64,000 bases of DNA, taken from Acidimicrobiales bacterium (lineage in GTDB: Bacteria > Actinomycetota > Acidimicrobiia > Acidimicrobiales > RAAP-2). Shown in pieces: positions 1 to 64,000 of this stretch. Every line of letters starts with the position of its first letter. Position 1 is the first letter of the stretch. The stretch lies in NCBI GenBank assembly GCA_015478655.1, contig JADMIJ010000002.1, positions 1-64,000 of the forward strand. The letters run 5' to 3'. The position numbers and the translations under genes were made by a program. The notes below the pieces were generated by a model. It was given only the letters and a program-made list of their open reading frames with translations. It had not been told where the DNA came from and searched no databases.

Positions 1-1340
1 AGGGCACAGACGAGAGCAAGGGCACAGACGAGAGCAAGGGCACAGACGAGAGCAAGGGCACAGACGAGAGCAAAGGCACGGACGAGAGCAAAGGCACGGA
101 CGAGAGCAAGAGCACGGACGAAAGAATCGTTGCAGACGAGAGCAACGGCAGGAGCGCGCACGGGACCAAGAAGAGGAAGCGAAAGCGCAATTGGCTGGAT
201 CGGGTGCTGCTCGCGGGAGTCGTGGTCGTTGCGCTGGCTTTGATCGGCTTGGTGTCTGGGTACGCCTATCTCCAGTACCGGTTCAACCAGGTCACCAAGG
301 TTACGGTGAAGCACCTGAAGGCTGCCCCGGTAGGCCAGCCGTTCAATGTACTCCTGATCGGCTCTGACTCCCGTGCCAACGTGAGATCCTCCGATCAGTC
401 CCATTTGGGAAGCGAAGCAACAGCCGGGGGCCAACGCAGCGACGTCGTCAAGATCGCCCACATCATTCCGGCCACCGGTCAGGTCAGCGTGCTTTCCATC
501 CCACGAGACACTGTTGTGTCGGTGGCTGGCAACACCAGCCAAATCGGCAAGTACAACAGGATCAATGCCACCTACAACATCGGCCCCGACCAGCTCGTCC
601 AGACCATCGAATCAGACTTCGGAATTCCCATCGAGCACGTCGTTCAGATCAACTTCGAGGGGTTCCGGGGAGCGGTCGACGCCATTGGGGGCATCAATCT
701 CAACTTCCCCTTTCCGGCCAGGGACACCTACACAGGCCTCGACATCCAACAGACGGGATGCCAGCACGTCAACGGGGGATACTCGCTGGCCGTGGCCCGG
801 AGTCGCCACTATGAATACAAGAAGAACGGCTATTGGCAGACCGACGGCACCAGCGACTTTGGTCGAATCCAGCGCCAGAATGCGTTCTTGAAAGCGCTGA
901 TCAACCAGGCTGAGACCCGATACAACCCGCTCACGCTCAATGCATTCATCGGATCGGTTGTGCGGGGAGTGACCATCGACTCCACGTTTTCAGTGAGCGA
1001 TCTGATCTCCCTCGCCCGTGAATTCCACACGTTCTCATCCCAGTCGCTGGCCACCGCAACCTTGCCCACCTACTCCACCGACTCGTCGGAATTCGGCTAC
1101 CTGGGCTCAGTGTTGTACGTGCAGCGCCCTCAAGCTGAGCAGGTGATATCCCAGTTCCTCGGACAGGTACCGGAAGTGGCGTTCACCCCTCCGCCGGGCC
1201 CCAATGGGGTGGTGTCGACGACAACCTCGACCACTCCGTCATCGACGACCAACCCGACCCACGGGTCGACTCCGGGTACATCGGCGTCGACGAGCACCAC
1301 CACCACCATCGAGACCGACTTCGATCCAACACCTTGTTGA
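1..1340 (+). CDS. LytR-CpsA-Psr (LCP) family cell-wall glycopolymer transferase, 5'-truncated by window edge
   Basis: LCP proteins transfer polyprenyl-phosphate-linked glycopolymers (teichoic-acid or arabinogalactan type) to peptidoglycan on the outer face of the membrane. The frame is open from base 3, so the gene starts before the window and the GTG at 204 is internal. In order it encodes six GTDESK hexapeptides, a degenerate repeat, a lysine/arginine-rich stretch (KKRKRKRN), one membrane segment (about nt 204-270), and the LCP domain. LCP motifs visible are LLIGSDSR, QRSDVV, SIPRDTVV, KYNRINATY and DFGRIQRQ, carrying the Asp/Arg residues that bind pyrophosphate. The C terminus is a Ser/Thr/Pro-rich tail. 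The charge pattern predicts a cytoplasmic repeat tail, one helix and an extracellular catalytic domain. Mycobacterial LCP genes also lie close to rhamnose genes. Family assignment is firm; the repeat tail is unusual. Confidence 0.93.
   Translation, partial: GTDESKGTDESKGTDESKGTDESKGTDESKGTDESKSTDERIVADESNGRSAHGTKKRKRKRNWLDRVLLAGVVVVALALIGLVSGYAYLQYRFNQVTKVTVKHLKAAPVGQPFNVLLIGSDSRANVRSSDQSHLGSEATAGGQRSDVVKIAHIIPATGQVSVLSIPRDTVVSVAGNTSQIGKYNRINATYNIGPDQLVQTIESDFGIPIEHVVQINFEGFRGAVDAIGGINLNFPFPARDTYTGLDIQQTGCQHVNGGYSLAVARSRHYEYKKNGYWQTDGTSDFGRIQRQNAFLKALINQAETRYNPLTLNAFIGSVVRGVTIDSTFSVSDLISLAREFHTFSSQSLATATLPTYSTDSSEFGYLGSVLYVQRPQAEQVISQFLGQVPEVAFTPPPGPNGVVSTTTSTTPSSTTNPTHGSTPGTSASTSTTTTIETDFDPTPC
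3..128 (+). repeat. 18-bp tandem repeat encoding GTDESK hexapeptides
   Basis: Six consecutive 18-bp units begin at 3, 21, 39, 57, 75 and 93. They are identical except for third-position changes (ACA/ACG, AAG/AAA). A degenerate seventh unit (STDERI) spans 111-128. All units are in frame with the LCP gene, so the array is coding, and it may continue left of the window. Confidence 0.95.
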
Positions 1341-1363
1341 GCGAGCATCTGAACTCGGGTTCA

Positions 1364-1419
1364 GTCGAGGGCGAAGCCTCGACGCCTGAGCCACACGGAG
1401 TCCGAGTCAGGCTCAGGCG
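1364..1419. terminator. Two hairpins between convergent LCP and sufU genes, probable bidirectional terminator
   Basis: GTCGAGG (1364-1370) pairs with CCTCGAC (1377-1383) across a 6-nt loop. CGCCTGAGCC (1383-1392) pairs perfectly with GGCTCAGGCG (1410-1419) across 17 nt, and its right arm overlaps the sufU stop. Neither hairpin has a clear U-tract. The assignment rests on stem strength and the convergent gene arrangement. Confidence 0.5.
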
Positions 1420-1964
1420 GCGGGCTCGTTCTCGCTCTCGTCGAGGCCTTGGGCGAGCGTGTTCCAGCTCAGCGTGGCGCATTTGATGCGCACGGGAAAC
1501 TTGACTACGCCCTGAAGAGCAGCCAGTTCTCCCAGGGCGTCAATATCGATGGCCCGAGGCTCGAGCGTCTCCACATCGGCGTCCCCGCTGGCACCCGAGT
1601 CCCCGCCGGCACCCGAGTCCCCGCCGGCCGACCCGCTGTTGCCCGACGGCAGGGTGGATCCGTGGATGGACATCATGCCCTTGAACGTGGTGATCAGGTC
1701 GCGCACCTCTGTAACCGGCTTGCCCTTGACGGCGGCGGACATCAAAGAGGCGGACGACTGGCTGATCGAACAGCCCGTACCGGCGATCTTGATGTCGGAG
1801 ACCTTGCCGTCGTTCACGTCCAGGGTCACGACGATCTCGTCCCCACACAGCGGGTTGAAGCCCTCGACGCGTCGCGCCGGAGGGGACTCCAGCTCGCCGC
1901 GGTTCCGGGGAGATCGGTAGTGGTCGAGGATGATTTCGCGGTAGAGATCTTCGAGTCCGGGCAT
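1413..1964 (-). CDS. sufU: SufU-type Fe-S cluster assembly protein with Gly/Ser/Asp-rich insert
   Basis: SufU accepts persulfide sulfur from SufS, through a zinc site, for Fe-S cluster assembly by the SUF system. The 183-residue product opens with the family-typical GLEDLYREIILDHYR. It carries the three cysteines C40 (in LCGDE), C65 (in GTGCS) and C162 (in IKCAT), plus D42. Residues about 105-131 form a low-complexity Gly/Ser/Asp insert encoded by 18-bp tandem repeats; most SufU proteins are about 30 residues shorter. The ATG at 1964 matches the family N terminus; an in-frame GTG at 1979 preceded by GGAG is an alternative. It lies about 150 nt after sufS on the same strand and is probably cotranscribed with it. 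Confidence 0.92.
   Translation of the reverse strand: MPGLEDLYREIILDHYRSPRNRGELESPPARRVEGFNPLCGDEIVVTLDVNDGKVSDIKIAGTGCSISQSSASLMSAAVKGKPVTEVRDLITTFKGMMSIHGSTLPSGNSGSAGGDSGAGGDSGASGDADVETLEPRAIDIDALGELAALQGVVKFPVRIKCATLSWNTLAQGLDESENEPAA
1581..1634 (-). repeat. 18-bp tandem repeat inside sufU
   Basis: Units begin at 1581, 1599 and 1617. The first two differ at one base and the third diverges after 12 bases. They encode the Gly/Ser/Asp-rich insert of SufU in frame, so their length equals six codons, as in the LCP gene repeat nearby. Confidence 0.85.
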
Positions 1965-2130
1965 CAGAGGCAGCCCCACTTCGCTGCTCCGCCGACGACC
2001 GAGACCACCCGGCTGGCCGGCGCCACCGCGGCAGGTCGGTGGGCCGTGCCGCCGTGGCCGGATCGGCCTGACGTGCCGGGTCGGCGGGATCCACGCGTGC
2101 GTTCCACGGGATCAGAGTACCGTCCCGCGT

Positions 2131-3387
2131 TCATCCGAAGAACGCTCCAGCCTCGGCCAAGGCGTCGGCGAACCTGTCGACGTCGGATTGGTCGTTGTAG
2201 AGGCCGAGGGAGGCACGAGCAGTGGCATTCACGCCCAGCTGGCGCATGAGGGGCTTGGCGCAATGGTGGCCGGCTCTCACGCAGACCCCGTACTCGTCGA
2301 GAATCTGGGAGATGTCGTGGGGGTGCAGGTCGCGGTAGGCGAATGAGAGCACCCCACCTCGAGCCGACGGGTCAGGAGGACCGTAGATCCGGATGTCCCG
2401 GCCGAACCGGTCGGTGAGGGTGTCCATGGCGTAGGTGGTCAGGGCGATCTCGTGGGCGCGGACGGCCTCCATGCCGACGCCCCGGAGGTAGTCGACCGCA
2501 GCACCCAGCCCGATCGCCTCGGTGATCGGGGGGGTGCCGGCCTCGAAGCGCCACGGAATGTCGTTCGGGGTGAATCCGTCCTTGCGGACGTCAAGGATCA
2601 TCTCCCCGCCCCCGAGGAAGGGGGGGAGGTCTGAGAGCAGCTCGTCTCGTCCCCATAGCACGCCGATCCCCGTGGGCCCCAGCATCTTGTGGGCGCTGAA
2701 GGCCAGGAAGTCGACCCCGAGGCCGGCGACGTCCGTCGGTAGGTGGGGCACTGACTGGGCGCCGTCGGCGACCACCACGGCGCCCGCCGCATGGGCGGCC
2801 TCGGCGATCTCACTGACTGCATTGAGGGTCCCGAGCACGTTCGACATGCAGGTGATCCCGAGGAGCTTGGCTCCCTCCAGCAACTGTTCGAGGTTGCCGA
2901 GCACCAGCTCGCCTTGGTCGTCGACAGGTATCCATCGAATGGTCAGGCCCCGTTCCGCGGCCAGGATGTGCCAGGGGACGATGTTTGCGTGATGCTCCAT
3001 CTCCGTGAGCACGATGGCGTCTCCGGGATGCAGATGGGTCCGTCCCCAGGTATGGGCAACCAGGTTGAGGCCCTCGGTTGCGTTCTTCGTGAAGAGGACT
3101 TCGCGGGCGGGGTTGGGTGCACCGATGAACCGGCCGACGTTGTGGCGGGCCGCTTCGAATCGTCGAGTGGCCTCTTCGGCGATGGAGTACACGCCACGGT
3201 GCACGTTGGCGTGGGTCGTCTCGTCGTATTCCCGCATGGCATCGAGCACCTGCACAGGCCGTTGAGCCGAGGAGGCCGAGTCCAGGTAGGTGATCGGGTG
3301 GCCGTGGACTTCGACCGCCAGCAGGGGAAAGTCCTTGCGGAGTGTGGCGACGTCCAGCGGTGGTGAGGGGTGGCTCAGCTCCGCCAT
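2131..3387 (-). CDS. sufS: Cysteine desulfurase, SufS (group II, PLP-dependent)
   Basis: It converts L-cysteine to L-alanine and leaves a persulfide on its active-site cysteine, supplying sulfur for Fe-S clusters. The 418-residue product has the class V aminotransferase fold: LDSASSAQRP near the N terminus, the PLP-binding lysine K234 in FSAHKMLGPTG, and the catalytic cysteine C376 in RAGHHCAKPL. Its start overlaps the end of sufC by 13 bp, which indicates translational coupling. SufU follows downstream as the expected sulfur acceptor. Length and motifs are normal for SufS. Confidence 0.96.
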   Translation of the reverse strand: MAELSHPSPPLDVATLRKDFPLLAVEVHGHPITYLDSASSAQRPVQVLDAMREYDETTHANVHRGVYSIAEEATRRFEAARHNVGRFIGAPNPAREVLFTKNATEGLNLVAHTWGRTHLHPGDAIVLTEMEHHANIVPWHILAAERGLTIRWIPVDDQGELVLGNLEQLLEGAKLLGITCMSNVLGTLNAVSEIAEAAHAAGAVVVADGAQSVPHLPTDVAGLGVDFLAFSAHKMLGPTGIGVLWGRDELLSDLPPFLGGGEMILDVRKDGFTPNDIPWRFEAGTPPITEAIGLGAAVDYLRGVGMEAVRAHEIALTTYAMDTLTDRFGRDIRIYGPPDPSARGGVLSFAYRDLHPHDISQILDEYGVCVRAGHHCAKPLMRQLGVNATARASLGLYNDQSDVDRFADALAEAGAFFG

Positions 3388-4151
3388 GCGTCATACCCCT
3401 CGGTCTCCAGCTCCTTGGCCAGTTCGGGGCCGCCCTCGGCCACGATGATTCCGTCCATGAGCAGGTGAACCTGATCGGCGGCCAACTCGTCGAGCATGCG
3501 CTGATAGTGGGTGATGACGAGGACCCCCAGATCAGGTCGGGCCTCGCGGACGGTATGGACGCCGCGAGCCACCGTCCGCAGCGCATCGACATCGAGCCCG
3601 GAATCCGTCTCGTCCAACACGGCCAACTCGGGCTCGAGGATGGCCAGCTGGAGGATCTCGTTCCGCTTCTTCTCGCCGCCGGAGAAGCCCTCGTTGAGAT
3701 GCCGTTCTCCGAACGCCGGGTCCATGCCCAACTTCTCCATCCACTCCATCATCATGAGGCGCACTTCGAGCACCGACATGTCCACTCCACGACGGGCGGA
3801 GAGAGCCTGCCGGAGGAACTGGATGACCGGCACGCCACCGATGGACTCCGGCTCCTGGAAGGCCAGGAACATCCCGGCCTTGCCGCGTACATCCGTGGGC
3901 CACGCGGTGACGTCTTCACCGCGGAAGAAGATGGTCCCCGAGGTGACCTCGTAGGCTGGGTTGCCCAACAGCACGTTGGCCAGGGTGGACTTGCCGGATC
4001 CGTTGGGACCCATCAGGGCGTGCACCTGGCCTGATTCGACGGTCAGATTGACGCCCCGCAGGATCGGCTGGTCCTCCACCGAGACATGGAGATCCTCGAT
4101 CCGGAGGAGGGAGGTCGACCGTCCCTGGCCCGGTGTGGTTTCGCTCGGCAC
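3375..4151 (-). CDS. sufC: Fe-S cluster assembly ATPase SufC
   Basis: SufC is the ABC-type ATPase that drives the SufBCD Fe-S scaffold in the cytoplasm. The 258-residue product has Walker A GPNGSGKST (residues 48-56), the SufC-type signature FSGGEKKRNE, Walker B LAVLDETDSGLD and the switch histidine in VITHYQ. The start is a GTG with no Shine-Dalgarno but a TAGGAT box 7 nt upstream, so the mRNA may be leaderless. It heads a sufC-sufS-sufU unit. SufB and SufD, which usually precede SufC, are not upstream: the next gene is a divergent glucosidase. They must be encoded elsewhere if the pathway is complete. Confidence 0.96.
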   Translation of the reverse strand: MPSETTPGQGRSTSLLRIEDLHVSVEDQPILRGVNLTVESGQVHALMGPNGSGKSTLANVLLGNPAYEVTSGTIFFRGEDVTAWPTDVRGKAGMFLAFQEPESIGGVPVIQFLRQALSARRGVDMSVLEVRLMMMEWMEKLGMDPAFGERHLNEGFSGGEKKRNEILQLAILEPELAVLDETDSGLDVDALRTVARGVHTVREARPDLGVLVITHYQRMLDELAADQVHLLMDGIIVAEGGPELAKELETEGYDAWRS

Positions 4152-4158
4152 GACAACA

Positions 4159-4202
4159 ATCCTAGCCTTAATCTGTATTTTCTCCTACAAGAATAGGGAG
4201 AA
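4159..4202 (-). promoter_or_regulatory. sufC promoter with TAGGAT -10 box and AT-rich dyad
   Basis: On the minus strand TAGGAT (4159-4164) lies 7 nt before the sufC GTG. Upstream is an AT-rich patch, unusual for this window, with the inverted repeat TTCTCC (4180-4185) / GGAGAA (4197-4202) and a spacer of 11. The dyad could be an operator for an Fe-S-responsive regulator; that is inference. Confidence 0.45.
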
Positions 4203-4258
4203 TAGGGCCGGTCGATCCACGAGGGTGGCGGATTGCCCATGTCACCAGGTCAACCGGG

Positions 4259-4264
4259 TACGGT
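4259..4264 (+). promoter_or_regulatory. Putative -10 box TACGGT, 6 nt before the glucosidase start
   Basis: TACGGT fits TANNNT and lies 6 nt before the ATG at 4271, with no Shine-Dalgarno between. This is the leaderless arrangement repeated across the window. Confidence 0.4.
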
Positions 4265-4270
4265 AACCGA

Positions 4271-6475
4271 ATGACCGACCCTTGGAACTTTGCCGGCTCG
4301 GTCACGCAACTCGATTCGAGGGCCGGTGTGGTGACCCTGGTCGACGAGTCGACCTTCGCCATCAGCGGCAGTGCCGGCGACATCGCCCCCGGCTCCGCAC
4401 AGGGCCTGTTCGTCCGGGACGCCCGGATCCTGTCGAGGTTCGAGGTGCTGGTGGACGGGATCAGAACCGAGCCATTGGCCGCGGTCACCGAGGATCCATT
4501 CTCCGCCACCTTCGTGTCCCGCTGCATGCCCGCGCCGGGCCGGGCCGACTCCACCCTGATGGTGTTCCGATCCCGTTACGTGGGCCAAGGCATGCGCGAG
4601 GACCTGACCATCCGCAACTTCGGCGTCGAGCCGGCCCGCTGCACGATCCAGGTGTTCGTCGGATGCGACTTTGCCGATCTCTTCGCCGTGAAGGAGGGAC
4701 GTGTCGGTGGGGAGCCCAGCTCAGGTGAGCTGTCCTCCGCGGTGTCCACCGGAACCACGACGGCACCGACCGAGCCAGGCGGGCCGACCGATCAGCCGTC
4801 CGTCGTCACCTACACCTACCGACGGGGGGCGGGCGTCCGGGGAGTGGAGATCCGGTTCAACGGTCCGGCCACGGTCGACTCGGACCAGGCCACGTTTGAG
4901 GTGGTGGTGCCCCCCCGGGGCGAATGGTCGACGTGCGTCGAGGTCGCACCGGTATTCGACGCGGTGGCATTCGACCCGAGGTACCGCTGTGGAGAGCCCG
5001 TTGAGCGGGCCACGCCGACTGAGCGGTTGGCGAAGTGGCGGCGGCAGGTGCCGCTCGTCGAGACCAGCCACCCGGGGCTGAAGGAGGTGATCGTCCGAAG
5101 CGCCGAAGACCTCGGTGCCCTGCGGATCTTCGATCCCGACTATCCCGAGCGGGTGGTGGTGGCTGCGGGTGCCCCGTGGTTCATGACCGTGTTCGGTCGG
5201 GACTCGTTGTTCACGGCCTGGATGGCGCTCCTTGTCGATCCCGACCTCGCCCGCGGTGTCCTGCAGACCCTGGCTCGGTTCCAGGGCAAGGACGTCGATC
5301 CCCGCCACGACGAGGAGCCAGGCCGCATCCTCCATGAGATGCGGTTCGGAGATGCCGCCTCGCTGTCCCTCGGTGGCGGGAGCATCTACTACGGGACGGC
5401 CGACGCAACGCCTCTCTTCGTGATGCTGCTCGGGGAAATGCGACGGTGGGGTGTCGCCCGCCAGATGGTCGACGAGCTGCTGCCCAACGCCGCCCGGGCC
5501 ATCGAATGGATCGAGACCTTCGGCGACGCCGACGGTGACGGCTACGTGGAGTACAAGCGGGGGACTGACCGCGGCCTGGCCAACCAGGGATGGAAGGACA
5601 GCTGGGACGGGATCCGGTATGCCGACGGCCGGGTGGCCCAAGCCCCCATCGCCCTGTGCGAGGTGCAGGCGTACACCTATGGCGCCTACCTGGCCACCGC
5701 CCACTTCGCCTTCGAGGTCGGGGATACCGTCACCTACGATCGCTTCCGGGCCAAGGCGACGCAGCTGAAGGCAGCGTTCAATCGTGACTTCTGGCTGGAG
5801 GAGCGAGGCTGGTATGCCGTCGGGCTCGACGCGGACAAGCGGCCCATCGATTCGCTGACGTCCAACATCGGACACTGCCTGTGGACCGGCATCGTGGACG
5901 AGGACAAGGCCCACCGGGTGGCCGAGAAGCTGGTGTCCCCGGCCATGTTCACGGGGTGGGGCCTGCGCACCCTGTCCAAGGACAGCGGCGGGTACAACCC
6001 CATCAGCTACCACTGTGGCTCCGTGTGGCCCCACGACACGGCCATCGTGGCAGCCGGACTGGCCCGCTACGGATTCGACGGCGCAGCCCAGAAGCTGATC
6101 TTCGGGCTGTTTGACGCAGCCCAGGCCCAGGGGGGCAGGCTCCCCGAGCTGTTCAGCGGCCTCGAGCGGGGGGAGCTGTCGGTTCCGGTGGGCTACCCGA
6201 CCTCTTGCTCACCGCAGGCGTGGGCGGCGGCATCGCCGCTGCTCTGCCTCCGGACACTGCTGCGGCTGGATCCCTGGGTGCCCTACGGCAAGACGTGGCT
6301 GTCCCCGAATCTCCCCGAGGAGATCGGCTATCTCAAGGTGGACGGGATCCCGCTCGCCGGTTCACGGGTGACCATCGAGGTGGGCTCCGAGGTGCCCGGA
6401 GGGGTGTCGATCAGTGGATTGCCGCCCGAGATCGAACTGATCAGGGAGCCTCGCCGCCCCTCGACCGCCGTCTGA
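4271..6475 (+). CDS. Amylo-alpha-1,6-glucosidase-like protein (glycogen debranching enzyme, bacterial GDE_N_bis type)
   Basis: Proteins of this family are annotated as glycogen-debranching or related alpha-glucosidases. The 734-residue product has an N-terminal beta-rich domain (about residues 1-240) opening with a 'TFAISGSAGDI...GLFVRDARILS' pattern. An (alpha/alpha)6-barrel domain follows (about 260-700) with FGRDSLFTAWMAL, ANQGWKDSWDG, and CGSVWPHDTAI, in which Asp/Glu residues would do catalysis. There is no signal peptide, so it should be cytoplasmic. It is transcribed alone, divergently from sufC, and no other glycogen gene is next to it. The true substrate (glycogen, trehalose-derived glucan or sucrose-like sugar) cannot be told from sequence. 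Confidence 0.85.
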   Translation: MTDPWNFAGSVTQLDSRAGVVTLVDESTFAISGSAGDIAPGSAQGLFVRDARILSRFEVLVDGIRTEPLAAVTEDPFSATFVSRCMPAPGRADSTLMVFRSRYVGQGMREDLTIRNFGVEPARCTIQVFVGCDFADLFAVKEGRVGGEPSSGELSSAVSTGTTTAPTEPGGPTDQPSVVTYTYRRGAGVRGVEIRFNGPATVDSDQATFEVVVPPRGEWSTCVEVAPVFDAVAFDPRYRCGEPVERATPTERLAKWRRQVPLVETSHPGLKEVIVRSAEDLGALRIFDPDYPERVVVAAGAPWFMTVFGRDSLFTAWMALLVDPDLARGVLQTLARFQGKDVDPRHDEEPGRILHEMRFGDAASLSLGGGSIYYGTADATPLFVMLLGEMRRWGVARQMVDELLPNAARAIEWIETFGDADGDGYVEYKRGTDRGLANQGWKDSWDGIRYADGRVAQAPIALCEVQAYTYGAYLATAHFAFEVGDTVTYDRFRAKATQLKAAFNRDFWLEERGWYAVGLDADKRPIDSLTSNIGHCLWTGIVDEDKAHRVAEKLVSPAMFTGWGLRTLSKDSGGYNPISYHCGSVWPHDTAIVAAGLARYGFDGAAQKLIFGLFDAAQAQGGRLPELFSGLERGELSVPVGYPTSCSPQAWAAASPLLCLRTLLRLDPWVPYGKTWLSPNLPEEIGYLKVDGIPLAGSRVTIEVGSEVPGGVSISGLPPEIELIREPRRPSTAV

Positions 6476-6505
6476 ACCGGAGCCAGACGAGGCGGGCTGG
6501 GTCGC

Positions 6506-7123
6506 TCACCAGCCCCGATCGATCCATTCGCCCAGGTGGGGGGACTCGGCGCCGATGGTCGTCCCCGCGCCATGGCCTGGCAGTACCAGCGTGTCGGGAC
6601 CGAAGCGGGCGAACAGCCGCCCTTCGATGGACTTGATGATCGTGGCGAAGTCGGAGTGCTCGAACGAGGTGTTGCCGGGGCCGCCGGGGAAGAGGGTGTC
6701 TCCCGAGAACAGGAGGGGTGTGCCTTCAACCGTGAAGCACATCGATCCCGGGGTGTGCCCGGGGGTGGCGATGGTCCCGATCCTCAGCCTGCCCACCTCC
6801 AGCACCGAGGAGTCCTCGAGGATCTGGTCATAGGAGGGAAGCATGTTCGCATCGGCCTCGGTCACCGCCACGTCGATCCCGGCGTCACGAACGGCCTCGA
6901 CGGCCTGGATGTGGTCCCAGTGGCCGTGGGTCTCGATCACCTGGCGCACCGTGAGGGTCCGGCAGAGATCAAGCAGCTTGTCGTGCTCGTTGGCTGCGTC
7001 GATGAGCACGGAGTCGCCCGTGGATCGGCATCGCACGATGTAGACGTTGTTGTCGACGGGACCGACGACGAGCCGGTGGACTTCGACGGCAGTGTCCTGG
7101 TAGTCGATGGTGGTGGCTGGCAT
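6506..7123 (-). CDS. MBL-fold metallo-hydrolase (glyoxalase II-like)
   Basis: This is a metallo-beta-lactamase-fold hydrolase of 205 residues, probably acting on a small thioester or similar substrate in the cytoplasm. The metal-binding motif THGHWDH (residues 65-71) supplies two His, an Asp and a further His. Later ligands are the His in TPGHTPGS, the Asp in LFSGDTLF, and the His in LPGHG near the C terminus. The frame is open further upstream, but the ATG at 7123 is chosen because a perfect AAGGAGG (7134-7140) precedes it and homology begins there. It is divergent from the acyl-CoA dehydrogenase. Family is clear, substrate is not. Confidence 0.9.
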   Translation of the reverse strand: MPATTIDYQDTAVEVHRLVVGPVDNNVYIVRCRSTGDSVLIDAANEHDKLLDLCRTLTVRQVIETHGHWDHIQAVEAVRDAGIDVAVTEADANMLPSYDQILEDSSVLEVGRLRIGTIATPGHTPGSMCFTVEGTPLLFSGDTLFPGGPGNTSFEHSDFATIIKSIEGRLFARFGPDTLVLPGHGAGTTIGAESPHLGEWIDRGW

Positions 7124-7176
7124 GGGGGAAAGGCCTCCTTGTCGATGGGCACGCCTGGAGGGTGGCGGCCACAGGG

Positions 7177-7228
7177 CTGGCCAAAACCCGGGCCCGAATG
7201 GAGGTCCGGGCCCGATCCGGCCGGCCAG
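7177..7228. repeat. Nested dyads in the divergent region upstream of the MBL gene
   Basis: The palindrome CGGGCCCG occurs at 7189-7196 and 7207-7214 as part of a direct repeat CCGGGCCCGA. The pair is enclosed by CTGGCC (7177-7182) and GGCCAG (7223-7228). The copies can pair with each other to form one large hairpin about 50 nt before the MBL start, in its likely 5' leader. It may be an operator or an attenuator. Confidence 0.5.
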
Positions 7229-7381
7229 CAGTAGGGCACGGCAGGCACCGGGCGAGCCACTGTGGAGCGTAGTTGGCACACCCGGCCCGTTCGTCAACGT
7301 CGGCGCGGTTCTGGTAGACAAACGGTGCACATGGTCCTCGTTCGGGGACCCGTCGGGGACTACCCAGGGGATGGAGAGACG

Positions 7382-8500
7382 ATGAACTTCGCCTTCAGCG
7401 AGGAGCAGGACGAGCTCCGCAAGTCGGTCCGCCGCTTTCTCGACGACAAGTCGCCCGAGACCGAGGTGCGGCGGCTCATGGAGACGACGGAGGGCTATGA
7501 CCCCGCGGTCTGGTCTCAGATGGCCGAGCAGCTCGGGTTGCAGTCCCTGACCATTCCCGAGCAGTTCGGCGGATCAGGGTTCACCTACGTGGAACTGATC
7601 GTGGTGCTCGAGGAGATGGGGGCCAGCCTCCTGTGTGCGCCGTTCTTCTCCACCGTGGCCCTCGCCGCCAACTCCATTCTGACCTCAGGTGACCAGAGTG
7701 CCCAGGAGTACCTGCTGCCGGGGATCGCTTCCGGCGAGACCATCGGCACCCTGGCCTTCACCGAGGACTCCGGACGCTGGGACGCCGACGGGATCACCCT
7801 GGCGGCGACCAAGTCCGGGCAGAAGCAGTGGGTGCTCAACGGCCACAAGTCGTTCGTCATCGACGGACACGTGGCCGGGTTGATCCTGGTGGTCGGGCGC
7901 ACACCTGCGGGCCTGTCGCTGTTCGGGGTCAAGGGCGACGCCGACGGCCTGACCCGCACCCCCCTGGCCACCATGGACCAGACTCGCAAGCAGGCCCGAC
8001 TGGAGTTCGCCGACACGTCGGCCTGGCTGATCGGGACCGACGGCGGGGCCGAGCCGGGGCTGAGCAAGACGCTGGACCTGGCTGCGGTGGCCCTGGCCGC
8101 TGAACAGGTGGGCGGGGCTCAACGCTGCCTCGAAAGCTCCGTCGAGTACGCCAAGACCCGCATCCAGTTCGGAAGGCCGATCGGGAGCTTCCAGGCCATC
8201 AAGCACAAGTGCGCGGACATGCTGCTCGAGGTCGAGTCGGCCAAATCCGCGGCGTACTACGCCGGCTGGGCCGCGGCGGAGGACTCCGACGAATTGCCGG
8301 TCGTGGCCAGCCTGGCCAAGTCGTACTGCTCAGAGGCGTACTTCCACGCCGCCGCCGAGACCATCCAGATCCACGGGGGCATCGGCTTCACCTGGGAGCA
8401 TCCGGCCCATCTCTACTTCAAACGGGCCAAGTCCTCGGAACTGATGTTGGGCGATCCGTCCTACCACCGGGAGCTGTTGGCCCAGCGCATCGGCATCTGA
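7382..8500 (+). CDS. Acyl-CoA dehydrogenase family protein
   Basis: A FAD-dependent acyl-CoA dehydrogenase of 372 residues that would oxidise an acyl-CoA to the 2-enoyl-CoA and pass electrons to ETF. The N-terminal helical domain begins MNFAFSEEQDELRKSVRRFL. The central beta domain contains LAFTEDSGRWD. The C-terminal helical domain contains RIQFGRPIGSFQAIKH and the FAD-contacting IQIHGGIGFTWEH. The ATG at 7382 is preceded by GGAGAG; the longer open frame upstream is leader sequence. A TAGACA box about 65 nt upstream is a possible promoter. No ETF or ligase gene is adjacent, so chain-length specificity is unknown. Confidence 0.93.
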   Translation: MNFAFSEEQDELRKSVRRFLDDKSPETEVRRLMETTEGYDPAVWSQMAEQLGLQSLTIPEQFGGSGFTYVELIVVLEEMGASLLCAPFFSTVALAANSILTSGDQSAQEYLLPGIASGETIGTLAFTEDSGRWDADGITLAATKSGQKQWVLNGHKSFVIDGHVAGLILVVGRTPAGLSLFGVKGDADGLTRTPLATMDQTRKQARLEFADTSAWLIGTDGGAEPGLSKTLDLAAVALAAEQVGGAQRCLESSVEYAKTRIQFGRPIGSFQAIKHKCADMLLEVESAKSAAYYAGWAAAEDSDELPVVASLAKSYCSEAYFHAAAETIQIHGGIGFTWEHPAHLYFKRAKSSELMLGDPSYHRELLAQRIGI

Positions 8501-8587
8501 GCATCGTCGGCATGCCCAGCCCGATGGATGGCACCCGAGGCGTCGGCACCGGTGCCTCGGTGAACCTCCGTGGGGGGCGAACTGGCG

Positions 8588-8593
8588 TAGCGT
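8588..8593 (+). promoter_or_regulatory. Putative -10 box TAGCGT, 7 nt before the start at 8601
   Basis: TAGCGT ends 7 nt before the ATG and no Shine-Dalgarno lies between, consistent with a leaderless transcript. Confidence 0.4.
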
Positions 8594-8600
8594 TCCGGCC

Positions 8601-9278
8601 ATGAGTGACGCGAGATCGATGACCGGCTGGCTGCTCTTGGGGTTGCTCACGGTGGTGGCCGCCGGGGCAGCTGCGATCGGCGTTGCCCAGTCGCCCAAGA
8701 ACGTCCCGCTCTACAGCTGCGCAGCGGGCCAACATGGTCTCAAATGCTCGGGAGCCGTCACCAACACCCTCACCGCGCACAACTACACCGAGGTGGTCGT
8801 CGAGAAGACCCCCAACGGGAATCAGACCGAGAATCTCGTCTATCAGGCCCCCGACCGCCTGGGTGGCTACATCCAGAGCGGGACCAGGCGCACCTACGTG
8901 GTGGTCATCGGATCCGTGCTCTACCAGAGCCTGACCGTGAGCACCACCGCTCCGACGACCCACCTCACGTTCTACAAGCAGAGCCTGGCTCCGGGCCAGG
9001 GGGCCACGAGCCTCGACCGCGTGAATACGTACCTTCCCTACGTATGGCAGAGCAAGAACGTCACGAACTCCGGGAGCGTCTACACGTTCACATTGACCAA
9101 GTCCGGACAGACCGGGTCGTTCAAGTACACCGTCTCCGGCCAGTATGTCTCCCAATTCATCCTGACCGTGGCTAGCGCTTCGGTGCAGCTGGACATCTCC
9201 CAGGTGGGGTCGTCGCCGGCCGTGGCATTGCCGGCCGGGGCCCGCGTAGCCGGCACCGCACCGAGCAGCGCCGGCTAG
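8601..9278 (+). CDS. Exported or membrane-anchored hypothetical protein
   Basis: I do not recognise a named family. The 225-residue product has a short N terminus and a hydrophobic segment (about residues 9-30), either an uncleaved anchor or a signal peptide. The rest is Ser/Thr/Tyr/Val-rich with an alternating beta pattern and only two cysteines, close together (YSCAAGQHGLKC). The size and beta-rich profile recall LppX/LprG-like lipid-carrier proteins, but there is no lipobox and no motif to prove this. It is convergent with thiE, whose stop overlaps its end by 4 bp, and is probably transcribed alone. Confidence 0.75.
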   Translation: MSDARSMTGWLLLGLLTVVAAGAAAIGVAQSPKNVPLYSCAAGQHGLKCSGAVTNTLTAHNYTEVVVEKTPNGNQTENLVYQAPDRLGGYIQSGTRRTYVVVIGSVLYQSLTVSTTAPTTHLTFYKQSLAPGQGATSLDRVNTYLPYVWQSKNVTNSGSVYTFTLTKSGQTGSFKYTVSGQYVSQFILTVASASVQLDISQVGSSPAVALPAGARVAGTAPSSAG

Positions 9279-10003
9279 CCGCGACGGGCTCGGCAACCGT
9301 CTCGGTCGAGCGTCTCGTCGATGGCGCGGCGCAGTGCCCGGGCGTTGGCCCGCGGGTCGGCCGCCTCGGTGAGCCATCGCACGGCCACAACATGGCTGGC
9401 TCCAGCCCCGATCATGTCGACCACCGTGATCGGGTCGGCACCACCCGTGACCCACACCGACATCGGTGCCCGCTTGACCGCCTCGCTGATGTAGCCCAGT
9501 CCGGTCCCCGGTCGACCGGGCTTGGTCGGCGTAGCAACGACCGGCCCGGCGGAGATGTAGTCGACGGGGGCCGCTCGCCAGCCGGCCTCGGCCCCGATCG
9601 GCTCGATGCCCGGAGGTACTTTCCCGATCGCCGCGTCCAGGTCGGCGGGGGCGTGCGTCGAGAGCCCGATGATGGCCCGGGCCCCCATCACCAGGCGGGC
9701 GGTCGTCGGGGGCACGTCGTCTTGGCCGATGTGGACGCCGTCGGCACCGATGGCCGCGCCAAGGTCCGGGTTGTCGTTGAGGATGAAGGGCACGCCATGA
9801 TGGCCACAGACCCTCTGAACCAACGCGGCCCTGGTGGCCAGGCGGACGTCGGACAGGTGCTTCTCGCGCAGCTGGACGAGGTCTACACCGCCCTCGATGC
9901 ACGCTTCGACGAAGTGTTCGAGGTCGGGTCGGTCCGGTGTGCACAGATAGAGCCGGCGATCGCACAGGCCCCAGGGATCGGACGGAGTTGCCGCACCGCT
10001 CAA
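9275..10003 (-). CDS. thiE: Thiamine-phosphate synthase
   Basis: ThiE joins HMP-pyrophosphate and HET-phosphate to make thiamine phosphate. The product has the TIM-barrel motifs of the family: VDLVQLREK, FILNDNPDLGAAIGADGVHIGQDD (read in two parts), IIGLSTHAPADLD, and DYISAGPVVATPTK. The frame is open upstream with no ATG at a sensible place. A TTG at 10003 shares the bases TTGA with the stop of the HhH-GPD gene, giving a 242-residue protein, slightly longer than usual, and implying coupled translation. Other thiamine genes are absent from the window. Function firm, start moderately sure. Confidence 0.92.
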   Translation of the reverse strand: MSGAATPSDPWGLCDRRLYLCTPDRPDLEHFVEACIEGGVDLVQLREKHLSDVRLATRAALVQRVCGHHGVPFILNDNPDLGAAIGADGVHIGQDDVPPTTARLVMGARAIIGLSTHAPADLDAAIGKVPPGIEPIGAEAGWRAAPVDYISAGPVVATPTKPGRPGTGLGYISEAVKRAPMSVWVTGGADPITVVDMIGAGASHVVAVRWLTEAADPRANARALRRAIDETLDRDGCRARRG

Positions 10004-10623
10004 CGTTTGGTGGCTACCTTGGCCTTGGCCTTGGCCTTGGCAGGACCAGAGGCTCCTTTGGGCTTGGCTTGAGCCTTCATCTTCTGCTTGAATTGGCGCA
10101 CCTTGGCCAGCGTCTCGGGCGAATGGATGTCGGCCACCGAGCGGAACGACCCGGCCTCGCCGAACTGGCCTGCCGCTTTCTCCCAACCCGGCGGTCGAAC
10201 CCCGAGCTGCTTCCCGAGCAGGGCAACGAAGATGCGTGCTTTCTGCTCGCCGAAACCGGGGAGGGCCTTCACATTGGCCAGCAACTCCTTACCGTCAGCC
10301 GCCGAATTCCAGATGGCCGCGGCGTCGCCGCCGTACGAGTCGACGATGAGGGCGCACAACTCCTGGACCCGACCGGCCATCGATTTCGGGAATCGGTGGA
10401 GGGCCGGCCGCTCGGAGAAGATCGTCGCCAGCTCGTCGGGGTCCATGGCGGCCAACGAGGCCACGTCGAGCGTGCCTCCCAGCCGCTCCCGGAGATCGAA
10501 CGGCGACTTGAAGGCCTTCTCCAAGGGGACCTGCTGATCGAGGACCATCCCGATGAGGAGGGCCAGCGGGTCCTTCGAGATGAGGGCGTCGGCGTCCGGT
10601 TCACCAGCGAGGAACAGTGTCAT
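10000..10623 (-). CDS. HhH-GPD-type base-excision DNA repair protein with Lys/Ala tail
   Basis: A 207-residue protein of the uncharacterised actinobacterial HhH-GPD group, related to Nth/MutY/AlkA DNA glycosylases. The N terminus contains LLIGMVLDQQVPLEKAF, and the helix-hairpin-helix appears as LPGFGEQKARIFVALLG. The C terminus is a basic tail of alternating Lys and Ala encoded by CCTTGG hexanucleotide repeats, perhaps for DNA binding. The ATG at 10623 is chosen because TACACT lies 6 nt upstream (leaderless pattern). ThiE follows with a stop/start overlap. The lesion recognised is unknown. Confidence 0.88.
   Translation of the reverse strand: MTLFLAGEPDADALISKDPLALLIGMVLDQQVPLEKAFKSPFDLRERLGGTLDVASLAAMDPDELATIFSERPALHRFPKSMAGRVQELCALIVDSYGGDAAAIWNSAADGKELLANVKALPGFGEQKARIFVALLGKQLGVRPPGWEKAAGQFGEAGSFRSVADIHSPETLAKVRQFKQKMKAQAKPKGASGPAKAKAKAKVATKR
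10017..10040 (-). repeat. Hexanucleotide repeat (CCTTGG x4) in the HhH-GPD gene
   Basis: Four exact CCTTGG copies encode the alternating Lys-Ala residues at the C terminus. Short perfect arrays of this kind can change length by slippage without breaking the frame. Confidence 0.85.
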
Positions 10624-10629
10624 CCCGCC

Positions 10630-10635
10630 AGTGTA
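10630..10635 (-). promoter_or_regulatory. Putative -10 box TACACT, 6 nt before the HhH-GPD start
   Basis: Read on the minus strand, TACACT lies 6 nt before the ATG at 10623 with no ribosome-binding site between. Confidence 0.4.
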
Positions 10636-10678
10636 GGAGTGGTACCGGGCCGGTATCCCAGCCCAGGTCCGGTGCTGT

Positions 10679-13450
10679 TCAGGATTCCCATGGGTCTGGG
10701 GACCCAGCGTCGATGCCGTAGCGGCCGATGGCCTCGGCAACCGAACGCTCGGGGAGGCCGCCCTCGGCCACCAGGCTGTGGAGCACCGCCACCACGATGT
10801 GGGCGGCGTCCACCTCGAAGAACCGCCGCAGGACCTCCCGGGTGTCGGAGCGGCCGAATCCGTCCGTTCCCAGGGAGGTGAAGGCGCGGGGCGTCCAGCG
10901 CGAGACCTGATCGGGAACCGACCGCATGAAATCGGTCACGGCCACGATGGGCCCCTTCGACCCTGCCAGGCACTCGGTGACGTAGGGGACTCGCTCGGTC
11001 TCGCCGGGATGCAGGCGATTCCAGCGCTCGACGGAGATGGCGTCCTCACGCAGTGACTTGTAGGAGGTGACCGACCACAGGTCGGCCTCCACGCCCCAGT
11101 CGTCGGCGAGGAGTCGGCTGGCCTCCACCGCCGCCTGCCATGCGGAGCCAGAGAACATCAGTGTTGCTCCCGGCCTCGCTCCAACCGGCGTCCCGGCACC
11201 ATGTTTCTCCTCATCACCAGCACGAGCCCCGGCGCCATTCCCCACCACCACCCCGGCTTCGAAGCGATACATGCCCTTGACCGCCCCGAGGCGCACCCGC
11301 TCGGCATCGGCCGGATCCGTCGGAAGGGCGGGCATGGGGTAGTTCTCGTTGTAGAGGGTGAGATACCAGATCCGATCCTCGGGCTCGGGTCCGGTCATGC
11401 GGCGGATCCCGTCCTCCACGATGGTCGCCACCTCGTAGGAGAAGGCGGGGTCGTAGGCGGCGACGCTCGGCACCGCCGACGCCAGCAGCAGGGAGTGCCC
11501 ATCCTGGTGCTGGAGGCCCTCCCCGTTGAGCGTCGTCCGGCCCGCCGTGCAACCGAGGAGGAACCCACGACCCCTGCAGTCCCCCAGGGCCCACAGCAGG
11601 TCGCCCACTCGCTGGAAGCCGAACATCGAATAGAAGAGGTAGAAGGGGATCACCGGCTCGCCCCAGGTGGCGTAAGCGGTTGCCGCCGCGGTGAACGACG
11701 CCACCGCACCCGCCTCGGTGATGCCCTCTTGGAGGACCTGGCCCGAAGCGCTCTCGGCGTAGTGGAGGGCCAGCCCGGCATCCACCGGCGTGTAGCGCTG
11801 GCCGTCCGGTGCGTAGATCTGCACTTCGCTGATGAGCGACTCGAGGCCGAAGGTCCGGGCCTCATCGGACACGATGGGCACGATCCGCTCGCCGATGGAC
11901 GGGTCCCGTACCAGGGACCGGAGGAGCCGGGCGAAGGCCATGGTGGTGGACACGGCCTGTCGGCCCGACCCGGCCAGGAGGTCGGCGAAGGTGGCCTCGG
12001 TGGGGGCGGGCAGAGGCTGGTTCCGCACCACCCGGCTGGGCAGCGGTCCTCCGAGGGACCGGCGGCCTTGGGCCAGGTAGTTGGCGGCGGGCGAGTCCGG
12101 CGCCGGCCGGAAGTAGGTCGGCAGGTCGGCGTCCAGATCGCGTTCGGGTATCTCGTCGTGGAGGAACAGCCGGTCGCGCAGGACCAGCAACTGCGCCTTG
12201 GTCATCTTCTTGATCTGGTGGGTGGCGTTGCGGGCTTCGATCTCGGGTCCGAGCGTCCAACCCTTCACGGTCTTGGCCAAGATGGCGGTCGGAGCGCCGA
12301 CGTGCTCGGTGGCCGCCTTGTAGGCGGCGTAGAGCTTCCGGTAGTCGTGGCCGCCACGGGGAAGAGACTGGAGGTCCTCATCGGAGAGGTGGGCCACCAG
12401 GGCAGACAGCCGGGGGTCGGGTCCGAAGAAGTGCTCCCGGATGTAGGCGCCGGACTCCGTGGCGTACTTCTGGAACTCGCCGTCGACCGTGGCGTTCATC
12501 TTGTTGAGGAGCACGCCGTCGACGTCCTTGGCCAGCAGGTCGTCCCAGGTGCGGCCCCAGATGACCTTGATGACGTTCCAGCCCGCGCCCCGGAAGAGGG
12601 CCTCGAGCTCCTGGATGATCTTGCCGTTGCCGCGCACGGGGCCGTCCAGCCGCTGCAGGTTGCAGTTGACCACGAAGGTGAGATTGTCGAGGTGTTCCCG
12701 CCCCGCCATCCCGAGGGCACCGATGGTCTCCGGCTCATCGAACTCGCCATCCCCCACAAAGCCCCACACCCGACTGGCTGACGTGTCGGCGACCCCCCGG
12801 GCGTCGAGGTAGCGGGCCACGTGGGCCTGGGCCACGGCATTGAGCGGCCCGAGCCCCATCGACACGGTCGGGTACTCCCAGAACTCGGGCATCAACCGGG
12901 GGTGGGGGTACGAGGAGAGCCCGTCGGTCCCGACTTCGAACCGGAAGTTGTCCAACTGCTCCTCCGAGAGCCGGCCCTCGACGAAGGCCCGGGCGTAGAT
13001 GCCCGGAGAGGCATGGCCCTGGAAGTAGACCTGGTCCCCGGCCCGCCCCCCGTCCTTGCCCCGGAAGAAGTGGTTGAACCCCACCTCGTAGAGCGAAGCC
13101 GAACTGGCGTAGGTGGAGAGATGCCCCCCAATGGCCTCGGAGCGCACGTTGGCCCGGACCACCATCACCGCGGCATTCCAGCGGATGAAGGCCCGAATCC
13201 GTCTCTCGAGGAACTCGTCCCCCGGGAAGTCCGGCTCTTCGTCGGTCGGAATGGTGTTGACGTAGGGCGAGGAGACCGTGGCGGGAAAGTCCACCTGCTT
13301 CTGGCCGGCCCGCTCGAGGATCCTCATGAGCAGGTAGCGGGCCCGGGTCCGACCGTGGACGTCGACGACGTCGTCGAAGGCATCCAGCCACTCGGAGGTC
13401 TCGACCGGATCCGCGTCGGGAAGCTGATGGCTCACTCCGTCGAACAGCAC
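10679..13450 (-). CDS. aceE: Pyruvate dehydrogenase E1 component, homodimeric type
   Basis: AceE decarboxylates pyruvate with thiamine diphosphate and transfers the acetyl group to the lipoyl arm of E2. The 923-residue product has the typical length and features of homodimeric E1: YFQGHASPGIYARAFVEGRL, the ThDP/Mg motif GDGEFDEPE...NCNLQ, and C-terminal PYVTECLAGSKGPIVAVTDFM (two parts) and FGRSDTREVLRRFFEVD. The start is a GTG at 13450; another in-frame GTG lies 15 nt inside. It is transcribed away from rnhA, sharing a region with a 15-bp triple repeat. E3, E2 and lipoylation genes lie 2-5 kb away on the opposite strand. Confidence 0.97.
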   Translation of the reverse strand: MLFDGVSHQLPDADPVETSEWLDAFDDVVDVHGRTRARYLLMRILERAGQKQVDFPATVSSPYVNTIPTDEEPDFPGDEFLERRIRAFIRWNAAVMVVRANVRSEAIGGHLSTYASSASLYEVGFNHFFRGKDGGRAGDQVYFQGHASPGIYARAFVEGRLSEEQLDNFRFEVGTDGLSSYPHPRLMPEFWEYPTVSMGLGPLNAVAQAHVARYLDARGVADTSASRVWGFVGDGEFDEPETIGALGMAGREHLDNLTFVVNCNLQRLDGPVRGNGKIIQELEALFRGAGWNVIKVIWGRTWDDLLAKDVDGVLLNKMNATVDGEFQKYATESGAYIREHFFGPDPRLSALVAHLSDEDLQSLPRGGHDYRKLYAAYKAATEHVGAPTAILAKTVKGWTLGPEIEARNATHQIKKMTKAQLLVLRDRLFLHDEIPERDLDADLPTYFRPAPDSPAANYLAQGRRSLGGPLPSRVVRNQPLPAPTEATFADLLAGSGRQAVSTTMAFARLLRSLVRDPSIGERIVPIVSDEARTFGLESLISEVQIYAPDGQRYTPVDAGLALHYAESASGQVLQEGITEAGAVASFTAAATAYATWGEPVIPFYLFYSMFGFQRVGDLLWALGDCRGRGFLLGCTAGRTTLNGEGLQHQDGHSLLLASAVPSVAAYDPAFSYEVATIVEDGIRRMTGPEPEDRIWYLTLYNENYPMPALPTDPADAERVRLGAVKGMYRFEAGVVVGNGAGARAGDEEKHGAGTPVGARPGATLMFSGSAWQAAVEASRLLADDWGVEADLWSVTSYKSLREDAISVERWNRLHPGETERVPYVTECLAGSKGPIVAVTDFMRSVPDQVSRWTPRAFTSLGTDGFGRSDTREVLRRFFEVDAAHIVVAVLHSLVAEGGLPERSVAEAIGRYGIDAGSPDPWES

Positions 13451-13520
13451 CCACCCATGCTTCCACCGCCGGTGGGGTAGGGGAAGTCATCCGCCGCTGC
13501 CTCAGGACAGGACGCCTGTT

Positions 13521-13568
13521 GCCGGCTGATCGGGCCGCCGGCCGATCGGACATGCCGGCTGATCGGGC
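13521..13568. repeat. Three copies of a 15-mer in the aceE/rnhA divergent region
   Basis: GCCGGCTGATCGGGC at 13521-13535, GCCGGCCGATCGGAC at 13537-13551, and GCCGGCTGATCGGGC again at 13554-13568. The spacing is 16-17 bp, each copy centres on GATCGG, and the third is framed by CATGCC/GGCATG. The array lies 70 bp before aceE and 12 bp before rnhA, a plausible operator array. Confidence 0.8.
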
Positions 13569-13579
13569 ATGCTGTCCCG

Positions 13580-14023
13580 ATGAGCGAAGCCCCCGACGAG
13601 CAGGTGACCGTGGTCTACACCGACGGATCCTGTCTCGGGAACCCCGGGCGGGGCGGCTGGGCATGGGCCGTGGACGGCGGGCCTTCGGACAGCGGCGGCG
13701 AGGCCCGCACCACCAATCAACGGATGGAGGTGACGGCGGTGCTGCGGGCCCTCCAGTCCCTGGCCGGGCCCCTGCACGTGGTCAGCGACTCGACTTACGT
13801 GGTCAACTGCTTTCGCAACCATTGGTGGGTCGGCTGGAAGCGGAGGGGCTGGCGCAACGCCCAGGGCAAGCCGGTGGCCAACCAGGACTTGTGGAAGGAG
13901 CTGTTGGACCTGGCCCTCGACCCCTCGCGACCCGTGACCTTCGAGTGGGTCAAGGGCCACTCCGGTGACCGGATGAACGACGTGGTCGACCTGATGGCCA
14001 CGCAGGCCGCCGCCCTCCAGTAA
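13580..14023 (+). CDS. rnhA: Ribonuclease HI
   Basis: RNase HI cleaves the RNA strand of RNA-DNA hybrids. The 147-residue product carries the four carboxylates of the active site: Asp in VYTDGSCLGNPG, Glu in NQRMEVTAVLRAL, Asp in VVSDSTYVVNC, and Asp in HSGDRMNDVVD. It is full length, with no extra domain. The ATG at 13580 directly follows the 15-mer triple repeat. It is followed by an SDR gene with its own promoter. Confidence 0.96.
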   Translation: MSEAPDEQVTVVYTDGSCLGNPGRGGWAWAVDGGPSDSGGEARTTNQRMEVTAVLRALQSLAGPLHVVSDSTYVVNCFRNHWWVGWKRRGWRNAQGKPVANQDLWKELLDLALDPSRPVTFEWVKGHSGDRMNDVVDLMATQAAALQ

Positions 14024-14051
14024 CCCCCGCGTCGCCGGCTCCGACCGCGTT

Positions 14052-14080
14052 TTGGCTCGGGTCCTTGCCTCCCGTAACCT
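14052..14080 (+). promoter_or_regulatory. Promoter TTGGCT-17-TAACCT, 6 nt before the SDR start
   Basis: TTGGCT (14052-14057) and TAACCT (14075-14080) are separated by 17 nt, the best sigma70-like spacing seen here. The ATG follows 6 nt later, so transcription would begin at or next to the start codon. Confidence 0.55.
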
Positions 14081-14086
14081 GCTGGC

Positions 14087-14854
14087 ATGGAGATCAAGGG
14101 AAGTTCCGCAATCATCACCGGGGGGGCCTCCGGGCTCGGGGAGGCCACCGCCCGCAAGCTGGCCGGCGAGGGGGTGCGGGTCACCGTCTTCGACCGCAAC
14201 GAGGAGCGGGGCAAGGAAGTGGTGGCCGACATCGGACCCAACGCCAACTTCATCGGCGGTGACGTGACCGAGCCGGAAGACTGCCAGAAGGCCGTCGATC
14301 AGGCCGCTGAGGGCGGCAATCTGCGTATCGCCGTGAACTGTGCCGGCACCGGTTGGGTGGGACGGGTCATCAACCGTGACGGCACGCCCCACGACCTGGC
14401 CCCCTTCCAGTTCATCCAGAACCTCAATGTCATCGGCACCTTCAACGTGATGACCAAGGCGGCCTCAGCTATCGCCACTGTCGAGCCGCAAGCCGACGGC
14501 GAGCGGGGAGTCATCGTCAATACCGCATCGGTGGCGGCCATGGACGGCCAGATCGGTCAGCTGGCCTACTCGGCCTCCAAGGGAGCCATCGTGGGCATGA
14601 CGCTCCCGGCCGCCCGCGACCTGGCCGTGGTGGGCATCCGGGTGCTGGCCATCGCCCCTGGTCTCTTCGACACGCCGTTGCTGGCCATGCTCCCCGACGA
14701 CGCCCGCAACGCCCTCGGAGCGTCGGTGAATTTCCCCAAGCGCCTGGGTGATCCGGCCGAGTTCGGTGAGCTGGTCAGCCACATCGCCGCCAACAGCTAC
14801 CTCAACGCGGAGGTCATCCGGCTCGACGGCGGCATCAGGATGCCTCCGAAGTAG
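14087..14854 (+). CDS. SDR-family dehydrogenase, 3-hydroxyacyl-CoA dehydrogenase type II-like
   Basis: A 255-residue classical short-chain dehydrogenase. The NAD-binding motif is TGGASGLGEATA, followed by NCAGTG, catalytic Ser in VNTASVAA and YSASK (YxxxK). The acidic residue in TVFDRNEE suggests NAD rather than NADP preference. The overall pattern (AIITGGASGLGEATARKL near the start, APGLFDTPLLAMLPDDAR later) resembles 3-hydroxy-2-methylbutyryl-CoA/3-hydroxyacyl-CoA dehydrogenases, suggesting a role in acyl-CoA breakdown; the substrate is inferred. It stands alone between rnhA and lpdA. Confidence 0.9.
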   Translation: MEIKGSSAIITGGASGLGEATARKLAGEGVRVTVFDRNEERGKEVVADIGPNANFIGGDVTEPEDCQKAVDQAAEGGNLRIAVNCAGTGWVGRVINRDGTPHDLAPFQFIQNLNVIGTFNVMTKAASAIATVEPQADGERGVIVNTASVAAMDGQIGQLAYSASKGAIVGMTLPAARDLAVVGIRVLAIAPGLFDTPLLAMLPDDARNALGASVNFPKRLGDPAEFGELVSHIAANSYLNAEVIRLDGGIRMPPK

Positions 14855-15032
14855 AAGGCGGTCCCGCGGGCGTCGGCCGAAGGGACGAGAGGACCGACTC
14901 CCTCCATGCCGGGCGACAGGTCAGCCGGTGTGGCGACCGCCCGATGGGGCCCAAGCCGGCGGGTACCTCCTCGACCACCGGCAAGCCGAGGCAGGGGTGC
15001 GGTTCCGCTCCCTCGCAGAGCCGTTCGACCCG

Positions 15033-15060
15033 TCGACCTTCCGGCTTGGACCGGTAGGCT
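15033..15060 (+). promoter_or_regulatory. Putative lpdA operon promoter TCGACC-16-TAGGCT
   Basis: TCGACC (15033-15038) and TAGGCT (15055-15060) are 16 nt apart in the 238-bp gap before lpdA. They would give a leader of roughly 25 nt. The rest of this gap shows no gene or strong structure. Confidence 0.4.
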
Positions 15061-15092
15061 GACAGCACATCACCCAGGAAGGCGCGCACTCG

Positions 15093-16607
15093 ATGGAGGT
15101 GGTTCTGACGGCACCCGAGGGATCACAGGAACAGACGGCATCGGGGGGAGCCGACAAGGGGACGGCGGGAGACTCAGCCTTCGACGTGGTGATCATCGGC
15201 GCGGGTCCGGGCGGCTACGCCACGGCGCTGTACGGGGCGGCGGCGGGGCTGTCGGTGGCCATGGTCGAGCTCGACAAGGTCGGGGGAACCTGCCTGCACC
15301 GTGGCTGTGTGCCCGCCAAGGAGTTCCTCGAGACGGCGGCGGTCTACCGCACGGTGAGCGGCTCCGGCCAGTTCGGGATCGGCGCACAGGGAAGCGCAGG
15401 AAAAGATGAGCAAGCGAAGCCGACGTTGGACTTCTCGGTCAGCCAGGCCCGCAAGCAACAAGTGGTCGAAACACTGTTCAGGGGCCTCGAAGGCCTGCTG
15501 AAGGGGCGCGGCGTCTCGGTGTTCAGTGGCAGTGGCACGCTGCTGGCCGACCACCGCGTGCAGATCGCCGGCAACGACGGGTCGACCACCGAGATCACCG
15601 GCACCGATATCGTGCTGGCCGCGGGCTCGGTCCCCCGTACCATCCCGGGATTCGATGTCGACGGGAAGCTGGTCCTGACCTCGGACGAGGTCCTGGCCCT
15701 GGAGTCGCTGCCCTCGTCGGTGGCCGTGGTCGGTGGGGGTGCCATCGGGTGCGAGTTCGCCTCCCTGCTGAGTGACCTCGGCACCGCGGTGACCGTGTTC
15801 GAGGCCCTGCCGACGATCCTCGCCGATTGCGACGATGACGTCATCAAGACAGTGGCCCGCTCCTTCCGCCGACGAGGCATCGATGTCAAGACGGGCGCCC
15901 GCCTTCAGGGCCACACGCCCGATCCGTCTGGAACGGGAACCGTCGTGTCCTACGACGACGGGGAGAAGGTGGCGGTGGACGCCATCGTCATCTCGGTCGG
16001 GCGCCGCCCGCGTACCGAGGGTCTCGTCGGCCCCGGGACTGGCGTGGTGGTCGACGATCGGGGGTTCGTCGTCGCTGACGCGACCATGCGCACCGCCGCA
16101 GACGGGGTGTGGGCCGTCGGTGACGTGGTCGCCGACACGCCCCAACTTGCCCATGTCGGCTTCGCCGAGGGCATCGTGGTGATCAAGAGCATCCTGGGCG
16201 AGCCGGTCCTGCCGGTGGACTACGACCGGGCGCCCTGGGCCATCTACTGCCACCCGGAGGTGGCGTTCGCCGGACTCACCGAAGCGGCCGCTCGCCAGGC
16301 CGGATATGACGTGGTGGTCAAGAAGGATCCGTTCGGGGGGAACAGCCGGGCCCGCATCATCGGGGACACCGAAGGACTCGTGAAAGTCGTGGCCGAACGC
16401 CTGCCCGACGGCACCACCGGGAGGATCCTGGGCGTGCACATGGTCGGCCCCTGGGTGACCGAACAACTCGGGGCCGGGTACTTGGCCGTCAACTGGGAGG
16501 CGACCGTCGAAGAGGTGGCCCAGTTCATCCAGCCGCATCCCTCCCTGTCCGAGGCGTTCGGTGAGACGGTGCTGGCCCTGACAGGAAGGGGCCTGCACGT
16601 TGGCTGA
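15093..16607 (+). CDS. lpdA: Dihydrolipoyl dehydrogenase (E3)
   Basis: E3 reoxidises dihydrolipoamide on E2 and reduces NAD+. The 504-residue product has an extended N terminus of about 28 residues before the FAD motif VVIIGAGPGGYATAL. The redox disulfide is GGTCLHRGCVPAK (C67, C72). The second Rossmann motif is VVGGGAIGCEFAS, and the C-terminal HPSLSEAFGE supplies the catalytic His-Glu of the interface. It overlaps the E2 start by 8 bp, so the two are coupled. It begins a run lpdA-E2-lipBA-M24 peptidase-SDR. Confidence 0.96.
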   Translation: MEVVLTAPEGSQEQTASGGADKGTAGDSAFDVVIIGAGPGGYATALYGAAAGLSVAMVELDKVGGTCLHRGCVPAKEFLETAAVYRTVSGSGQFGIGAQGSAGKDEQAKPTLDFSVSQARKQQVVETLFRGLEGLLKGRGVSVFSGSGTLLADHRVQIAGNDGSTTEITGTDIVLAAGSVPRTIPGFDVDGKLVLTSDEVLALESLPSSVAVVGGGAIGCEFASLLSDLGTAVTVFEALPTILADCDDDVIKTVARSFRRRGIDVKTGARLQGHTPDPSGTGTVVSYDDGEKVAVDAIVISVGRRPRTEGLVGPGTGVVVDDRGFVVADATMRTAADGVWAVGDVVADTPQLAHVGFAEGIVVIKSILGEPVLPVDYDRAPWAIYCHPEVAFAGLTEAAARQAGYDVVVKKDPFGGNSRARIIGDTEGLVKVVAERLPDGTTGRILGVHMVGPWVTEQLGAGYLAVNWEATVEEVAQFIQPHPSLSEAFGETVLALTGRGLHVG

Positions 16608-18090
16608 TGTGACGATGCCCCAGCTCGGTGAGACCGTGACCGAGGGGACCATCACCAAGTGGTTCAAGGCCGTCGGCGACCAGGTGGCCCGGGATGAGCC
16701 GCTCTTCGAGGTGTCAACCGACAAGGTCGACTCGGAAGTGCCCTCGCCGGTCGAGGGGGTGGTCACCGCCATCCTGGTGGAGGAGGGCGACACTGTCGAT
16801 GTGGGGGTCAGGCTGGCGGTGATCAGCGACGGGACCTCGCCGGACGGTGACAGTCCCGCTTCCGCCGATCCGGTGGAGGCCACGCCGGCCACCGCGGTCG
16901 TGCCCGATCCGGGCCCGCCTGCCGAGCCCGTGGCGCCATTGGCGCCGGCCCAGAACCCCCAGCCGGTCGAGGGCGCCGTGCGAGTGCCCGAATCCGCGGC
17001 CTCGACCCGTGGGCCTGACCTGTCGCCGGCGCCTACCGATTGGACTCCCGCATCCACCCCGTTGAACGGTGCGGTGGATGGGCTGGTCCTGTCGCCGGTC
17101 GTGCGCAAGCTGTTGAGCGAGCACCGCATCGACCCGTCGACCGTCACCGGAACCGGACTCGGGGGGCGCATCACCCGAGGTGACGTCGAGGCGGTCATCG
17201 CCGCCGGCGGGTCGGGGGCCTCAATCGGACCGGCTGCGGTTCCGAGCATCCCCGACAGCCCTTCGCCGGGCGCTCCTGATCCGGTGGCCACACGTGCACC
17301 CGCGGGTGCCGCGGCTCCCGTGGCGACGCAGGCTGGGGAAGGGCCAGGGGAGGTCCGTGCCGGATCTCCGGCGGACGCCCGGGACGAAGTGATCCCCTTC
17401 ACCAACATCCGGCGCCGGACGGCCGAGCACATGGTCCGCTCCAAGGCCACGTCGGCTCACACGCTGATGGTCAAGGAGATCGACTACGAGCGGGTCGAGC
17501 AGGTGCGCCGAGCCCATGGGGCGCGCTTCCGGGCCGAGGAGGGATTCAACCTCAGCTACCTCCCGTTCGCGGCACGGGCCAGCGTCGATGCCCTGGAGGA
17601 GTACCCCAACCTCAACGCTTCGATCGGTGATGACGCCCTCATCGTTCACCACGACGTGAACCTGGGTATCGCCGTCGATCTGGACAATGAGGGGCTGATC
17701 GTCCCGGTAGTCCACAATGCTGAGGAACTCAACCTGAGGGGCATGGCCCGCAGGATCCGAGATCTGGCCGACCGGGCCCGGAACAAGCGACTGAGCCTCG
17801 ATGACATCAGCGGTGGAACCTTCTCGATCACCAACGCCGGACCGTTCGGCACCCTGATCACCGGGGCCATCATCAACCAACCTCAGGTGGCGATTCTGTC
17901 CACTGACGGTGTGGCCCGAAAGCCGGTGGTGGTGGAGCTGCCCGACGGCACCGAGTCGATTGCCATCCACTCGGTGGGACTGGTGGCCATGACCTTCGAT
18001 CATCGGGCCGTTGACGGGGCCTACGTGGCGAGGTACCTGGCCCGATTGGCGCAGATCCTGAATGAGCGGGACTGGGCCGGCGAGCTGTAG
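16600..18090 (+). CDS. Dihydrolipoamide acyltransferase (E2 of 2-oxoacid dehydrogenase)
   Basis: E2 carries the acyl group on lipoate and transfers it to CoA. The 496-residue product has one lipoyl domain (1-80, lipoyl-lysine K42 in STDKVDSEV), a long Ala/Pro linker (about 80-160), the E3-binding domain (about 163-200: SPVVRKLLSEHRIDPSTV), a second Ala/Pro linker, and the catalytic domain with the DHRAVDG motif near the C terminus. The start is TTG at 16600, supported by AGGAAGGGG upstream and overlap with lpdA. The order with lpdA and LipBA, and aceE nearby, suggests pyruvate dehydrogenase E2, perhaps also used for 2-oxoglutarate. Actinobacterial E2 often has more than one lipoyl domain; here I see one. 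Confidence 0.94.
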   Translation: MADVTMPQLGETVTEGTITKWFKAVGDQVARDEPLFEVSTDKVDSEVPSPVEGVVTAILVEEGDTVDVGVRLAVISDGTSPDGDSPASADPVEATPATAVVPDPGPPAEPVAPLAPAQNPQPVEGAVRVPESAASTRGPDLSPAPTDWTPASTPLNGAVDGLVLSPVVRKLLSEHRIDPSTVTGTGLGGRITRGDVEAVIAAGGSGASIGPAAVPSIPDSPSPGAPDPVATRAPAGAAAPVATQAGEGPGEVRAGSPADARDEVIPFTNIRRRTAEHMVRSKATSAHTLMVKEIDYERVEQVRRAHGARFRAEEGFNLSYLPFAARASVDALEEYPNLNASIGDDALIVHHDVNLGIAVDLDNEGLIVPVVHNAEELNLRGMARRIRDLADRARNKRLSLDDISGGTFSITNAGPFGTLITGAIINQPQVAILSTDGVARKPVVVELPDGTESIAIHSVGLVAMTFDHRAVDGAYVARYLARLAQILNERDWAGEL

Positions 18091-18132
18091 AACGACCACG
18101 TTGTCGCCCGCTGACCTCCTGATCGATCGCCG

Positions 18133-19932
18133 ATGAGAGTCCGGTGGTTGGGCCGCGTGCCCTACCGTGAGGCGTGGACGGTGCAGCGCGCCATGAGCAG
18201 CCGTTCGGATCACGACTATCTGCTGCTGCTCGAGCACCCTCACGTCTACACCCTGGGGACGAACGGCGACCCCCACCACGTGCTGGTCGAACCGGCGTCG
18301 GTCGGCGCTGAAATGATCGAGGTCGACCGGGGTGGCGACGTCACCTATCATGGTCCCGGGCAGCTGGTCGGTTACCCCCTTGTCTCGGTGGGGTCCGGTC
18401 CCCACCGGGGCCCCGAGCACGTGCGCCGGGTCGAACAGGTGGTCATCGACGCCCTGGTCGCCCTCGGGATGCCGCCCTCCAGCGTGGGCCGACTCCCCGG
18501 CTACCCGGGGGTCTGGGCCGGACTTGACGAAGACGAGCCCGGGTCACCCGCGCCGCGCAAGATCTGCGCCATCGGCGTGCGGACGTCGAGGGGGCGCACC
18601 ACCCACGGGCTGGCGCTCAATGTCCATCCCGACCTCTCCATGTTCGATCACATCGTGCCCTGTGGGATCGCCGACAAGCCGGTCACGTCGTTGGAGGCCG
18701 AGGGACACCACGTGACCATGGCAGCGGCGGTGGACGCCATCATCGCCTCGGCACAGACGGCGTGGGGCGAGGTGGAGGACATCCAGCGGGTCACCGATGC
18801 GGTGCGGGCCGACCTGGCCACGGTGCCGGGTGTCGCGGCCGATCCTGCCGGCACGGTCGAAGGCGGGGAGGTCGGAGGCAACGGCGTTGTGGAGGCAATA
18901 CCGGTGGCCCTCGGCCGTCGCCCGCCCGCAGAACGGGCGCTCGACCGGCGTCTCCGGCGGTCCGGGGTCGACCCGGGTGCCGGTCTGTCCCTTGGTGAGC
19001 GGAAGCCACCGTGGTTGCGGGCCAAGGCGCACATGGGAGGCGACTACCTCGGTCTCCGGCATGATCTTCGAGACCTCGACCTGGCCACCGTGTGCGAAGA
19101 GGCGGGCTGCCCCAACATCTATGAGTGCTGGTCCGATGGCACGGCCACATTCATGATCAACGGATCCCGCTGCACGCGCGCCTGCGGTTTCTGCCAGGTG
19201 GACACCCGGCACCCACTTCCGCTCGATGTAGGAGAGCCGGAGCGGGTGGCCCAGGCCGTCGGTCGAATGGGGCTGGCCCATGCGGTGATCACCTGCGTCG
19301 CCCGGGACGAACTGGCCGACGGGGGAGCGGGAGGATTCGCGGCCACCATCGCCGCCGTCCGCAACCGCACGCCCCGGACGACAATCGAAGTGCTGATCTC
19401 GGATTGCAAGGGCGATCAGGGGTCGCTGGACACCATCTTCGGGGCGCGGCCTGATGTCCTCAATCACAACATCGAGACGGTGGCGAGGTTGCAACGGGCG
19501 GTGAGGCCTTCGGCGGGCTATGCCAGGAGCCTCGGGGTCCTGGCCCGCGCCAAGGGCGCCGGCCTCACCACCAAGTCGGGGATCATCCTCGGGATGGGTG
19601 AGCGCGTGGACGAGGTGCTGGCCACCCTGTCCGATCTCCGTGCCGTCGGGGTGGACATCGTGACCGTGGGCCAGTACCTGCGCCCGAGCAGCCGCCACCT
19701 CCCGGTGGCGCGGTGGTGGACTCCGGGGGAGTTCGGGGCCATCCAGAAGGCGGGGATGGCCATGGGGTTCGCCCACGTGCAGGCGTCCCCGTTGACCCGT
19801 TCGAGCTATCACGCCCGGGAGGCGGCGGAGGCTTCTGCTTCCGGACGGGTGAGCTCCGGGGATCGCGACGCCGGCTCTCCTCTGAGGGTTTCGACGGCCC
19901 CGGCCCCGCCGACAGCCCCCGTGGCCCCCTAG
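18133..19932 (+). CDS. LipB-LipA fusion: octanoyltransferase plus lipoyl synthase
   Basis: One open frame of 599 residues holds both steps of de novo lipoylation. Residues 1-215 are LipB, moving octanoate from ACP to the target lysine: RGGDVTYHGPGQ, catalytic K143 in RKICAIGV, THGLALNV, and catalytic C177 in VPCGIADKPVTSL. Residues about 216-288 are a linker. Residues 289-565 are LipA, the radical-SAM enzyme that inserts two sulfurs. Its auxiliary cluster cysteines are C321, C326 and C332, its SAM cluster is C347/C351/C354 (CTRACGFC), and the conserved RSSY is at 556-559. A Ser/Pro/Ala tail ends the protein. All key residues of both enzymes are present. It lies 42 nt after its client E2. Confidence 0.95.
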   Translation: MRVRWLGRVPYREAWTVQRAMSSRSDHDYLLLLEHPHVYTLGTNGDPHHVLVEPASVGAEMIEVDRGGDVTYHGPGQLVGYPLVSVGSGPHRGPEHVRRVEQVVIDALVALGMPPSSVGRLPGYPGVWAGLDEDEPGSPAPRKICAIGVRTSRGRTTHGLALNVHPDLSMFDHIVPCGIADKPVTSLEAEGHHVTMAAAVDAIIASAQTAWGEVEDIQRVTDAVRADLATVPGVAADPAGTVEGGEVGGNGVVEAIPVALGRRPPAERALDRRLRRSGVDPGAGLSLGERKPPWLRAKAHMGGDYLGLRHDLRDLDLATVCEEAGCPNIYECWSDGTATFMINGSRCTRACGFCQVDTRHPLPLDVGEPERVAQAVGRMGLAHAVITCVARDELADGGAGGFAATIAAVRNRTPRTTIEVLISDCKGDQGSLDTIFGARPDVLNHNIETVARLQRAVRPSAGYARSLGVLARAKGAGLTTKSGIILGMGERVDEVLATLSDLRAVGVDIVTVGQYLRPSSRHLPVARWWTPGEFGAIQKAGMAMGFAHVQASPLTRSSYHAREAAEASASGRVSSGDRDAGSPLRVSTAPAPPTAPVAP

Positions 19933-19936
19933 CCCG

Positions 19937-21127
19937 GTGGTGACCGAACTCTCGGATCGGGCCCTCGCGGCGCGCCAGGCGCGGATCACCAGGGTTCGTC
20001 GTCGCATGGAGCAGCGGGGCGTGGACGCCCTCCTGCTCTCCCACGGGGCGGACCTGCCCTGGCTGACCGGCTATCGGGCCATGCCGTTGGAACGCCTGAC
20101 CATGCTCGTCCTGCGACAGGCCGGTGAGTCCGTGTTGGTCGTCCCGAGCCTGGAGGCGCCCCGGGTGGCCGGAGCGGACGATCTCTTCACCCTGCTCCCG
20201 TGGACCGACGATCAGGATCCGATCGATCTGGTGGCTTCGATCTTGGGTCGGAAGGACAGGACGGGCGGAGCGGGCAGGACGGGCGCAACCGGCGAAGGCA
20301 CGATCCGGTGTGCCGTTTCGGACCGGGCGTGGGCCGCCACCGTGCTGGGGCTCCAACGCCAATTGGCCGCCGCCGAGTGGATCGAGGCCTCGGCCATCAC
20401 GTCGTCGATCCGGGCAGTCAAGGATGAAGCAGAGTTGGCGGCGTTGCAGATGGCCGGAGCTGCCGCCGATCGGGTGGCGGCCAAATTGCAGGGAGGCGAG
20501 ATCGGGCTGGTCGGTCGCACGGAGGCCGATGTGTCCGGACAGATCGCCGCCCTGTTGATCGAGGAGGGGCACCAACAGGTCAATTTTGCCATCGTCGGCA
20601 GCGGGCCCAATGCGGCCAGTCCGCACCACGAGCCCGGCGGACGTGTCATCGTCGCCGGGGAGACGGTGGTGTGTGACTTCGGCGGGTCCTTCTCGCTCGA
20701 CGGCGATGTCGGCTACTGCTCGGACATCACCCGCACGCTGATGACAGGACCACCGTCCTCCCAGATCGAGCAGTGCTATCAGGTGCTGCTGTCCGCCCAA
20801 CAGGCTGCGGTGTCCTCGGCCCGGGCGGGAGTCAGCGCCGAGCACGTGGACCAGGTGGCGAGGTCGATCATCCTCGATGCGGGCTTTGGTGACCTCTTCA
20901 TCCATCGCACGGGCCACGGAATCGGTATCGAAGAGCATGAGGACCCCTACCTGGTGGCGGGAAACAGCGAGCCACTGGAGCCTGGCCATGCCTTCTCGGT
21001 GGAGCCGGGGATCTACTGGCCCGATCGGTTCGGCATGCGCCTGGAGGACATCGTGGTGATCGGCTCGGACGGGAGCCCCCAACCGCTGAACTCGGCCGAC
21101 CACGGCCTCGTCGTCGTCGACGCATGA
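19937..21127 (+). CDS. M24-family aminopeptidase (Xaa-Pro peptidase-like)
   Basis: A cytoplasmic metallopeptidase of 396 residues that would remove N-terminal residues before proline or degrade small peptides. A creatinase-like N-terminal domain (about 1-150) is followed by the pita-bread domain. The metal ligands are Asp in VCDFGGSFSLDGDVGYCSD (two Asp), His in HRTGHGIGIEEHEDPY, Glu in FSVEPGIY and Glu in RLEDIVVI. It starts at a GTG 4 nt after the LipBA stop; the next codon is also GTG. Tight spacing implies cotranscription, though no functional link to lipoylation is evident. Confidence 0.93.
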   Translation: MVTELSDRALAARQARITRVRRRMEQRGVDALLLSHGADLPWLTGYRAMPLERLTMLVLRQAGESVLVVPSLEAPRVAGADDLFTLLPWTDDQDPIDLVASILGRKDRTGGAGRTGATGEGTIRCAVSDRAWAATVLGLQRQLAAAEWIEASAITSSIRAVKDEAELAALQMAGAAADRVAAKLQGGEIGLVGRTEADVSGQIAALLIEEGHQQVNFAIVGSGPNAASPHHEPGGRVIVAGETVVCDFGGSFSLDGDVGYCSDITRTLMTGPPSSQIEQCYQVLLSAQQAAVSSARAGVSAEHVDQVARSIILDAGFGDLFIHRTGHGIGIEEHEDPYLVAGNSEPLEPGHAFSVEPGIYWPDRFGMRLEDIVVIGSDGSPQPLNSADHGLVVVDA

Positions 21128-21148
21128 GCGGAATCTGAGAGGTCCCGG

Positions 21149-21874
21149 ATGGATCTGGGAATCAGCGGAAAGACGGCGCTGGTGGCGGCCGGCTCGCGCG
21201 GCCTCGGCCGAGCCACCGCCGCGGCTCTGGCCGCCGAGGGGGTGCGGGTGATGCTGTCGAGCCGCGATGAGGCCAACCTGGCCGAGGCGCAGGCATCGCT
21301 TCGGGCCGGCGGGGCAGAGGTGGAGGCCGAGGTGGCCGACATCGCCGATCCGGACGCCCCCGCCAGGCTGGTTCGGGCCACGGTCGAGAGGTTCGACAGC
21401 ATCGACATCGTGATCGCCAACGCGGGCGGACCCCCGGCCTCCCGCGCCCTGGAGTTGGACGATGCCATGCTCACCGCAGCCCTCGAGGCCAACTTGATGT
21501 CCGCCGTTCGGCTGACCAGAGAGGCGGTCCCCATCATGCGCGACCGGGGGTGGGGTCGCATCTGTTGCATCTCCTCGTATTCAGTGGTGCAGCCCATTCC
21601 GACCCTGGCGCTCTCCAATACGGCCCGAACCGGGCTCTGGGCCTGGGCGAAGACTGCGGCCCAGGATCTCGCTGCCGACGGGACGGGCATCACCCTGAAT
21701 CTGGTCTGTCCGGGGCCTCACGCCACCGACCGCATGCGCCAACTGGGCGGGACCAGCGTGATGGGCAGCCCGGAGGACTTCGGCGCCGTCACGGCGTTCC
21801 TCTGTTCGCAACAGGCGGGATTCGTGAACGGCGCCGCCCTCGTCGTCGACGGCGGAGCGACCTTGGCGCTGTAG
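21149..21874 (+). CDS. SDR-family oxidoreductase
   Basis: A 241-residue short-chain dehydrogenase with AAGSRGLGRATA (nucleotide binding), SSRDEANL (a basic residue that favours NADP), NAGGPP, Ser-Tyr in ISSYSVVQP, and a C-terminal VNGAALVVDGGATLAL. The usual YxxxK is not obvious: the expected Tyr-x-x-x-Lys region reads LSNTARTGLWAWAKTAA, so the catalytic tyrosine may be replaced. GAGAGG precedes the ATG, 21 nt after the M24 peptidase. Similar proteins are annotated as 3-oxoacyl-ACP reductase-like. Substrate unknown. Confidence 0.88.
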   Translation: MDLGISGKTALVAAGSRGLGRATAAALAAEGVRVMLSSRDEANLAEAQASLRAGGAEVEAEVADIADPDAPARLVRATVERFDSIDIVIANAGGPPASRALELDDAMLTAALEANLMSAVRLTREAVPIMRDRGWGRICCISSYSVVQPIPTLALSNTARTGLWAWAKTAAQDLAADGTGITLNLVCPGPHATDRMRQLGGTSVMGSPEDFGAVTAFLCSQQAGFVNGAALVVDGGATLAL

Positions 21875-21895
21875 CCTGCCGCCCGGCTGTTGCCG

Positions 21896-22498
21896 TCAAC
21901 CCGGCTGGCCACCACCATGCAGCTGACCCGGCGGCGGAGGGCCCTGGGGCGGAGGGGGGAGTTCCAGCCGGGGGAGGGTCGAGGCCAGTGGAGGCGCCTT
22001 CGGCGCCGGCGACCGGTGCGGTGCGCGAGACCGCGGCGGTGCGAGGGACGGCGGCGGCGGAGGTGACCCACCTGTGGGAGGTCGCGAGCCTTCGGCCCCG
22101 GCGCCACCGGGTACGAGCACCCTGTCGACGGCAAATCCATTGGCCACCCAGAGAGTCGACGACACCGGCGCAGGAGCGACCCGATCAGACCTGGCGCCTC
22201 CCCATCCGCGCCTGCGCCTCGAGGACACGAACGATGGAGAAAGGGGTCGATTGACAGAAACTTCCTGTTCAGCGACCCGCGAAGGTTCGTCCGCCTGGGG
22301 CCAGTGGCGATCGCCGTCAGCGCGGTGGAAGCCGAGGTTTCTCGACTTTCTCCTCTTCAGGTCGTGAGAACGCAACGCCCGGACGCCGAAGAGCAGGACC
22401 AGGAGCACGATGATGGCGCCGACCAGACGGGTCTCGAAGGTAGCTGCATCGCCCCTCGAGATGGCCCCCGCCAACGGGAGGTGAGCGACGAGCTGCAT
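21896..22498 (-). CDS. Proline-rich single-pass membrane protein, hypothetical
   Basis: A probable 200-residue protein I do not recognise. It has one hydrophobic helix near the N terminus (LVGAIIVLLVLLFGVRAL) followed by a basic stretch (SHDLKRRKSRN), predicting a cytoplasmic tail. The second half is Pro/Ser/Arg-rich, ending in runs such as PPPPQGPPPP. The ATG at 22498 is chosen because TACGAT lies 8 nt upstream, the start pattern used by many genes here. Third codon positions are strongly GC-rich in this frame. The low-complexity C terminus makes the call less certain than its neighbours. Confidence 0.5.
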   Translation of the reverse strand: MQLVAHLPLAGAISRGDAATFETRLVGAIIVLLVLLFGVRALRSHDLKRRKSRNLGFHRADGDRHWPQADEPSRVAEQEVSVNRPLSPSFVSSRRRRGWGGARSDRVAPAPVSSTLWVANGFAVDRVLVPGGAGAEGSRPPTGGSPPPPPSLAPPRSRAPHRSPAPKAPPLASTLPRLELPPPPQGPPPPGQLHGGGQPG

Positions 22499-22506
22499 CG
22501 TCGACA

Positions 22507-22512
22507 ATCGTA
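22507..22512 (-). promoter_or_regulatory. Putative -10 box TACGAT, 8 nt before the proline-rich membrane protein
   Basis: On the minus strand TACGAT lies 8 nt before the ATG at 22498. It supports both the existence and the start of that gene. Confidence 0.4.
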
Positions 22513-22629
22513 GTGAACCCCGTGCTCGTTTCGCACTGAATTTCTCGGCTGCCCGCCAACTTTTTCGACGATGCCGCCAAACCCGGGCCCGTCCTCACCG
22601 ACGACCGGGGCCGGCGATGGAGCCACTGT

Positions 22630-22647
22630 TCGGTCCGGCCGGGCCGA
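22630..22647 (-). terminator. Possible metH terminator dyad
   Basis: TCGGTCCGG pairs with CCGGGCCGA (one wobble) directly after the metH stop. It is compact, GC-rich and has no U-tract, so the call is weak. Confidence 0.3.
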
Positions 22648-22653
22648 GTGCCG

Positions 22654-25600
22654 CTAGGCCACGAAGTACTTGGCCTGCGGATGGTGGCAGATGATCGCAG
22701 TGGTCGACTGCTCGGGATGAAGCTGGAAACCCTCGCTCACATCGACCCCGATTCGGTCGGCGCCGAGGAGGTCCACCACCTTGGCGTTGTCCTCCAGGTT
22801 TGGGCACGCAGGGTAGCCCCACGAGTACCGGCCGCCCCGGTACTTCTGCCGGAACAGACCGGTCAATGTGGGCCCGTCCTCGTCGGCGAAGCCGAGCTCC
22901 TCGCGTATCCGGTGGTGCCAGTACTCGGCCAGGGCTTCGGCCATCTCGACGCCGAGGCCGTGCAGGTACAGATAGCGCTGGTACTCGTCGTCCGCGAACA
23001 GTCGCGCCGCCTCCTCGGAGACCCGTGACCCCATGGTGACGACCTGGAAGCTCGCCCAGTCGGGTTCGCCCGACTCCACCGAGCGGAAGAAGTCGCTGAT
23101 GCACAGCCAGGGGTCCTCGGTCTGGCGCGGGAAGCTGAATCGCAACCACTCCGACGACCGAGTGTCGTCCTTGAAGATGACCAGGTCGTCGCCGTCGGAA
23201 TTGGCGGCGAAGTGACCCCAGGCGACCTGGGGCATCAGCAACTGCGCCGCCTTGGCGTCGGCAAGCTGCTCGCGCATCAGGACCCGTACCCGATCCTTGA
23301 AGGCCGGATCGTTTTCGCCCTGTTCGGGCCGGAAGCCCCATTGGTTGCGGAAGAGGGCTGTCTCGTTGAGGAAGGAAGCGACATCGTCGATGGCCATGCC
23401 CTTGGCCACACGACTGCCGACGAAGGGGGGGATGAACACCGGGTTGTCCGCCGCTACCTCGGGAGAGCGGGACGGTAGGGTCTCGCCTCGCTCCCGTGCC
23501 TCAGCGGCCGCCTGCTTGCGCAGTTCGCTCTTGCGCGGTCCCAGGTCACGGCCTCCGATGGCGATGCCGAACTCCGGGTCCTCCTCTCCGGATCGAGACA
23601 ACTCCACCAGCCGGTCCATGGTGCGCAGTCCCTCAAAGGCGTCCTTGCCGTAGAAGAGCCGTCCGTCGTACACCTTCCGGAGGTCCCGCTCGACATACGT
23701 GCGGGTGAGGGCGGCACCTCCGAGAATGACCGGTATGTGGGACAGGCCGCGACGATTCAGCTCCTCGAGGTTGTCCCGCATGATGAGGGTCGACTTGACC
23801 AGCAGCCCGCTCATGCCGATGGCATCGGCTTCGGACTCCTCGAGGGCGCTGACCATGTCGGTGATCCCGACCTTGATGCCGAGGTTCTTCACTGTGTAGC
23901 CGTTGTTGGTCAGGATGATGTCGACCAGGTTCTTGCCGATGTCGTGCACATCGCCTTTGACCGTGGCCAGCACCATGGTGCCCTTGCCCCCCTGGTCGGC
24001 CTTCTCCATGTACGGCTCGAGATAGGCGACGGCGGTCTTCATCGTCTCGGCCGACCCCAGCACGAAGGGCAGCTGCATCTCGCCGGTGGCGAACAGCTCA
24101 CCCACCGTCTTCATGCCGGCCAGCAACATGTCGTTGATGATGCTGAGCGGCGTGAAGTCGTTGGCCATGGCCTCGTCCAGGTCGGTCTCGAGCCCATTGC
24201 GGTCACCGTCGATGATCCGGTGTTCGAGGCGCCGTTCGACGGTCCATCCGGAGCGGTCTTCCTTGGAGGCCGCCGTCGATGCCGTGACTCCTTCGAAGAT
24301 GGCGAGGAGCTCGGTCAACGGGTCGTACCCGTCGTGGCGCCGGTCGTAGATGAGGTCGAGGCAGACCTCCCTCGCCCGCTCGTCGATCTTCGACAGGGGA
24401 AGGATCTTCGACGCGTGGACGATGGCCGCGTCGAGCCCCGCCTCCACGCACTCATGGAGGAACACCGAGTTGAGGACCTGTCGGGCGGCGGGGTTGAGTC
24501 CGAAGGAAACATTGGACAGGCCCAGGACGGTATAGACACCAGGGAGCCCCGCCTTGATCCGACGAATGCCCTCGATGGTCTCGATGCCGTCCTTGCGGCT
24601 CTCTTCCATCCCCGTCGAGAGGGGGAGCGCCAGGGCGTCGAACAGGAGGTCTTCGGGCCGGAGCCCGTAGCGCTCCGTGGCGATGTCGTGGATGGCGGTG
24701 GCGGAGCGCAACTTCCAGTCGGCGGTGCGGGCCTGACCCTCAGTGTCGATGCACGTGCAGACCACGGCGGCTCCGAACTCCTTGGCCAGGGTGAGGAAGC
24801 TGTCGAGGCGAGTCCCCGGCTCGTCGCCTTCCTCGAGATTCACCGAGTTGATCACCGCCCTACCGCCGATCCACGAGAGGGCCGTCTCCACCACGGGGGC
24901 CTCCGTGGAGTCGACCACCAGGGGGACGGTGGACTGGGTGGCAAATCGGGACACCACCTGCTCCATGTCGGCGACACCGTCGGCGCCGGTGTAGTCCACG
25001 CACACGTCGATGAGGTGGGAGCCTTCCTTGACCTGGTCGCGGGCCATGGCCACACACGTGTCCCAGTCCGCTTCGAGCATGGATTCTCGAAACTTCTTGG
25101 AGCCGTTGGCGTTGGTGCGCTCGCCAATGACCAGAAACGAAGTGTCCTGCTCGAAGGGGACCTGGGTATAGATGGACGCAGCACCGGGCTCATGTTCGAT
25201 GCGGCGCGGGGCCGGAGTGAGTTCGGCGCACGCCTCCACGACCGCGGCCAGATGGGCGGGCGTCGTCCCGCAGCATCCCCCGATCACCGAGACGCCCAAC
25301 TCGCTCACGAACTGACGATGGAAGTCAGCCAACTGATCGGGAGTCAGGTCGTAGTGCATGGCGCCGTCGACCACCGAGGGGAGTCCGGCGTTGGGCAGGC
25401 AGGAGACCGGCGTCGAGGCGTGGCCAGTGAGGTGTCGCAGCGGTTCGAACATCTCGGCCGGGCCGGTGGCGCAGTTGAGGCCGATGATGTCGACGTCCAT
25501 GGCTTCGAGGGCGCAGAGGGCGGCGCCGATCTCCGTACCGGGGAGCATGGTGCCGGTCAGCTCGATGGTGACCTGAGTCTGAATGGGTAGGCGACGACCG

Positions 25601-26163
25601 GCAGCCTGCATGGCCCGTCGGGCCCCGTTGATGGCCGACTTTGCCTGGAGGAGGTCGAACACCGTCTCGATGATGATCAGATCGACGCCGCCTTCGATCA
25701 GTGCCGCCACCTGCTCCTCGTAGAAACCCCGCAGGTCGGCGTAGCGAATTTGTCCGAGGGTCGGGAACTTCGTCCCCGGCCCGATGCTCCCGGCCACCCA
25801 GCGGGGCCTGTCCGGTGTCGAGAAGTCGTCGGCGGCCCCTCGGGCCAAGGCGGCGGCGGCCAGGTTCAACTCCCGCACCCGGTGGGCCTGCCCGTACTCG
25901 GCCAGCACCGGGGCGAACGCCCCGAAGGTGTCGGTTTCAACGACATCGCATCCGACTTCGAAGAAGGACCGGTGGACCCGGTCCACGGCCTCGGGGCGGC
26001 TGACGACCAGGAGCTCGTTGCAGCCCTCGAGATCCGGGCCTCCGAAGTCATCGGCGGTCAGGTCGGCCAACTGGAGGTTGGTGCCCATGGCACCGTCGAA
26101 GATGAGCACGCGCTCGGCGGTGGCCTGCAAGTAGCTGGAGGGGGTGTCGTTCTCAGTGGTCAT
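22654..26163 (-). CDS. metH: Methionine synthase, cobalamin-dependent
   Basis: MetH transfers a methyl group from 5-methyltetrahydrofolate to homocysteine through methylcobalamin. The 1169-residue product has all four modules. The homocysteine domain starts LIFDGAMGTNLQ, with zinc cysteines in GLNCATG and GGCCGTTP. The folate domain contains VIGERTNANGSKKF. The B12 domain has DVHDIGKN, whose His ligates cobalt, and MSGLLVKS. The C-terminal AdoMet-reactivation domain includes RYSWGYPACP. It is full length. A TAGCCT box lies 9 nt before the ATG. No cobalamin riboswitch is visible upstream. It is divergent from the cobalamin adenosyltransferase. Confidence 0.97.
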   Translation of the reverse strand: MTTENDTPSSYLQATAERVLIFDGAMGTNLQLADLTADDFGGPDLEGCNELLVVSRPEAVDRVHRSFFEVGCDVVETDTFGAFAPVLAEYGQAHRVRELNLAAAALARGAADDFSTPDRPRWVAGSIGPGTKFPTLGQIRYADLRGFYEEQVAALIEGGVDLIIIETVFDLLQAKSAINGARRAMQAAGRRLPIQTQVTIELTGTMLPGTEIGAALCALEAMDVDIIGLNCATGPAEMFEPLRHLTGHASTPVSCLPNAGLPSVVDGAMHYDLTPDQLADFHRQFVSELGVSVIGGCCGTTPAHLAAVVEACAELTPAPRRIEHEPGAASIYTQVPFEQDTSFLVIGERTNANGSKKFRESMLEADWDTCVAMARDQVKEGSHLIDVCVDYTGADGVADMEQVVSRFATQSTVPLVVDSTEAPVVETALSWIGGRAVINSVNLEEGDEPGTRLDSFLTLAKEFGAAVVCTCIDTEGQARTADWKLRSATAIHDIATERYGLRPEDLLFDALALPLSTGMEESRKDGIETIEGIRRIKAGLPGVYTVLGLSNVSFGLNPAARQVLNSVFLHECVEAGLDAAIVHASKILPLSKIDERAREVCLDLIYDRRHDGYDPLTELLAIFEGVTASTAASKEDRSGWTVERRLEHRIIDGDRNGLETDLDEAMANDFTPLSIINDMLLAGMKTVGELFATGEMQLPFVLGSAETMKTAVAYLEPYMEKADQGGKGTMVLATVKGDVHDIGKNLVDIILTNNGYTVKNLGIKVGITDMVSALEESEADAIGMSGLLVKSTLIMRDNLEELNRRGLSHIPVILGGAALTRTYVERDLRKVYDGRLFYGKDAFEGLRTMDRLVELSRSGEEDPEFGIAIGGRDLGPRKSELRKQAAAEARERGETLPSRSPEVAADNPVFIPPFVGSRVAKGMAIDDVASFLNETALFRNQWGFRPEQGENDPAFKDRVRVLMREQLADAKAAQLLMPQVAWGHFAANSDGDDLVIFKDDTRSSEWLRFSFPRQTEDPWLCISDFFRSVESGEPDWASFQVVTMGSRVSEEAARLFADDEYQRYLYLHGLGVEMAEALAEYWHHRIREELGFADEDGPTLTGLFRQKYRGGRYSWGYPACPNLEDNAKVVDLLGADRIGVDVSEGFQLHPEQSTTAIICHHPQAKYFVA

Positions 26164-26172
26164 GACCCCTGA

Positions 26173-26178
26173 AGGCTA
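26173..26178 (-). promoter_or_regulatory. Putative metH -10 box TAGCCT
   Basis: On the minus strand TAGCCT lies 9 nt before the metH ATG. The short gap leaves no room for a cobalamin riboswitch between promoter and gene. Confidence 0.4.
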
Positions 26179-26330
26179 CCGGGGAGAGCCACCTCCAGCG
26201 CCAACTCCGCCCGCCAACGGGCGATGGCACCCGTCGCCGTCTCGGGCGCTCGGAGTGCGGGAGCGGGCTGCAGCAGTGAGGCGAGGGGGGTTCCATCAAT
26301 GTCGTTTAGCATCGTTCCGGTGATGACGGC

Positions 26331-26978
26331 GTGCTGAAGATCTATACGAAGACAGGCGACGACGGCACCACCGGGCTCCTCTACGGAGGTCGGGTGCGCA
26401 AGGACTCGCTGGTCATGCAGATCAACGGCACCGTGGACGAAGCACAGGCGGTCATGGGGACCGCCCGCGCCGAGGCTGCCCCGGATTCCGAGCTGGATCA
26501 CCTGCTGACGCGACTCGAGCGGGACCTGTACGTGCTGATGGCCGAGGTGGCGACGGACCCGTCCAAGCGATCGAAACTGAAAGCGGGCACGACCCTGGTC
26601 ACACCTGAGATGGTCGCTACCCTCGAGGAGCGGATCGACGATCTGATCGATCGATTCGACATGCCCACAGAATTCGTGGTGCCCGGGGCCAATCGGGCGT
26701 CGGCTGCGCTGGATCTGGCCCGCACCGTGGTCCGCCGGGCCGAACGTCTGTTGGTGTCCGCCCCCATCGAGGACTCACTGGTGGGCCAGTACCTCAATCG
26801 GTTGTCTGATCTGCTGTGGGCCATGGCCCGTTGGGTAGAGGGCGAGGAGCACCTGTTGGCACGGGGGGCGCCGCGCCGCCGCGCCGGCGGGACCCCGAGG
26901 GGCACGACCGGATCGGAGCCTTCGGGTGACGCCGGGCCGGTGCCGGATGGCGACGTCGGTGGAGGCGCCGCGTCGTGA
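26331..26978 (+). CDS. Cob(I)alamin adenosyltransferase, PduO type
   Basis: It adenosylates cob(I)alamin with ATP to form adenosylcobalamin, the coenzyme of methylmalonyl-CoA mutase. The 215-residue product begins IYTKTGDDGTTGLLYGGRV, the ATP-binding N terminus of the PduO/MMAB family. It then has VDEAQAVMGTAR, the conserved FVVPGANRASAALDLARTVVRRAER (read as two motifs), and YLNRLSDLLWAMAR. The C terminus is a low-complexity Gly/Arg/Pro tail. The start is GTG at 26331; an ATG 8 nt before it is out of frame. It shares GTGA with pepA. Its client mutase lies 8 kb downstream. Confidence 0.93.
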   Translation: MLKIYTKTGDDGTTGLLYGGRVRKDSLVMQINGTVDEAQAVMGTARAEAAPDSELDHLLTRLERDLYVLMAEVATDPSKRSKLKAGTTLVTPEMVATLEERIDDLIDRFDMPTEFVVPGANRASAALDLARTVVRRAERLLVSAPIEDSLVGQYLNRLSDLLWAMARWVEGEEHLLARGAPRRRAGGTPRGTTGSEPSGDAGPVPDGDVGGGAAS

Positions 26979-28582
26979 GAGTCGAGTCAGTTGCCACAGC
27001 AGCGCTCCCGTCCGGCCTGGCGGCGCTGGGAGTGCCGGTCTTCTCGCACGCCGACGGGCCACGTTTGGCGGCGCCGGCGGCCGGACTTCCCGAGGGGCTC
27101 CAGCTGCCCGCAGAGCTCGATCCTTCGTGGTGTCGCCGCCACGGCTTCACCGGCAAGGTCGAGCAGGCCGTCACCTTCCGATCCGATCCGTCGGTCCGGG
27201 CCCCGTCCCCGGAGGGAGACGACACCTCGGCTACCGGTTCGTCGGACCCGGACATCGTCCTCGTGGGAGTGGGCGACTCCTCGTTGCTGGATGGTGACCG
27301 CGGTCTCGAGTCGCTCCGCCGTGCCTCGGCCGCGTTCGTTCGCTCGGTGGGCCAAGCCGACGCCGCGGCTCTCCTCCTTCCTGGCAGCGTCGGCCTCCGC
27401 GGTGACGAGTCGGCCGCGGCCGTTGCCGAGGGAGCCGTGCTGGCGTCCTACCGGTATGACGACTTCCGTACCGGCGAGAATCCCGGCCGGCTCGACCGTC
27501 TGGTCATCGTCGGGGGTTCGGTCGCGGATGCGACGCTCGCCGGAGCGGGCGCCGCCCGCGGCGTTCGGATCGCCGAGTCGGTCTCGCTGGCGCGTGACCT
27601 CGTCAACGAACCCCCCAGCTCCCTGACACCCGAGAAGTTCACCGAGTTCTTCGTCCGGCGCTTCGCCGACTCGCCGGCGCTGTCGATCGAAGTGTGGGAC
27701 GAGGAACGGATCGCCCTCGAGCGTCTGGGCGGCCTGCTTGGGGTGGCCCGCGGATCGGCTCAGCCGCCGCGACTGGTGCGGGCCGAGTACCAACCGGTGG
27801 ACCCCATCGAGATCGACGGCCGGGTGCCCCATCTGGCCCTGGTGGGGAAGGGGATCACCTTCGACTCCGGAGGGCTGTCTCTGAAGACGGCGGGTGGGAT
27901 GGAGACCATGAAGACGGACATGGGAGGCGCCGCCGCCGTGCTCGGCGCCCTGGACGCCGCCGCTGCCCTCGGGGCCCGGATCCGGATCACCGCGCTCACT
28001 CCGCTGACCGAGAACATGCCCAGCGGTTCGGCCACCAAGCCCGGGGACGTCCTGACCGCCCGCAACGGGAAGACCATCGAGGTGTTGAACACCGATGCCG
28101 AGGGACGCCTGGTGCTGGCCGACGGCCTGTCACTGGCGGTGGAGTCGGGCCCGGACGCCATCGTGGACCTGGCCACCCTGACCGGCGCCGCCGTCGTGGC
28201 GCTGGGCAAGGAGATCGCCGGCCTGCTCGGCAACAACGCCGCGCTCATGGCCCAGGTCCAGGCGGCCGCAGAACGGGCGGGCGAGCCGATCTGGCCCCTC
28301 CCGTTGCCCGACGACTATCGCAACCACATCGACTCGGAGATCGCCGACATGCGCAACGTGGGCCGGCCCGGGCAAGCCGGGAGCATCTCGGCAGCACTGC
28401 TGCTCCGCGAGTTCGTGGGAACCGTCCCCTGGGCCCACCTCGACATCGCCGGCCCCGCCCGCTCGGATGAGAGCCACCGCTATCTGGCCAAGGGCGCTAC
28501 CGGATTCGGAGTGCGAACGCTGGTTGCCCTGGTCACCTCCGAAGCGTTTGCCCACTGGCTGGGGCACGCCGCGGCCGGCTAG
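26975..28582 (+). CDS. pepA: Leucyl aminopeptidase (M17)
   Basis: A two-metal aminopeptidase removing N-terminal residues from peptides in the cytoplasm. The 535-residue protein has a divergent N-terminal domain and a typical M17 catalytic domain: LVGKGITFDSGGLSLK (metal-binding Lys and Asp), KTDMGGAAAVLGAL, and the signature NTDAEGRLVLAD (metal-binding Asp and Glu, catalytic Arg). The GTG start overlaps the stop of the adenosyltransferase as GTGA, so translation is coupled, although the functions are unrelated. Confidence 0.95.
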   Translation: MRVESVATAALPSGLAALGVPVFSHADGPRLAAPAAGLPEGLQLPAELDPSWCRRHGFTGKVEQAVTFRSDPSVRAPSPEGDDTSATGSSDPDIVLVGVGDSSLLDGDRGLESLRRASAAFVRSVGQADAAALLLPGSVGLRGDESAAAVAEGAVLASYRYDDFRTGENPGRLDRLVIVGGSVADATLAGAGAARGVRIAESVSLARDLVNEPPSSLTPEKFTEFFVRRFADSPALSIEVWDEERIALERLGGLLGVARGSAQPPRLVRAEYQPVDPIEIDGRVPHLALVGKGITFDSGGLSLKTAGGMETMKTDMGGAAAVLGALDAAAALGARIRITALTPLTENMPSGSATKPGDVLTARNGKTIEVLNTDAEGRLVLADGLSLAVESGPDAIVDLATLTGAAVVALGKEIAGLLGNNAALMAQVQAAAERAGEPIWPLPLPDDYRNHIDSEIADMRNVGRPGQAGSISAALLLREFVGTVPWAHLDIAGPARSDESHRYLAKGATGFGVRTLVALVTSEAFAHWLGHAAAG

Positions 28583-28756
28583 CAACTGCGCACACCCCAC
28601 ACGAGTCCGACGCCCGGGCGCCGGTGAAGCCCGAGTCGGCACGAAGCCCGGCTCGGACCCAGGGGCGATTCACACCGCGACGCCAGGTTCCAATTTCGGG
28701 GGCGCCATGCCCATTTCCGCCGCCGGCGACATCGAGCGCCGGGTCAGTCGGTGGGG

Positions 28757-28762
28757 TACCTT
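28757..28762 (+). promoter_or_regulatory. Putative gpsA -10 box TACCTT
   Basis: TACCTT lies 6 nt before the GTG at 28769. The box falls after the alternative GTG at 28751 and so favours the later start. The 170-bp gap upstream shows nothing else clear. Confidence 0.4.
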
Positions 28763-28768
28763 CGTCGG

Positions 28769-29758
28769 GTGAAGATTGCGGTACTCGGCGCCGGCTCCTG
28801 GGGCACGACGGTTGCGTCGTTGGTCGCTCCACGGCACGAGACGGTGTTGTGGGCCCGGGATCCTGAGGTGGCGACGGCGATCACCTCCGAGCACGTCAAC
28901 CCCACCTACCTTCCGGGGTTCACGCTTCCCGGGGAGCTCGTGGCCACGTCCGACCTCACCGGTGCCGTGTGTGAAGCGGACCTCGTGGTGGTCGGCGTGC
29001 CCACCTCGGGCTTCCGCCATGTCGTCGAACAGGCGTCGAAGTGCATGCGTCCGTGGATCCCGGTCGTGAGCCTGTCCAAGGGGCTCGAACGCGGCTCCCA
29101 CCTCCGGATGACCGAGGTCATCCGACAGGTGGCCCCGGGTCACCCGGTGGCCGCTCTGACAGGACCCAACATCGCTCACGAGATCATGTCCGGCAAGGCC
29201 GCCGCCGCAGTCATCGCCACGGAGGACCTCGAAGTGGCCGGCGCCATCCAAAAGGTGTTCACCCGTGGCGTGTTCCGGGTGTACGTGAACGACGACGTCG
29301 TGGGTTGCGAGATGGGCGGTGCCCTCAAGAACGTGATCGCCATCGCCGCGGGCATTGGCGAGGGTCTCGGGGTGGGCGACAACACGCGCGCCGCAGTGAT
29401 GTCCCGCGGACTGGCTGAGCTCACCCGGCTGGGAATGGTCATGGGGGCGCAGCCGACCACCTTCGCCGGGTTGGCCGGAATGGGTGACCTGATCGCCACC
29501 TGCATGAGTCCCCACAGTCGCAACCGGGCCGTGGGCGAGCAACTCGGCAAGGGTCGCCGCCTCGATGACATCCTCTCGGAGATGCACATGGTCGCCGAAG
29601 GGGTGAAGACTGCATCGGTCGCACTGGAGCTGGCCGAGCGTCATGGTCTCGACCTGCCCATCTGCAGTGTGATCGACAGGGTGGTCAAGAGCGAGATCGA
29701 GCCATCGGCGGCGTACTGGGGCCTGACTCCTGCCGGCCATGAGGCTGATCCGGGTTGA
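28769..29758 (+). CDS. gpsA: Glycerol-3-phosphate dehydrogenase [NAD(P)+]
   Basis: GpsA reduces dihydroxyacetone phosphate to sn-glycerol 3-phosphate for phospholipid synthesis. The protein of about 329 residues starts KIAVLGAGSWGTTVA (Rossmann motif), then SLSKGLE, LTGPNIAHEI, the substrate-site lysine in GGALKNVIAIAAG, and GLAGMGDLIATC-x-S-x-x-SRN. Homology and the TACCTT box support the GTG at 28769 over 28751. It appears to be transcribed alone. Confidence 0.95.
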   Translation: MKIAVLGAGSWGTTVASLVAPRHETVLWARDPEVATAITSEHVNPTYLPGFTLPGELVATSDLTGAVCEADLVVVGVPTSGFRHVVEQASKCMRPWIPVVSLSKGLERGSHLRMTEVIRQVAPGHPVAALTGPNIAHEIMSGKAAAAVIATEDLEVAGAIQKVFTRGVFRVYVNDDVVGCEMGGALKNVIAIAAGIGEGLGVGDNTRAAVMSRGLAELTRLGMVMGAQPTTFAGLAGMGDLIATCMSPHSRNRAVGEQLGKGRRLDDILSEMHMVAEGVKTASVALELAERHGLDLPICSVIDRVVKSEIEPSAAYWGLTPAGHEADPG

Positions 29759-29825
29759 CGCCTTGCTGCACGCGTCGGCTCTCGAAGCTTGACCGCGCCG
29801 CTATGAGCTCAACCGAGCATCGCGG

Positions 29826-29847
29826 GTTTCGATAGGACGATCGAAAC
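29826..29847. terminator. Hairpin between convergent gpsA and the hypothetical gene at 29860
   Basis: GTTTCGAT (29826-29833) pairs perfectly with ATCGAAAC (29840-29847) across a 6-nt loop. The arrangement is convergent, so it could end transcription from both sides. There is no U-tract. Confidence 0.45.
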
Positions 29848-29859
29848 TTCGCCGAGCGG

Positions 29860-30558
29860 CTAGGTGTTGGGTGGTCGAACGGGACTCCCCATTGGCCCAG
29901 GCTCAGCATCCGCGGCCGTGGATGGCGGAATCCTCCTCATGGCGTCCTCCGCGGCACGAAAGGCCACCGCCGGATGGAAGTGCCACTTCCCCAACTGCAA
30001 CTCGATGTCGGCCTGATCCCGTCCTGCGACAGCCAGCCCCGCTGCCAGTCGATGGGCCCGCAGTCGCATCTGCTGTGGCCCCGAGAGGTGTTGCTCGGTG
30101 AGCCACCGGCGGTGACTGGCCTGGAGCGCTTCGGGCAGACGGCTCAAGTGTCGGAGAGGAAGGGGTGGGATGCGGGTGCGAACCGCCAGCCCCCCCGGTC
30201 CGTACGGGCGGGCCAGCTCGAAGGTGCAGAGGCGTTGCATTGCCCGCCGGAATGGAGAATTCTTCCCCATGCGTTGGCCCAGGCCAAGCGAGCTCGCCGT
30301 CTCGGGGAGATTCAAATCAAATCCGTCCTGGTGGACCTCGAGGCCGTACGAGACGCGGCGCAACAGCCACGTCGTCGACGGGCCGATGACACCGAGCCAG
30401 TAGAGCTCGACGTACCGCGAACAGGGATGGACGCCGTGGGGATCGGCGATCGGATCGAGCCACGGGACGATACGGAGGATCGTTCGTTCCTCCAGAGGTC
30501 GCAGCGTCAACGGCGGTGGGGCTGCCGACCGGGATGACAGGGCGGTGGTTGAGGGCAC
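29860..30558 (-). CDS. Conserved hypothetical protein, 232 residues
   Basis: I cannot assign a function. The product is soluble, with no signal or membrane helix. It opens LRPLEERTILRIVPWLDPIADPHGVHP, followed by SRYVELYWLGVIGPSTTWLLRRV and an Arg/His-rich second half. The pattern matches, from memory, a conserved uncharacterised actinobacterial family. The frame is open far upstream through the nitroreductase region, but that part is a shadow. The GTG at 30558 is chosen because AAGGAG lies 7 nt before it. It is downstream of and codirectional with the nitroreductase, separated by a structured 161-bp gap. Confidence 0.8.
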   Translation of the reverse strand: MPSTTALSSRSAAPPPLTLRPLEERTILRIVPWLDPIADPHGVHPCSRYVELYWLGVIGPSTTWLLRRVSYGLEVHQDGFDLNLPETASSLGLGQRMGKNSPFRRAMQRLCTFELARPYGPGGLAVRTRIPPLPLRHLSRLPEALQASHRRWLTEQHLSGPQQMRLRAHRLAAGLAVAGRDQADIELQLGKWHFHPAVAFRAAEDAMRRIPPSTAADAEPGPMGSPVRPPNT

Positions 30559-30643
30559 GGTCTTCTCCTTGGGGGACGGACGCACGCGTCGATAAGCGTC
30601 TCGTGACCATGGGGGACCGACCTCACCAGAAACCTGCCGTTGA

Positions 30644-30691
30644 ACCTTGCTGCTCCACCCGAATGTGGCCGGCCGAATGTGGCAGCAAGGT
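30644..30691. repeat. Inverted repeat with internal direct repeat between nitroreductase and the hypothetical gene
   Basis: ACCTTGCTGC (30644-30653) and GCAGCAAGGT (30682-30691) form a perfect 10-bp stem. The 28-nt interval contains CGAATGTGG twice around GGCCGGCC. It lies in the 5' leader of the 232-residue gene and after the nitroreductase stop. It could be a terminator, a leader structure, or a small repeat element. Confidence 0.5.
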
Positions 30692-30719
30692 GGGCACCAA
30701 CGTGAGGTGAGTGGCGCGG

Positions 30720-31316
30720 CTACCACCCTCCCCGGTGAACGCTGTCCTCGGGCGTGCGACGGGGCCGGGCCCCCGATGTCGACTGCGGGTCGGGCCGCGA
30801 TGGCTCGCCGAGCAGGACCGCTCCGACCAGTCTGAGCCGGTCCGGCACGCCCAGTACGGCCCGGAGCGTCTCCTCGCCGCGAAAGTTGCCGAGGAAGGCG
30901 GCGCCGATGCCCTGGTCGGTGGCGGCGAGCAGCATCGCCATGGTGGCAAAGGCGGCGTCGACGAACCAGTAGGGGACCACCCACTCGACGTCGCCGCCCT
31001 TCGAGGACTTGTCCGGCTCCCGGTACCGGGCGATGTAGGCCTCGGGGTCCGCAAAGGGGAGCACGATGACCGGGGCCCTGGCCATCCCTTCGAATCGACG
31101 GGACTGGGACCGCCAACCCTCGTCGGTGGCTGTCTGCCAGTAGAGCGAGGTCTCAGAGGCGCCCTCCAGGACCACGAACTCGCGGCCCTGTGTGTTCCCA
31201 GCCGAGGGCGCCCGCAGGGCAGCACCCACCAGTTGGTCGACGATGTCCCTCCCGAGCGGCCTTCCGCTGAAGTTGCGGGTCATCCGGCGGGACCTGAACA
31301 CCTCGGTCAGCTCCAT
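30720..31316 (-). CDS. Nitroreductase-family flavoprotein
   Basis: A 198-residue FMN-dependent NAD(P)H oxidoreductase of the nitroreductase superfamily. It starts MELTEVFRSRRMTRNFSGRPL (FMN-binding arginines), followed by RAPSAGNTQGREFVVL, and FATMAMLLAATDQGIGAAFLGNF in the C-terminal half. Upstream are GGAG 6 nt before the ATG and a TAACGT box 18 nt before it. Such enzymes act on many substrates. One speculative option is F420 chemistry, since the F420 ligase here lacks the nitroreductase-like domain found in FbiB, but the gene is 20 kb away and this is not supported further. Confidence 0.88.
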   Translation of the reverse strand: MELTEVFRSRRMTRNFSGRPLGRDIVDQLVGAALRAPSAGNTQGREFVVLEGASETSLYWQTATDEGWRSQSRRFEGMARAPVIVLPFADPEAYIARYREPDKSSKGGDVEWVVPYWFVDAAFATMAMLLAATDQGIGAAFLGNFRGEETLRAVLGVPDRLRLVGAVLLGEPSRPDPQSTSGARPRRTPEDSVHRGGW

Positions 31317-31420
31317 GGCGGCTCCATCGAACCGACGTTACGTCACGAGGGTGAAGTCGCGAGATGAGCGACCACCGCCCTGTGCCTGTCGCGGCGAGCG
31401 TCAACCGGCCGAGGTGATTA

Positions 31421-32815
31421 GTGTCACTGGACGTGGCCGAAGGCACCAACCTCTCCCGTCGGGCCCTCCTCGGAGGAGCCCTGGCTGGGGCCGCCGCCGT
31501 CGGGCTGGCGCCCGGCGTCGCCTCGGCCACGTCCCGCCCGCGATCGAAGGCGCCGGGCCCGGGATCGCTCCCCAATCCAAGTGCGTCGGCGGGCAGCGAT
31601 CAGATCCCCCTGATCAAGAACATCGTCATCGTGATGCTGGAGAACCACTCCTACGACAACATCCTCGGGATGATGCCGGGCCGCGGCGACGGATTCAGGT
31701 TGGGTGGCGACGGTAAACCGACCGCCTCCAATCCCTGGCCCAAGAACTCAGTGTTTCCTCCGCCATCCAAGGATGCGGTCCTCCATGCATTCCCCATGCC
31801 CAACCCGTGCCAGCAGCAGGCTCACCCCTACAACACCTGGGAAGCGTTCAAAGTGTCCCATGCCCGCGGCCGCAACGACGGGTTCGTGAAAAGCCAGAGC
31901 GGCCCGGTGTCGATGGGCTACTTCGAGCCGTCGGTGCTGCCGTTCACCAATTCACTGGCTGCCACCTTCCCGGTCTGCGACCGCTACTTCTGCTCGGTCG
32001 GGGCCCAGACCTACCCGAACCGGCGCTATCTGATGGCAGGGACGTCATTGGGTGCGACCACCAACGTCCTGAACTCGGATCGCCCGCCGAACGGCACCAT
32101 GTTCGAGGCCCTCAACGCGCATGGCATCACCTGGAAGAACTACTACTCATCGCTGCCTTCGCTTCTCATCTGGACCTACCTAGCCGGAGTGCCCGGTATC
32201 TCCTCCAACCTGGTCAAGATCAGCCAGTTCTTCACCGACGCCGCCACCAACAACCTGCCGGCGGTCAGCCTGGTCGACCCCGATTTCGGCACGCAATCGC
32301 AGGAGAACCCCCAGGATGTGCAGTTCGGCGAGGCCTTCCTGGCCCAGGTGGTCAATGCGGTAATGGCCTCGCCCCAATGGCCCCACACCATGCTGGTCTG
32401 GTGCTACGACGAATCCGGGGGCTACTACGACCACGTCCCGCCGCCGAAGGCCGTCAGGCCCGACGGAGTGGCGCCGGTACTCTCTGCAGGGGACAGGCCC
32501 GGTTCGTTCAACCGGTACGGGTTCCGGGTGCCAGCCGGGGTGGTCTCGCCGTATGCCCGCCCCGACTACGTCTCGCACGTGGTCCATGACCACACGTCGG
32601 TCCTCAAGTTGATCGAAACGAAGTGGAACCTGCCGGTGTTGACCCATCGCGACGCAAACGCCGACAACCTCCTCGACAGCGTGGATCTCACCGGCTCACC
32701 GGCCTTCCTCAACCCGCCGACGCTGGCGGCTGCTCCTGACCCCTCGGTCCTGGCCGGATGCCTTGCGACGGGGCCGGGGACCATCCCACCGCCCGGCTCC
32801 GTCACGACGGACTGA
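31421..32815 (+). CDS. Tat-exported phosphoesterase (phospholipase C / acid phosphatase family)
   Basis: A 464-residue secreted phosphoesterase of the PF04185 family, which hydrolyses phospholipids or phosphomonoesters outside the cell. The N terminus has a twin-arginine signal (SRRALLGGALAGAAAVG, then ASA), so it should be exported folded. The catalytic domain has IVIVMLENHSYDNILG (metal-binding Glu/Asn), GAQTYPNRRYLMAGTS, and MLVWCYDESGGYYDHVPPP (Asp, Glu, His metal ligands). The GTG start has GAGG 6 nt upstream. It is divergent from the nitroreductase and shows no operon partner. Confidence 0.92.
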   Translation: MSLDVAEGTNLSRRALLGGALAGAAAVGLAPGVASATSRPRSKAPGPGSLPNPSASAGSDQIPLIKNIVIVMLENHSYDNILGMMPGRGDGFRLGGDGKPTASNPWPKNSVFPPPSKDAVLHAFPMPNPCQQQAHPYNTWEAFKVSHARGRNDGFVKSQSGPVSMGYFEPSVLPFTNSLAATFPVCDRYFCSVGAQTYPNRRYLMAGTSLGATTNVLNSDRPPNGTMFEALNAHGITWKNYYSSLPSLLIWTYLAGVPGISSNLVKISQFFTDAATNNLPAVSLVDPDFGTQSQENPQDVQFGEAFLAQVVNAVMASPQWPHTMLVWCYDESGGYYDHVPPPKAVRPDGVAPVLSAGDRPGSFNRYGFRVPAGVVSPYARPDYVSHVVHDHTSVLKLIETKWNLPVLTHRDANADNLLDSVDLTGSPAFLNPPTLAAAPDPSVLAGCLATGPGTIPPPGSVTTD

Positions 32816-32964
32816 TCCCGTCGAGCGCCCCCAGCCTGGTGACGCCACCCCGGGACCGGACACCCGGCACCCGTCCGGAGGCGACCCTCGACCCCTTCGA
32901 GCGGGCCCATGGGAATGTTGAGTCAACTGGTAGCGTTTACACCGGTGTTGTTCTCGTGCGATCG

Positions 32965-32982
32965 GGACGGTCACGACCGTCC
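32965..32982 (+). other. Hairpin in the leader of the rhodanese-MoeB gene
   Basis: GGACGGT (32965-32971) pairs with ACCGTCC (32976-32982) across CACG, 21 nt before the start codon. It may be a leader structure; nothing identifies a known riboswitch. Confidence 0.35.
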
Positions 32983-33003
32983 TGACGTCGTCGAAGAAGG
33001 ATC

Positions 33004-34206
33004 GTGATCGTCGTGCCCACATTCAGGGAGATGCTGGCCCAGGCCAAAGCTGCCATTCGGGAGGTCGATCCCGCCGAGGCCGAGCGGGAGATCGCGGCCG
33101 GGAACGCCGTGGTGCTCGATGTCCGGGAGCCCGACGAGTACGAGCAAGGCGCCCTTCCGGGGGCCGTCCACATCCCGAGGGGCACCCTCGAGACGACGGT
33201 CGAAGGCCGGATCCCGGACAAGTCGAGTCACGTGGTTGTCTACTGCGCGGCTGGGACCCGGTCGGCATTCGCGGCCGACACCCTCCAGAAGCTCGGCTAC
33301 ACCGATGTGGCCTCGGTGATCGGCGGGTTCAACCGGTGGAAGGACGAAGGTCGGAACTGGGTCTCCCCCCAGTCGCTGACTCCCGAGCAGCGGAACCGCT
33401 ACCAACGTCACCTGCTCCTCCCCGAGATCGGCGAGGTGGGTCAGCTCAAGCTGCTCGATTCAAGGGTGCTCCTGTTGGGTGCCGGTGGGCTCGGGTCTCC
33501 CGCCGGCCTCTACCTGGCTGCGGCCGGTGTGGGTACCATCGGCATCGTCGACATGGACGTGGTCGACGCCTCCAACCTGCAGCGGCAGATCCTCCACAAC
33601 ACCGATCGGATCGGGGAGCGGAAGGTCGACTCGGCCAAGAAGACCCTCACCCTGATCAACCCGGATGTCAACGTCGTCACCCACGACGTGCGGCTCGGTG
33701 CCGACAACATCCTCGACATCATCGACGGCTACGACGTTATCGTCGACGGCACCGACAACTTCCCGACCCGGTACCTGGTCAACGATGCGTCATTGCTGAA
33801 GCGGATCCCCGTGGTGCACGGATCGATCTTCCGATTCGAGGGTCAGGCCACCGTGTTCAATCCCTATGTGGGCCCGTGCTACCGGTGCATGATCCCCGAG
33901 CCCCCACCGGCCGACCTCGCTCCCAGCTGCTCCGAGGCCGGCGTCCTCGGCGTCTTGCCGGGCATCATCGGTTCCATCCAGGCCATCGAGACGGTGAAGG
34001 TCCTGCTGGGGATGGGCGAGACGCTGCAGGGACGGCTGTTGGCCTACGACGCGCTCGAGGAGAGCTTCCGCACCTTCAAGGTGCATCGCGATCCGCAATG
34101 TCCCGCGTGCGGACCTGAGGCCGGGGAGATCGTCATCGCCGAGTACGACGACCTGTGCATGCCCCACGCCACGGCCCCGGCGGCGGCCGTGGCGGCGGGC
34201 GACTGA
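33004..34206 (+). CDS. Rhodanese-MoeB/ThiF fusion, adenylyltransferase/sulfurtransferase
   Basis: MoeZ-type proteins adenylate and then thiolate the C terminus of small sulfur carriers (MoaD, CysO, ThiS). In this 400-residue protein the rhodanese domain is first (about 1-120; active-site cysteine in VVYCAAGTRS) and the E1-like domain second (about 135-385). The E1-like domain has nucleotide motif LLGAGGLGSPAGLYLA, NLQRQILH, VDGTDNFPTRYLVND, and zinc cysteines CYRC and CPAC. In MoeZ of mycobacteria the rhodanese domain is C-terminal, so the order is reversed. All active residues are present. An alternative GTG lies at 33013. No sulfur-carrier gene is adjacent. Confidence 0.93.
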   Translation: MIVVPTFREMLAQAKAAIREVDPAEAEREIAAGNAVVLDVREPDEYEQGALPGAVHIPRGTLETTVEGRIPDKSSHVVVYCAAGTRSAFAADTLQKLGYTDVASVIGGFNRWKDEGRNWVSPQSLTPEQRNRYQRHLLLPEIGEVGQLKLLDSRVLLLGAGGLGSPAGLYLAAAGVGTIGIVDMDVVDASNLQRQILHNTDRIGERKVDSAKKTLTLINPDVNVVTHDVRLGADNILDIIDGYDVIVDGTDNFPTRYLVNDASLLKRIPVVHGSIFRFEGQATVFNPYVGPCYRCMIPEPPPADLAPSCSEAGVLGVLPGIIGSIQAIETVKVLLGMGETLQGRLLAYDALEESFRTFKVHRDPQCPACGPEAGEIVIAEYDDLCMPHATAPAAAVAAGD

Positions 34207-34244
34207 GAGCAACAGGCCCTTTCTCCGGGCGGCGCCGGAGACCG

Positions 34245-34250
34245 TAACCT
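34245..34250 (+). promoter_or_regulatory. Putative -10 box TAACCT before methylmalonyl-CoA mutase
   Basis: TAACCT lies 7 nt before the ATG at 34258, with TTCTCC 18 nt upstream as a weak -35. The same TAACCT box precedes the SDR at 14087. Confidence 0.45.
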
Positions 34251-34257
34251 GGGGCCT

Positions 34258-35865
34258 ATGTCACCGAACTCCACCTCCCCCGAGCCCGACCGCAAGCGGT
34301 TCACCGACTCGGGCATCGAGATCCGCCCCGTCTACGGACCCGCGGACCTCGAGGGTTGGGACCCGGACCAGAAGCTGGGAGCCCCGGGTCACTTTCCCTA
34401 CACCCGGGGCATCAGGGAAGACATGTACCGGGGTCGGCTCTGGACCATGCGCCAGTACGCGGGGTTCGGCACCGCCGAGTCCACCAACGAGCGCTTCAAA
34501 TTCCTGTTGGGGGCCGGTCAGACCGGGCTGTCGTGTGCGTTCGACCTGCCCACCCAGATGGGGTACGACTCGGACCATCCGCGCTCCGAGGGCGAAGTGG
34601 GCAAGGTGGGGGTGGCCATCGACTCGATGGCCGACATGCGCCTCTTGCTGGCCGACCTTCCCCTCGACAAGGTGACCACGTCGATGACCATCAACGCCAC
34701 TGCCGCCATCCTCCTGCTCTTCTACCAGCTGGTGGCCGAGGAGAACGGGGTGGACTCGACACAGTTGGGCGGCACCGTCCAGAACGACATCCTGAAGGAG
34801 TACGTGGCCAGGGGGACCTACATCTACCCGCCGCGGCCTTCCATGCGCCTGGTCACCGACACGTTCTCCTACTGCGCGGAGAACCTTCCGGCTTGGAACA
34901 CCATCTCCATCTCCGGCTACCACATCCGCGAGGCGGGCTCCACCGCGGTGCAGGAGATCGCCTTCACCATCGCCAACGGGATCGCCTACGTCGAAGCAGC
35001 GCTGGCAGCAGGCCTCGATGTCGACGCATTCGCCCCCCGGCTCAGCTTCTTCTGGAACGCCCACAACAACCTCTTCGAGGAGGTGGCCAAGTATCGGGCG
35101 GCCCGGCGCATGTGGGCCAAGCTGATGACCGAGCGGTTCGGCGCCAAAGACGAGAAGTCGACGCTGCTGCGCTTCCACACCCAGACCGGGGGATCCACCC
35201 TCACGGCCCAGCAGCCCGAGAACAACATCGTGCGGGTCACCGTCCAGGCCATGGCGGCGGCGCTCGGAGGCACGCAGAGCCTTCACACCAACGGATTCGA
35301 CGAGGCCCTGGGACTTCCGACCCAACGCGCCGCCAAGATCGCCCTGCGGACCCAACAGATCATCGGGTACGAGTCCGGTATCTCCGACACCGTCGACCCG
35401 CTGGCCGGCTCGTGGTTCGTCGAGTCGCTCACCGACGAGGTGGAGACCGCGGCGTGGGAGTACCTCGAGCGAATCGACGCCCTCGGTGGGGCGGTGGACG
35501 CCATCGAGGCCCAGTACATGCAGCAGGAGATCGAACAGGCCGCCTACGCCTTCGCCAAGGCGGTCGATGCCGACGAGAAGATCGTGGTCGGCGTCAACCG
35601 GTTCGTGGACGAGGAGCTCGAGCCGACCGAGGTGTTCCCCATCGACGTCGATCTCCAGCGATCCCAGGTGGTCCGGGTCAAGCGGGTCAAGTCCGAGCGT
35701 GACCAGTCAGCGGTGGCCGCGGCATTGGCCGATGTGGAGGCCGCCGCCCGCGGCACCCAGAACCTGCTGGTGCCCATGAAGGACGCCCTGGCCAAGATGG
35801 CCACGCTGGGCGAGGTCTCCGACGTGCTGCGAGGGGTCTTCGGGGAGTTCCACCCGAATCGCTGA
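34258..35865 (+). CDS. Methylmalonyl-CoA mutase large-subunit (catalytic) domain, without B12-binding domain
   Basis: It isomerises (R)-methylmalonyl-CoA and succinyl-CoA in propionate metabolism, with adenosylcobalamin. The 535-residue protein contains only the TIM-barrel catalytic part: [51 protein letters not shown] and [11 protein letters not shown]. Tyr67, Arg185 and His222 align with Tyr89, Arg207 and His244 of Propionibacterium MutB. This points to methylmalonyl-CoA rather than isobutyryl-CoA, whose mutase has Phe and Gln at the first two. The C-terminal B12-binding domain (DxHxxG) is absent, so a separate small subunit is needed and is not in the window. Confidence 0.93.
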
Positions 35866-35915
35866 AGGCATGTGACGGGCCGGCGTTCGGTCGTTCCGCA
35901 GCCAGTCGCCCAGGA

Positions 35916-37082
35916 CTACCCGGCCAGTAGCCGCTCGCGCAGCGGGCCCGGCTGGGCCGCGTCGATCGCCGTCCAGGCCATGGCCACCGCCCCGTCGCGC
36001 ACGGCGGCGTCTGCCGAGGGGGTGATGCAGGCGGCCGCGAATTCGGGCTGATGGTTGACCGACCCGGCCGCATCGATGCCCAACAGCGGATGGATGGTGG
36101 GTACGGCCAGTGAGACATTGGCCATGTCGGTGGAGAGCGTGGGGCGAGGGGCGTGCTCGTCGTCGAGCGAGAACGAGCGGCCGAGCGCCTCTGCATTGGC
36201 CCGGTAGAGGTCGAGCAGGCCCTGATCGCTCTCCATGTGGGAGTAGATGGGGGCCAGGGTGGCGTAGCTGACCGATGACCCGGTGGCCAGGGCCCCAGCT
36301 CCGAAGCAGGCCCTGACCCTCGGCTCGAGGACCTGCAATCCGGCCAAGGATGTGGACCGGCACATGAACCGGCCCGTGACGGAGTCCGGGATGATGTTGG
36401 CCGCCCGGCCGCCGTCGGTGACGATGCCGTGGACCTGATCATCGGGGCGGAACTGCTGGCGGAGGAGACTGATGGCCACCTGCGAGATGACCATGGCGTC
36501 GCCGGCGTTGACCCCCTCCCATGGAGCGGCCGACGCATGGGCGCCCTTGCCCGTGAAGGTGACGTCGAAATGGGAGACGGCCAGGCACGTCGCCTCGAGC
36601 CGGTCGGCCGGCCACGGATGGATCATCATGGCGGCATGGACGCCGTCGAAGACTCCCTCGTCGAGCATGGTCACCTTGCCGCCGCCACCCTCCTCCGCCG
36701 GCGTCCCGAGGACCCTGACGGTGATGCCCAGTTCGTCGGCCACCCGGGCCAGGCCCAACCCCGCCCCGACCGCCGAGGCGGCGATGATGTTGTGCCCACA
36801 GGCGTGGCCGATGCCGGGAAGGGCGTCGTATTCGGCGCACACGGCCAGCACCATCGGCCCGGAGCCGACGTCAGCGCGGAACGCGGTGGGCATGCCGGCG
36901 ATCCCTCTGGTCACCGCATAGCCACCGTCGGACAGCATCGCTGCCGTCCATTCGCAGGCACGGGCCTCCTCGAACGCGGTCTCCGGGTGCTCGTGGATGG
37001 TGTGGCTGAGCTCGACCAATCCGGGCAGGTCCCCGTCGATCGCCTCACGGGCCGCGCACTTGAGTGCCGAGAGCTCTGTCAC
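35916..37082 (-). CDS. M20-family amidohydrolase/peptidase
   Basis: A 388-residue zinc amidohydrolase related to AbgB/HipO-type enzymes, which release an amino acid or acyl group from an amide. The motifs are LAVCAEYDALPGIGHACGHN (metal-binding Asp and His), TPAEEGGGGK (catalytic and metal Glu), and AMMIHPWP. The start is a GTG 18 nt after the end of the acyl-CoA carboxylase gene on the same strand, so they are probably cotranscribed. The substrate cannot be inferred. It is convergent with the mutase, 50 nt away. Confidence 0.9.
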   Translation of the reverse strand: MTELSALKCAAREAIDGDLPGLVELSHTIHEHPETAFEEARACEWTAAMLSDGGYAVTRGIAGMPTAFRADVGSGPMVLAVCAEYDALPGIGHACGHNIIAASAVGAGLGLARVADELGITVRVLGTPAEEGGGGKVTMLDEGVFDGVHAAMMIHPWPADRLEATCLAVSHFDVTFTGKGAHASAAPWEGVNAGDAMVISQVAISLLRQQFRPDDQVHGIVTDGGRAANIIPDSVTGRFMCRSTSLAGLQVLEPRVRACFGAGALATGSSVSYATLAPIYSHMESDQGLLDLYRANAEALGRSFSLDDEHAPRPTLSTDMANVSLAVPTIHPLLGIDAAGSVNHQPEFAAACITPSADAAVRDGAVAMAWTAIDAAQPGPLRERLLAG

Positions 37083-37100
37083 GGGTATCGACGTCCCCCG

Positions 37101-38888
37101 CTACTCGATGACCGCGATGACATCGCCGGGGCCGACCGACTCCCCGGCCTTGACCCTGACCTCTTTGACCGTGCCGGCTTTTTCGGCGTTGACGTTGTTC
37201 TCCATCTTCATGGCCTCGAGCACACAGACCGTCTGGCCGACTTCGACCGTGTCACCCACGGCCACCAACAACTTGACGATGGTTCCCTGCATGGGCACGG
37301 CCACCGTTCCCGATCCTGCCCCTGAGGCCGTGGCCTTGGGGCGTTTGGGTGCGGCCGTGCGGCCCGAACCGGCGTCGCCGGCGGCGACGGCCACCTCGTC
37401 GCCAGGGTCGGGGACCCAGAGCTTCACCTGGTAGCGCCGTCCATCCACCTCGGCCGTGACATCCCTGAGGGCCCGGGGCGGGGACCCTTCCCCCTCGGGC
37501 GCCGCGGCATCACGCGGGGACTCCGACCCCGTGGACACCACGCCGCTCAGATCGAGGGTCTGCTCGACCCAATTGGTCGAGTGTTCGGCGGCGATGAAAT
37601 CCGGATGCGAGAGGATGGCCACGTCGGCGGGCAGGGTGGTCGACACCCCGTAGATCACCGTCTCGTCGATGGCACGCAGCATCCGCCTCCGGGCCGACTC
37701 GCGGTCGTGCCCCCACACCACCAGCTTGGCGACCAGGTTGTCGTAGAACTGGCTGACGGTGTCACCGGACTCATATCCGGAGTCGAGGCGCACCCCCGGG
37801 CCCCCGGGGGCGGTGAATCGCGAGATCGTGCCCGGCGACGGTGTGAACGCCCCCCCGGCCGGGTCCTCCGCGTTGATCCGCACCTCGATGGCGTGGCCGT
37901 GGCGGCGGACGTCGTCCTGACTGAACCCGAGCGGCTCGCCCGAGGCCACCCGCAGCTGCCATTCGACCAGGTCGAGACCCGTCACCAACTCGGTGACCGG
38001 GTGCTCCACCTGCAGACGGGTGTTCATCTCGAGAAAGAAGAACTCACCGTCCTGGTAGAGGAACTCAACGGTGCCTGCGTTCACGTACCCGCAGGCTTCC
38101 GCCACCTTGACCGAGGCCTCCCCCATGGCCTGGCGGACCTCGTCGGCGAAGTCGGGGGCCGGGCTCTCCTCCACCAGTTTCTGATGGCGTCGTTGCGCCG
38201 AGCAGTCTCGTTCGCCCAGCCACAACGTGGTGCCGCGGGTGTCGGCGATGATCTGCATCTCGACATGCCGTGGCCACGCCAGGTACCGCTCGACATAGCA
38301 CTCGTCCCGTCCGAAATAGGCCAAGGACTCCCGCTTGGCCGACTCGAGGGCGTCGGCTGCCTCGTCGGGCCCGCTGACCACCTTCATGCCCCGCCCACCA
38401 CCGCCGAATGCGGCCTTGATGGCCACCGGCCAGCCGAACTCGCCGCCGAAGGCGGTGACCTGGTCGGCGGACTCGAGCACTTCGGATCGGCCCGGGACGC
38501 CGGACACGCCGGCTCGTTCGGCTGCATGGCGGGAGCTGATCTTGTCCCCCATGACGTCGATCGCCTCGGGCGGGGGGCCGATGAAGGTCACCCCGCGTTC
38601 GGTGATGGCCCGGGCGAAGTCGGTGTTCTCCGAGAAGAACCCGTAGCCGGGGTGGACGGCATCGGCACCACATCGGTCGATGACGTCGAGGATGGCCCCG
38701 GTGTTCAGGTAGCTGTCGGCGGCGGTCTGGCCCCCCAGGGCGAAGGCCTCGTCGGCCAGGCGCACGTGGAGGGCGTCGCGGTCGAGCTCGGAGTAGACGG
38801 CGACCGTGGCCACCCCGAGCTCGCGGCAGGTCCGGATGACCCTGACGGCGATCTCTCCCCGGTTGGCGATGAGAACCTTCTTCAGCAC
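37101..38888 (-). CDS. Acyl-CoA carboxylase alpha subunit (biotin carboxylase + BCCP)
   Basis: It carboxylates biotin with ATP and bicarbonate and carries the CO2 to a separate carboxyltransferase, forming malonyl- or methylmalonyl-CoA. The 595-residue protein has the biotin carboxylase part (about 1-450: KVLIANRGEIAVRVIRTCRE, AFGGGGRGMKVV, EMNTRLQVEHPVTE). A linker follows, then the C-terminal biotinyl domain, where LEAMKMENN bears the biotin lysine. The GTG start has AAAGG 7 nt upstream. The beta subunit is not in the window. The neighbouring mutase suggests propionyl-CoA carboxylase, but shared use for acetyl-CoA is common in actinobacteria. birA lies divergently next to it. Confidence 0.95.
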   Translation of the reverse strand: MLKKVLIANRGEIAVRVIRTCRELGVATVAVYSELDRDALHVRLADEAFALGGQTAADSYLNTGAILDVIDRCGADAVHPGYGFFSENTDFARAITERGVTFIGPPPEAIDVMGDKISSRHAAERAGVSGVPGRSEVLESADQVTAFGGEFGWPVAIKAAFGGGGRGMKVVSGPDEAADALESAKRESLAYFGRDECYVERYLAWPRHVEMQIIADTRGTTLWLGERDCSAQRRHQKLVEESPAPDFADEVRQAMGEASVKVAEACGYVNAGTVEFLYQDGEFFFLEMNTRLQVEHPVTELVTGLDLVEWQLRVASGEPLGFSQDDVRRHGHAIEVRINAEDPAGGAFTPSPGTISRFTAPGGPGVRLDSGYESGDTVSQFYDNLVAKLVVWGHDRESARRRMLRAIDETVIYGVSTTLPADVAILSHPDFIAAEHSTNWVEQTLDLSGVVSTGSESPRDAAAPEGEGSPPRALRDVTAEVDGRRYQVKLWVPDPGDEVAVAAGDAGSGRTAAPKRPKATASGAGSGTVAVPMQGTIVKLLVAVGDTVEVGQTVCVLEAMKMENNVNAEKAGTVKEVRVKAGESVGPGDVIAVIE

Positions 38889-38981
38889 GCTGCGCCTTTC
38901 GAATCAGATTGGCCTGAGGAATCAATGGGCATGGGACAGTGATCGCACCGTCCCGGGGCGGTACAACACTGTCACGGCCCG

Positions 38982-38987
38982 TAGGGT
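38982..38987 (+). promoter_or_regulatory. Putative birA -10 box TAGGGT
   Basis: TAGGGT lies 7 nt before the birA ATG at 38995 in the 106-bp region shared with the carboxylase gene. Confidence 0.4.
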
Positions 38988-38994
38988 GTCTGCC

Positions 38995-39822
38995 ATGCCG
39001 GGCACCAGATTCTCCGACATCCGGCGACTCGAGTCGGTGGATTCGACCAACCGGTATCTGCTCGACGAGGCACGGGCCGGGGCGGACGACGGGGTCGTGG
39101 CCGTGGCCGACCACCAATCGGCGGGACGAGGCCGCCTCGGTCGTCGTTGGGAGGCTCCCGCCGGGTCCAACCTGTTGATGTCCGTGCTCCTTCGCCCGGA
39201 CCTCCCGCCCGACCACCGGTACCTGGCCGCTGCCGTGGTGGCGTTGGCCGCCACGGACGCCGTCGACGTCGCGCTGGGGCTGGAATTGGGGATCAAGTGG
39301 CCGAACGATCTGCTCGCCCTCGACGGCCGGAAGGTGGCCGGCGTGCTGGCCGAGGCCGATGTGGCGACCGCGGCAGGCGGCTCCGACGGACGTGGGTCCG
39401 CAATCGTGGTGGGGATCGGGATCAATGTGAACTGGCCGGGAGCCGACGCCGACCTCCCCCCCGATCTGGTCGGTCTGGCCACGTCGCTGCGTCAGCAACT
39501 GGGGCGCCGTGTGGACCGGACCGAGGTCCTCGAAGCCCTGCTCGAGGCCCTCGGTCCCCGAGTGGGCGACCTGTCCACGGCGGCAGGACGGATCCGCCAG
39601 GTCGATGGCCTCCGGGCCCGATGCACCACCATCGGCACCAGGGTCAGGGTCGAATTGGCGGATGGCCGCTTCGAGGGGACGGCCTGCGCCGTGACCCCCG
39701 AGGGGCATCTGGTGGTCGAGACCGGCGGGGCCCGGCGAACCGTGGTGGCCGGAGACGTGGTCCACGTGCGCCCCCCAGGTCAGGGAGACAGGCCAATCGG
39801 CGCCGGTGCCGACCCCGAGTAG
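38995..39822 (+). CDS. birA: Biotin-[acetyl-CoA-carboxylase] ligase, no DNA-binding domain
   Basis: BirA activates biotin with ATP and attaches it to the carrier lysine of acyl-CoA carboxylases. The 275-residue product has ESVDSTNRYL, DHQSAGRGRLGRRW (biotinyl-AMP loop), GIKWPNDLL and GIGINVNW, then a C-terminal SH3-like domain. It lacks the N-terminal helix-turn-helix of the E. coli repressor form, so it should be an enzyme only. The ATG at 38995 is supported by the TAGGGT box; the longer open frame upstream runs into the carboxylase gene. It is divergent from its likely client. Confidence 0.95.
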   Translation: MPGTRFSDIRRLESVDSTNRYLLDEARAGADDGVVAVADHQSAGRGRLGRRWEAPAGSNLLMSVLLRPDLPPDHRYLAAAVVALAATDAVDVALGLELGIKWPNDLLALDGRKVAGVLAEADVATAAGGSDGRGSAIVVGIGINVNWPGADADLPPDLVGLATSLRQQLGRRVDRTEVLEALLEALGPRVGDLSTAAGRIRQVDGLRARCTTIGTRVRVELADGRFEGTACAVTPEGHLVVETGGARRTVVAGDVVHVRPPGQGDRPIGAGADPE

Positions 39823-39825
39823 CAT
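39820..39825 (+). promoter_or_regulatory. Putative -10 box TAGCAT before the RmlB-like gene
   Basis: TAGCAT lies 9 nt before the ATG at 39835. The TAG is also the birA stop codon, so part of the match is constrained by coding. Confidence 0.3.
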
Positions 39826-39834
39826 TCCCCGATC

Positions 39835-40869
39835 ATGCGACTGCTCATCACCGGGGGCGCCGGCTTCATCGGATCGAACTTCGTACGGTACTGGGTGCAA
39901 CGCCATCCCGATGACGCCGTGGTGGCCTTTGACGTGCTGACATACGCAGGCAACCGGCCCAATCTGGCCGACGTGGAGGACCGCATCGAATTCGTGCAGG
40001 GAGACATCGGGGATCTCGAGGCCGTGGGCAAGACCCTGGCCGAGCACCAGATCGACGTGATTGTCAACTTCGCCGCCGAGTCACACAACAGTCTGGCCAT
40101 CCTCGACCCGGCCCGATTCTTCCGGACCAACGTGCTCGGCACCCAGACGCTGGCCGAGGCGGCGCGTCGCCACGGTGTCTCGAGGTTCCATCACATATCC
40201 ACCTGTGAGGTCTACGGGGACCTACCCCTCGACTCGGACGAGGTGTTCACCGAGGAGACTCCTTACCGGCCCCGCACGCCGTACAACGCTTCCAAGGCCG
40301 GTGCCGACCACGCCGTCCGGGCCTATGCGGAGACATTCGGTCTTCCGGCCACCATCACCAACTGCTGCAACAACTACGGGCCGTACCAATTTCCGGAGAA
40401 GGTGATCCCTCTGTTCACCGCCAAGGCACTCGACGATCAACCCCTGCCCCTCTACGCCTCCACCCAGAACCGGAGAGAGTGGCTGCATGTCGACGATCAT
40501 TGCCGGGCCGTTGAACTGGTGCTGCAGCACGGGGAGGTGGGGGAGACGTACAACGTGGGGAGTGGCATCGAGGCCAGCATCGAAGAGATTGCCGACGCCG
40601 TCCTCGACGCCACGGGCAAGCCACACAGCCTGAAGGAGATCGTCCCCGATCGTCCGAGCCACGATCGGCGTTACCTGCTCGACTCGTCGAAGATCCGCCG
40701 GCTCCTGGGCTGGGAGCCGACCGTGCCGTTCGCCCGGGGCCTGGCCGACACCGTGGGCTGGTATGCGGCCAATCGGGGCTGGTGGGAGCCGCTGCGCGAC
40801 CGCGCCCCCGTGGTCGAAGGTGCGTGGTCCTCGACCGGCGCATCGCCGGGTACCTCGCCGAAGCCGTGA
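39835..40869 (+). CDS. dTDP-glucose 4,6-dehydratase-like protein (RmlB family, variant active site)
   Basis: RmlB makes dTDP-4-keto-6-deoxyglucose for rhamnose. The 344-residue product is an extended SDR: TGGAGFIGSNF, Y150/K154 in YNASKAGADHA, and NCCNNYGPYQFPEKVIPLF as in RmlB. Two usual RmlB motifs differ. The catalytic Thr-Asp-Glu is Thr123-Cys124-Glu125 (STCEVYG in place of STDEVYG), and the ESHVDRS motif reads ESHNSLA. The codon for position 124 is TGT. This could be a subclass acting on the same or another NDP-sugar. It is followed by rmlD with GTGA overlap, which supports a rhamnose-type role. Confidence 0.88.
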   Translation: MRLLITGGAGFIGSNFVRYWVQRHPDDAVVAFDVLTYAGNRPNLADVEDRIEFVQGDIGDLEAVGKTLAEHQIDVIVNFAAESHNSLAILDPARFFRTNVLGTQTLAEAARRHGVSRFHHISTCEVYGDLPLDSDEVFTEETPYRPRTPYNASKAGADHAVRAYAETFGLPATITNCCNNYGPYQFPEKVIPLFTAKALDDQPLPLYASTQNRREWLHVDDHCRAVELVLQHGEVGETYNVGSGIEASIEEIADAVLDATGKPHSLKEIVPDRPSHDRRYLLDSSKIRRLLGWEPTVPFARGLADTVGWYAANRGWWEPLRDRAPVVEGAWSSTGASPGTSPKP

Positions 40870-41825
40870 ACGCACCCTTGCGGGTGCTGCTCACCGGCGG
40901 CAACGGCCAACTGGGCCGGGACCTACGCGATGTGCTGGCCGGCGATGTCCCAGACGGCGGGTTGGATGCCGGGTCGTCCGGCCCGGTCGAGCGGCCGGTG
41001 ATACTCCCACCGGTGGCCAAGGGGACGTTCGAGGTCCTGTCCACCGACATCGATACGCTCGATGTCGTCGATCGGACCGCGGTGCAGTCGGCTGTTCACG
41101 CATTCCGACCTGACATCGTCCTCCACGGCGGGGCCTATACCGCGGTGGATGCGTGCGAGTCGGACCCCGATACCGCCTTCGCCGTCAACGCCCTCGGCAC
41201 CCGGCACATCGCCGAGGCCTCCGTGGGGGTCGGGGCCCATCTGGTGTACATCTCGACCGACTACGTCTTCGACGGTGCCTCCGACCGTCCCTATGTCGAG
41301 TGGGATCCGCCCAATCCGCGTTCGGTGTACGGGCGCAGCAAGCTCGGCGGCGAGATCGAGGTGCACGCGGTGGCCGGCCCATCTGCCACCGTGGTCCGGA
41401 CTGCCTGGGTGAGCGGCGCCCACGGTGCCAACATGGTCAAGACGGTGCTCCGCCTGGTGCACGCCGACCCCGACGGCCCGTTTCGCTTTGTCGACGATCA
41501 GCACGGGTGCCCCACCTTCACCGCCGACCTGGCGCAGGCGGTGGTCCGGCTGGCCCTCGATCGGCGCCCCGGCACCTTCCACGTCACCAATCAGGGTGAG
41601 ACCACCTGGTACGGGTTCGCCCGGGCGACCCTGGGGGCGGTCGGACTGGACCCGGACCGGGTCGTGCCGATTGCCACGTCCGATCTCGACCCGCCCCGCC
41701 CGGCGCCCCGTCCGGCCAACTCCCGCCTCGACAACGCCGCACTGCGTCTCTCCGGCCTCCCGATGCTGCCCGTGTGGACGGACGCCCTCGAGCGGCTGGT
41801 CGGAGCTCTTCCTCCGACAGGCTGA
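40866..41825 (+). CDS. rmlD: dTDP-4-dehydrorhamnose reductase
   Basis: RmlD reduces dTDP-4-keto-rhamnose to dTDP-L-rhamnose, used for cell-wall linkage or surface glycans. The 319-residue product has VLLTGGNGQLGRDL, GGAYTAVDACESD, ISTDYVFDG and YGRSKLGGE (catalytic YxxxK), and GCPTFTADLAQAV. An insert of about 20 residues near position 35 is low complexity. The GTG at 40866 overlaps the preceding stop as GTGA. RmlA and RmlC are not found in the window. Confidence 0.92.
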   Translation: MNAPLRVLLTGGNGQLGRDLRDVLAGDVPDGGLDAGSSGPVERPVILPPVAKGTFEVLSTDIDTLDVVDRTAVQSAVHAFRPDIVLHGGAYTAVDACESDPDTAFAVNALGTRHIAEASVGVGAHLVYISTDYVFDGASDRPYVEWDPPNPRSVYGRSKLGGEIEVHAVAGPSATVVRTAWVSGAHGANMVKTVLRLVHADPDGPFRFVDDQHGCPTFTADLAQAVVRLALDRRPGTFHVTNQGETTWYGFARATLGAVGLDPDRVVPIATSDLDPPRPAPRPANSRLDNAALRLSGLPMLPVWTDALERLVGALPPTG

Positions 41826-41944
41826 GGTCGCCCCCGGCAGTCACTGTGCCCACGGACAACTCCAGGACAGGCCAGAATGAGCCGACATCGAGAGGGCGTG
41901 GAGTACCCGAGGATGGGGATGGCAGAGATGACAGGGGTCGAGGA

Positions 41945-43423
41945 GTGAAGGCAGGGAACGCAGGATTCGGGAGCACTTCGGGGCCGTTGGGTCCCCGGCC
42001 CACGTCTGACGCGGACGCCGGTCCCGCGGGTGCCTACTTCGGCCATGGGGGGGCGGCGGTGCGCGTGCTGCCCCACGGCCGGGGCCGCGCCGTGGCCGTC
42101 ATCGGGGTCGGCTACGTGGGCCTTCCGACCGCAGCCACCTTGGCGCACCTCGGCCACCGGGTCACCTGTGGCGATGCCGATCCGGCCAAGGTGGCCATGC
42201 TCGAGCGGGGCAAGGTCCCCATCGTCGAGGACCACCTTGAGGAGCTGGTCCGTGAGGGCCAGGCGGCCGGACGCCTCCGGTTCGTGGTGGGGGCCGCCGC
42301 CGCCGCCGAAGGCGCCGAGTTCGTGTTCCTGTGCGTTCCCACGCCTCAGGGAGACGATGGCTCGGCCGATCTCTCCTACGTGGAGTCGGTGGCCGAGGAG
42401 ATCGGGCCCTGTCTCCTGCCCGGGACCGTCATCGTGAACAAGTCCACCGTGCCGGTGGGTTCGACCCTGGTGGTGGAGCGGGTCCTCGGGCGACACGACG
42501 TGACGGTCGTTTCGAATCCCGAGTTCTTGCGGGAGGGGACCGCGGTCTCGGACAGCCTGCACCCCGAGCGCATCGTCGTCGGGGCCGACGACCAGGCCGC
42601 GGCGGCCAGGGTCGGCGACCTCTTCGCCGGCACCCACGCTCCGCTGCTGATCACCGATGCCGCTACCGCGGAGACCATCAAGTACGCCTCCAATGCCTTT
42701 TTGGCCACGAAACTCAGCTTCGTCAATGCGGTGGCCGGCCTGTGCGAAGCGGTGGGGGCAGACGTACGCGACGTCATCTTGGGTCTCGGATACGACAAGC
42801 GCATCGGGTTCGAGTACCTGCGCCCGGGCCCCGGGTGGGGTGGTAGCTGCCTGCCCAAGGACACCCGGGCGCTGGTCCACATCGCCGAGCAGGCCGGGTA
42901 CGACTTCGCGTTCCTGAGGGGCGCCATCGCAACCAACGACGAGCAGTTCGCCCGGGTGGTGAGCAAGGTCAAGGCGGCGGTGGGGGACGACCTCGAGGGT
43001 GCAGTGATCGCCGTGTGGGGTCTCACCTTCAAGGCGGGCACCGACGATCTCCGTAACTCGCCCGCCGTGGAAGTGGTGCGACGTCTGGTAGAGGGTGGGG
43101 CCATTGTTCAGGCCTTCGACCCGACGGTGATGGTCGCCGGCGGCATGAGGTCCGGACCCGTCGACGGGTTGTCCCGGCTAGCCGCAGACGGTGAGGGGTT
43201 GGGACTGGCCAATCTGGTCCGGGCGTTCCCCGACGCCTACTCGGCGTGCCAGGGGGCGGCGGCCACCGTCGTGCTGACCGAATGGGACGAGTTCCGTTGG
43301 CTCGACTTCGCCAAGGTTCGGGCCAACATGGCCACGCCGGTGGTGGTCGATGCCCGCAACCTCCTCGATCCCGCACAGCTCCGACGCCTCGGCTTCGAGT
43401 ACGCCGGCATCGGCCGCCGATGA
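41945..43423 (+). CDS. UDP-glucose/nucleotide-sugar 6-dehydrogenase
   Basis: It oxidises a UDP-hexose (most likely UDP-glucose) to the uronic acid with NAD+. The product has VAVIGVGYVGLPTAATLA, FLCVPTP, NPEFLREGTA, and the catalytic cysteine in GWGGSCLPKD, followed by GLTFKAGTDDLRNSPA. About 50 Gly/Pro-rich residues precede the Rossmann fold, and the true start is uncertain: GTG 41945 has a purine-rich leader, GTG 42060 would remove the extension. It is followed by a UDP-xylose-synthase-like gene with ATGA overlap, which fits UDP-glucose to UDP-glucuronate to UDP-xylose. The 119-bp gap before it holds no clear signal. Confidence 0.92.
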   Translation: MKAGNAGFGSTSGPLGPRPTSDADAGPAGAYFGHGGAAVRVLPHGRGRAVAVIGVGYVGLPTAATLAHLGHRVTCGDADPAKVAMLERGKVPIVEDHLEELVREGQAAGRLRFVVGAAAAAEGAEFVFLCVPTPQGDDGSADLSYVESVAEEIGPCLLPGTVIVNKSTVPVGSTLVVERVLGRHDVTVVSNPEFLREGTAVSDSLHPERIVVGADDQAAAARVGDLFAGTHAPLLITDAATAETIKYASNAFLATKLSFVNAVAGLCEAVGADVRDVILGLGYDKRIGFEYLRPGPGWGGSCLPKDTRALVHIAEQAGYDFAFLRGAIATNDEQFARVVSKVKAAVGDDLEGAVIAVWGLTFKAGTDDLRNSPAVEVVRRLVEGGAIVQAFDPTVMVAGGMRSGPVDGLSRLAADGEGLGLANLVRAFPDAYSACQGAAATVVLTEWDEFRWLDFAKVRANMATPVVVDARNLLDPAQLRRLGFEYAGIGRR

Positions 43424-44418
43424 GCCGCCGGCTGGTGGTACTGGGCGGCGGGGGATTCCTGGGCTCTCACCTGTGCGATCACCTGTTGGCCCGGGGGGAC
43501 GAGGTGGTGTGCGTCGACGACTTCTCCACCGGTCGACGGGCGAACGTGGCCCACCTTCGCCAGGATCCTCGCTTCACGCTGGTCGAGGCGGACATCTCGG
43601 AATCGCTCCCGGTCGAGGGCCCTGTCTCCGGGGTGTTCAACCTGGCCAGTCCGGCGTCACCTCCCGACTACCTGGCCCGCCCCTTGCAGACGCTGGCCGT
43701 CGGCAGCGAAGGAACCCGGCGGGGGCTCGCATTGGCTCGTGACCACCGCGCCCGTTTCCTCCTGGCTTCGACCAGCGAGGTGTACGGCGACCCTGACGTG
43801 CACCCTCAGCCCGAGTCCTACTGGGGCAACGTCAACTCCGTCGGGCCCCGGAGCGTCTACGACGAGGCCAAGCGGTTCGCAGAGGCTCTGACCATGGCCC
43901 ACCACCGGACCCTCGGGACCGACGTGGCCATCGTCAGGATCTTCAACACCTACGGTCCTCGCCTTCGGCCCGATGACGGTCGGGTCGTGTCCAATTTTCT
44001 CCTCCAGGCAATGAAGGGCGAGCCCCTCACCGTCTACGGTGACGGGAGCCAGACCCGTAGCCTGTGCTACGTCGACGACGAGGTCAGGGGTCTGGTCGCC
44101 CTCTTCGACTCCGACCTCACCGGACCGGTCAATCTCGGCAATCCTGACGAGTACACGGTCCTGCAGTTGGCCAGCACCGTGGTGGACCTCCTCGGGTCAT
44201 CGTCACCGATCATCCATTTGCCCCTGCCCGTGGACGACCCCACCCGTCGTCGACCGGACATCTCCCTGGCCCGATCGGCGCTCGGCTGGGAGCCGACGAC
44301 CCATCTCAGGGACGGCTTGGCTCTGACGGCGGCGTTCCTGGCCGAAGAGGCCAGAGCCACCGCCGAGGATCTGGCGGCGGTCGATGGAGCGAGGAGCGGC
44401 AACAATGGGAGCGAATGA
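43420..44418 (+). CDS. UDP-glucuronate decarboxylase (UDP-xylose synthase)-like epimerase
   Basis: A 332-residue extended SDR. The motifs are VLGGGGFLGSHLCDHL, NLASPASPPDYLARPLQT (typical of UDP-xylose synthases), STSEVYGDP, YDEAKRFAEAL (catalytic Tyr and Lys), and RIFNTYGPR. It should decarboxylate the UDP-glucuronate made by the preceding dehydrogenase. Its ATG overlaps the dehydrogenase stop as ATGA, so the two are translated together. Xylose or a derivative is therefore a likely building block of this organism's surface glycan. The C-terminal 30 residues are Ala/Glu-rich. Confidence 0.9.
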   Translation: MSRRLVVLGGGGFLGSHLCDHLLARGDEVVCVDDFSTGRRANVAHLRQDPRFTLVEADISESLPVEGPVSGVFNLASPASPPDYLARPLQTLAVGSEGTRRGLALARDHRARFLLASTSEVYGDPDVHPQPESYWGNVNSVGPRSVYDEAKRFAEALTMAHHRTLGTDVAIVRIFNTYGPRLRPDDGRVVSNFLLQAMKGEPLTVYGDGSQTRSLCYVDDEVRGLVALFDSDLTGPVNLGNPDEYTVLQLASTVVDLLGSSSPIIHLPLPVDDPTRRRPDISLARSALGWEPTTHLRDGLALTAAFLAEEARATAEDLAAVDGARSGNNGSE

Positions 44419-45217
44419 GCCCACCCCGACCGGGGCTGACGAGCCGATCAAGGAGGCCGATCGCATGAGTGACGGCGGAGAGCGGCAAGAGCCCGGCGAG
44501 TACCCGGGCAGCGTCCACACCTACACCATGCTGTCGGTCATCGTGCCCGTCTTCAACGAACGGACCACGGTGGCGGAAGTCATCCGCAGGATCAGGGCGG
44601 TCGAACTCCCGGTCGATGTCGAGGTCGTCGTGGTGGACGATGGTTCGTCGGACGGAACCGACAAGGTGCTTACCGCACTGGGCGACTCGACGGTGCGGGT
44701 GATCACCCACCCCCAGAACCGCGGCAAGGGGGCGGCCATCCGAACCGGGTTGGAGGCCATCCGCGGAGACCTGGTGCTCGTCCAGGACGCCGACCTCGAG
44801 TATGACCCCCACGACTGGTCCAAACTGCTGGAGCCGATTCTCCGAGGCCGGTCCCGCGTGGTCTACGGCAGCCGGTTCACCGGTGAACGCAAGAACATGA
44901 TGCCGCTCCACTGGATCGGCAATCGCTTCCTCTCGCTGGTGACCAATGTCCTCTACTCGTCGACGCTCTCGGACATGGAGACGTGCTACAAGCTCTTCGA
45001 CCGACGGATTCTCGAGGGGATCACCATCGAATCTGACAAGTTCGACTTCGAGCCCGAAATCACAGCCAAGGTGTTGCGCCGCGGCCATCGCATCTACGAG
45101 GTTCCGATCTCCTACGCGGGCCGTGAGGCCGACGAAGGCAAGAAGATCACCTGGCGAGACGGGTTCGGCGCCCTCAAGGCGTTGATCAAGTACCGGTTCA
45201 CACGGCTCGACCCGTGA
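44405..45217 (+). CDS. GT2 glycosyltransferase, dolichol-phosphate mannosyltransferase-like
   Basis: A 270-residue GT-A transferase without membrane helices, of the type that loads a sugar onto polyprenyl phosphate. The motifs are LSVIVPVFNERTTV, VVVDDGSSDGT, NRGKGAAIRTGL, VQDADLEYDP (DxD metal site) and SDMETCYKLF. The ATG at 44405 has GAGGAG 8 nt upstream; later ATGs at 44466 and 44528 are alternatives because the first 40 residues are poorly conserved. It overlaps the previous gene by 14 bp and the next as GTGA. The donor sugar is not determined. Confidence 0.92.
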   Translation: MGANEPTPTGADEPIKEADRMSDGGERQEPGEYPGSVHTYTMLSVIVPVFNERTTVAEVIRRIRAVELPVDVEVVVVDDGSSDGTDKVLTALGDSTVRVITHPQNRGKGAAIRTGLEAIRGDLVLVQDADLEYDPHDWSKLLEPILRGRSRVVYGSRFTGERKNMMPLHWIGNRFLSLVTNVLYSSTLSDMETCYKLFDRRILEGITIESDKFDFEPEITAKVLRRGHRIYEVPISYAGREADEGKKITWRDGFGALKALIKYRFTRLDP

Positions 45218-46224
45218 GGGGCCGCGCCGGCCGGCGCGGCGTTGGGACAGCCGACAGGCCTTTGGCACCCGGGGCCGGACCGTCGGCACATCCTGACTGG
45301 CCCGACCACGTCGGCCATGGCCGAGACGCCTTGCCCGATCGCACCATCGCCGCCGTGGTCGTCAACTACGAGTCGGGTCCTGCCCTGGTCCGCTGCGTCG
45401 ACGGGTTGCGTTCGGAGGCGGTGGCGGAAGTGGTGGTGGTGGACAACGGCTCGATGGATGGCTCACTGGACGAGGTCCGGCGCCGGTTCCCCGAGGTGGC
45501 GGTGTTGGTGCCGGGTCAGAACCTGGGCTACGGGGCGGCCGCCAACCGCGGTGTGGCGGCCACCACATCCCCGTGGCTCCTGGTGTGCAACTCCGATCTC
45601 GAGGTCCGCTCCGGCGCCGCCGCCTTGCTGGTCGATACCTTGACTGTCAATCCCGGGTACGCGCTCGTCGGACCCATGATCCGCACCTCGGAGGGGGACC
45701 GCTACCCCTCGGCTCGCCGGTTCCCGTCGCTGATCGACGCAGCCGGCCACGCCCTGCTGGGCATGTTCGCACCCGACAATCGGTTCACCCGGTCGTACCA
45801 GCAGGCCCACCTGGGGGAGGCGGGGCCGGGGCTGCAGACGGTCGACTGGGTGTCCGGAGCGTGCTTCATGGCCAGGCGGTCGGCGTTCGAGGAGGTCGGT
45901 GGGTTCGATGAGGCCTACTTCATGTATGCCGAGGACGTCGACCTGTGCTGGCGTCTGGGTCGAGCCGGATGGCAGGTGGCCTACGTCCCCGCCGCCGAAG
46001 TGACCCACGCGCAAGGTGTGTCGACCGACCGGCACCCGTATCGGATGATCTTCGAGCACCACCGCTCACTGCTCAGGTTCGCGGCCCGATCATCGGGTGG
46101 CTGGCGCAAGGCCCTGCTTCCGCTGGTGGCGCTCGGGATCGGGGTCCGCGCCGGCCTGGCGTGCCTGGTCCGCGTGACCCACCCGCCACGGGCCCCGACC
46201 GGGGCGCCCGATCCCAGGCTGTAG
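45214..46224 (+). CDS. GT2 glycosyltransferase, WbbL/rhamnosyltransferase-like
   Basis: A 336-residue GT2 enzyme. The motifs are IAAVVVNYESGPALVRCV, VVVDNGSMDGS, GYGAAANRGV, LLVCNSDLEV (DxD-like), VSGACFMARRSAFEEVGGFDEAYFMYAEDVDLCWR (in parts; the ED pair), and a C-terminal hydrophobic patch. WbbL of mycobacteria adds rhamnose to the linker of arabinogalactan, and rmlD lies in the same cluster, so rhamnosyl transfer is plausible but inferred. The GTG at 45214 overlaps the previous stop (GTGA). The first 40 residues are Gly/Pro-rich and a start at TTG 45334 is possible. Confidence 0.9.
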   Translation: MRGRAGRRGVGTADRPLAPGAGPSAHPDWPDHVGHGRDALPDRTIAAVVVNYESGPALVRCVDGLRSEAVAEVVVVDNGSMDGSLDEVRRRFPEVAVLVPGQNLGYGAAANRGVAATTSPWLLVCNSDLEVRSGAAALLVDTLTVNPGYALVGPMIRTSEGDRYPSARRFPSLIDAAGHALLGMFAPDNRFTRSYQQAHLGEAGPGLQTVDWVSGACFMARRSAFEEVGGFDEAYFMYAEDVDLCWRLGRAGWQVAYVPAAEVTHAQGVSTDRHPYRMIFEHHRSLLRFAARSSGGWRKALLPLVALGIGVRAGLACLVRVTHPPRAPTGAPDPRL

Positions 46225-46238
46225 GGTGTCGTCCGATC

Positions 46239-47039
46239 ATGGCGAGCGGTTCGACGGGCAAAAGCAGTTCGACGGGCAGATGGGTCGAGCGCGCCGCCAC
46301 CACGGGCGGAGGCCGGACCTACCGGGGCCAGATGCCGGTCAACTGGTATGCCAGCCTGGCGGTCATCTGCATCGTCGGCCTGCTGCTCATCGGATTCAGC
46401 CGGTACCAGCGCACCCATCAGACAGCGTCCTCGACGGGTCATCCGACCACCACAGACCAGTGGCATGCGGCGTTGGGCATCGACATCTGCGGCACCATGC
46501 AGCCCAATCTTCCGGCCAGCACCAACACCGCCAAGACCGGCTTGGTCGCCAACGGCAACGGGGTGTTGACTATCGCTCCGAAGAACAGCTCGGAGTCCGG
46601 TAGCAACGCCACCTTGGGGAAGTTCGTGTCCGGCTACCGGGGCCTTCAACTGACCTCGTCCACGCTGCAGTACCCGGGCAAGCCGGTATCGACCAACGGC
46701 GACGTGTGCCCCAAGGGCACGCCCGATGCGGGCAAGCCGGGGGTGGTGATCGTGGTGAGTTGGCCCAACTTCACCTCGAAGGGCAAGGGGACCGAGACGA
46801 GCGGCCCTCCCCAGGATCTCCGGTTCGCTGACGCTCAGCTCATCACCATGGCCTTCGTACCGGCCACGGCTTCCGTCCCCAAGCCCCCCGCCCAGGCGAT
46901 CACCAATCTGATCACCGCCGTGACCCAGGGAACGACGACAACCACCCTGCCCACCACCCAGACGACGGCGCCGACGACGGCGACCACCACAGCTCCGACC
47001 ACGACAACACCTTCCCCCACGACCACGGCCAAGAGATGA
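46239..47039 (+). CDS. Single-pass membrane-anchored protein with Thr/Pro tail, hypothetical
   Basis: I do not recognise a family. The 266-residue protein has a basic Ser/Thr/Gly-rich N terminus, one membrane helix (WYASLAVICIVGLLLIGFS, about residues 36-54), and an extracellular domain. That domain has two well-spaced cysteines (IDICGTM, GDVCPKG) that could form a disulfide. It ends in about 45 residues of Thr/Pro/Ala repeats. Its ATG follows the glycosyltransferase by 14 nt, and its stop overlaps the nucleotidyltransferase start as ATGA, so it belongs to the sugar operon and may be an exported part of the glycan machinery. Confidence 0.85.
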   Translation: MASGSTGKSSSTGRWVERAATTGGGRTYRGQMPVNWYASLAVICIVGLLLIGFSRYQRTHQTASSTGHPTTTDQWHAALGIDICGTMQPNLPASTNTAKTGLVANGNGVLTIAPKNSSESGSNATLGKFVSGYRGLQLTSSTLQYPGKPVSTNGDVCPKGTPDAGKPGVVIVVSWPNFTSKGKGTETSGPPQDLRFADAQLITMAFVPATASVPKPPAQAITNLITAVTQGTTTTTLPTTQTTAPTTATTTAPTTTTPSPTTTAKR

Positions 47040-48127
47040 GAGCTGTCGTTCTGGTGGGCGGCGAGGGCACGCGGCTCCGGCCGCTGACCCTCACGGCCCC
47101 GAAGCAGATGCTTCCGATCGTGGAGCAGCCCATGATCGAGCGTGTCATCGGCCACCTGGCCCGCCACGGAATCGACGATGCGGTGCTCTCGCTGGGATAT
47201 CGGCCCGACGCCTTCATGAATGCCTACCCGGGCGGCAACATCGCCGGTGTACGCATGTCCTATGCCGTGGAGCCGACCCCGCTGGACACCGCGGGGGCAA
47301 TCAGGTTCGCTGCCGGACACGCTGACGTCGACGACACCTTCCTGGTGGTGAACGGCGACGTGCTCACCGACTCCGACATCTCCGCCCTCATCGCCTTCCA
47401 CCGCCAAAGCGGAGCCGAGGCCACCATCAGCCTGACGCCTGTGGACGATCCCAGCGCCTTCGGTGTGGTGCCTACGGACCCCGAGGGGAGGGTCGAGGCC
47501 TTCATCGAGAAGCCGCCGCGCGACGAGGCGCCGACCAACCTGATCAACGCCGGGACCTACGTGTTCGAGCCCTCGGTGCTCGACCGCATCCCCGAGGGCC
47601 GCCGGGTCTCCATCGAGCGTGAGACCTTTCAGGCCCTCGTCGAGGCCCGCACCCTGTTCGCCCTGGGGTCAGACGCCTACTGGCTGGACACTGGGACTCC
47701 GGATGCCTACCTCCGTGCCCATCGGGATCTCCTCATGGGCATTCGTCCCGGCCCTCCCGCGCCAGGGGCGGAACTGGATCCGTCGCTCGGCTCGGGGGTG
47801 TGGCGCATCGGGGAGGTCGATGTCCAGAGCACCAAGGCGACCCGGTCCTTGTTCGGCTCGGGCGCCACGGTCGCCGCCGGCACCGTGGTCGAGGAGTCGG
47901 TGATCGGCGCAGGCGCGGTGATCGAAGAGGGCGCCTCGGTGATCGGCTCCGTCCTCCTGCCGGGGGCCCGGGTGGCGTCCAGGGCCACCGTGGAAGGGTC
48001 GGTCATCGGACCCGGTGCCATCGTGGGCCAACGGTGCGTGATCCACCCACTGTCGGTGATCGGTGCCGGGGCGGTCACGGCATCGGGCACCATCATCGAT
48101 GGGCAACGGGTAGCCGAAGGCGTCTGA
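47036..48127 (+). CDS. Nucleotide-sugar pyrophosphorylase, mannose-1-phosphate guanylyltransferase-like
   Basis: It would make an NDP-sugar (most likely GDP-mannose) from a sugar 1-phosphate and an NTP. The 363-residue product has VVLVGGEGTRLRPLTLTAPKQMLP (signature, in parts), FLVVNGDVLTD, FIEKP and NAGTYVFEP. A C-terminal left-handed beta-helix of hexapeptide repeats (GSGATVAAGTVVEESVIGAGA and following) completes it. The nearest relatives by pattern are actinobacterial ManC-like enzymes. A thymidylyl or uridylyl activity cannot be excluded. The ATG overlaps the preceding stop. Confidence 0.88.
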   Translation: MRAVVLVGGEGTRLRPLTLTAPKQMLPIVEQPMIERVIGHLARHGIDDAVLSLGYRPDAFMNAYPGGNIAGVRMSYAVEPTPLDTAGAIRFAAGHADVDDTFLVVNGDVLTDSDISALIAFHRQSGAEATISLTPVDDPSAFGVVPTDPEGRVEAFIEKPPRDEAPTNLINAGTYVFEPSVLDRIPEGRRVSIERETFQALVEARTLFALGSDAYWLDTGTPDAYLRAHRDLLMGIRPGPPAPGAELDPSLGSGVWRIGEVDVQSTKATRSLFGSGATVAAGTVVEESVIGAGAVIEEGASVIGSVLLPGARVASRATVEGSVIGPGAIVGQRCVIHPLSVIGAGAVTASGTIIDGQRVAEGV

Positions 48128-48129
48128 TC

Positions 48130-49095
48130 GTGCGCACGATGGTCACCGGCGGCGCCGGCTTCATCGGATCGACCCTCGTGGACCGCCTGCTGGCCGAACG
48201 GAACACCGTGGATGTGGTGGACGACCTCTCCACGGGCTCCCTGGCCAATCTGGCCGAGGCCCGGGCGTCGGCCGGTCACCAACTGACGGTGCACCAGATG
48301 GATGTGCGCTCCGCCGAGGTGGTCGACCTGATCGGCCGTCGGCGACCCGAAGTGATCTTCCACCTCGCCGCCCAGGCAGATGTGCGGGCCTCCGTGGCCG
48401 ATCCAGTCTTCGATGCCGATGTGAACCTGCTGGGCACGCTCCGTGTGCTCGAAGGGGCCCGTGCCGCGGACGCCCAGCGAGTGGTCTTCGCCGCCAGCGG
48501 GGGGACGCTCTACGGCGAGCCGGATGCGTCCGAGCTGCCGCTGAAGGAGTCGCTGCCTCACCGTCCGCTGTCCCCGTACGGGGTGTCGAAGAAGGCGGCG
48601 ATCGATTACCTGGAGGCCTATCGGGAACTGCATTCGCTCGAGTTCTCCGCGCTGGCGCTGGCCAATGTGTACGGGCCCCGCCAGGATCCCCACGGAGAGG
48701 CCGGTGTGGTGGCGATCTTTGCCGAGCTCCTCCTCACGGGCCAGCCGGTGACCATCTTCGGCGACGGGGAGCAGACCCGTGACTTCGTCTACGTCGACGA
48801 CGTTGTCGACGCTTTCGTAAGGGCAGCAACCAAGGGAGGTGGACTGGTCTGCAACGTCGGCACGGGCAGCGAGACCTCGGTCAACGAGCTCTTCCGCGAG
48901 ATGTCCGCCCAAGCCGGCGTGGCCACCAAGGCCAAGTACCGGCCCCTGCGCCCCGGCGAATTGCTCCGGAGCAGTCTCGACCCCAGCCGGGCGGGTATCC
49001 AACTCGGCTGGCACTCGTGGACGGAGCTGGGAGCTGGGACGGCGGCCGTCCTGGACTTCGTCGGGCGGCGGCTCGGCCAGTCCGAGAAGGGGTAG
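48130..49095 (+). CDS. NAD-dependent epimerase, UDP-glucose 4-epimerase-like
   Basis: A 321-residue extended SDR: TMVTGGAGFIGSTLVDRL, HLAAQADVRASVADP, AASGGTLYGEP (catalytic Ser/Thr), YGVSKKAAIDYL (YxxxK), YGPRQDPHGEAGVV, and DFVYVDDVVDAF. It is typical of GalE-related 4-epimerases that invert C4 of UDP-sugars. The GTG start at 48130 is 2 nt after the previous stop; an ATG at 48139 is an alternative. It closes the first sugar operon. Confidence 0.92.
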   Translation: MRTMVTGGAGFIGSTLVDRLLAERNTVDVVDDLSTGSLANLAEARASAGHQLTVHQMDVRSAEVVDLIGRRRPEVIFHLAAQADVRASVADPVFDADVNLLGTLRVLEGARAADAQRVVFAASGGTLYGEPDASELPLKESLPHRPLSPYGVSKKAAIDYLEAYRELHSLEFSALALANVYGPRQDPHGEAGVVAIFAELLLTGQPVTIFGDGEQTRDFVYVDDVVDAFVRAATKGGGLVCNVGTGSETSVNELFREMSAQAGVATKAKYRPLRPGELLRSSLDPSRAGIQLGWHSWTELGAGTAAVLDFVGRRLGQSEKG

Positions 49096-49206
49096 CGCGG
49101 CGGCAGGACCTGCCTGTCCGGCGTCATCTGGCCGGCGTCACGCCTCAGGGCGAAGGACGCCACCACAGCCCACGCGCCGGCTGGGAGTGCAAGAGGCACT
49201 AGCCTT

Positions 49207-49261
49207 GGGGATGTCCTGGTGCGCTTGATGTAGCGGCAGGCCACTCCCGAGGCACATCCCC
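49207..49261 (+). other. Inverted repeat in the leader of the DEAD-box helicase gene
   Basis: GGGGATGT (49207-49214) can pair with ACATCCCC (49254-49261) across 39 nt, in the 197-bp gap before the helicase. The ATG at 49293 has no good Shine-Dalgarno. The fold might regulate the helicase, but this is inference. Confidence 0.35.
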
Positions 49262-49292
49262 GTGCCCTCCCCTTGTCGCACGAAAGCACCCC

Positions 49293-50939
49293 ATGCCCCC
49301 CTTGCAGCCCTCATTCGCCTCCCTCGGCGTGCCCTCTGACATCGTCGCGGCACTTGACCGCAAGGGCATCACCGAGCCGTTCCCGATCCAGTCCGCCACC
49401 ATCCCCGACGCCCTCGCCGGTCGGGACGTGTGCGGAAAGGCACCGACAGGATCCGGAAAGACACTGGCGTTCGGCATCGGCGCCGTGGCCCGGCTGACCG
49501 GCAAGCCGTCCCGTCCGAGGCACCCGAGAGTGCTGGTGCTGGCGCCGACGCGTGAGCTGGCGGCCCAGGTGGCCACGGAGTTGCAGGTGCTGGCCACGCC
49601 TCGCAATCTGCGGGTCGACTCGTTCTACGGCGGAGTGGGCTACGGCCCGCAGCTGAAGGCCCTTTCCCGCGGTGTGGACGTGGCCGTGGCCTGTCCCGGG
49701 CGGCTCGGCGATCTCATCGAACGGGGAAGCATCCGCCTCGATGCCGTCGAGATCGTGGTCATCGACGAAGCGGACCGCATGGCCGATATGGGATTTCTGC
49801 CCGACGTGCGACGGCTCCTCGATCTGACTCCCGCCAACCGCCAGACGCTTCTGTATTCGGCGACGCTGGACGGTGACATCGACGTGTTGGTCCGGCGCTA
49901 CCAGGACCACCCCGCCCGCCACGAGCTCGAAGTGGACGAAGACGACGCCAATGCGGCGGTGCACCTCTTCTGGAAGGTCTCGTCGGGCGACCGGGTCGAC
50001 AGGACCGCCGAGGTCGTCGCCGCATCCGGCCCAACCATCGTGTTCTGCCGGACCAAGCACAGCACCGACCGGATTGCCCGTCAGCTGGAGCAGCGAGGGG
50101 TCCGGGCCGCGGCGATACACGGGGACCGCAGCCAGAAGCAACGCGAGAGGGCACTGGACTCGTTCGTCCGGGGCGCGGTCGACGCTCTGGTGGCGACGGA
50201 TGTGGCCGCACGGGGAATTCACGTGGATGGCGTCAATGCCGTCGTGCACCTCGACCCTCCGGCGGACTCCAAGGACTACGTCCATCGTTCAGGTCGGACC
50301 GCTCGCGCCGGGGCCACCGGGGTGGTGGTCAGTTTGGTGACGCCGGACAAGGCGGCTGCGGTCAAGCGGCTGCAGCGGGATCTCGACGTGCCGATGGGTA
50401 CCACCCCGCCCGATGTCGCCGCCGTCACCAGGGTGATCGGTGAGGCCCCGAAGCGCCGCCCTGGTACCGCCGTCCGCGCCGACTCCGACAGGCCGAGCCG
50501 GCCGCACGGTCGTCAGCCCGAACGGTTCCGGCGACCGACCAAACCGTGGAAGGCACGTCCCGCCGCCGGTCGGAACGGCTCCTCGGGCAACGGGTCCGGC
50601 CATGCCTCGGAGCGGAGCGGTGAGAATGGCTCCGGAGGGGGCGTTGCCGCGCCTGGCCGCGCCCCGGGCGGACCGAAGAAGCCGGGCTCCGGAACCTGGG
50701 AGAAGCGCGGCAAACCGGCGCGACCGGGCCAACCCCGCGCCAAGCCCTCCGGTCAGCCCTCCGCCAAATCCGCCGGCAAGCGAGGAGCCGCTCCTTCGAC
50801 ATCGCGCCGAGCCGGCAGCGGTAGCGGGCACGGAACCGCTGGGGGGCAGGGTGGCGGCTCCCACGGGCAACGGCGCCGGGGCCCGGTGGGAGCCAAGCGG
50901 GGCACGGGTGGTTCGGGCGGATCGCGTCGGGGTCGCTGA
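49293..50939 (+). CDS. DEAD-box ATP-dependent RNA helicase with long basic C-terminal tail
   Basis: It unwinds RNA with ATP, in ribosome assembly or mRNA turnover, often under cold stress. The 548-residue protein has the Q motif (FASLGVPSDIVAAL...FPIQ), motif I APTGSGKT, Ia PTRELAAQV, II DEAD (VIDEADRMADMGF), III SAT (YSATLDG), IV-V VFCRTKHS and ATDVAARGIHVDGV, and VI HRSGRTARAG. From about residue 385 the tail is Arg/Lys/Gly/Ser/Pro-rich, of the type that binds RNA. It is free-standing between the two glycan clusters. Confidence 0.95.
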   Translation: MPPLQPSFASLGVPSDIVAALDRKGITEPFPIQSATIPDALAGRDVCGKAPTGSGKTLAFGIGAVARLTGKPSRPRHPRVLVLAPTRELAAQVATELQVLATPRNLRVDSFYGGVGYGPQLKALSRGVDVAVACPGRLGDLIERGSIRLDAVEIVVIDEADRMADMGFLPDVRRLLDLTPANRQTLLYSATLDGDIDVLVRRYQDHPARHELEVDEDDANAAVHLFWKVSSGDRVDRTAEVVAASGPTIVFCRTKHSTDRIARQLEQRGVRAAAIHGDRSQKQRERALDSFVRGAVDALVATDVAARGIHVDGVNAVVHLDPPADSKDYVHRSGRTARAGATGVVVSLVTPDKAAAVKRLQRDLDVPMGTTPPDVAAVTRVIGEAPKRRPGTAVRADSDRPSRPHGRQPERFRRPTKPWKARPAAGRNGSSGNGSGHASERSGENGSGGGVAAPGRAPGGPKKPGSGTWEKRGKPARPGQPRAKPSGQPSAKSAGKRGAAPSTSRRAGSGSGHGTAGGQGGGSHGQRRRGPVGAKRGTGGSGGSRRGR

Positions 50940-50978
50940 CCGGGCGGCACCAGCGCCGTCGGCCGGGCTCCGGCGATC

Positions 50979-50984
50979 TACAGT
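50979..50984 (+). promoter_or_regulatory. Putative -10 box TACAGT, 7 nt before the FKBP start
   Basis: TACAGT lies 7 nt before the ATG at 50992 and 39 nt after the helicase stop, in the leaderless configuration. Confidence 0.4.
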
Positions 50985-50991
50985 CGTCGCC

Positions 50992-51369
50992 ATGGCACCC
51001 GACACCGAACCCGTCGTCATCATTCCGGACGGCCCCCCTCCGGGCGATCTGCTGATCGAAGACATCGAACTCGGGGATGGACCGGAAGCCGTCAACGGCC
51101 AGCCGGTCAACGTCCACTATGTGGGCGTGTCGTGGTCCACCGGTCAGGAGTTCGACTCGTCGTGGACCCGGGGTGAGCTGTTCGCGTTCCCCCTCGGCGC
51201 CGGACAGGTCATCGCCGGATGGGACGAGGGCGTTGCCGGGATGAAAGTGGGCGGGCGCCGCAGGCTCACCATTCCGCCACACCTCGGCTATGGCGAGCGG
51301 GGCGCCGGCGGCGTCATCGCCCCCAACGAGACGCTGGTGTTCGTGGTCGATCTCCACGACGTGGGCTGA
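50992..51369 (+). CDS. FKBP-type peptidyl-prolyl cis-trans isomerase
   Basis: A 125-residue cytoplasmic prolyl isomerase. The FKBP fold is clear: DGPEAVNGQPVNVHYVGV, EFDSSW, FPLGAGQVIAGWDEGVAGMKVGGRRRLTIPPHLGYG (in parts), and ETLVFVVDLHDV. An open frame continues upstream into the helicase gene, but that part is a shadow; ATG 50992 fits the domain and the TACAGT box. It ends one base before cofE on the other strand. Confidence 0.94.
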   Translation: MAPDTEPVVIIPDGPPPGDLLIEDIELGDGPEAVNGQPVNVHYVGVSWSTGQEFDSSWTRGELFAFPLGAGQVIAGWDEGVAGMKVGGRRRLTIPPHLGYGERGAGGVIAPNETLVFVVDLHDVG

Positions 51370-52146
51370 TCAACGGAACAGGTCCTCGCCCGAGGGCCGG
51401 ACGATCTCGGCGGCCACCGACCCGGGCCGGAGCCACCCCGGGTCGACGCCACGGAGCACCGCCGCAGGCACGCCCCGGTCCTTCCCCATCACCAGCTCGG
51501 CCGCGCCGGCCAGCTCGTCAGCCACGCAGACCTCGGTCGATTCGAGGACCCGGCCGGTGGCGTCCGGGGTCCCGCGGAGATCCACGATGCCGGCAATGCC
51601 CGCGATGCCGATGGCGACATCGGTGACACCGTTCCGCCACGTGCGGCCGAAGGTGTCCGAGACGATCACCCCGACCGAGACATGGTGCCTGTGTTCGAGC
51701 ACTTCTCGGATCCGGCGCGCCGACCGGTCCGGGTCGACAGGCAGCAGCGATGCCGTACCCGACGCCACATTGGAAAAATCCACGCCGGCGTTGGCGCACA
51801 CGAAACCGTGACGGGTCTCGGTGATCAAGAGCTCGTCGCGACGACGGAGGATTCGGACCGACTCGCTCTCGACCAAGGCCCGTTTGGCCTCCGGATCGGC
51901 GGCATCGATCTCGACGATCTTGCCCTCCGCCTTCGAGACCACCTTCTGCGTCACCACCAGTACGTCGCCGTCATCCAACCCCCCCGGAACCGACGACCCA
52001 CCCGTCCCGGAGGCCACGAGTGCCTCGGCCAGCAGCGCGGCCAAGTCGTCGCCGGGCCTGACCTCGCCCAGTCCCTCGACCGGGAAGATGCTCAGCCCCC
52101 GGGATCCACCGGGCTCGACCGGAGGGCGCGTGTCAGGCAACGGCAT
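51370..52146 (-). CDS. cofE: Coenzyme F420-0:L-glutamate ligase (single domain)
   Basis: CofE adds glutamates to F420-0 with GTP. The 258-residue product has LSIFPVEGLGEVRPGDDL, DGDVLVVTQKVVSKAEGK, VGVIVSDTFGRTWRNGVTDVAIG (in parts) and DRGVPAAVLRGVD. It corresponds to the N-terminal half of mycobacterial FbiB and lacks the C-terminal nitroreductase-like domain. The ATG at 52146 overlaps the cofD end by 14 bp, so cofD-cofE form an operon. The gene is convergent with the FKBP gene. Confidence 0.94.
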   Translation of the reverse strand: MPLPDTRPPVEPGGSRGLSIFPVEGLGEVRPGDDLAALLAEALVASGTGGSSVPGGLDDGDVLVVTQKVVSKAEGKIVEIDAADPEAKRALVESESVRILRRRDELLITETRHGFVCANAGVDFSNVASGTASLLPVDPDRSARRIREVLEHRHHVSVGVIVSDTFGRTWRNGVTDVAIGIAGIAGIVDLRGTPDATGRVLESTEVCVADELAGAAELVMGKDRGVPAAVLRGVDPGWLRPGSVAAEIVRPSGEDLFR

Positions 52147-53059
52147 CCAGGACCGTCTGCGAGAGTGCGGCCGAACGCTCCACGGTGGACATGATGGTCG
52201 GGGCGACGATGCACCGAATCCCCTCCGCCTCGACTGCCGGGGCCGACTCAGCATCGGCCTCGTCGATCACCAGCGTCCCCATCCACGAGGCATACCATCG
52301 CGCCACCCCTACCACTGAGGACTGGAATCCCATCTCCCGCAAGAGCCGGTCGGCCGGGCCCTTGAGGGCGGCTCCGGCGATGATCGGCGAGACCCCCACG
52401 ATCCGGTCCCGGCGGAGTCGGAGCTGTTCGAGCACCCCGGGGACGGCCACCAGGGGGGCGATGGAGACCACCGGGTTGGATGGGCACACCACGATAGTTT
52501 CGGCCCCGGCCAACGCCTCGAGTACTCCGGGTCCGGGTGCTGCACGTTCGGCGCCCTCGAAGCGGACACCGGCCACCGCCACATCGTGGCGCAGGCGCAC
52601 GAAGTACTCCTGAAAACCGACCTCGGGACCGTCGACCAGTTGCAGGCGGGTGCGGAGCAGATCGTCGGTGACCGGTACGAGCCGGATCTCGAGCCCCCAG
52701 GCGCGTACCAACTCCGCGGTGACCTGGCCCAGGGCGGCGCCCTCCTGGAGGCGTTGGGTCCGGTAGCAGTGGGTGGCCAGGTCCTGGTCGCCGAGATTGA
52801 ACCAGGTGATCCCCCCGAGGCGTTGGAGCGATTCCATCACCCGCCAGGTCTCTCCGGCCAGGCCCCACCCGGTATCGGGATTGATGGCGTCGGCCAGCGT
52901 GTACATCACCGTGTCGAGGTCCGGGGCGATGTGGAGCCCGTGCAGGATCGTGTCATCGCCGGTGTTCACGATGGCGGTGATCTCCGAGGGGGGGACAACC
53001 TCGACCATCCCGCGCAGGAGCCGGGCCGCCCCGACGCCGCCCGCCAAGGCGGTGATCAT
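52133..53059 (-). CDS. cofD: 2-phospho-L-lactate (or phosphoenolpyruvate) transferase, F420 biosynthesis
   Basis: CofD/FbiA joins the activated phospho-C3 acid to the deazaflavin Fo, making F420-0 or its dehydro form. The 308-residue product has ITALAGGVGAARLLRGM, VNTGDDTILHGLHIAPDLDT, GLAGETWRVME, WFNLGDQDLATHCYR and ICPSNPVVSI-like VCPSNPVVSI. It is full length and divergent from the first GT4 gene. CofC and CofG/H are not in the window. The presence of cofD and cofE shows that the organism makes F420. Confidence 0.95.
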   Translation of the reverse strand: MITALAGGVGAARLLRGMVEVVPPSEITAIVNTGDDTILHGLHIAPDLDTVMYTLADAINPDTGWGLAGETWRVMESLQRLGGITWFNLGDQDLATHCYRTQRLQEGAALGQVTAELVRAWGLEIRLVPVTDDLLRTRLQLVDGPEVGFQEYFVRLRHDVAVAGVRFEGAERAAPGPGVLEALAGAETIVVCPSNPVVSIAPLVAVPGVLEQLRLRRDRIVGVSPIIAGAALKGPADRLLREMGFQSSVVGVARWYASWMGTLVIDEADAESAPAVEAEGIRCIVAPTIMSTVERSAALSQTVLDAVA

Positions 53060-53169
53060 CGGGGGCGGACCGCTGAGCGCGGCGTCGGGGCTGTGACGAG
53101 AGAGCCTGACACGGTGGGCAGGCTACCCGCCCCTCGCGACGGCTCTGCCTGCACCGGCCGGCACCGGCA

Positions 53170-54375
53170 ATGTGCAAGGCTCCCTCCGTGCCGCCGGAGC
53201 GAACCGCCCCCTCCGACCTGGGTCCGCTGTCCGTCGGGTTCGAGGCCACACCCCTTCTGGGCCGGCCCACTGGTGTCGGGGCGTTCTGCGCCGGCGCGCT
53301 GGCGGGTCTGTCCGCTCTCCCACAGGTCGACGTGTCGGCGTTCGCCGTCAGCTGGCGTCGCCGCCGAGGGATCGCAGAATTGGTGCCGTCGGGGGTTGCG
53401 ACCGGCCAGCGAGCCATGCCGGCGCGTCCACTGCACGCCTCATGGAAGCGGTTCGGGTTCCCACCCGTCGAGTGGTTCATCGGCGGACGAGACGTCGTCC
53501 ATGGGTCCAACTTCGTCGTGCCTCCTACCAGGCGAGCCGCTCGGGTGGTGACCGTGCACGACCTGACCGTGGTGTTGTACCCCGAGCTGTGCGATCCGGC
53601 CACCCTCGAGTTCCCGGGCCTCATCCGGCGGGCCGTGGCCGACGGGGCATGGGTGCATACGCCTTCGCAGTTCGTGGCCGACCAGGTGGTTGCCGAGCTG
53701 TCGGTCGATCCGGAGCGGGTGCGGGCGGTGCACCACGGGATTCCGTTGCCGCCGGCTGAACGTGGTGCGCCGCCGGTGCGCTTGCCCGACGGCTGCAGTC
53801 GCTATGTCCTGGCCGTCGGGACCATCGAGCCCCGCAAGGACTATCCGTTGCTGGTGTCGGCCTTCGCGCCGGTGGCGGCCGCCCACCCCGAGGTGGCCCT
53901 GGTGATCGTCGGGAGTGACGGCTGGGGCGTCGAGCGCTTCCTCGCCGCGGTCGAGTCCTCGCCTGCCCGATCGCGAATTGTGCGCCCGGGCTACCTCGGT
54001 GACCAGGCGCTGGCCGCCACGCTGCACAACGCGTCGGTGCTGGCGTACCCGTCGGTGTACGAAGGGTTCGGGTTCCCCCCCCTCCAGGCCATGGCGGTTG
54101 GCGTACCGGTGGTGGCCACGGCGGCCGGTGCGGTACCCGAAGTGGTGGGGGACGGCGCCCTCCTGGTGGCGCCGGGAGACGGCGAGGGCCTGGCCGGCGC
54201 CATCAGCCGCGTGCTCGACGGTGGCTCCGACATCGCCGAACTGGTGGAACGTGGCCGGCGCCGGACCAGCGGTTTCACCTGGAATGCGTGCGCCGAGGGC
54301 CTGGCCGGGTTGTACCGGGAGGCCGCCGACGGCGTGTCGGGGAATGTGCCCCCGTCGGTCGGGCGAGGGGGGTGA
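53170..54375 (+). CDS. GT4 glycosyltransferase (first of three)
   Basis: A 401-residue retaining GT-B transferase. The N-terminal acceptor domain has GVGAFCAGALAGL and VVTVHDLTVVLYPE. The C-terminal donor domain has LAVGTIEPRKDYPLLV, LVIVGSDGWG, and the E-x7-E nucleotide-sugar motif in PSVYEGFGFPPLQAMAVG. There are no membrane helices. The start is ATG 53170 or GTG 53188. It shares GTGA with the second GT4. The donor may be GDP-mannose or a rhamnosyl nucleotide, but sequence cannot tell. Confidence 0.9.
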   Translation: MCKAPSVPPERTAPSDLGPLSVGFEATPLLGRPTGVGAFCAGALAGLSALPQVDVSAFAVSWRRRRGIAELVPSGVATGQRAMPARPLHASWKRFGFPPVEWFIGGRDVVHGSNFVVPPTRRAARVVTVHDLTVVLYPELCDPATLEFPGLIRRAVADGAWVHTPSQFVADQVVAELSVDPERVRAVHHGIPLPPAERGAPPVRLPDGCSRYVLAVGTIEPRKDYPLLVSAFAPVAAAHPEVALVIVGSDGWGVERFLAAVESSPARSRIVRPGYLGDQALAATLHNASVLAYPSVYEGFGFPPLQAMAVGVPVVATAAGAVPEVVGDGALLVAPGDGEGLAGAISRVLDGGSDIAELVERGRRRTSGFTWNACAEGLAGLYREAADGVSGNVPPSVGRGG

Positions 54376-55487
54376 GCCGCATCCGCCTGGTCATGATGGC
54401 CGAGCAGCTCCGTCGGCCGGCCTCCGGTGGGATTGGCACCTATGTCCGTGGCCTGGTGCAGGGCATCGACACCCTCGACGCAGAGAGCAAGCCCGAACTC
54501 GAGCTGGTGGCCAGCCGGCCCGCCGGTGGTGGGACGCCCGACCTGCTCGGCTCGCTGGGCCATCCGGTGCGGAGCTCGCCGCTGCCCGGGCCCCTGCTGA
54601 CCCGGGCCTGGGACCACGGGATCCTCAGGGCCCCTCGAGGCTTCGACGTGGTGCATGCCACCTCGCTGTCCACCCTGCAGCCTGGCCGCGCCCAACTGGT
54701 GGCCACGGTGCATGATCTGCTGTGGCGGCGGGTCCCGGACGCCTACCCGACGCGAGGACGGGCCTGGCACGAGGCGGCTCTTCGCCGCGCCTTGCGGCGC
54801 GCCGATCGATTCATCGTCCCGGCCGGGGTGGTTGCCGACGACCTGGGGGAGGCCGGAGCCTCGCCGGAGGCCATCACCGTCATCCCCATGGGGTCCGATC
54901 ACCTCCCGCCCCCGGACCTCGAGGCGGCCAGCGCCCTTCTCTCCAAGATGGGAGTCAACGGGCCCTTCCTCCTGAGCGTCGGCACCCTCGAGCCGCGCAA
55001 GAACCAGGCCCGGCTCATCGAGGCCTATCGACGCATCCGGGGTTCGCTGCCCGAGCCCTGGCCACTGGTGATGGTGGGCCCCAGCGGTTGGGGGCAGCGG
55101 GTGAGGCCCGAGGCCGGGGTGGTGCTGGCCGGCATGGTCTCACCATCGGAATTGTCGGCGCTCTACGCCATGGCCCGGCTGCTGGCCTATGTCCCGCTCA
55201 TCGAGGGGTTCGGTATCCCCCCGGTCGAGGCCATGACCTTCGGCGCGCCGGTGGTGGCCAGTCCGCTCCCGAGCACGGCGGGCGCGGCGTTCGAGGTGGA
55301 TCCGCACGATGTCGAGTCGATCGCGGCCGCGCTGTTGCGGGTGGCCACCGACGAAGCCGAGCGTTCCCGCCTGCAATCACTCGGGCTGGACCGCTCCGCC
55401 GAGCTGACCTGGTCGGCGGTCGCCCGTCGGCATCTCGACGTCTGGACCGAAGCCCTCGACGTCGCCGGGAGGTCGTCACATGGCTGA
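54372..55487 (+). CDS. GT4 glycosyltransferase (second of three)
   Basis: A 371-residue GT-B transferase paralogous to its neighbours: GGIGTYVRGLVQGI, ATVHDLLWRRVPDAYP, SVGTLEPRKNQARLIEAY, MVGPSGWG and VPLIEGFGIPPVEAMTFG. The GTG at 54372 overlaps the previous stop as GTGA, and its end overlaps the third GT4 start by 8 bp. The set therefore acts as one translational unit, probably adding successive sugars to one lipid-linked oligosaccharide. Confidence 0.9.
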   Translation: MSRIRLVMMAEQLRRPASGGIGTYVRGLVQGIDTLDAESKPELELVASRPAGGGTPDLLGSLGHPVRSSPLPGPLLTRAWDHGILRAPRGFDVVHATSLSTLQPGRAQLVATVHDLLWRRVPDAYPTRGRAWHEAALRRALRRADRFIVPAGVVADDLGEAGASPEAITVIPMGSDHLPPPDLEAASALLSKMGVNGPFLLSVGTLEPRKNQARLIEAYRRIRGSLPEPWPLVMVGPSGWGQRVRPEAGVVLAGMVSPSELSALYAMARLLAYVPLIEGFGIPPVEAMTFGAPVVASPLPSTAGAAFEVDPHDVESIAAALLRVATDEAERSRLQSLGLDRSAELTWSAVARRHLDVWTEALDVAGRSSHG

Positions 55488-56670
55488 CTCGAGACTGCGG
55501 CTGTCGGTCGATGTCACCGCAGTTCCTGACCGGCCGGTGGGCGCCGGTCAGTACACGCTCCAGTTGGTCGGGGCGTTGGGCGCCCGGTCCGATCTCGACC
55601 TGGTGCTGGTGTCCCGGCGATCCGACGGACCCCGGTGGAGCGCGGGCGCCCCAGGTGCTGCGGTGGTTTCCGGCGCACCCGCGTCGCGCCCGCTCCGACT
55701 GGCCTGGGAGCAGGTCCGCCTGCCAGGCATCCTGGCCCGCCAGGCCGTCGCCGTGCACCACGGCCCCCACTACACGATGCCCGAGCGCTCCTCGGTACCC
55801 GCCGTGGTCACCATCCACGACCTGAGCTTCTTCGAGACCCCCCAGTGGCATGAGCGATCCAAGGCCCTCCTGTTCCGCCGGGCCATCACGGTGGCGGCCA
55901 GGCGGGCGGCGGCGGTCGTGTGCCCGAGCCAGGTCACCGCGGGGGAGCTCATTCGGTGGTGCCAGGTTGACGCCGAGGTCTTCGTCGCTCCGCACGGGGT
56001 GGACACTCGGCGCTTCCGCACCACGGAGCCCCAGGACGGAGCCGACGCCGGCGTGCTGAGCTTCATCGACCCGCGCCTCTCCGGCGGCCGTCCGTTCCTC
56101 CTGTTTGTGGGGACCCTCGAGCCCCGCAAGGACGTCCCCACCCTGGTGGGCGCGTTTGCCCGGATCGCCGGTCGCCATCCCGACGCCCTGTTGGTCCTGG
56201 CCGGAGGGGAGGGGTGGGGCGCAACGCAGGTCGAGCTGGCGGTGGAGGCCTCGGGGGTGGCTTCTCGCATCGTTCGCACCGGGTACGTCGTCGACGACGC
56301 GGTTCCGGCCCTGTTGCGGTCGGCGACGGCCGTTGTCTACCCGGCGCTCTATGAAGGGTTCGGTCTGCCCGCCCTCGAGGCGCTGGCCTGCGGGGCGCCG
56401 CTGGTCACCACGGCCGGGACGGCCATGGAGGAGGTGGCGGGGGATGCTGCGGTCCTGGTCGCTCCGGGTGACGGTGCCGGACTGGCTGATGCGATCGAGG
56501 CCCAGTTGGCCGGCCCCCCCAGCGGCTCCGCCGACGCCGAACGCCGCCGACGCGGTCTCCAGATCGTGTCCCGCCACACCTGGGAGCAGAGTGCCGACCG
56601 GCACATGGATGCATTCCGGCATGCCGCTCGCCGGCCCGCATCCCCCCGGGATGAAGGCTCCGGCCCGTAG
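55480..56670 (+). CDS. GT4 glycosyltransferase (third of three)
   Basis: A 396-residue GT-B transferase with GAGQYTLQLVGAL, VVTIHDLSFFETP, LFVGTLEPRKDVPTLV, LAGGEGWG and PALYEGFGLPALEALACG. It resembles the two genes before it and overlaps the second by 8 bp. It is followed after 17 nt by the Rmd-like reductase, which may have its own promoter. Which sugar each paralog adds is unknown. Confidence 0.9.
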   Translation: MADSRLRLSVDVTAVPDRPVGAGQYTLQLVGALGARSDLDLVLVSRRSDGPRWSAGAPGAAVVSGAPASRPLRLAWEQVRLPGILARQAVAVHHGPHYTMPERSSVPAVVTIHDLSFFETPQWHERSKALLFRRAITVAARRAAAVVCPSQVTAGELIRWCQVDAEVFVAPHGVDTRRFRTTEPQDGADAGVLSFIDPRLSGGRPFLLFVGTLEPRKDVPTLVGAFARIAGRHPDALLVLAGGEGWGATQVELAVEASGVASRIVRTGYVVDDAVPALLRSATAVVYPALYEGFGLPALEALACGAPLVTTAGTAMEEVAGDAAVLVAPGDGAGLADAIEAQLAGPPSGSADAERRRRGLQIVSRHTWEQSADRHMDAFRHAARRPASPRDEGSGP

Positions 56671-56674
56671 CCAG

Positions 56675-56680
56675 TAGGGT
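56675..56680 (+). promoter_or_regulatory. Putative -10 box TAGGGT before the Rmd-like gene
   Basis: TAGGGT lies 7 nt before the GTG at 56688 and just after the GT4 stop. It could provide an internal leaderless promoter. Confidence 0.35.
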
Positions 56681-56687
56681 CACCGTC

Positions 56688-57587
56688 GTGCGTTCCCTCA
56701 TCACCGGCGGCCGGGGCTTTGTGGGCGCCTGGCTCGCCGACCACCTGCGCAGCCTCGGCGACCACGTCGTCGCCATCGACCAGGAAGTGGACGTCACCGA
56801 TCCCGCTGCCCTGTTGGCGGCGGTGTCCGAGGCGCAGCCCGACGCCGTCTACCACCTGGCCGCCCTGACCCACGTCGGGCAGTCGTGGGACGAGCCCCTC
56901 CGGGTGCTCGAGGTCAATGTCATCGGCACCGGTGCCGTTCTGGCCGCCGCCCGCGAGTGCGGCACCAACCCGCGGGTTCTGGTGACGAGCTCGGCCGAGG
57001 TCTACGGCGCCGTGACCGACCCGGACCGTCTGCCCCTGACGGAGGCATCGCCGACCGCACCCCTGACGCCCTACGCGGCGAGCAAACTCGCCGGAGAGGC
57101 CCTGGTGGCGCAGGCCTTCTTGGGACATTCGCAACACGTCATCACCGTGCGACCGTTCAACCACATCGGGCCGGGCCAGACCCCCAACTTTGCCGTGCCG
57201 GCACTGGCCAAGCGGATCGTGGAAGCGGATCGGCGCGGTGCGTCGACCATCCCCGTGGGCAACTTGTCGGCTCGGCGGGACTTCACCGACGTGCGGGATG
57301 TGGTGCGGGCCTACCGACTGCTGATCGAGTCGGGGCAGCCGGGGGAGGTCTACAACGTCTGTTCGGGGCAGGACGTCGAGATCAGGGAGATCGCCGACCG
57401 CCTGCTTCGCCTGGCCGGCACGTCGCTCGAATTCGACACCGATCCCACGTTGGTCAGGCCGGTGGAGGTTCCGGTGCTGCGAGGTGATCCCGGTCGGCTG
57501 ATCCAGGCGACCGGATGGAAACCGGAGATCGGGTTGGAGGACACCTTGGCCGACGTACTGGCGTACTGGCGCGAGCGAACCGAGTGA
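56688..57587 (+). CDS. NAD-dependent sugar reductase/epimerase, GDP-6-deoxy-4-keto-D-mannose reductase (Rmd)-like
   Basis: A 299-residue extended SDR. Motifs: SLITGGRGFVGAWLADHL, YHLAALTHVGQSWDEP, TSSAEVYG, YAASKLAGEAL (YxxxK), RPFNHIGPGQ and RRDFTDVRDVVRAY. The pattern matches reductases that complete GDP-D-rhamnose synthesis, or GDP-mannose 4,6-dehydratase relatives. A dehydratase partner (Gmd) is not in the window. The start is GTG at 56688. A strong hairpin follows 150 nt downstream. Confidence 0.88.
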   Translation: MRSLITGGRGFVGAWLADHLRSLGDHVVAIDQEVDVTDPAALLAAVSEAQPDAVYHLAALTHVGQSWDEPLRVLEVNVIGTGAVLAAARECGTNPRVLVTSSAEVYGAVTDPDRLPLTEASPTAPLTPYAASKLAGEALVAQAFLGHSQHVITVRPFNHIGPGQTPNFAVPALAKRIVEADRRGASTIPVGNLSARRDFTDVRDVVRAYRLLIESGQPGEVYNVCSGQDVEIREIADRLLRLAGTSLEFDTDPTLVRPVEVPVLRGDPGRLIQATGWKPEIGLEDTLADVLAYWRERTE

Positions 57588-57709
57588 GAGGCCCTGCCAC
57601 TCCTCAGGAGCGGTGGCCCTGTCGTGCGCCGTCTGTCGTGCGGCTCGGGCGGGAAGAGTCGTGGGGGCGGAGTCGTGGAGTGGAGTCCAGCCCGTCACCT
57701 CCGACTACT

Positions 57710-57738
57710 CCCAGACGTCAAGAAACCCAGACGTCAAG
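57710..57738. repeat. 12-bp direct repeat CCCAGACGTCAA beside the terminator
   Basis: CCCAGACGTCAA occurs at 57710-57721 and 57727-57738. Each copy contains GACGTC. The second copy runs into the terminator stem. Confidence 0.7.
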
Positions 57739-57767
57739 AACGGCCCGCAGTGAGCGGGCCGTTCTTG
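57737..57767. terminator. Strong bidirectional terminator hairpin
   Basis: AAGAACGGCCCGC (57737-57749) pairs perfectly with GCGGGCCGTTCTT (57755-57767) around AGTGA: a 13-bp stem with a 5-nt loop. A/T-rich ends on both arms give a short U-containing tail in either direction. It lies between the convergent Rmd-like gene and the coiled-coil gene. Confidence 0.78.
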
Positions 57768-57847
57768 GTTGGACGAGATGGATCGGCTGAACCGGCGGTC
57801 ATGCCGGACCGATCCTGCCGACGAATCGCCGGCGTCGAGTCAGACGG

Positions 57848-58264
57848 TCAGGCTGCGACCGTCGGGATCAGGGTGCGAAGCTGGGTGCGGGCTTCCTTGG
57901 CCTGAGCGTGAGCCTGTCGGGCCAGGTCGCGGGCCTGGGTGGGAAGACGGTCCTCGAAGGGGGCGACGGCTGTCTCCAACCGCTCAACGATCTCCTCGAA
58001 ACGCTCCACCAGTCCCACGAGGGTGGTGTCGACGGTGTGGAGGGCCCCGCTCAGATCGCTGCGCACCGAATTGACCCGGTCCTCGATGTTGGCCTTGGGG
58101 TCGGCGAGGCGCTTGAGCAGCTCTTGGCGCTGCACCTGGACCTGCTGGAAGCCGAGAACGCCGGCTCCGATGACCACGTAGGTGGCGTCCTTGGCGACGT
58201 CGGCAATGTCCTTGGCCGCCTTGCTGAGGTCGGTGTTGATCTCTGGCATCTTGATCTCTGGCAT
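57848..58264 (-). CDS. Small coiled-coil / amphipathic helical protein, hypothetical
   Basis: A 138-residue protein that I cannot name. It starts with a duplicated MPEIK/MPEIN motif (from a 15-bp DNA duplication), then a helical stretch with a short hydrophobic patch (ATYVVIGAGVLGF). A long charged helix follows (QVQVQRQELLKRLADPKANIEDRV and onward) and an Ala/Gln/Arg-rich tail. The profile recalls phasin-like or heparin-binding-type helical proteins. The ATG at 58264 is preceded by AAGGAG, one of the best Shine-Dalgarno sites here, so it may be abundant. It is monocistronic. Confidence 0.82.
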   Translation of the reverse strand: MPEIKMPEINTDLSKAAKDIADVAKDATYVVIGAGVLGFQQVQVQRQELLKRLADPKANIEDRVNSVRSDLSGALHTVDTTLVGLVERFEEIVERLETAVAPFEDRLPTQARDLARQAHAQAKEARTQLRTLIPTVAA

Positions 58265-58375
58265 GGTGTTCTCCTTCATGTGGGTGACGAGTACTTCGCT
58301 GGGATGCGACCGACGAGGCGTCGAACCGTCGCAGTGTGATTGACACCACGGCGGGCCGTTTCCCGATGGGTGCAA

Positions 58376-58403
58376 GTGTATACACCAAGATAAACATTTG
58401 CAA
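58376..58403 (-). promoter_or_regulatory. Promoter of the coiled-coil gene with GTGTATACAC palindrome
   Basis: On the minus strand TTGCAA (58398-58403) and TATACA (58377-58382) are separated by 15 nt, about 110 nt before the gene. The -10 box lies inside the perfect palindrome GTGTATACAC (58376-58385). This is the most AT-rich patch in the region. The long leader contrasts with the leaderless genes nearby. Confidence 0.5.
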
Positions 58404-58473
58404 GCACACGCCGACGATTTGTTATTTTGCCCCTTATGAGCAGGGAAGACACCCCGGGAGGGTCTCGGCCCGA

Positions 58474-58479
58474 TAGCCT
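58474..58479 (+). promoter_or_regulatory. Putative -10 box TAGCCT before the giant GT2 gene
   Basis: TAGCCT lies 10 nt before the ATG at 58490 with no Shine-Dalgarno between. The same box precedes metH. Confidence 0.4.
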
Positions 58480-58489
58480 CTGATCCCTG

Positions 58490-61400
58490 ATGGAAACACT
58501 GGCACCGCCGGTTGTCGCCGTCGTCGTCGCCCACGATCCGGGTCCGTGGTTCGAGGAGACGCTGACTTCACTCGCATCGCAGGACTATGCGGAGCTCTCC
58601 GTTCTGGTCCTCGATTCTGGCAGCGGCGACGACCTGACCGCTCGCGTGGCCGCCGTGCTGCCCTCGGCCTACGTACGCCGTTTCGTGGAGAATCGTGGGT
58701 TCGGGACCACCATCAACGAGGTTCGCTCGATGGTCGAGGGTGCGGACTACTTCCTGTTGTGCCACGACGACGTGGCCCTGTTCCCCGATGCCGTCCATTT
58801 GATGGTGGAAGAGGCCTTCCGCTCGAACGCCGGCATCGTCTCTCCGAAGGTGGTGAGCTGGGACGACCCTGAGCGCTTGATCCACGTGGGAATGACGGTG
58901 GACAAGGGGGGCTCGGTCACGGACCGGGTGCAGCCCAACGAGATCGACCACGGTCAGCACGACGCGGTTCGCGACGTCTTCGTGGCGCCGGGAGGCTCGA
59001 CGCTGGTCCGGGCCGACCTGTTCGAGGAGCTCGGGGGCTTTGATGCCGCCATCGTGGCCATGGGTGAGGACCTTGACCTGTGCTGGCGCGCCCAGGTGGC
59101 CGGGGCCCGCATCATCGTCGCCCCCGATGCTCGGGTCCGCCACCTCGAGGAGCTCGCCGGCGGTGCCCGAGTCATCGACGAGTCGCTGGTGACAGCCGGT
59201 TCGGGCAACTCGTCGAGGTACCCGATCACCCTCCAGGAGCTCCAGCGTCGCCACGAGCTGCTGGCCGTGTTCAAGTGCTACGGGCCCTTCCATCTTCTAC
59301 GGGTGTTGCCCCAGATCGTGATCCTGGCCATCGGTGAGGTGGTCGTCGCCGAGTTGGCGGGCAACCGGGCCCGGGCCCGGGCGGTGACGCGGGCCTGGAA
59401 GTGGAATATCGGGCGCCTGGGGGTGGTCCGTCGCCAGCGCAAGGAACTGAAGGGCCTGCGCCGACTGGGCGACAAGGAGATCCGCCTCCTCCAGGTGGGG
59501 GGCAGCGCCAGGCTCTCCGCCTACGGCCGCCGGGTCTTCCAGCAGGGGTTCCACGGTGCCCATGCTCATGAGATGGCCGTGGCCGAAGAGGCCGGCCTTT
59601 TGGAAGCCGATCGATCGAATGGTTCGATCGGTGAGGGCGCTTCCGTGGTCGGAGCGGCGGCCCATACGGCGACGTCCGGTCAGGCTCCGGCCGTCTCGGA
59701 GCAGGGCTGGATCCCCGGGCGGGTGCGGACCACGGTGTGGCTGGTGGCGACAGCGGTGGTGCTGATCGGAACCAGGGGGGTCATCACCGGGCACCTCCCG
59801 GCCGTCGGCCAGTTCACCCCCTTTCCGAGCTGGTCCTCGACGTTGTCCCAGTTCGCCACCGGTTGGCACCCATCGGGCGTGGGAACCACCGCGCCGGCCA
59901 CCCCTGCCCTTGCCCTCGCCGGCGTGGTCGGAACGGTGCTGCTGGGCGCCATGGGCCTGGCGCAGAAGGTGATGATCTTCGGTTGCGTGCCCCTGGGGGC
60001 GTGGGGCGTCGTGAGGCTGTTGCGCCCGTTCGGCTCCCAGCGCGCCTCGTTGGTGGCCGGCTTGGCCTATCTGGCCATGGCCCTGCCCTACAACGCCCTG
60101 GCCCTGGGGCGGTGGGGTGCCCTGGTCGTCTACGCCGGAGGTCCCTGGGTCCTGGCGCTCTTGTTTCGGGCCACCGACACGGACCCGTACACCCGAGCCC
60201 ACCTGCCCGTGCCCACGGCGTCGACTGCGGTCCTCCACGCCGGCCTCGCACCCGAGGCCCCGCCATCGGCGCTCCGCCGATTCTCGGCCTGGACCCTGCG
60301 GCACGGCCGGGTACGAAACGTGGTGGCCCTCGGGCTCCTCGAAGCCGTCCTTGTCTCCTTCGTTCCGGCGGCAGCCATCGTGGTCCTCCTGGTGGTCTTG
60401 GCGCTGGTGCTCTCCTCGTTCGTCTATGGAGACTGGCGGTCCACACGGAAGGCACTCACGTTGGCCGTCGGCTCGACCCTGGTCGCCGCCGCCATCTGCC
60501 TGCCCTGGGTGATCGGGGTGCTGTCGGCTGGCCGCGGGGCCGTCGCCGTCTTCGGTGTGCCGACTCCTGCGTCGGGCGCGGCGTCGTGGGGATCCCTCCT
60601 ACGCTTCGCCGTCGGCCCCATCGGCAGTTCGCCCCTGGCCTGGGGATTCGCCGTGGCGGCGGTGGTGCCGCTGGCCCTGGCCCGCGGGGCAAGGTTTCGC
60701 TGGGCGGGCCGATTCTGGTCGATCGCGCTCGTGTGCTGGCTGCTGGCCTGGGCCATCGGGCGTGGATGGACCGGCAGCCTGGCCATCGACCCGCTGGTCC
60801 TGCTCGGACCGGCTGCCGTGTCAATCTCCGCCGCCATCGGGCTCGGTGTCACCGCCTTCGAGGAGGACCTGCGGGCCGCGGACTTCGGGTGGCGGCAGCT
60901 GGTGACCGTGATGGCCACCGCCGCCGTGGTGCTCGGGGCCGCCCCGACGCTGGTGGCCGCGCTGCCCGGTCGGTGGAATCTTCCCCTCAACGACTTCAGC
61001 CAGTCGGTGGCCTGGATGCACTCGAAGCCGGCAGCCGGGTCATTTCGGGTTCTGTGGCTCGGGGATACACGATCCCTCAATCTGGGTTCGTGGAGCGCGG
61101 GAGACGGATTGGCCTACGCCACTTCGGTGGACGGTGCCCCGGATGCCCGGTGGCTGTGGAATGCGGCCGGACCGGGCCCGGCGGCAGGTCTGGTGGCGGC
61201 GGTCAATCTGGCCCGAACCGATCGGACGGACCAGTTGGGTCGGATGCTGGCTCCGGCCGGGGTGCTCTACGTGGCGCTCGTGACCTCACTGGCACCGGAG
61301 ATCACCGGTGAGCAGAGTCCGGAGGCGTACCCGGTGCCACCGGATCTGGCCCCGGCGCTCGGTCATCAACTCGATCTCACTCCGGTGGTGTCGGGCACTG

Positions 61401-61945
61401 GCATCACCGTCTACGCCAATGCCGCCTCGATCCCGTTGCGCGCCGAGGTGGCCGCGGGCAAGAGCGCGGGGGCATCCGGAGCCGGCACCGGGATGCTGAG
61501 TGGTCCTCCCGGGTCGGCCGTCGTCCCTAGGGCCGTGCCCGTGCTTCCGGGTCCGGCGGCGTCACGCTCGTTCACCGGTCCGCTGTCGGCGGGCACGGTG
61601 CTGGCGGCGTTGGCCCCGGCCGGTCGATGGAGCCTGACCACTCACACCGGCGCCCAGGCGAGCCGGTCGCCGTCGTTCGGATGGGCGGCCCGCTTCCGGG
61701 TGACGGCACCGGGGGTCAGCACGTTGCGCTTCGACGGTGGGGTGGTGCCTCCGGCAGCCTTGCTGTTCTCGCTCGTGGTGTGGCTGGCGGCGGTCGTCTT
61801 CCTGCTGGGCGGGCGCCTGGGTGGTCCATGGCAGCGGGTACGGATCCACCGGCGACGAACCGGTGCGGGCGGTCGTGATGGCGGTGCCGGATCGCCGGCG
61901 GAACGGCTCGAGGCGGGAGGGGCGGCATGGGAGGCAAGGCTGTGA
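58490..61945 (+). CDS. Giant GT2 glycosyltransferase with C-terminal multi-pass membrane and extracellular domains
   Basis: The 1151-residue protein has a cytoplasmic GT2 domain (about 1-260): VVAVVVAHDPGPW, LDSGSGDD, the metal-binding HDD (92-94), and GEDLDLCWR (192-200). A basic helical linker follows (about 260-400), then a membrane region from about 410 to 800 with around ten helices. The C-terminal part (about 820-1125) is Ala/Gly/Ser/Pro-rich and probably external, closed by one more helix (ALLFSLVVWLAAVVFLLGG) and a basic tail. Actinobacteria carry similar proteins next to DUF5719 genes. The presumed role is synthesis or export of a surface glycan; the substrate is unknown. The next gene overlaps it. 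Confidence 0.9.
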   Translation: METLAPPVVAVVVAHDPGPWFEETLTSLASQDYAELSVLVLDSGSGDDLTARVAAVLPSAYVRRFVENRGFGTTINEVRSMVEGADYFLLCHDDVALFPDAVHLMVEEAFRSNAGIVSPKVVSWDDPERLIHVGMTVDKGGSVTDRVQPNEIDHGQHDAVRDVFVAPGGSTLVRADLFEELGGFDAAIVAMGEDLDLCWRAQVAGARIIVAPDARVRHLEELAGGARVIDESLVTAGSGNSSRYPITLQELQRRHELLAVFKCYGPFHLLRVLPQIVILAIGEVVVAELAGNRARARAVTRAWKWNIGRLGVVRRQRKELKGLRRLGDKEIRLLQVGGSARLSAYGRRVFQQGFHGAHAHEMAVAEEAGLLEADRSNGSIGEGASVVGAAAHTATSGQAPAVSEQGWIPGRVRTTVWLVATAVVLIGTRGVITGHLPAVGQFTPFPSWSSTLSQFATGWHPSGVGTTAPATPALALAGVVGTVLLGAMGLAQKVMIFGCVPLGAWGVVRLLRPFGSQRASLVAGLAYLAMALPYNALALGRWGALVVYAGGPWVLALLFRATDTDPYTRAHLPVPTASTAVLHAGLAPEAPPSALRRFSAWTLRHGRVRNVVALGLLEAVLVSFVPAAAIVVLLVVLALVLSSFVYGDWRSTRKALTLAVGSTLVAAAICLPWVIGVLSAGRGAVAVFGVPTPASGAASWGSLLRFAVGPIGSSPLAWGFAVAAVVPLALARGARFRWAGRFWSIALVCWLLAWAIGRGWTGSLAIDPLVLLGPAAVSISAAIGLGVTAFEEDLRAADFGWRQLVTVMATAAVVLGAAPTLVAALPGRWNLPLNDFSQSVAWMHSKPAAGSFRVLWLGDTRSLNLGSWSAGDGLAYATSVDGAPDARWLWNAAGPGPAAGLVAAVNLARTDRTDQLGRMLAPAGVLYVALVTSLAPEITGEQSPEAYPVPPDLAPALGHQLDLTPVVSGTGITVYANAASIPLRAEVAAGKSAGASGAGTGMLSGPPGSAVVPRAVPVLPGPAASRSFTGPLSAGTVLAALAPAGRWSLTTHTGAQASRSPSFGWAARFRVTAPGVSTLRFDGGVVPPAALLFSLVVWLAAVVFLLGGRLGGPWQRVRIHRRRTGAGGRDGGAGSPAERLEAGGAAWEARL

Positions 61946-63465
61946 CCGACGCCGACGGGCCGGAGTCCGAGGCCCTCGACGGTGAGGACCGGGGTGGTCC
62001 GCACCGGTCACCCCACCCGCGATGGCCTCGCCGAACCTCGTTGGGCCCGCTCCGCGGTCGGTGGGCGGTCATCCTTCCCGTGGTCGTGGTGCTGGTCGGA
62101 GGTGCGGTGGTCGACGGGCTCTTTCCGGTTTCGTCGGCTGCGCCGGTGCCCGCCACCGGCGACGGGGTGCTGGTGGCGCCCCCAGACGCCCGTTCGGCGT
62201 CGGCATTCTGTGCGGCCGGGACCGGGACGGCCGCCAACACGACGATCTATCTGACCAATTCCACGTCCCGGTCAGTGTCCGGAGCGATGACCTCCGTCGG
62301 GCTGGCCACCAGCAGCGGAACCGTTCCGACCGTGCGCCGATCCGTGGTGGCCCCGCCGCTCGGGACCATGGCGGTGAATCCGGCCAGTGGGCTCCCACCG
62401 GGCAGCAGCTCGTCCTCCTTCACCTTCACCAGCGGGGGAGTGACGGTGCGCCAGGTCGTCGGTGGACCCAATGGCTGGAGCACCGCGCCCTGCGCTACGC
62501 AGCCCTCTTCCCGGTGGGCCTTCGCCGGGGGGTCCACGATGCCCGGGTACGCCCTGACACTCTCCCTGTTCAATCCGGCCGCGTCCGACGCCGCGGTCAA
62601 CATCTCCTTCTTCACGAGCTCCGGTCTGATCACTCCGCAGGCGTATCAGGGCTTGACCGTCTCCGCGGGCCAGATGGTGGCGGAGAACGTGGGCGACTTC
62701 GTGCAGAACTCCTCGGACATCGCCACGCTGGTGACTGCTCAGTCAGGGACGGTAGTGAGCACCGAATTCCAGCAGTTGTCCTCAGGATCGAGCGGTGGGC
62801 TGTCCCTGCGATTGGGTGCCCCGGCCCTTTCGACGGTATGGCGGTTTGCCCAGACGACCAACACGTCGGGGTCGACGGTGACCTTCTACCTGGCCAATCC
62901 CACCAGTGCTCCGGTTGCGGCCACCATCGCCTTCGGCCTGTCCTCCGGCTCGGTCGAGCCCAGGCACCTGGTGGTGGGTCCGCTTTCCGAGTCGGCATTT
63001 GTGGCGTCCGGGACGACCGGGGTCCCACAGCAGGTCCCGTATTCGGTGACCGTCACCGCCTCGGCGCCGATCGTGGCCGGCCGATCGGTCCAGGCTGCGT
63101 CCACCGCCTCCCAACCCGTGTTTGGGTCATCTTCGGGAACGGTGACCGCGGCCGATCGGTGGTTGGTCCCTGGTCCCGGGGTGCCGGCGGCGCCCGGCAC
63201 CACCGGCGCCACGGTGGAGAGCCTGGCGGTGGCCAATCCGGGACCGTCGGTGGCCATGGTGACGGTGGCGGTCCTGGGTGGAGCGCACCCTGTCTCCATG
63301 TTCGCTGTCGCCCCCGGTGGGGTGGCCGTGCTCGGACCCAAACAGGTCGGCGGTCTCCCCGTGCTCACGGTGTCCTCGTCGCAACCGGTCAATGTGGAAG
63401 AGGACAGCGGGCCCACCGGGGCACCCGGTGTGGTGTCGTCGACAGGATTTCCTTTCGTCGGCTAG
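61927..63465 (+). CDS. DUF5719-family secreted/membrane-anchored protein
   Basis: A 512-residue protein with a charged N terminus, one membrane helix (WAVILPVVVVLVGGAVVDGLF, about residues 46-67), and a large extracellular Ser/Thr/Val-rich beta region. That region has repeats of a 'TVTFYLANPT...A' type and few cysteines. It resembles the DUF5719 family, which follows giant GT2 genes in actinobacteria, suggesting a shared surface complex. The ATG at 61927 has GGAGGGG upstream. A GTG at 61942, with GGAGG 7 nt before it and a GTGA overlap with the GT2 stop, is equally plausible. No enzymatic motif is visible. Confidence 0.85.
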   Translation: MGGKAVTDADGPESEALDGEDRGGPHRSPHPRWPRRTSLGPLRGRWAVILPVVVVLVGGAVVDGLFPVSSAAPVPATGDGVLVAPPDARSASAFCAAGTGTAANTTIYLTNSTSRSVSGAMTSVGLATSSGTVPTVRRSVVAPPLGTMAVNPASGLPPGSSSSSFTFTSGGVTVRQVVGGPNGWSTAPCATQPSSRWAFAGGSTMPGYALTLSLFNPAASDAAVNISFFTSSGLITPQAYQGLTVSAGQMVAENVGDFVQNSSDIATLVTAQSGTVVSTEFQQLSSGSSGGLSLRLGAPALSTVWRFAQTTNTSGSTVTFYLANPTSAPVAATIAFGLSSGSVEPRHLVVGPLSESAFVASGTTGVPQQVPYSVTVTASAPIVAGRSVQAASTASQPVFGSSSGTVTAADRWLVPGPGVPAAPGTTGATVESLAVANPGPSVAMVTVAVLGGAHPVSMFAVAPGGVAVLGPKQVGGLPVLTVSSSQPVNVEEDSGPTGAPGVVSSTGFPFVG

Positions 63466-63492
63466 GGGCCATTCCCGGAGCCGGACCCGAGC

Positions 63493-64000
63493 TCAACCGT
63501 GTTGCCACATCCGGCCTTGGAGGCTGCGGACGCCGGCGAGGGCGGTCTGGTCCAGCCGGTCCATGTCCTCCTCGTCGATGCTCCAACCGAGAGCCCCGGC
63601 GTTCTCCTCGGCCTGGTGCCGGTTTTTGGCGCCGGGGATCGGAACGACGCCCTTGGCGATCACCCAGTTCAGTGCGACCTGGCTCGGCAGCTTTCCCCCG
63701 TATTTGTCGCCGATCCGCCGCAACTCGTCGACGACGCCGTCGACGACCGCCATCGGGTGTTTGGAGAAGTTCCGCTTGCCGGGGGGTGGATGGGACGCCG
63801 AGTACTTGCCGGTCAGACGACCCTGGCCGATCGGCGAGTAGGCGAGGGGAAGCACCCCCAGCTCGCGGCAGGCGGCCAGAAGGCCGCTCGTCTCCGGAGA
63901 TCGTCGCAGCAACGAGAACTCGATCTGATTGGTGGCCAGGCGCATCCCCCGAGCGCCCAGGGCCTCAGCCATGGAGCGGGTTTCCTTGGCCGAATAGTTC
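63493..64000 (-). CDS. Aldo/keto reductase, N-terminally truncated by window edge
   Basis: The C-terminal part (about 169 residues) of an NADPH-dependent aldo/keto reductase. The frame stays open to the window end, reading NYSAKETRSMAEAL, then NQIEFSLL (substrate-barrel motif), LPLAYSPIGQGRLTGKY, VALNWVIAKGVVPIPGAKNRHQAEEN (NADPH-binding motif, in parts) and a normal C terminus. The catalytic Asp-Tyr-Lys-His lie beyond the edge and cannot be checked. It is convergent with the DUF5719 gene, 27 nt apart. Confidence 0.92.
   Translation of the reverse strand, partial: NYSAKETRSMAEALGARGMRLATNQIEFSLLRRSPETSGLLAACRELGVLPLAYSPIGQGRLTGKYSASHPPPGKRNFSKHPMAVVDGVVDELRRIGDKYGGKLPSQVALNWVIAKGVVPIPGAKNRHQAEENAGALGWSIDEEDMDRLDQTALAGVRSLQGRMWQHG

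Follow-up and report, generated by a model that had tools for sequence, protein, structure and literature searches.

LipB and LipA, the enzymes of the two de novo lipoyl-assembly steps, are predicted to form one fused protein in the sampled Acidimicrobiia

The lipBA locus

The window (the whole analysed stretch of DNA, 64,000 nucleotides long) contains an open frame of 599 codons at positions 18133-19932 of the forward strand, which begins with ATG and has no internal stop codons. It codes for a putative bifunctional octanoyltransferase/lipoyl synthase and follows the genes of a dihydrolipoyl dehydrogenase (E3) and an acyltransferase (E2). The features of the locus are:

10679-13450, reverse strand: AceE-type homodimeric pyruvate dehydrogenase E1 (TIGR00759, 1282.7 bits against a cut-off of 859.9)
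15093..16607, forward strand: E3 dihydrolipoyl dehydrogenase, first gene of the E3-E2-lipBA row (TIGR01350, 441.7 bits against a cut-off of 408.8)
16600..18090, forward strand: E2 acyltransferase with a 2-oxoacid dehydrogenase core, an E3-binding part and one lipoyl domain; the adjacent client
16606-16824, forward strand: lipoyl domain of E2, present in a single copy
18133..19932, forward strand: lipB-lipA fusion gene, 599 aa, bifunctional octanoyltransferase/lipoyl synthase with activities assigned from the protein families
18163..18750, forward strand: LipB (LplA-B_cat) domain, residues 11-206, matched in Pfam and NCBIfam
18559-18561 and 18661-18663, forward strand: codons of the catalytic K143 and C177 of the LipB domain, by alignment
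18751..18999, forward strand: junction, residues 207-289, the 83 residues between the two Pfam matches
18889..18906, forward strand: a pair of GTG codons in frame, at residues 253 and 258, that follow GGAGG; putative internal LipA starts
19000..19110, forward strand: LipA N-terminal domain (Pfam LIAS_N match), residues 290-326, with C321 and C326
19165..19635, forward strand: LipA radical SAM domain (Pfam Radical_SAM), residues 345-501, with C347, C351 and C354
19798-19809, forward strand: RSSY motif, residues 556-559, downstream of the Radical_SAM match
19937-21127: M24 peptidase frame, which can start four bases past the stop codon of the fusion gene

The E3 and E2 genes overlap by 8 bases, and a gap of 42 bases separates E2 from the fusion gene on the same strand, in agreement with an earlier note on this DNA, which had placed the gene directly after E3 and E2. 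E2 has its best match in SucB_Actino, with a score below the cut-off of that model (376.2 against 423.45). Since the fusion gene lies behind E3 and E2, the enzyme and its main client are probably produced jointly, as predicted from gene order. The AceE-type E1 gene is located near the E3-E2-lipBA row and is divergent from it; the two genes between them were named by eye as RNase-H-like and short-chain dehydrogenase-like.

A similar gene order is found at most of the other fused loci described below. In 122 of the 133 testable loci E2 precedes the fusion gene on the same strand, with no more than 192 bases between the aligned ends, and E3 precedes E2 in 71 of the 73 loci with enough upstream sequence. 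An upstream E2 on the same strand was not found in 11 of the 133 testable loci (L085-L088, L092, L094, L095, L051, L182, L226 and L228). The first seven of these, titled Microthrix, Acidimicrobiaceae or Acidimicrobiales, may mark one rearrangement.

Two complete halves in one frame

Judging by its sequence, the fusion gene encodes both halves complete. The LipB half exceeds the NCBIfam cut-offs of TIGR00214 (lipB, 131.8 bits against 83.55) and PRK14345 (174.1 against 155) and also matches three further LipB models, PRK14343, PRK14341 and PRK14342, below their cut-offs. The LipA half exceeds those of TIGR00510 (lipA, 325.2 bits against 310.25) and PRK05481 (379.3 against 203). The single uninterrupted 599-codon LipB-LipA frame claimed in the earlier note is thereby confirmed, with both halves above their family cut-offs, and alignment finds K143, C177, C321/C326/C332, C347/C351/C354 and RSSY 556-559 all at the positions given there. 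C177 and K143 correspond to the cysteine of the PCG motif and the lysine that make up the catalytic dyad of LipB. C332 lies just beyond the LIAS_N match; together with C321 and C326 it presumably provides the ligands of the auxiliary cluster.

A protein search of the whole source genome (a draft of 4.47 Mb in 347 contigs, 92.9% complete) matched one place and revealed no second copy of LipB or LipA.

Distribution of the fusion in Acidimicrobiia

The search for relatives gave a match in 57 of 61 genomes (four had none), and the search across the class Acidimicrobiia gave one in 363 of 395 genomes (32 had none); a repeat search of 64 of these class genomes placed their matches in 64 of 64. DNA was read for 141 class genomes (L009-L065, L146-L229), a set taken from the genomes with a match, which excludes those without one and does not include every matching one; in all 141, both halves lie in one frame with no stop codon between them. 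Matches cut by a contig end were left out (G005, G029, G057, G234 and G244), and L120, a fragment without LipB, was removed before counting. The same one-frame fusion, again with no stop between the halves, was found in 50 named records (L066-L114, L127) drawn from the best 80 of 586 confirmed stretches. By title, 23 of these 50 belong to Acidimicrobiia, Acidimicrobiales or Acidimicrobiaceae, and 19 have wider or odd titles; eight more we assign to the class by name (Microthrix 2, Actinomarina 4, OCS155 1, Acidiferrimicrobium 1). This domain order, which the earlier note proposed to look for in other genomes, is thus common to a total of 191 loci coding for 183 distinct proteins, with a locus GC content of 0.33-0.77. 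Some of the class genomes with the fusion are only about 1 Mb in size. One of the named records, L097 (CAMBEL010000003.1), is titled Bifidobacterium breve and carries an Acidimicrobiia-type fusion with 52% identity; the title looks wrong for this contig.

The catalytic residues are retained throughout the set. In the alignment, no substitution of K143, C177 or any of the six cluster cysteines occurs among the 191 fused loci. R556, S557 and S558 are each present in 189 of the 191, the exceptions being L217 and L228, and the fourth position of the RSSY motif is Y in 174 loci, H in 11, F in four, W in one and a gap in one. Apparent losses of catalytic motifs in some loci turned out to be failures of a strict pattern, as the alignment shows the residues to be retained.

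The source genome is a draft in 347 contigs, and a single frame in such a genome could in principle be produced by an assembly or frameshift error, which the earlier note had named among the results that would overturn its reading. That explanation is refuted by the occurrence of the fusion in independent genomes: there are 183 distinct fused proteins, including those from the single-contig genomes G038, G062 and G081 (L029, L153 and L195), and no stop codon separates the halves in any of the 191 loci. We regard an error of this kind as extremely improbable.

Separate genes outside the class and the origin of the fusion

Sampling outside the class covered the phylum Actinomycetota and plasmid records. 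None of 35 loci from other Actinomycetota (Rhodococcus, Dietzia, Streptomyces, Nocardiopsis and others) carries the fusion. In these loci lipB and lipA are same-frame neighbours with one or two stop codons between them, an arrangement towards which the set is biased: 29 loci were ranked by a joined score, which favours same-frame neighbours, and six were chosen for a match across both genes. No fusion was found among 20 outside-class loci chosen for a long LipA frame, ten of which have a separate LipB next door, while the 1.5 kb upstream of the other ten contains no LipB. The fusion was likewise not found in 49 loci taken one per family from other families of the phylum, four of which reach the end of the stretch. 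The remainder comprises 22 loci with adjacent and separate genes, 21 with LipA alone and an upstream stop codon, one where LipB is not upstream and one without LipA. For one of the four stretch-end loci, L302, LipB was located in another frame about 5 kb away; the other three are undecided. Among the 214 matching plasmid records, none has one place covering 80% of the query. Adjacent but separate lipB and lipA genes would be the expected state before the fusion.

In an unrooted tree of joined LipA and LipB sequences, the 33 representatives chosen from the fused loci form one side of a branch, with 45 separate pairs on the other side (support 92/97; 92% of 200 bootstrap trees). One branch with a support of 85 also divides 33 fused from 55 separate sequences in the LipA-only tree. 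The LipB-only tree, built by a quick method, has two state changes rather than one, although a single change is compatible with its starred branches. The simplest reading of these sequence comparisons is one fusion of neighbouring lipB and lipA genes before Acidimicrobiia radiated, the genes having stayed fused ever since.

We therefore favour the interpretation that the gene codes for one bifunctional enzyme predicted to carry out both steps of de novo lipoyl assembly, fused most simply once and kept since, and assign it a probability of roughly 0.8.

Linker and predicted structure

The linker (equivalents of residues 207-289) is 23-129 residues long in the 191 loci, with a median of 58, and is poorly conserved: the majority residue stands at 0.36 in the part corresponding to 225-262, compared to 0.64 in LipB and 0.72 in LipA. 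The last 20 or so junction residues match an N-terminal stretch which is also present in separate LipA proteins. The earlier estimate of roughly 70 linker residues for the window protein is a fair one, as there are 83 residues between the Pfam matches and, within the linker, predicted confidence (pLDDT) is below 50 only at 225-248.

The linker is open in 191 of 191 loci. Its openness is less telling in the GC-rich majority, since linkers are also open in the +1 frame in 70 and in the +2 frame in 66 of the 191 loci. In the 11 loci with a GC content below 0.45, a shuffled linker is open at a frequency of 0.0015-0.026 each, and these linkers are interrupted by at least one stop codon in every one of their five other reading frames. 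A chance open frame between two genes is ruled out by these AT-rich members. The 183 distinct linkers hold 2436 codons which are one base away from a stop codon, and no stop was seen; from this we infer selection to keep the halves joined. A stop codon in the linker would also abolish LipA unless translation restarted efficiently behind it, a caveat which weakens the argument for channelling and not that for the fusion.

The AlphaFold2 model of the window protein, based on an alignment of 82 fusions, has a mean pLDDT of 90.6 and a pTM of 0.89. Apart from the linker segment, pLDDT is below 50 in the C-terminal tail (583-599), and confidence is low up to about residue 260. The model of the L109 protein (OCS155 cluster bacterium, Actinomarina-type), which is 43% identical to the window protein, has a pLDDT of 93.7 and a pTM of 0.92, with no residues below 50, linker included. 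Since a pTM of about 0.9 exceeds what we would expect for domains with no fixed relative position, the prediction is that the LipB and LipA catalytic domains take up definite positions relative to each other and do not merely hang together on a flexible tether. Such a predicted arrangement is compatible with sequential action on one client. According to Foldseek, the closest solved structures include 5exk, 5exi, 4u0p and human LIAS for LipA and are 1w66 and 2qhs for LipB, all of them single-function proteins.

One frame may nevertheless give rise to two proteins in the cell, if some or most of the LipA comes from translation that begins inside the linker or if the linker is cut after translation. 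In the window, a second, shorter LipA product is possible from the GTG codons which follow GGAGG. The combination of a strong Shine-Dalgarno sequence with an in-frame start codon is mildly enriched in linkers (0.40 per 100 codons compared to 0.23 in LipB and 0.24 in LipA), and part of the linker is predicted to be disordered in the window model. However, a strong Shine-Dalgarno sequence with any in-frame start codon is present in only 38 of the 191 linkers; 104 have no ATG at all, and the ATG density of the linkers, 0.98 per 100 codons, is below that of the LipB and LipA parts (1.64 and 2.22). A conserved class-wide internal start was not found in the 191 linkers. Moreover, if separate products sufficed, stop codons could be expected to appear in the linker, and none has appeared in 191 loci, while the L109 model has a confidently predicted linker. 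Overall, two products from one frame seem improbable to us.

Lipoylated clients

E2 is not the only likely client of the fusion enzyme. A glycine cleavage H-protein gene, another likely client, is located on contig C317 of the source genome. A lipoyl-domain frame (L265:1459-2205, contig C330 of the same genome), whose listed start codon is probably misplaced, is a second one. The latter gene directly follows an E1-beta-like gene and precedes an enoyl-CoA-hydratase-like gene, both named by eye. Three more biotin_lipoyl matches in the source genome lie in frames which, read by eye, resemble biotin enzymes. Presumably, the fusion enzyme also serves the clients encoded elsewhere; since the H-protein and the C330 lipoyl domain are among its presumed substrates, dedication to the neighbouring E2 alone is unlikely.

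The source genome also codes for a 242 aa protein of the LplA/LipB superfamily (L264:3009-3737, or C240:36008-36736), with a Pfam score of 65.9 against a cut-off of 27 and scores below the cut-offs of both NCBIfam ligase models it matched. This protein is possibly a ligase-like or amidotransferase-like lipoylation partner. Because of this second LplA-family protein, loading of the LipB type is perhaps not the sole route. The gene sits between HNH-endonuclease-like and MraW-like frames, named by eye.

Possible mechanism

According to PMC8639206, LipB forms an octanoyl thioester on a cysteine and then passes the chain to the lipoyl lysine, using a Cys/Lys dyad. LipA sacrifices a cluster in catalysis, as stated in the abstract of PMC12246082. 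In the fusion protein, C177 of the LipB half would accept octanoate from acyl carrier protein, the chain would move on to a lipoyl-domain lysine, and the LipA half would then insert two sulfur atoms. As both sites belong to one polypeptide, the octanoylated domain would leave the first site near the second. The two halves would be expected to act in sequence and to profit from the raised local concentration, whether or not the client is set free in between. Since LipA sacrifices its cluster, a single shared turnover rate of both halves is unlikely; the cluster must be rebuilt, so the rate limit likely lies in the LipA half.

How much the two sites gain from proximity can be viewed in different ways. 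The fusion may only secure equal amounts and co-folding of the two halves, each of which would work independently on freely diffusing clients and gain nothing from proximity. The presence of clients encoded away from the locus (the H-protein on C317 and the lipoyl domain on C330) fits this view, as does a linker so variable in length and so poorly conserved in sequence. On the other hand, the lack of any fission in 191 loci suggests that the joined state matters, with the reservation that LipA, too, would be lost behind a stop with no efficient restart, and both models have a pTM near 0.9, which is more than we would expect for independently placed domains. We give this view a little less than an even chance.

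Hand-over of the client between the halves without release, which the earlier note proposed, may occur and is plausible. We can speculate further that the single bifunctional enzyme is a two-station machine, whose two domains are so placed that an octanoylated lipoyl domain could move between the LipB and LipA active sites while staying on the protein. This architecture would have become established a single time in the ancestor of Acidimicrobiia, with selection against any split. We hold this proposal to be tentative and lean against it in its complete form.

Relation to known systems

LipB and LipA are regarded as separate enzymes which act in turn on the same lipoyl domain. The separate proteins, such as those of Mycobacterium tuberculosis (1w66 for LipB; 5exi and 5exk for LipA), share the folds and catalytic residues of the fusion protein, with 43% and about 50% identity, respectively, in the Foldseek comparison. 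They differ in being two proteins encoded by two genes, which are neighbours in many Actinomycetota, whereas here one polypeptide contains both, with a junction of 23-129 residues.

The NCBIfam family NF053790 (LplA_LipA_fuse, bifunctional lipoate--protein ligase/lipoyl synthase) is, by its name, also a combination of an attachment enzyme with LipA, but the attachment enzyme named is a lipoate ligase and not LipB. This model matches only the LipA half of the fusion protein (residues 290-563), with 327.4 bits against a cut-off of 800. Lpl(AB) and Lpl(BA) ligases are further fusions of lipoate-assembly genes, also found in Actinomycetota according to PMC10332631. They join the catalytic and accessory domains of a ligase and perform one ligase reaction, without lipoyl synthase, while here two enzymes are joined.

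Among the open-licence papers listed by literature searches, none describes a LipB-LipA fusion. The accessible text of the GTDB-wide survey of lipoate assembly (PMC10332631) contains neither a LipB-LipA fusion nor the string 'acidimicrob'. The name 'lipBA' is used repeatedly for Shewanella in PMC4398509. Fusions of consecutive enzymes are already known; new is the class-wide LipB-LipA architecture of known enzymes.

Hand-over as opposed to release is hard to test with separate LipB and LipA. The natural fusion constitutes a ready reagent for this, as one purified protein with an easily cut linker can be compared with its own halves. It is also a structure target for the placement of the two active sites, and the LipB-LipA fusion may serve as a diagnostic architecture for Acidimicrobiia.
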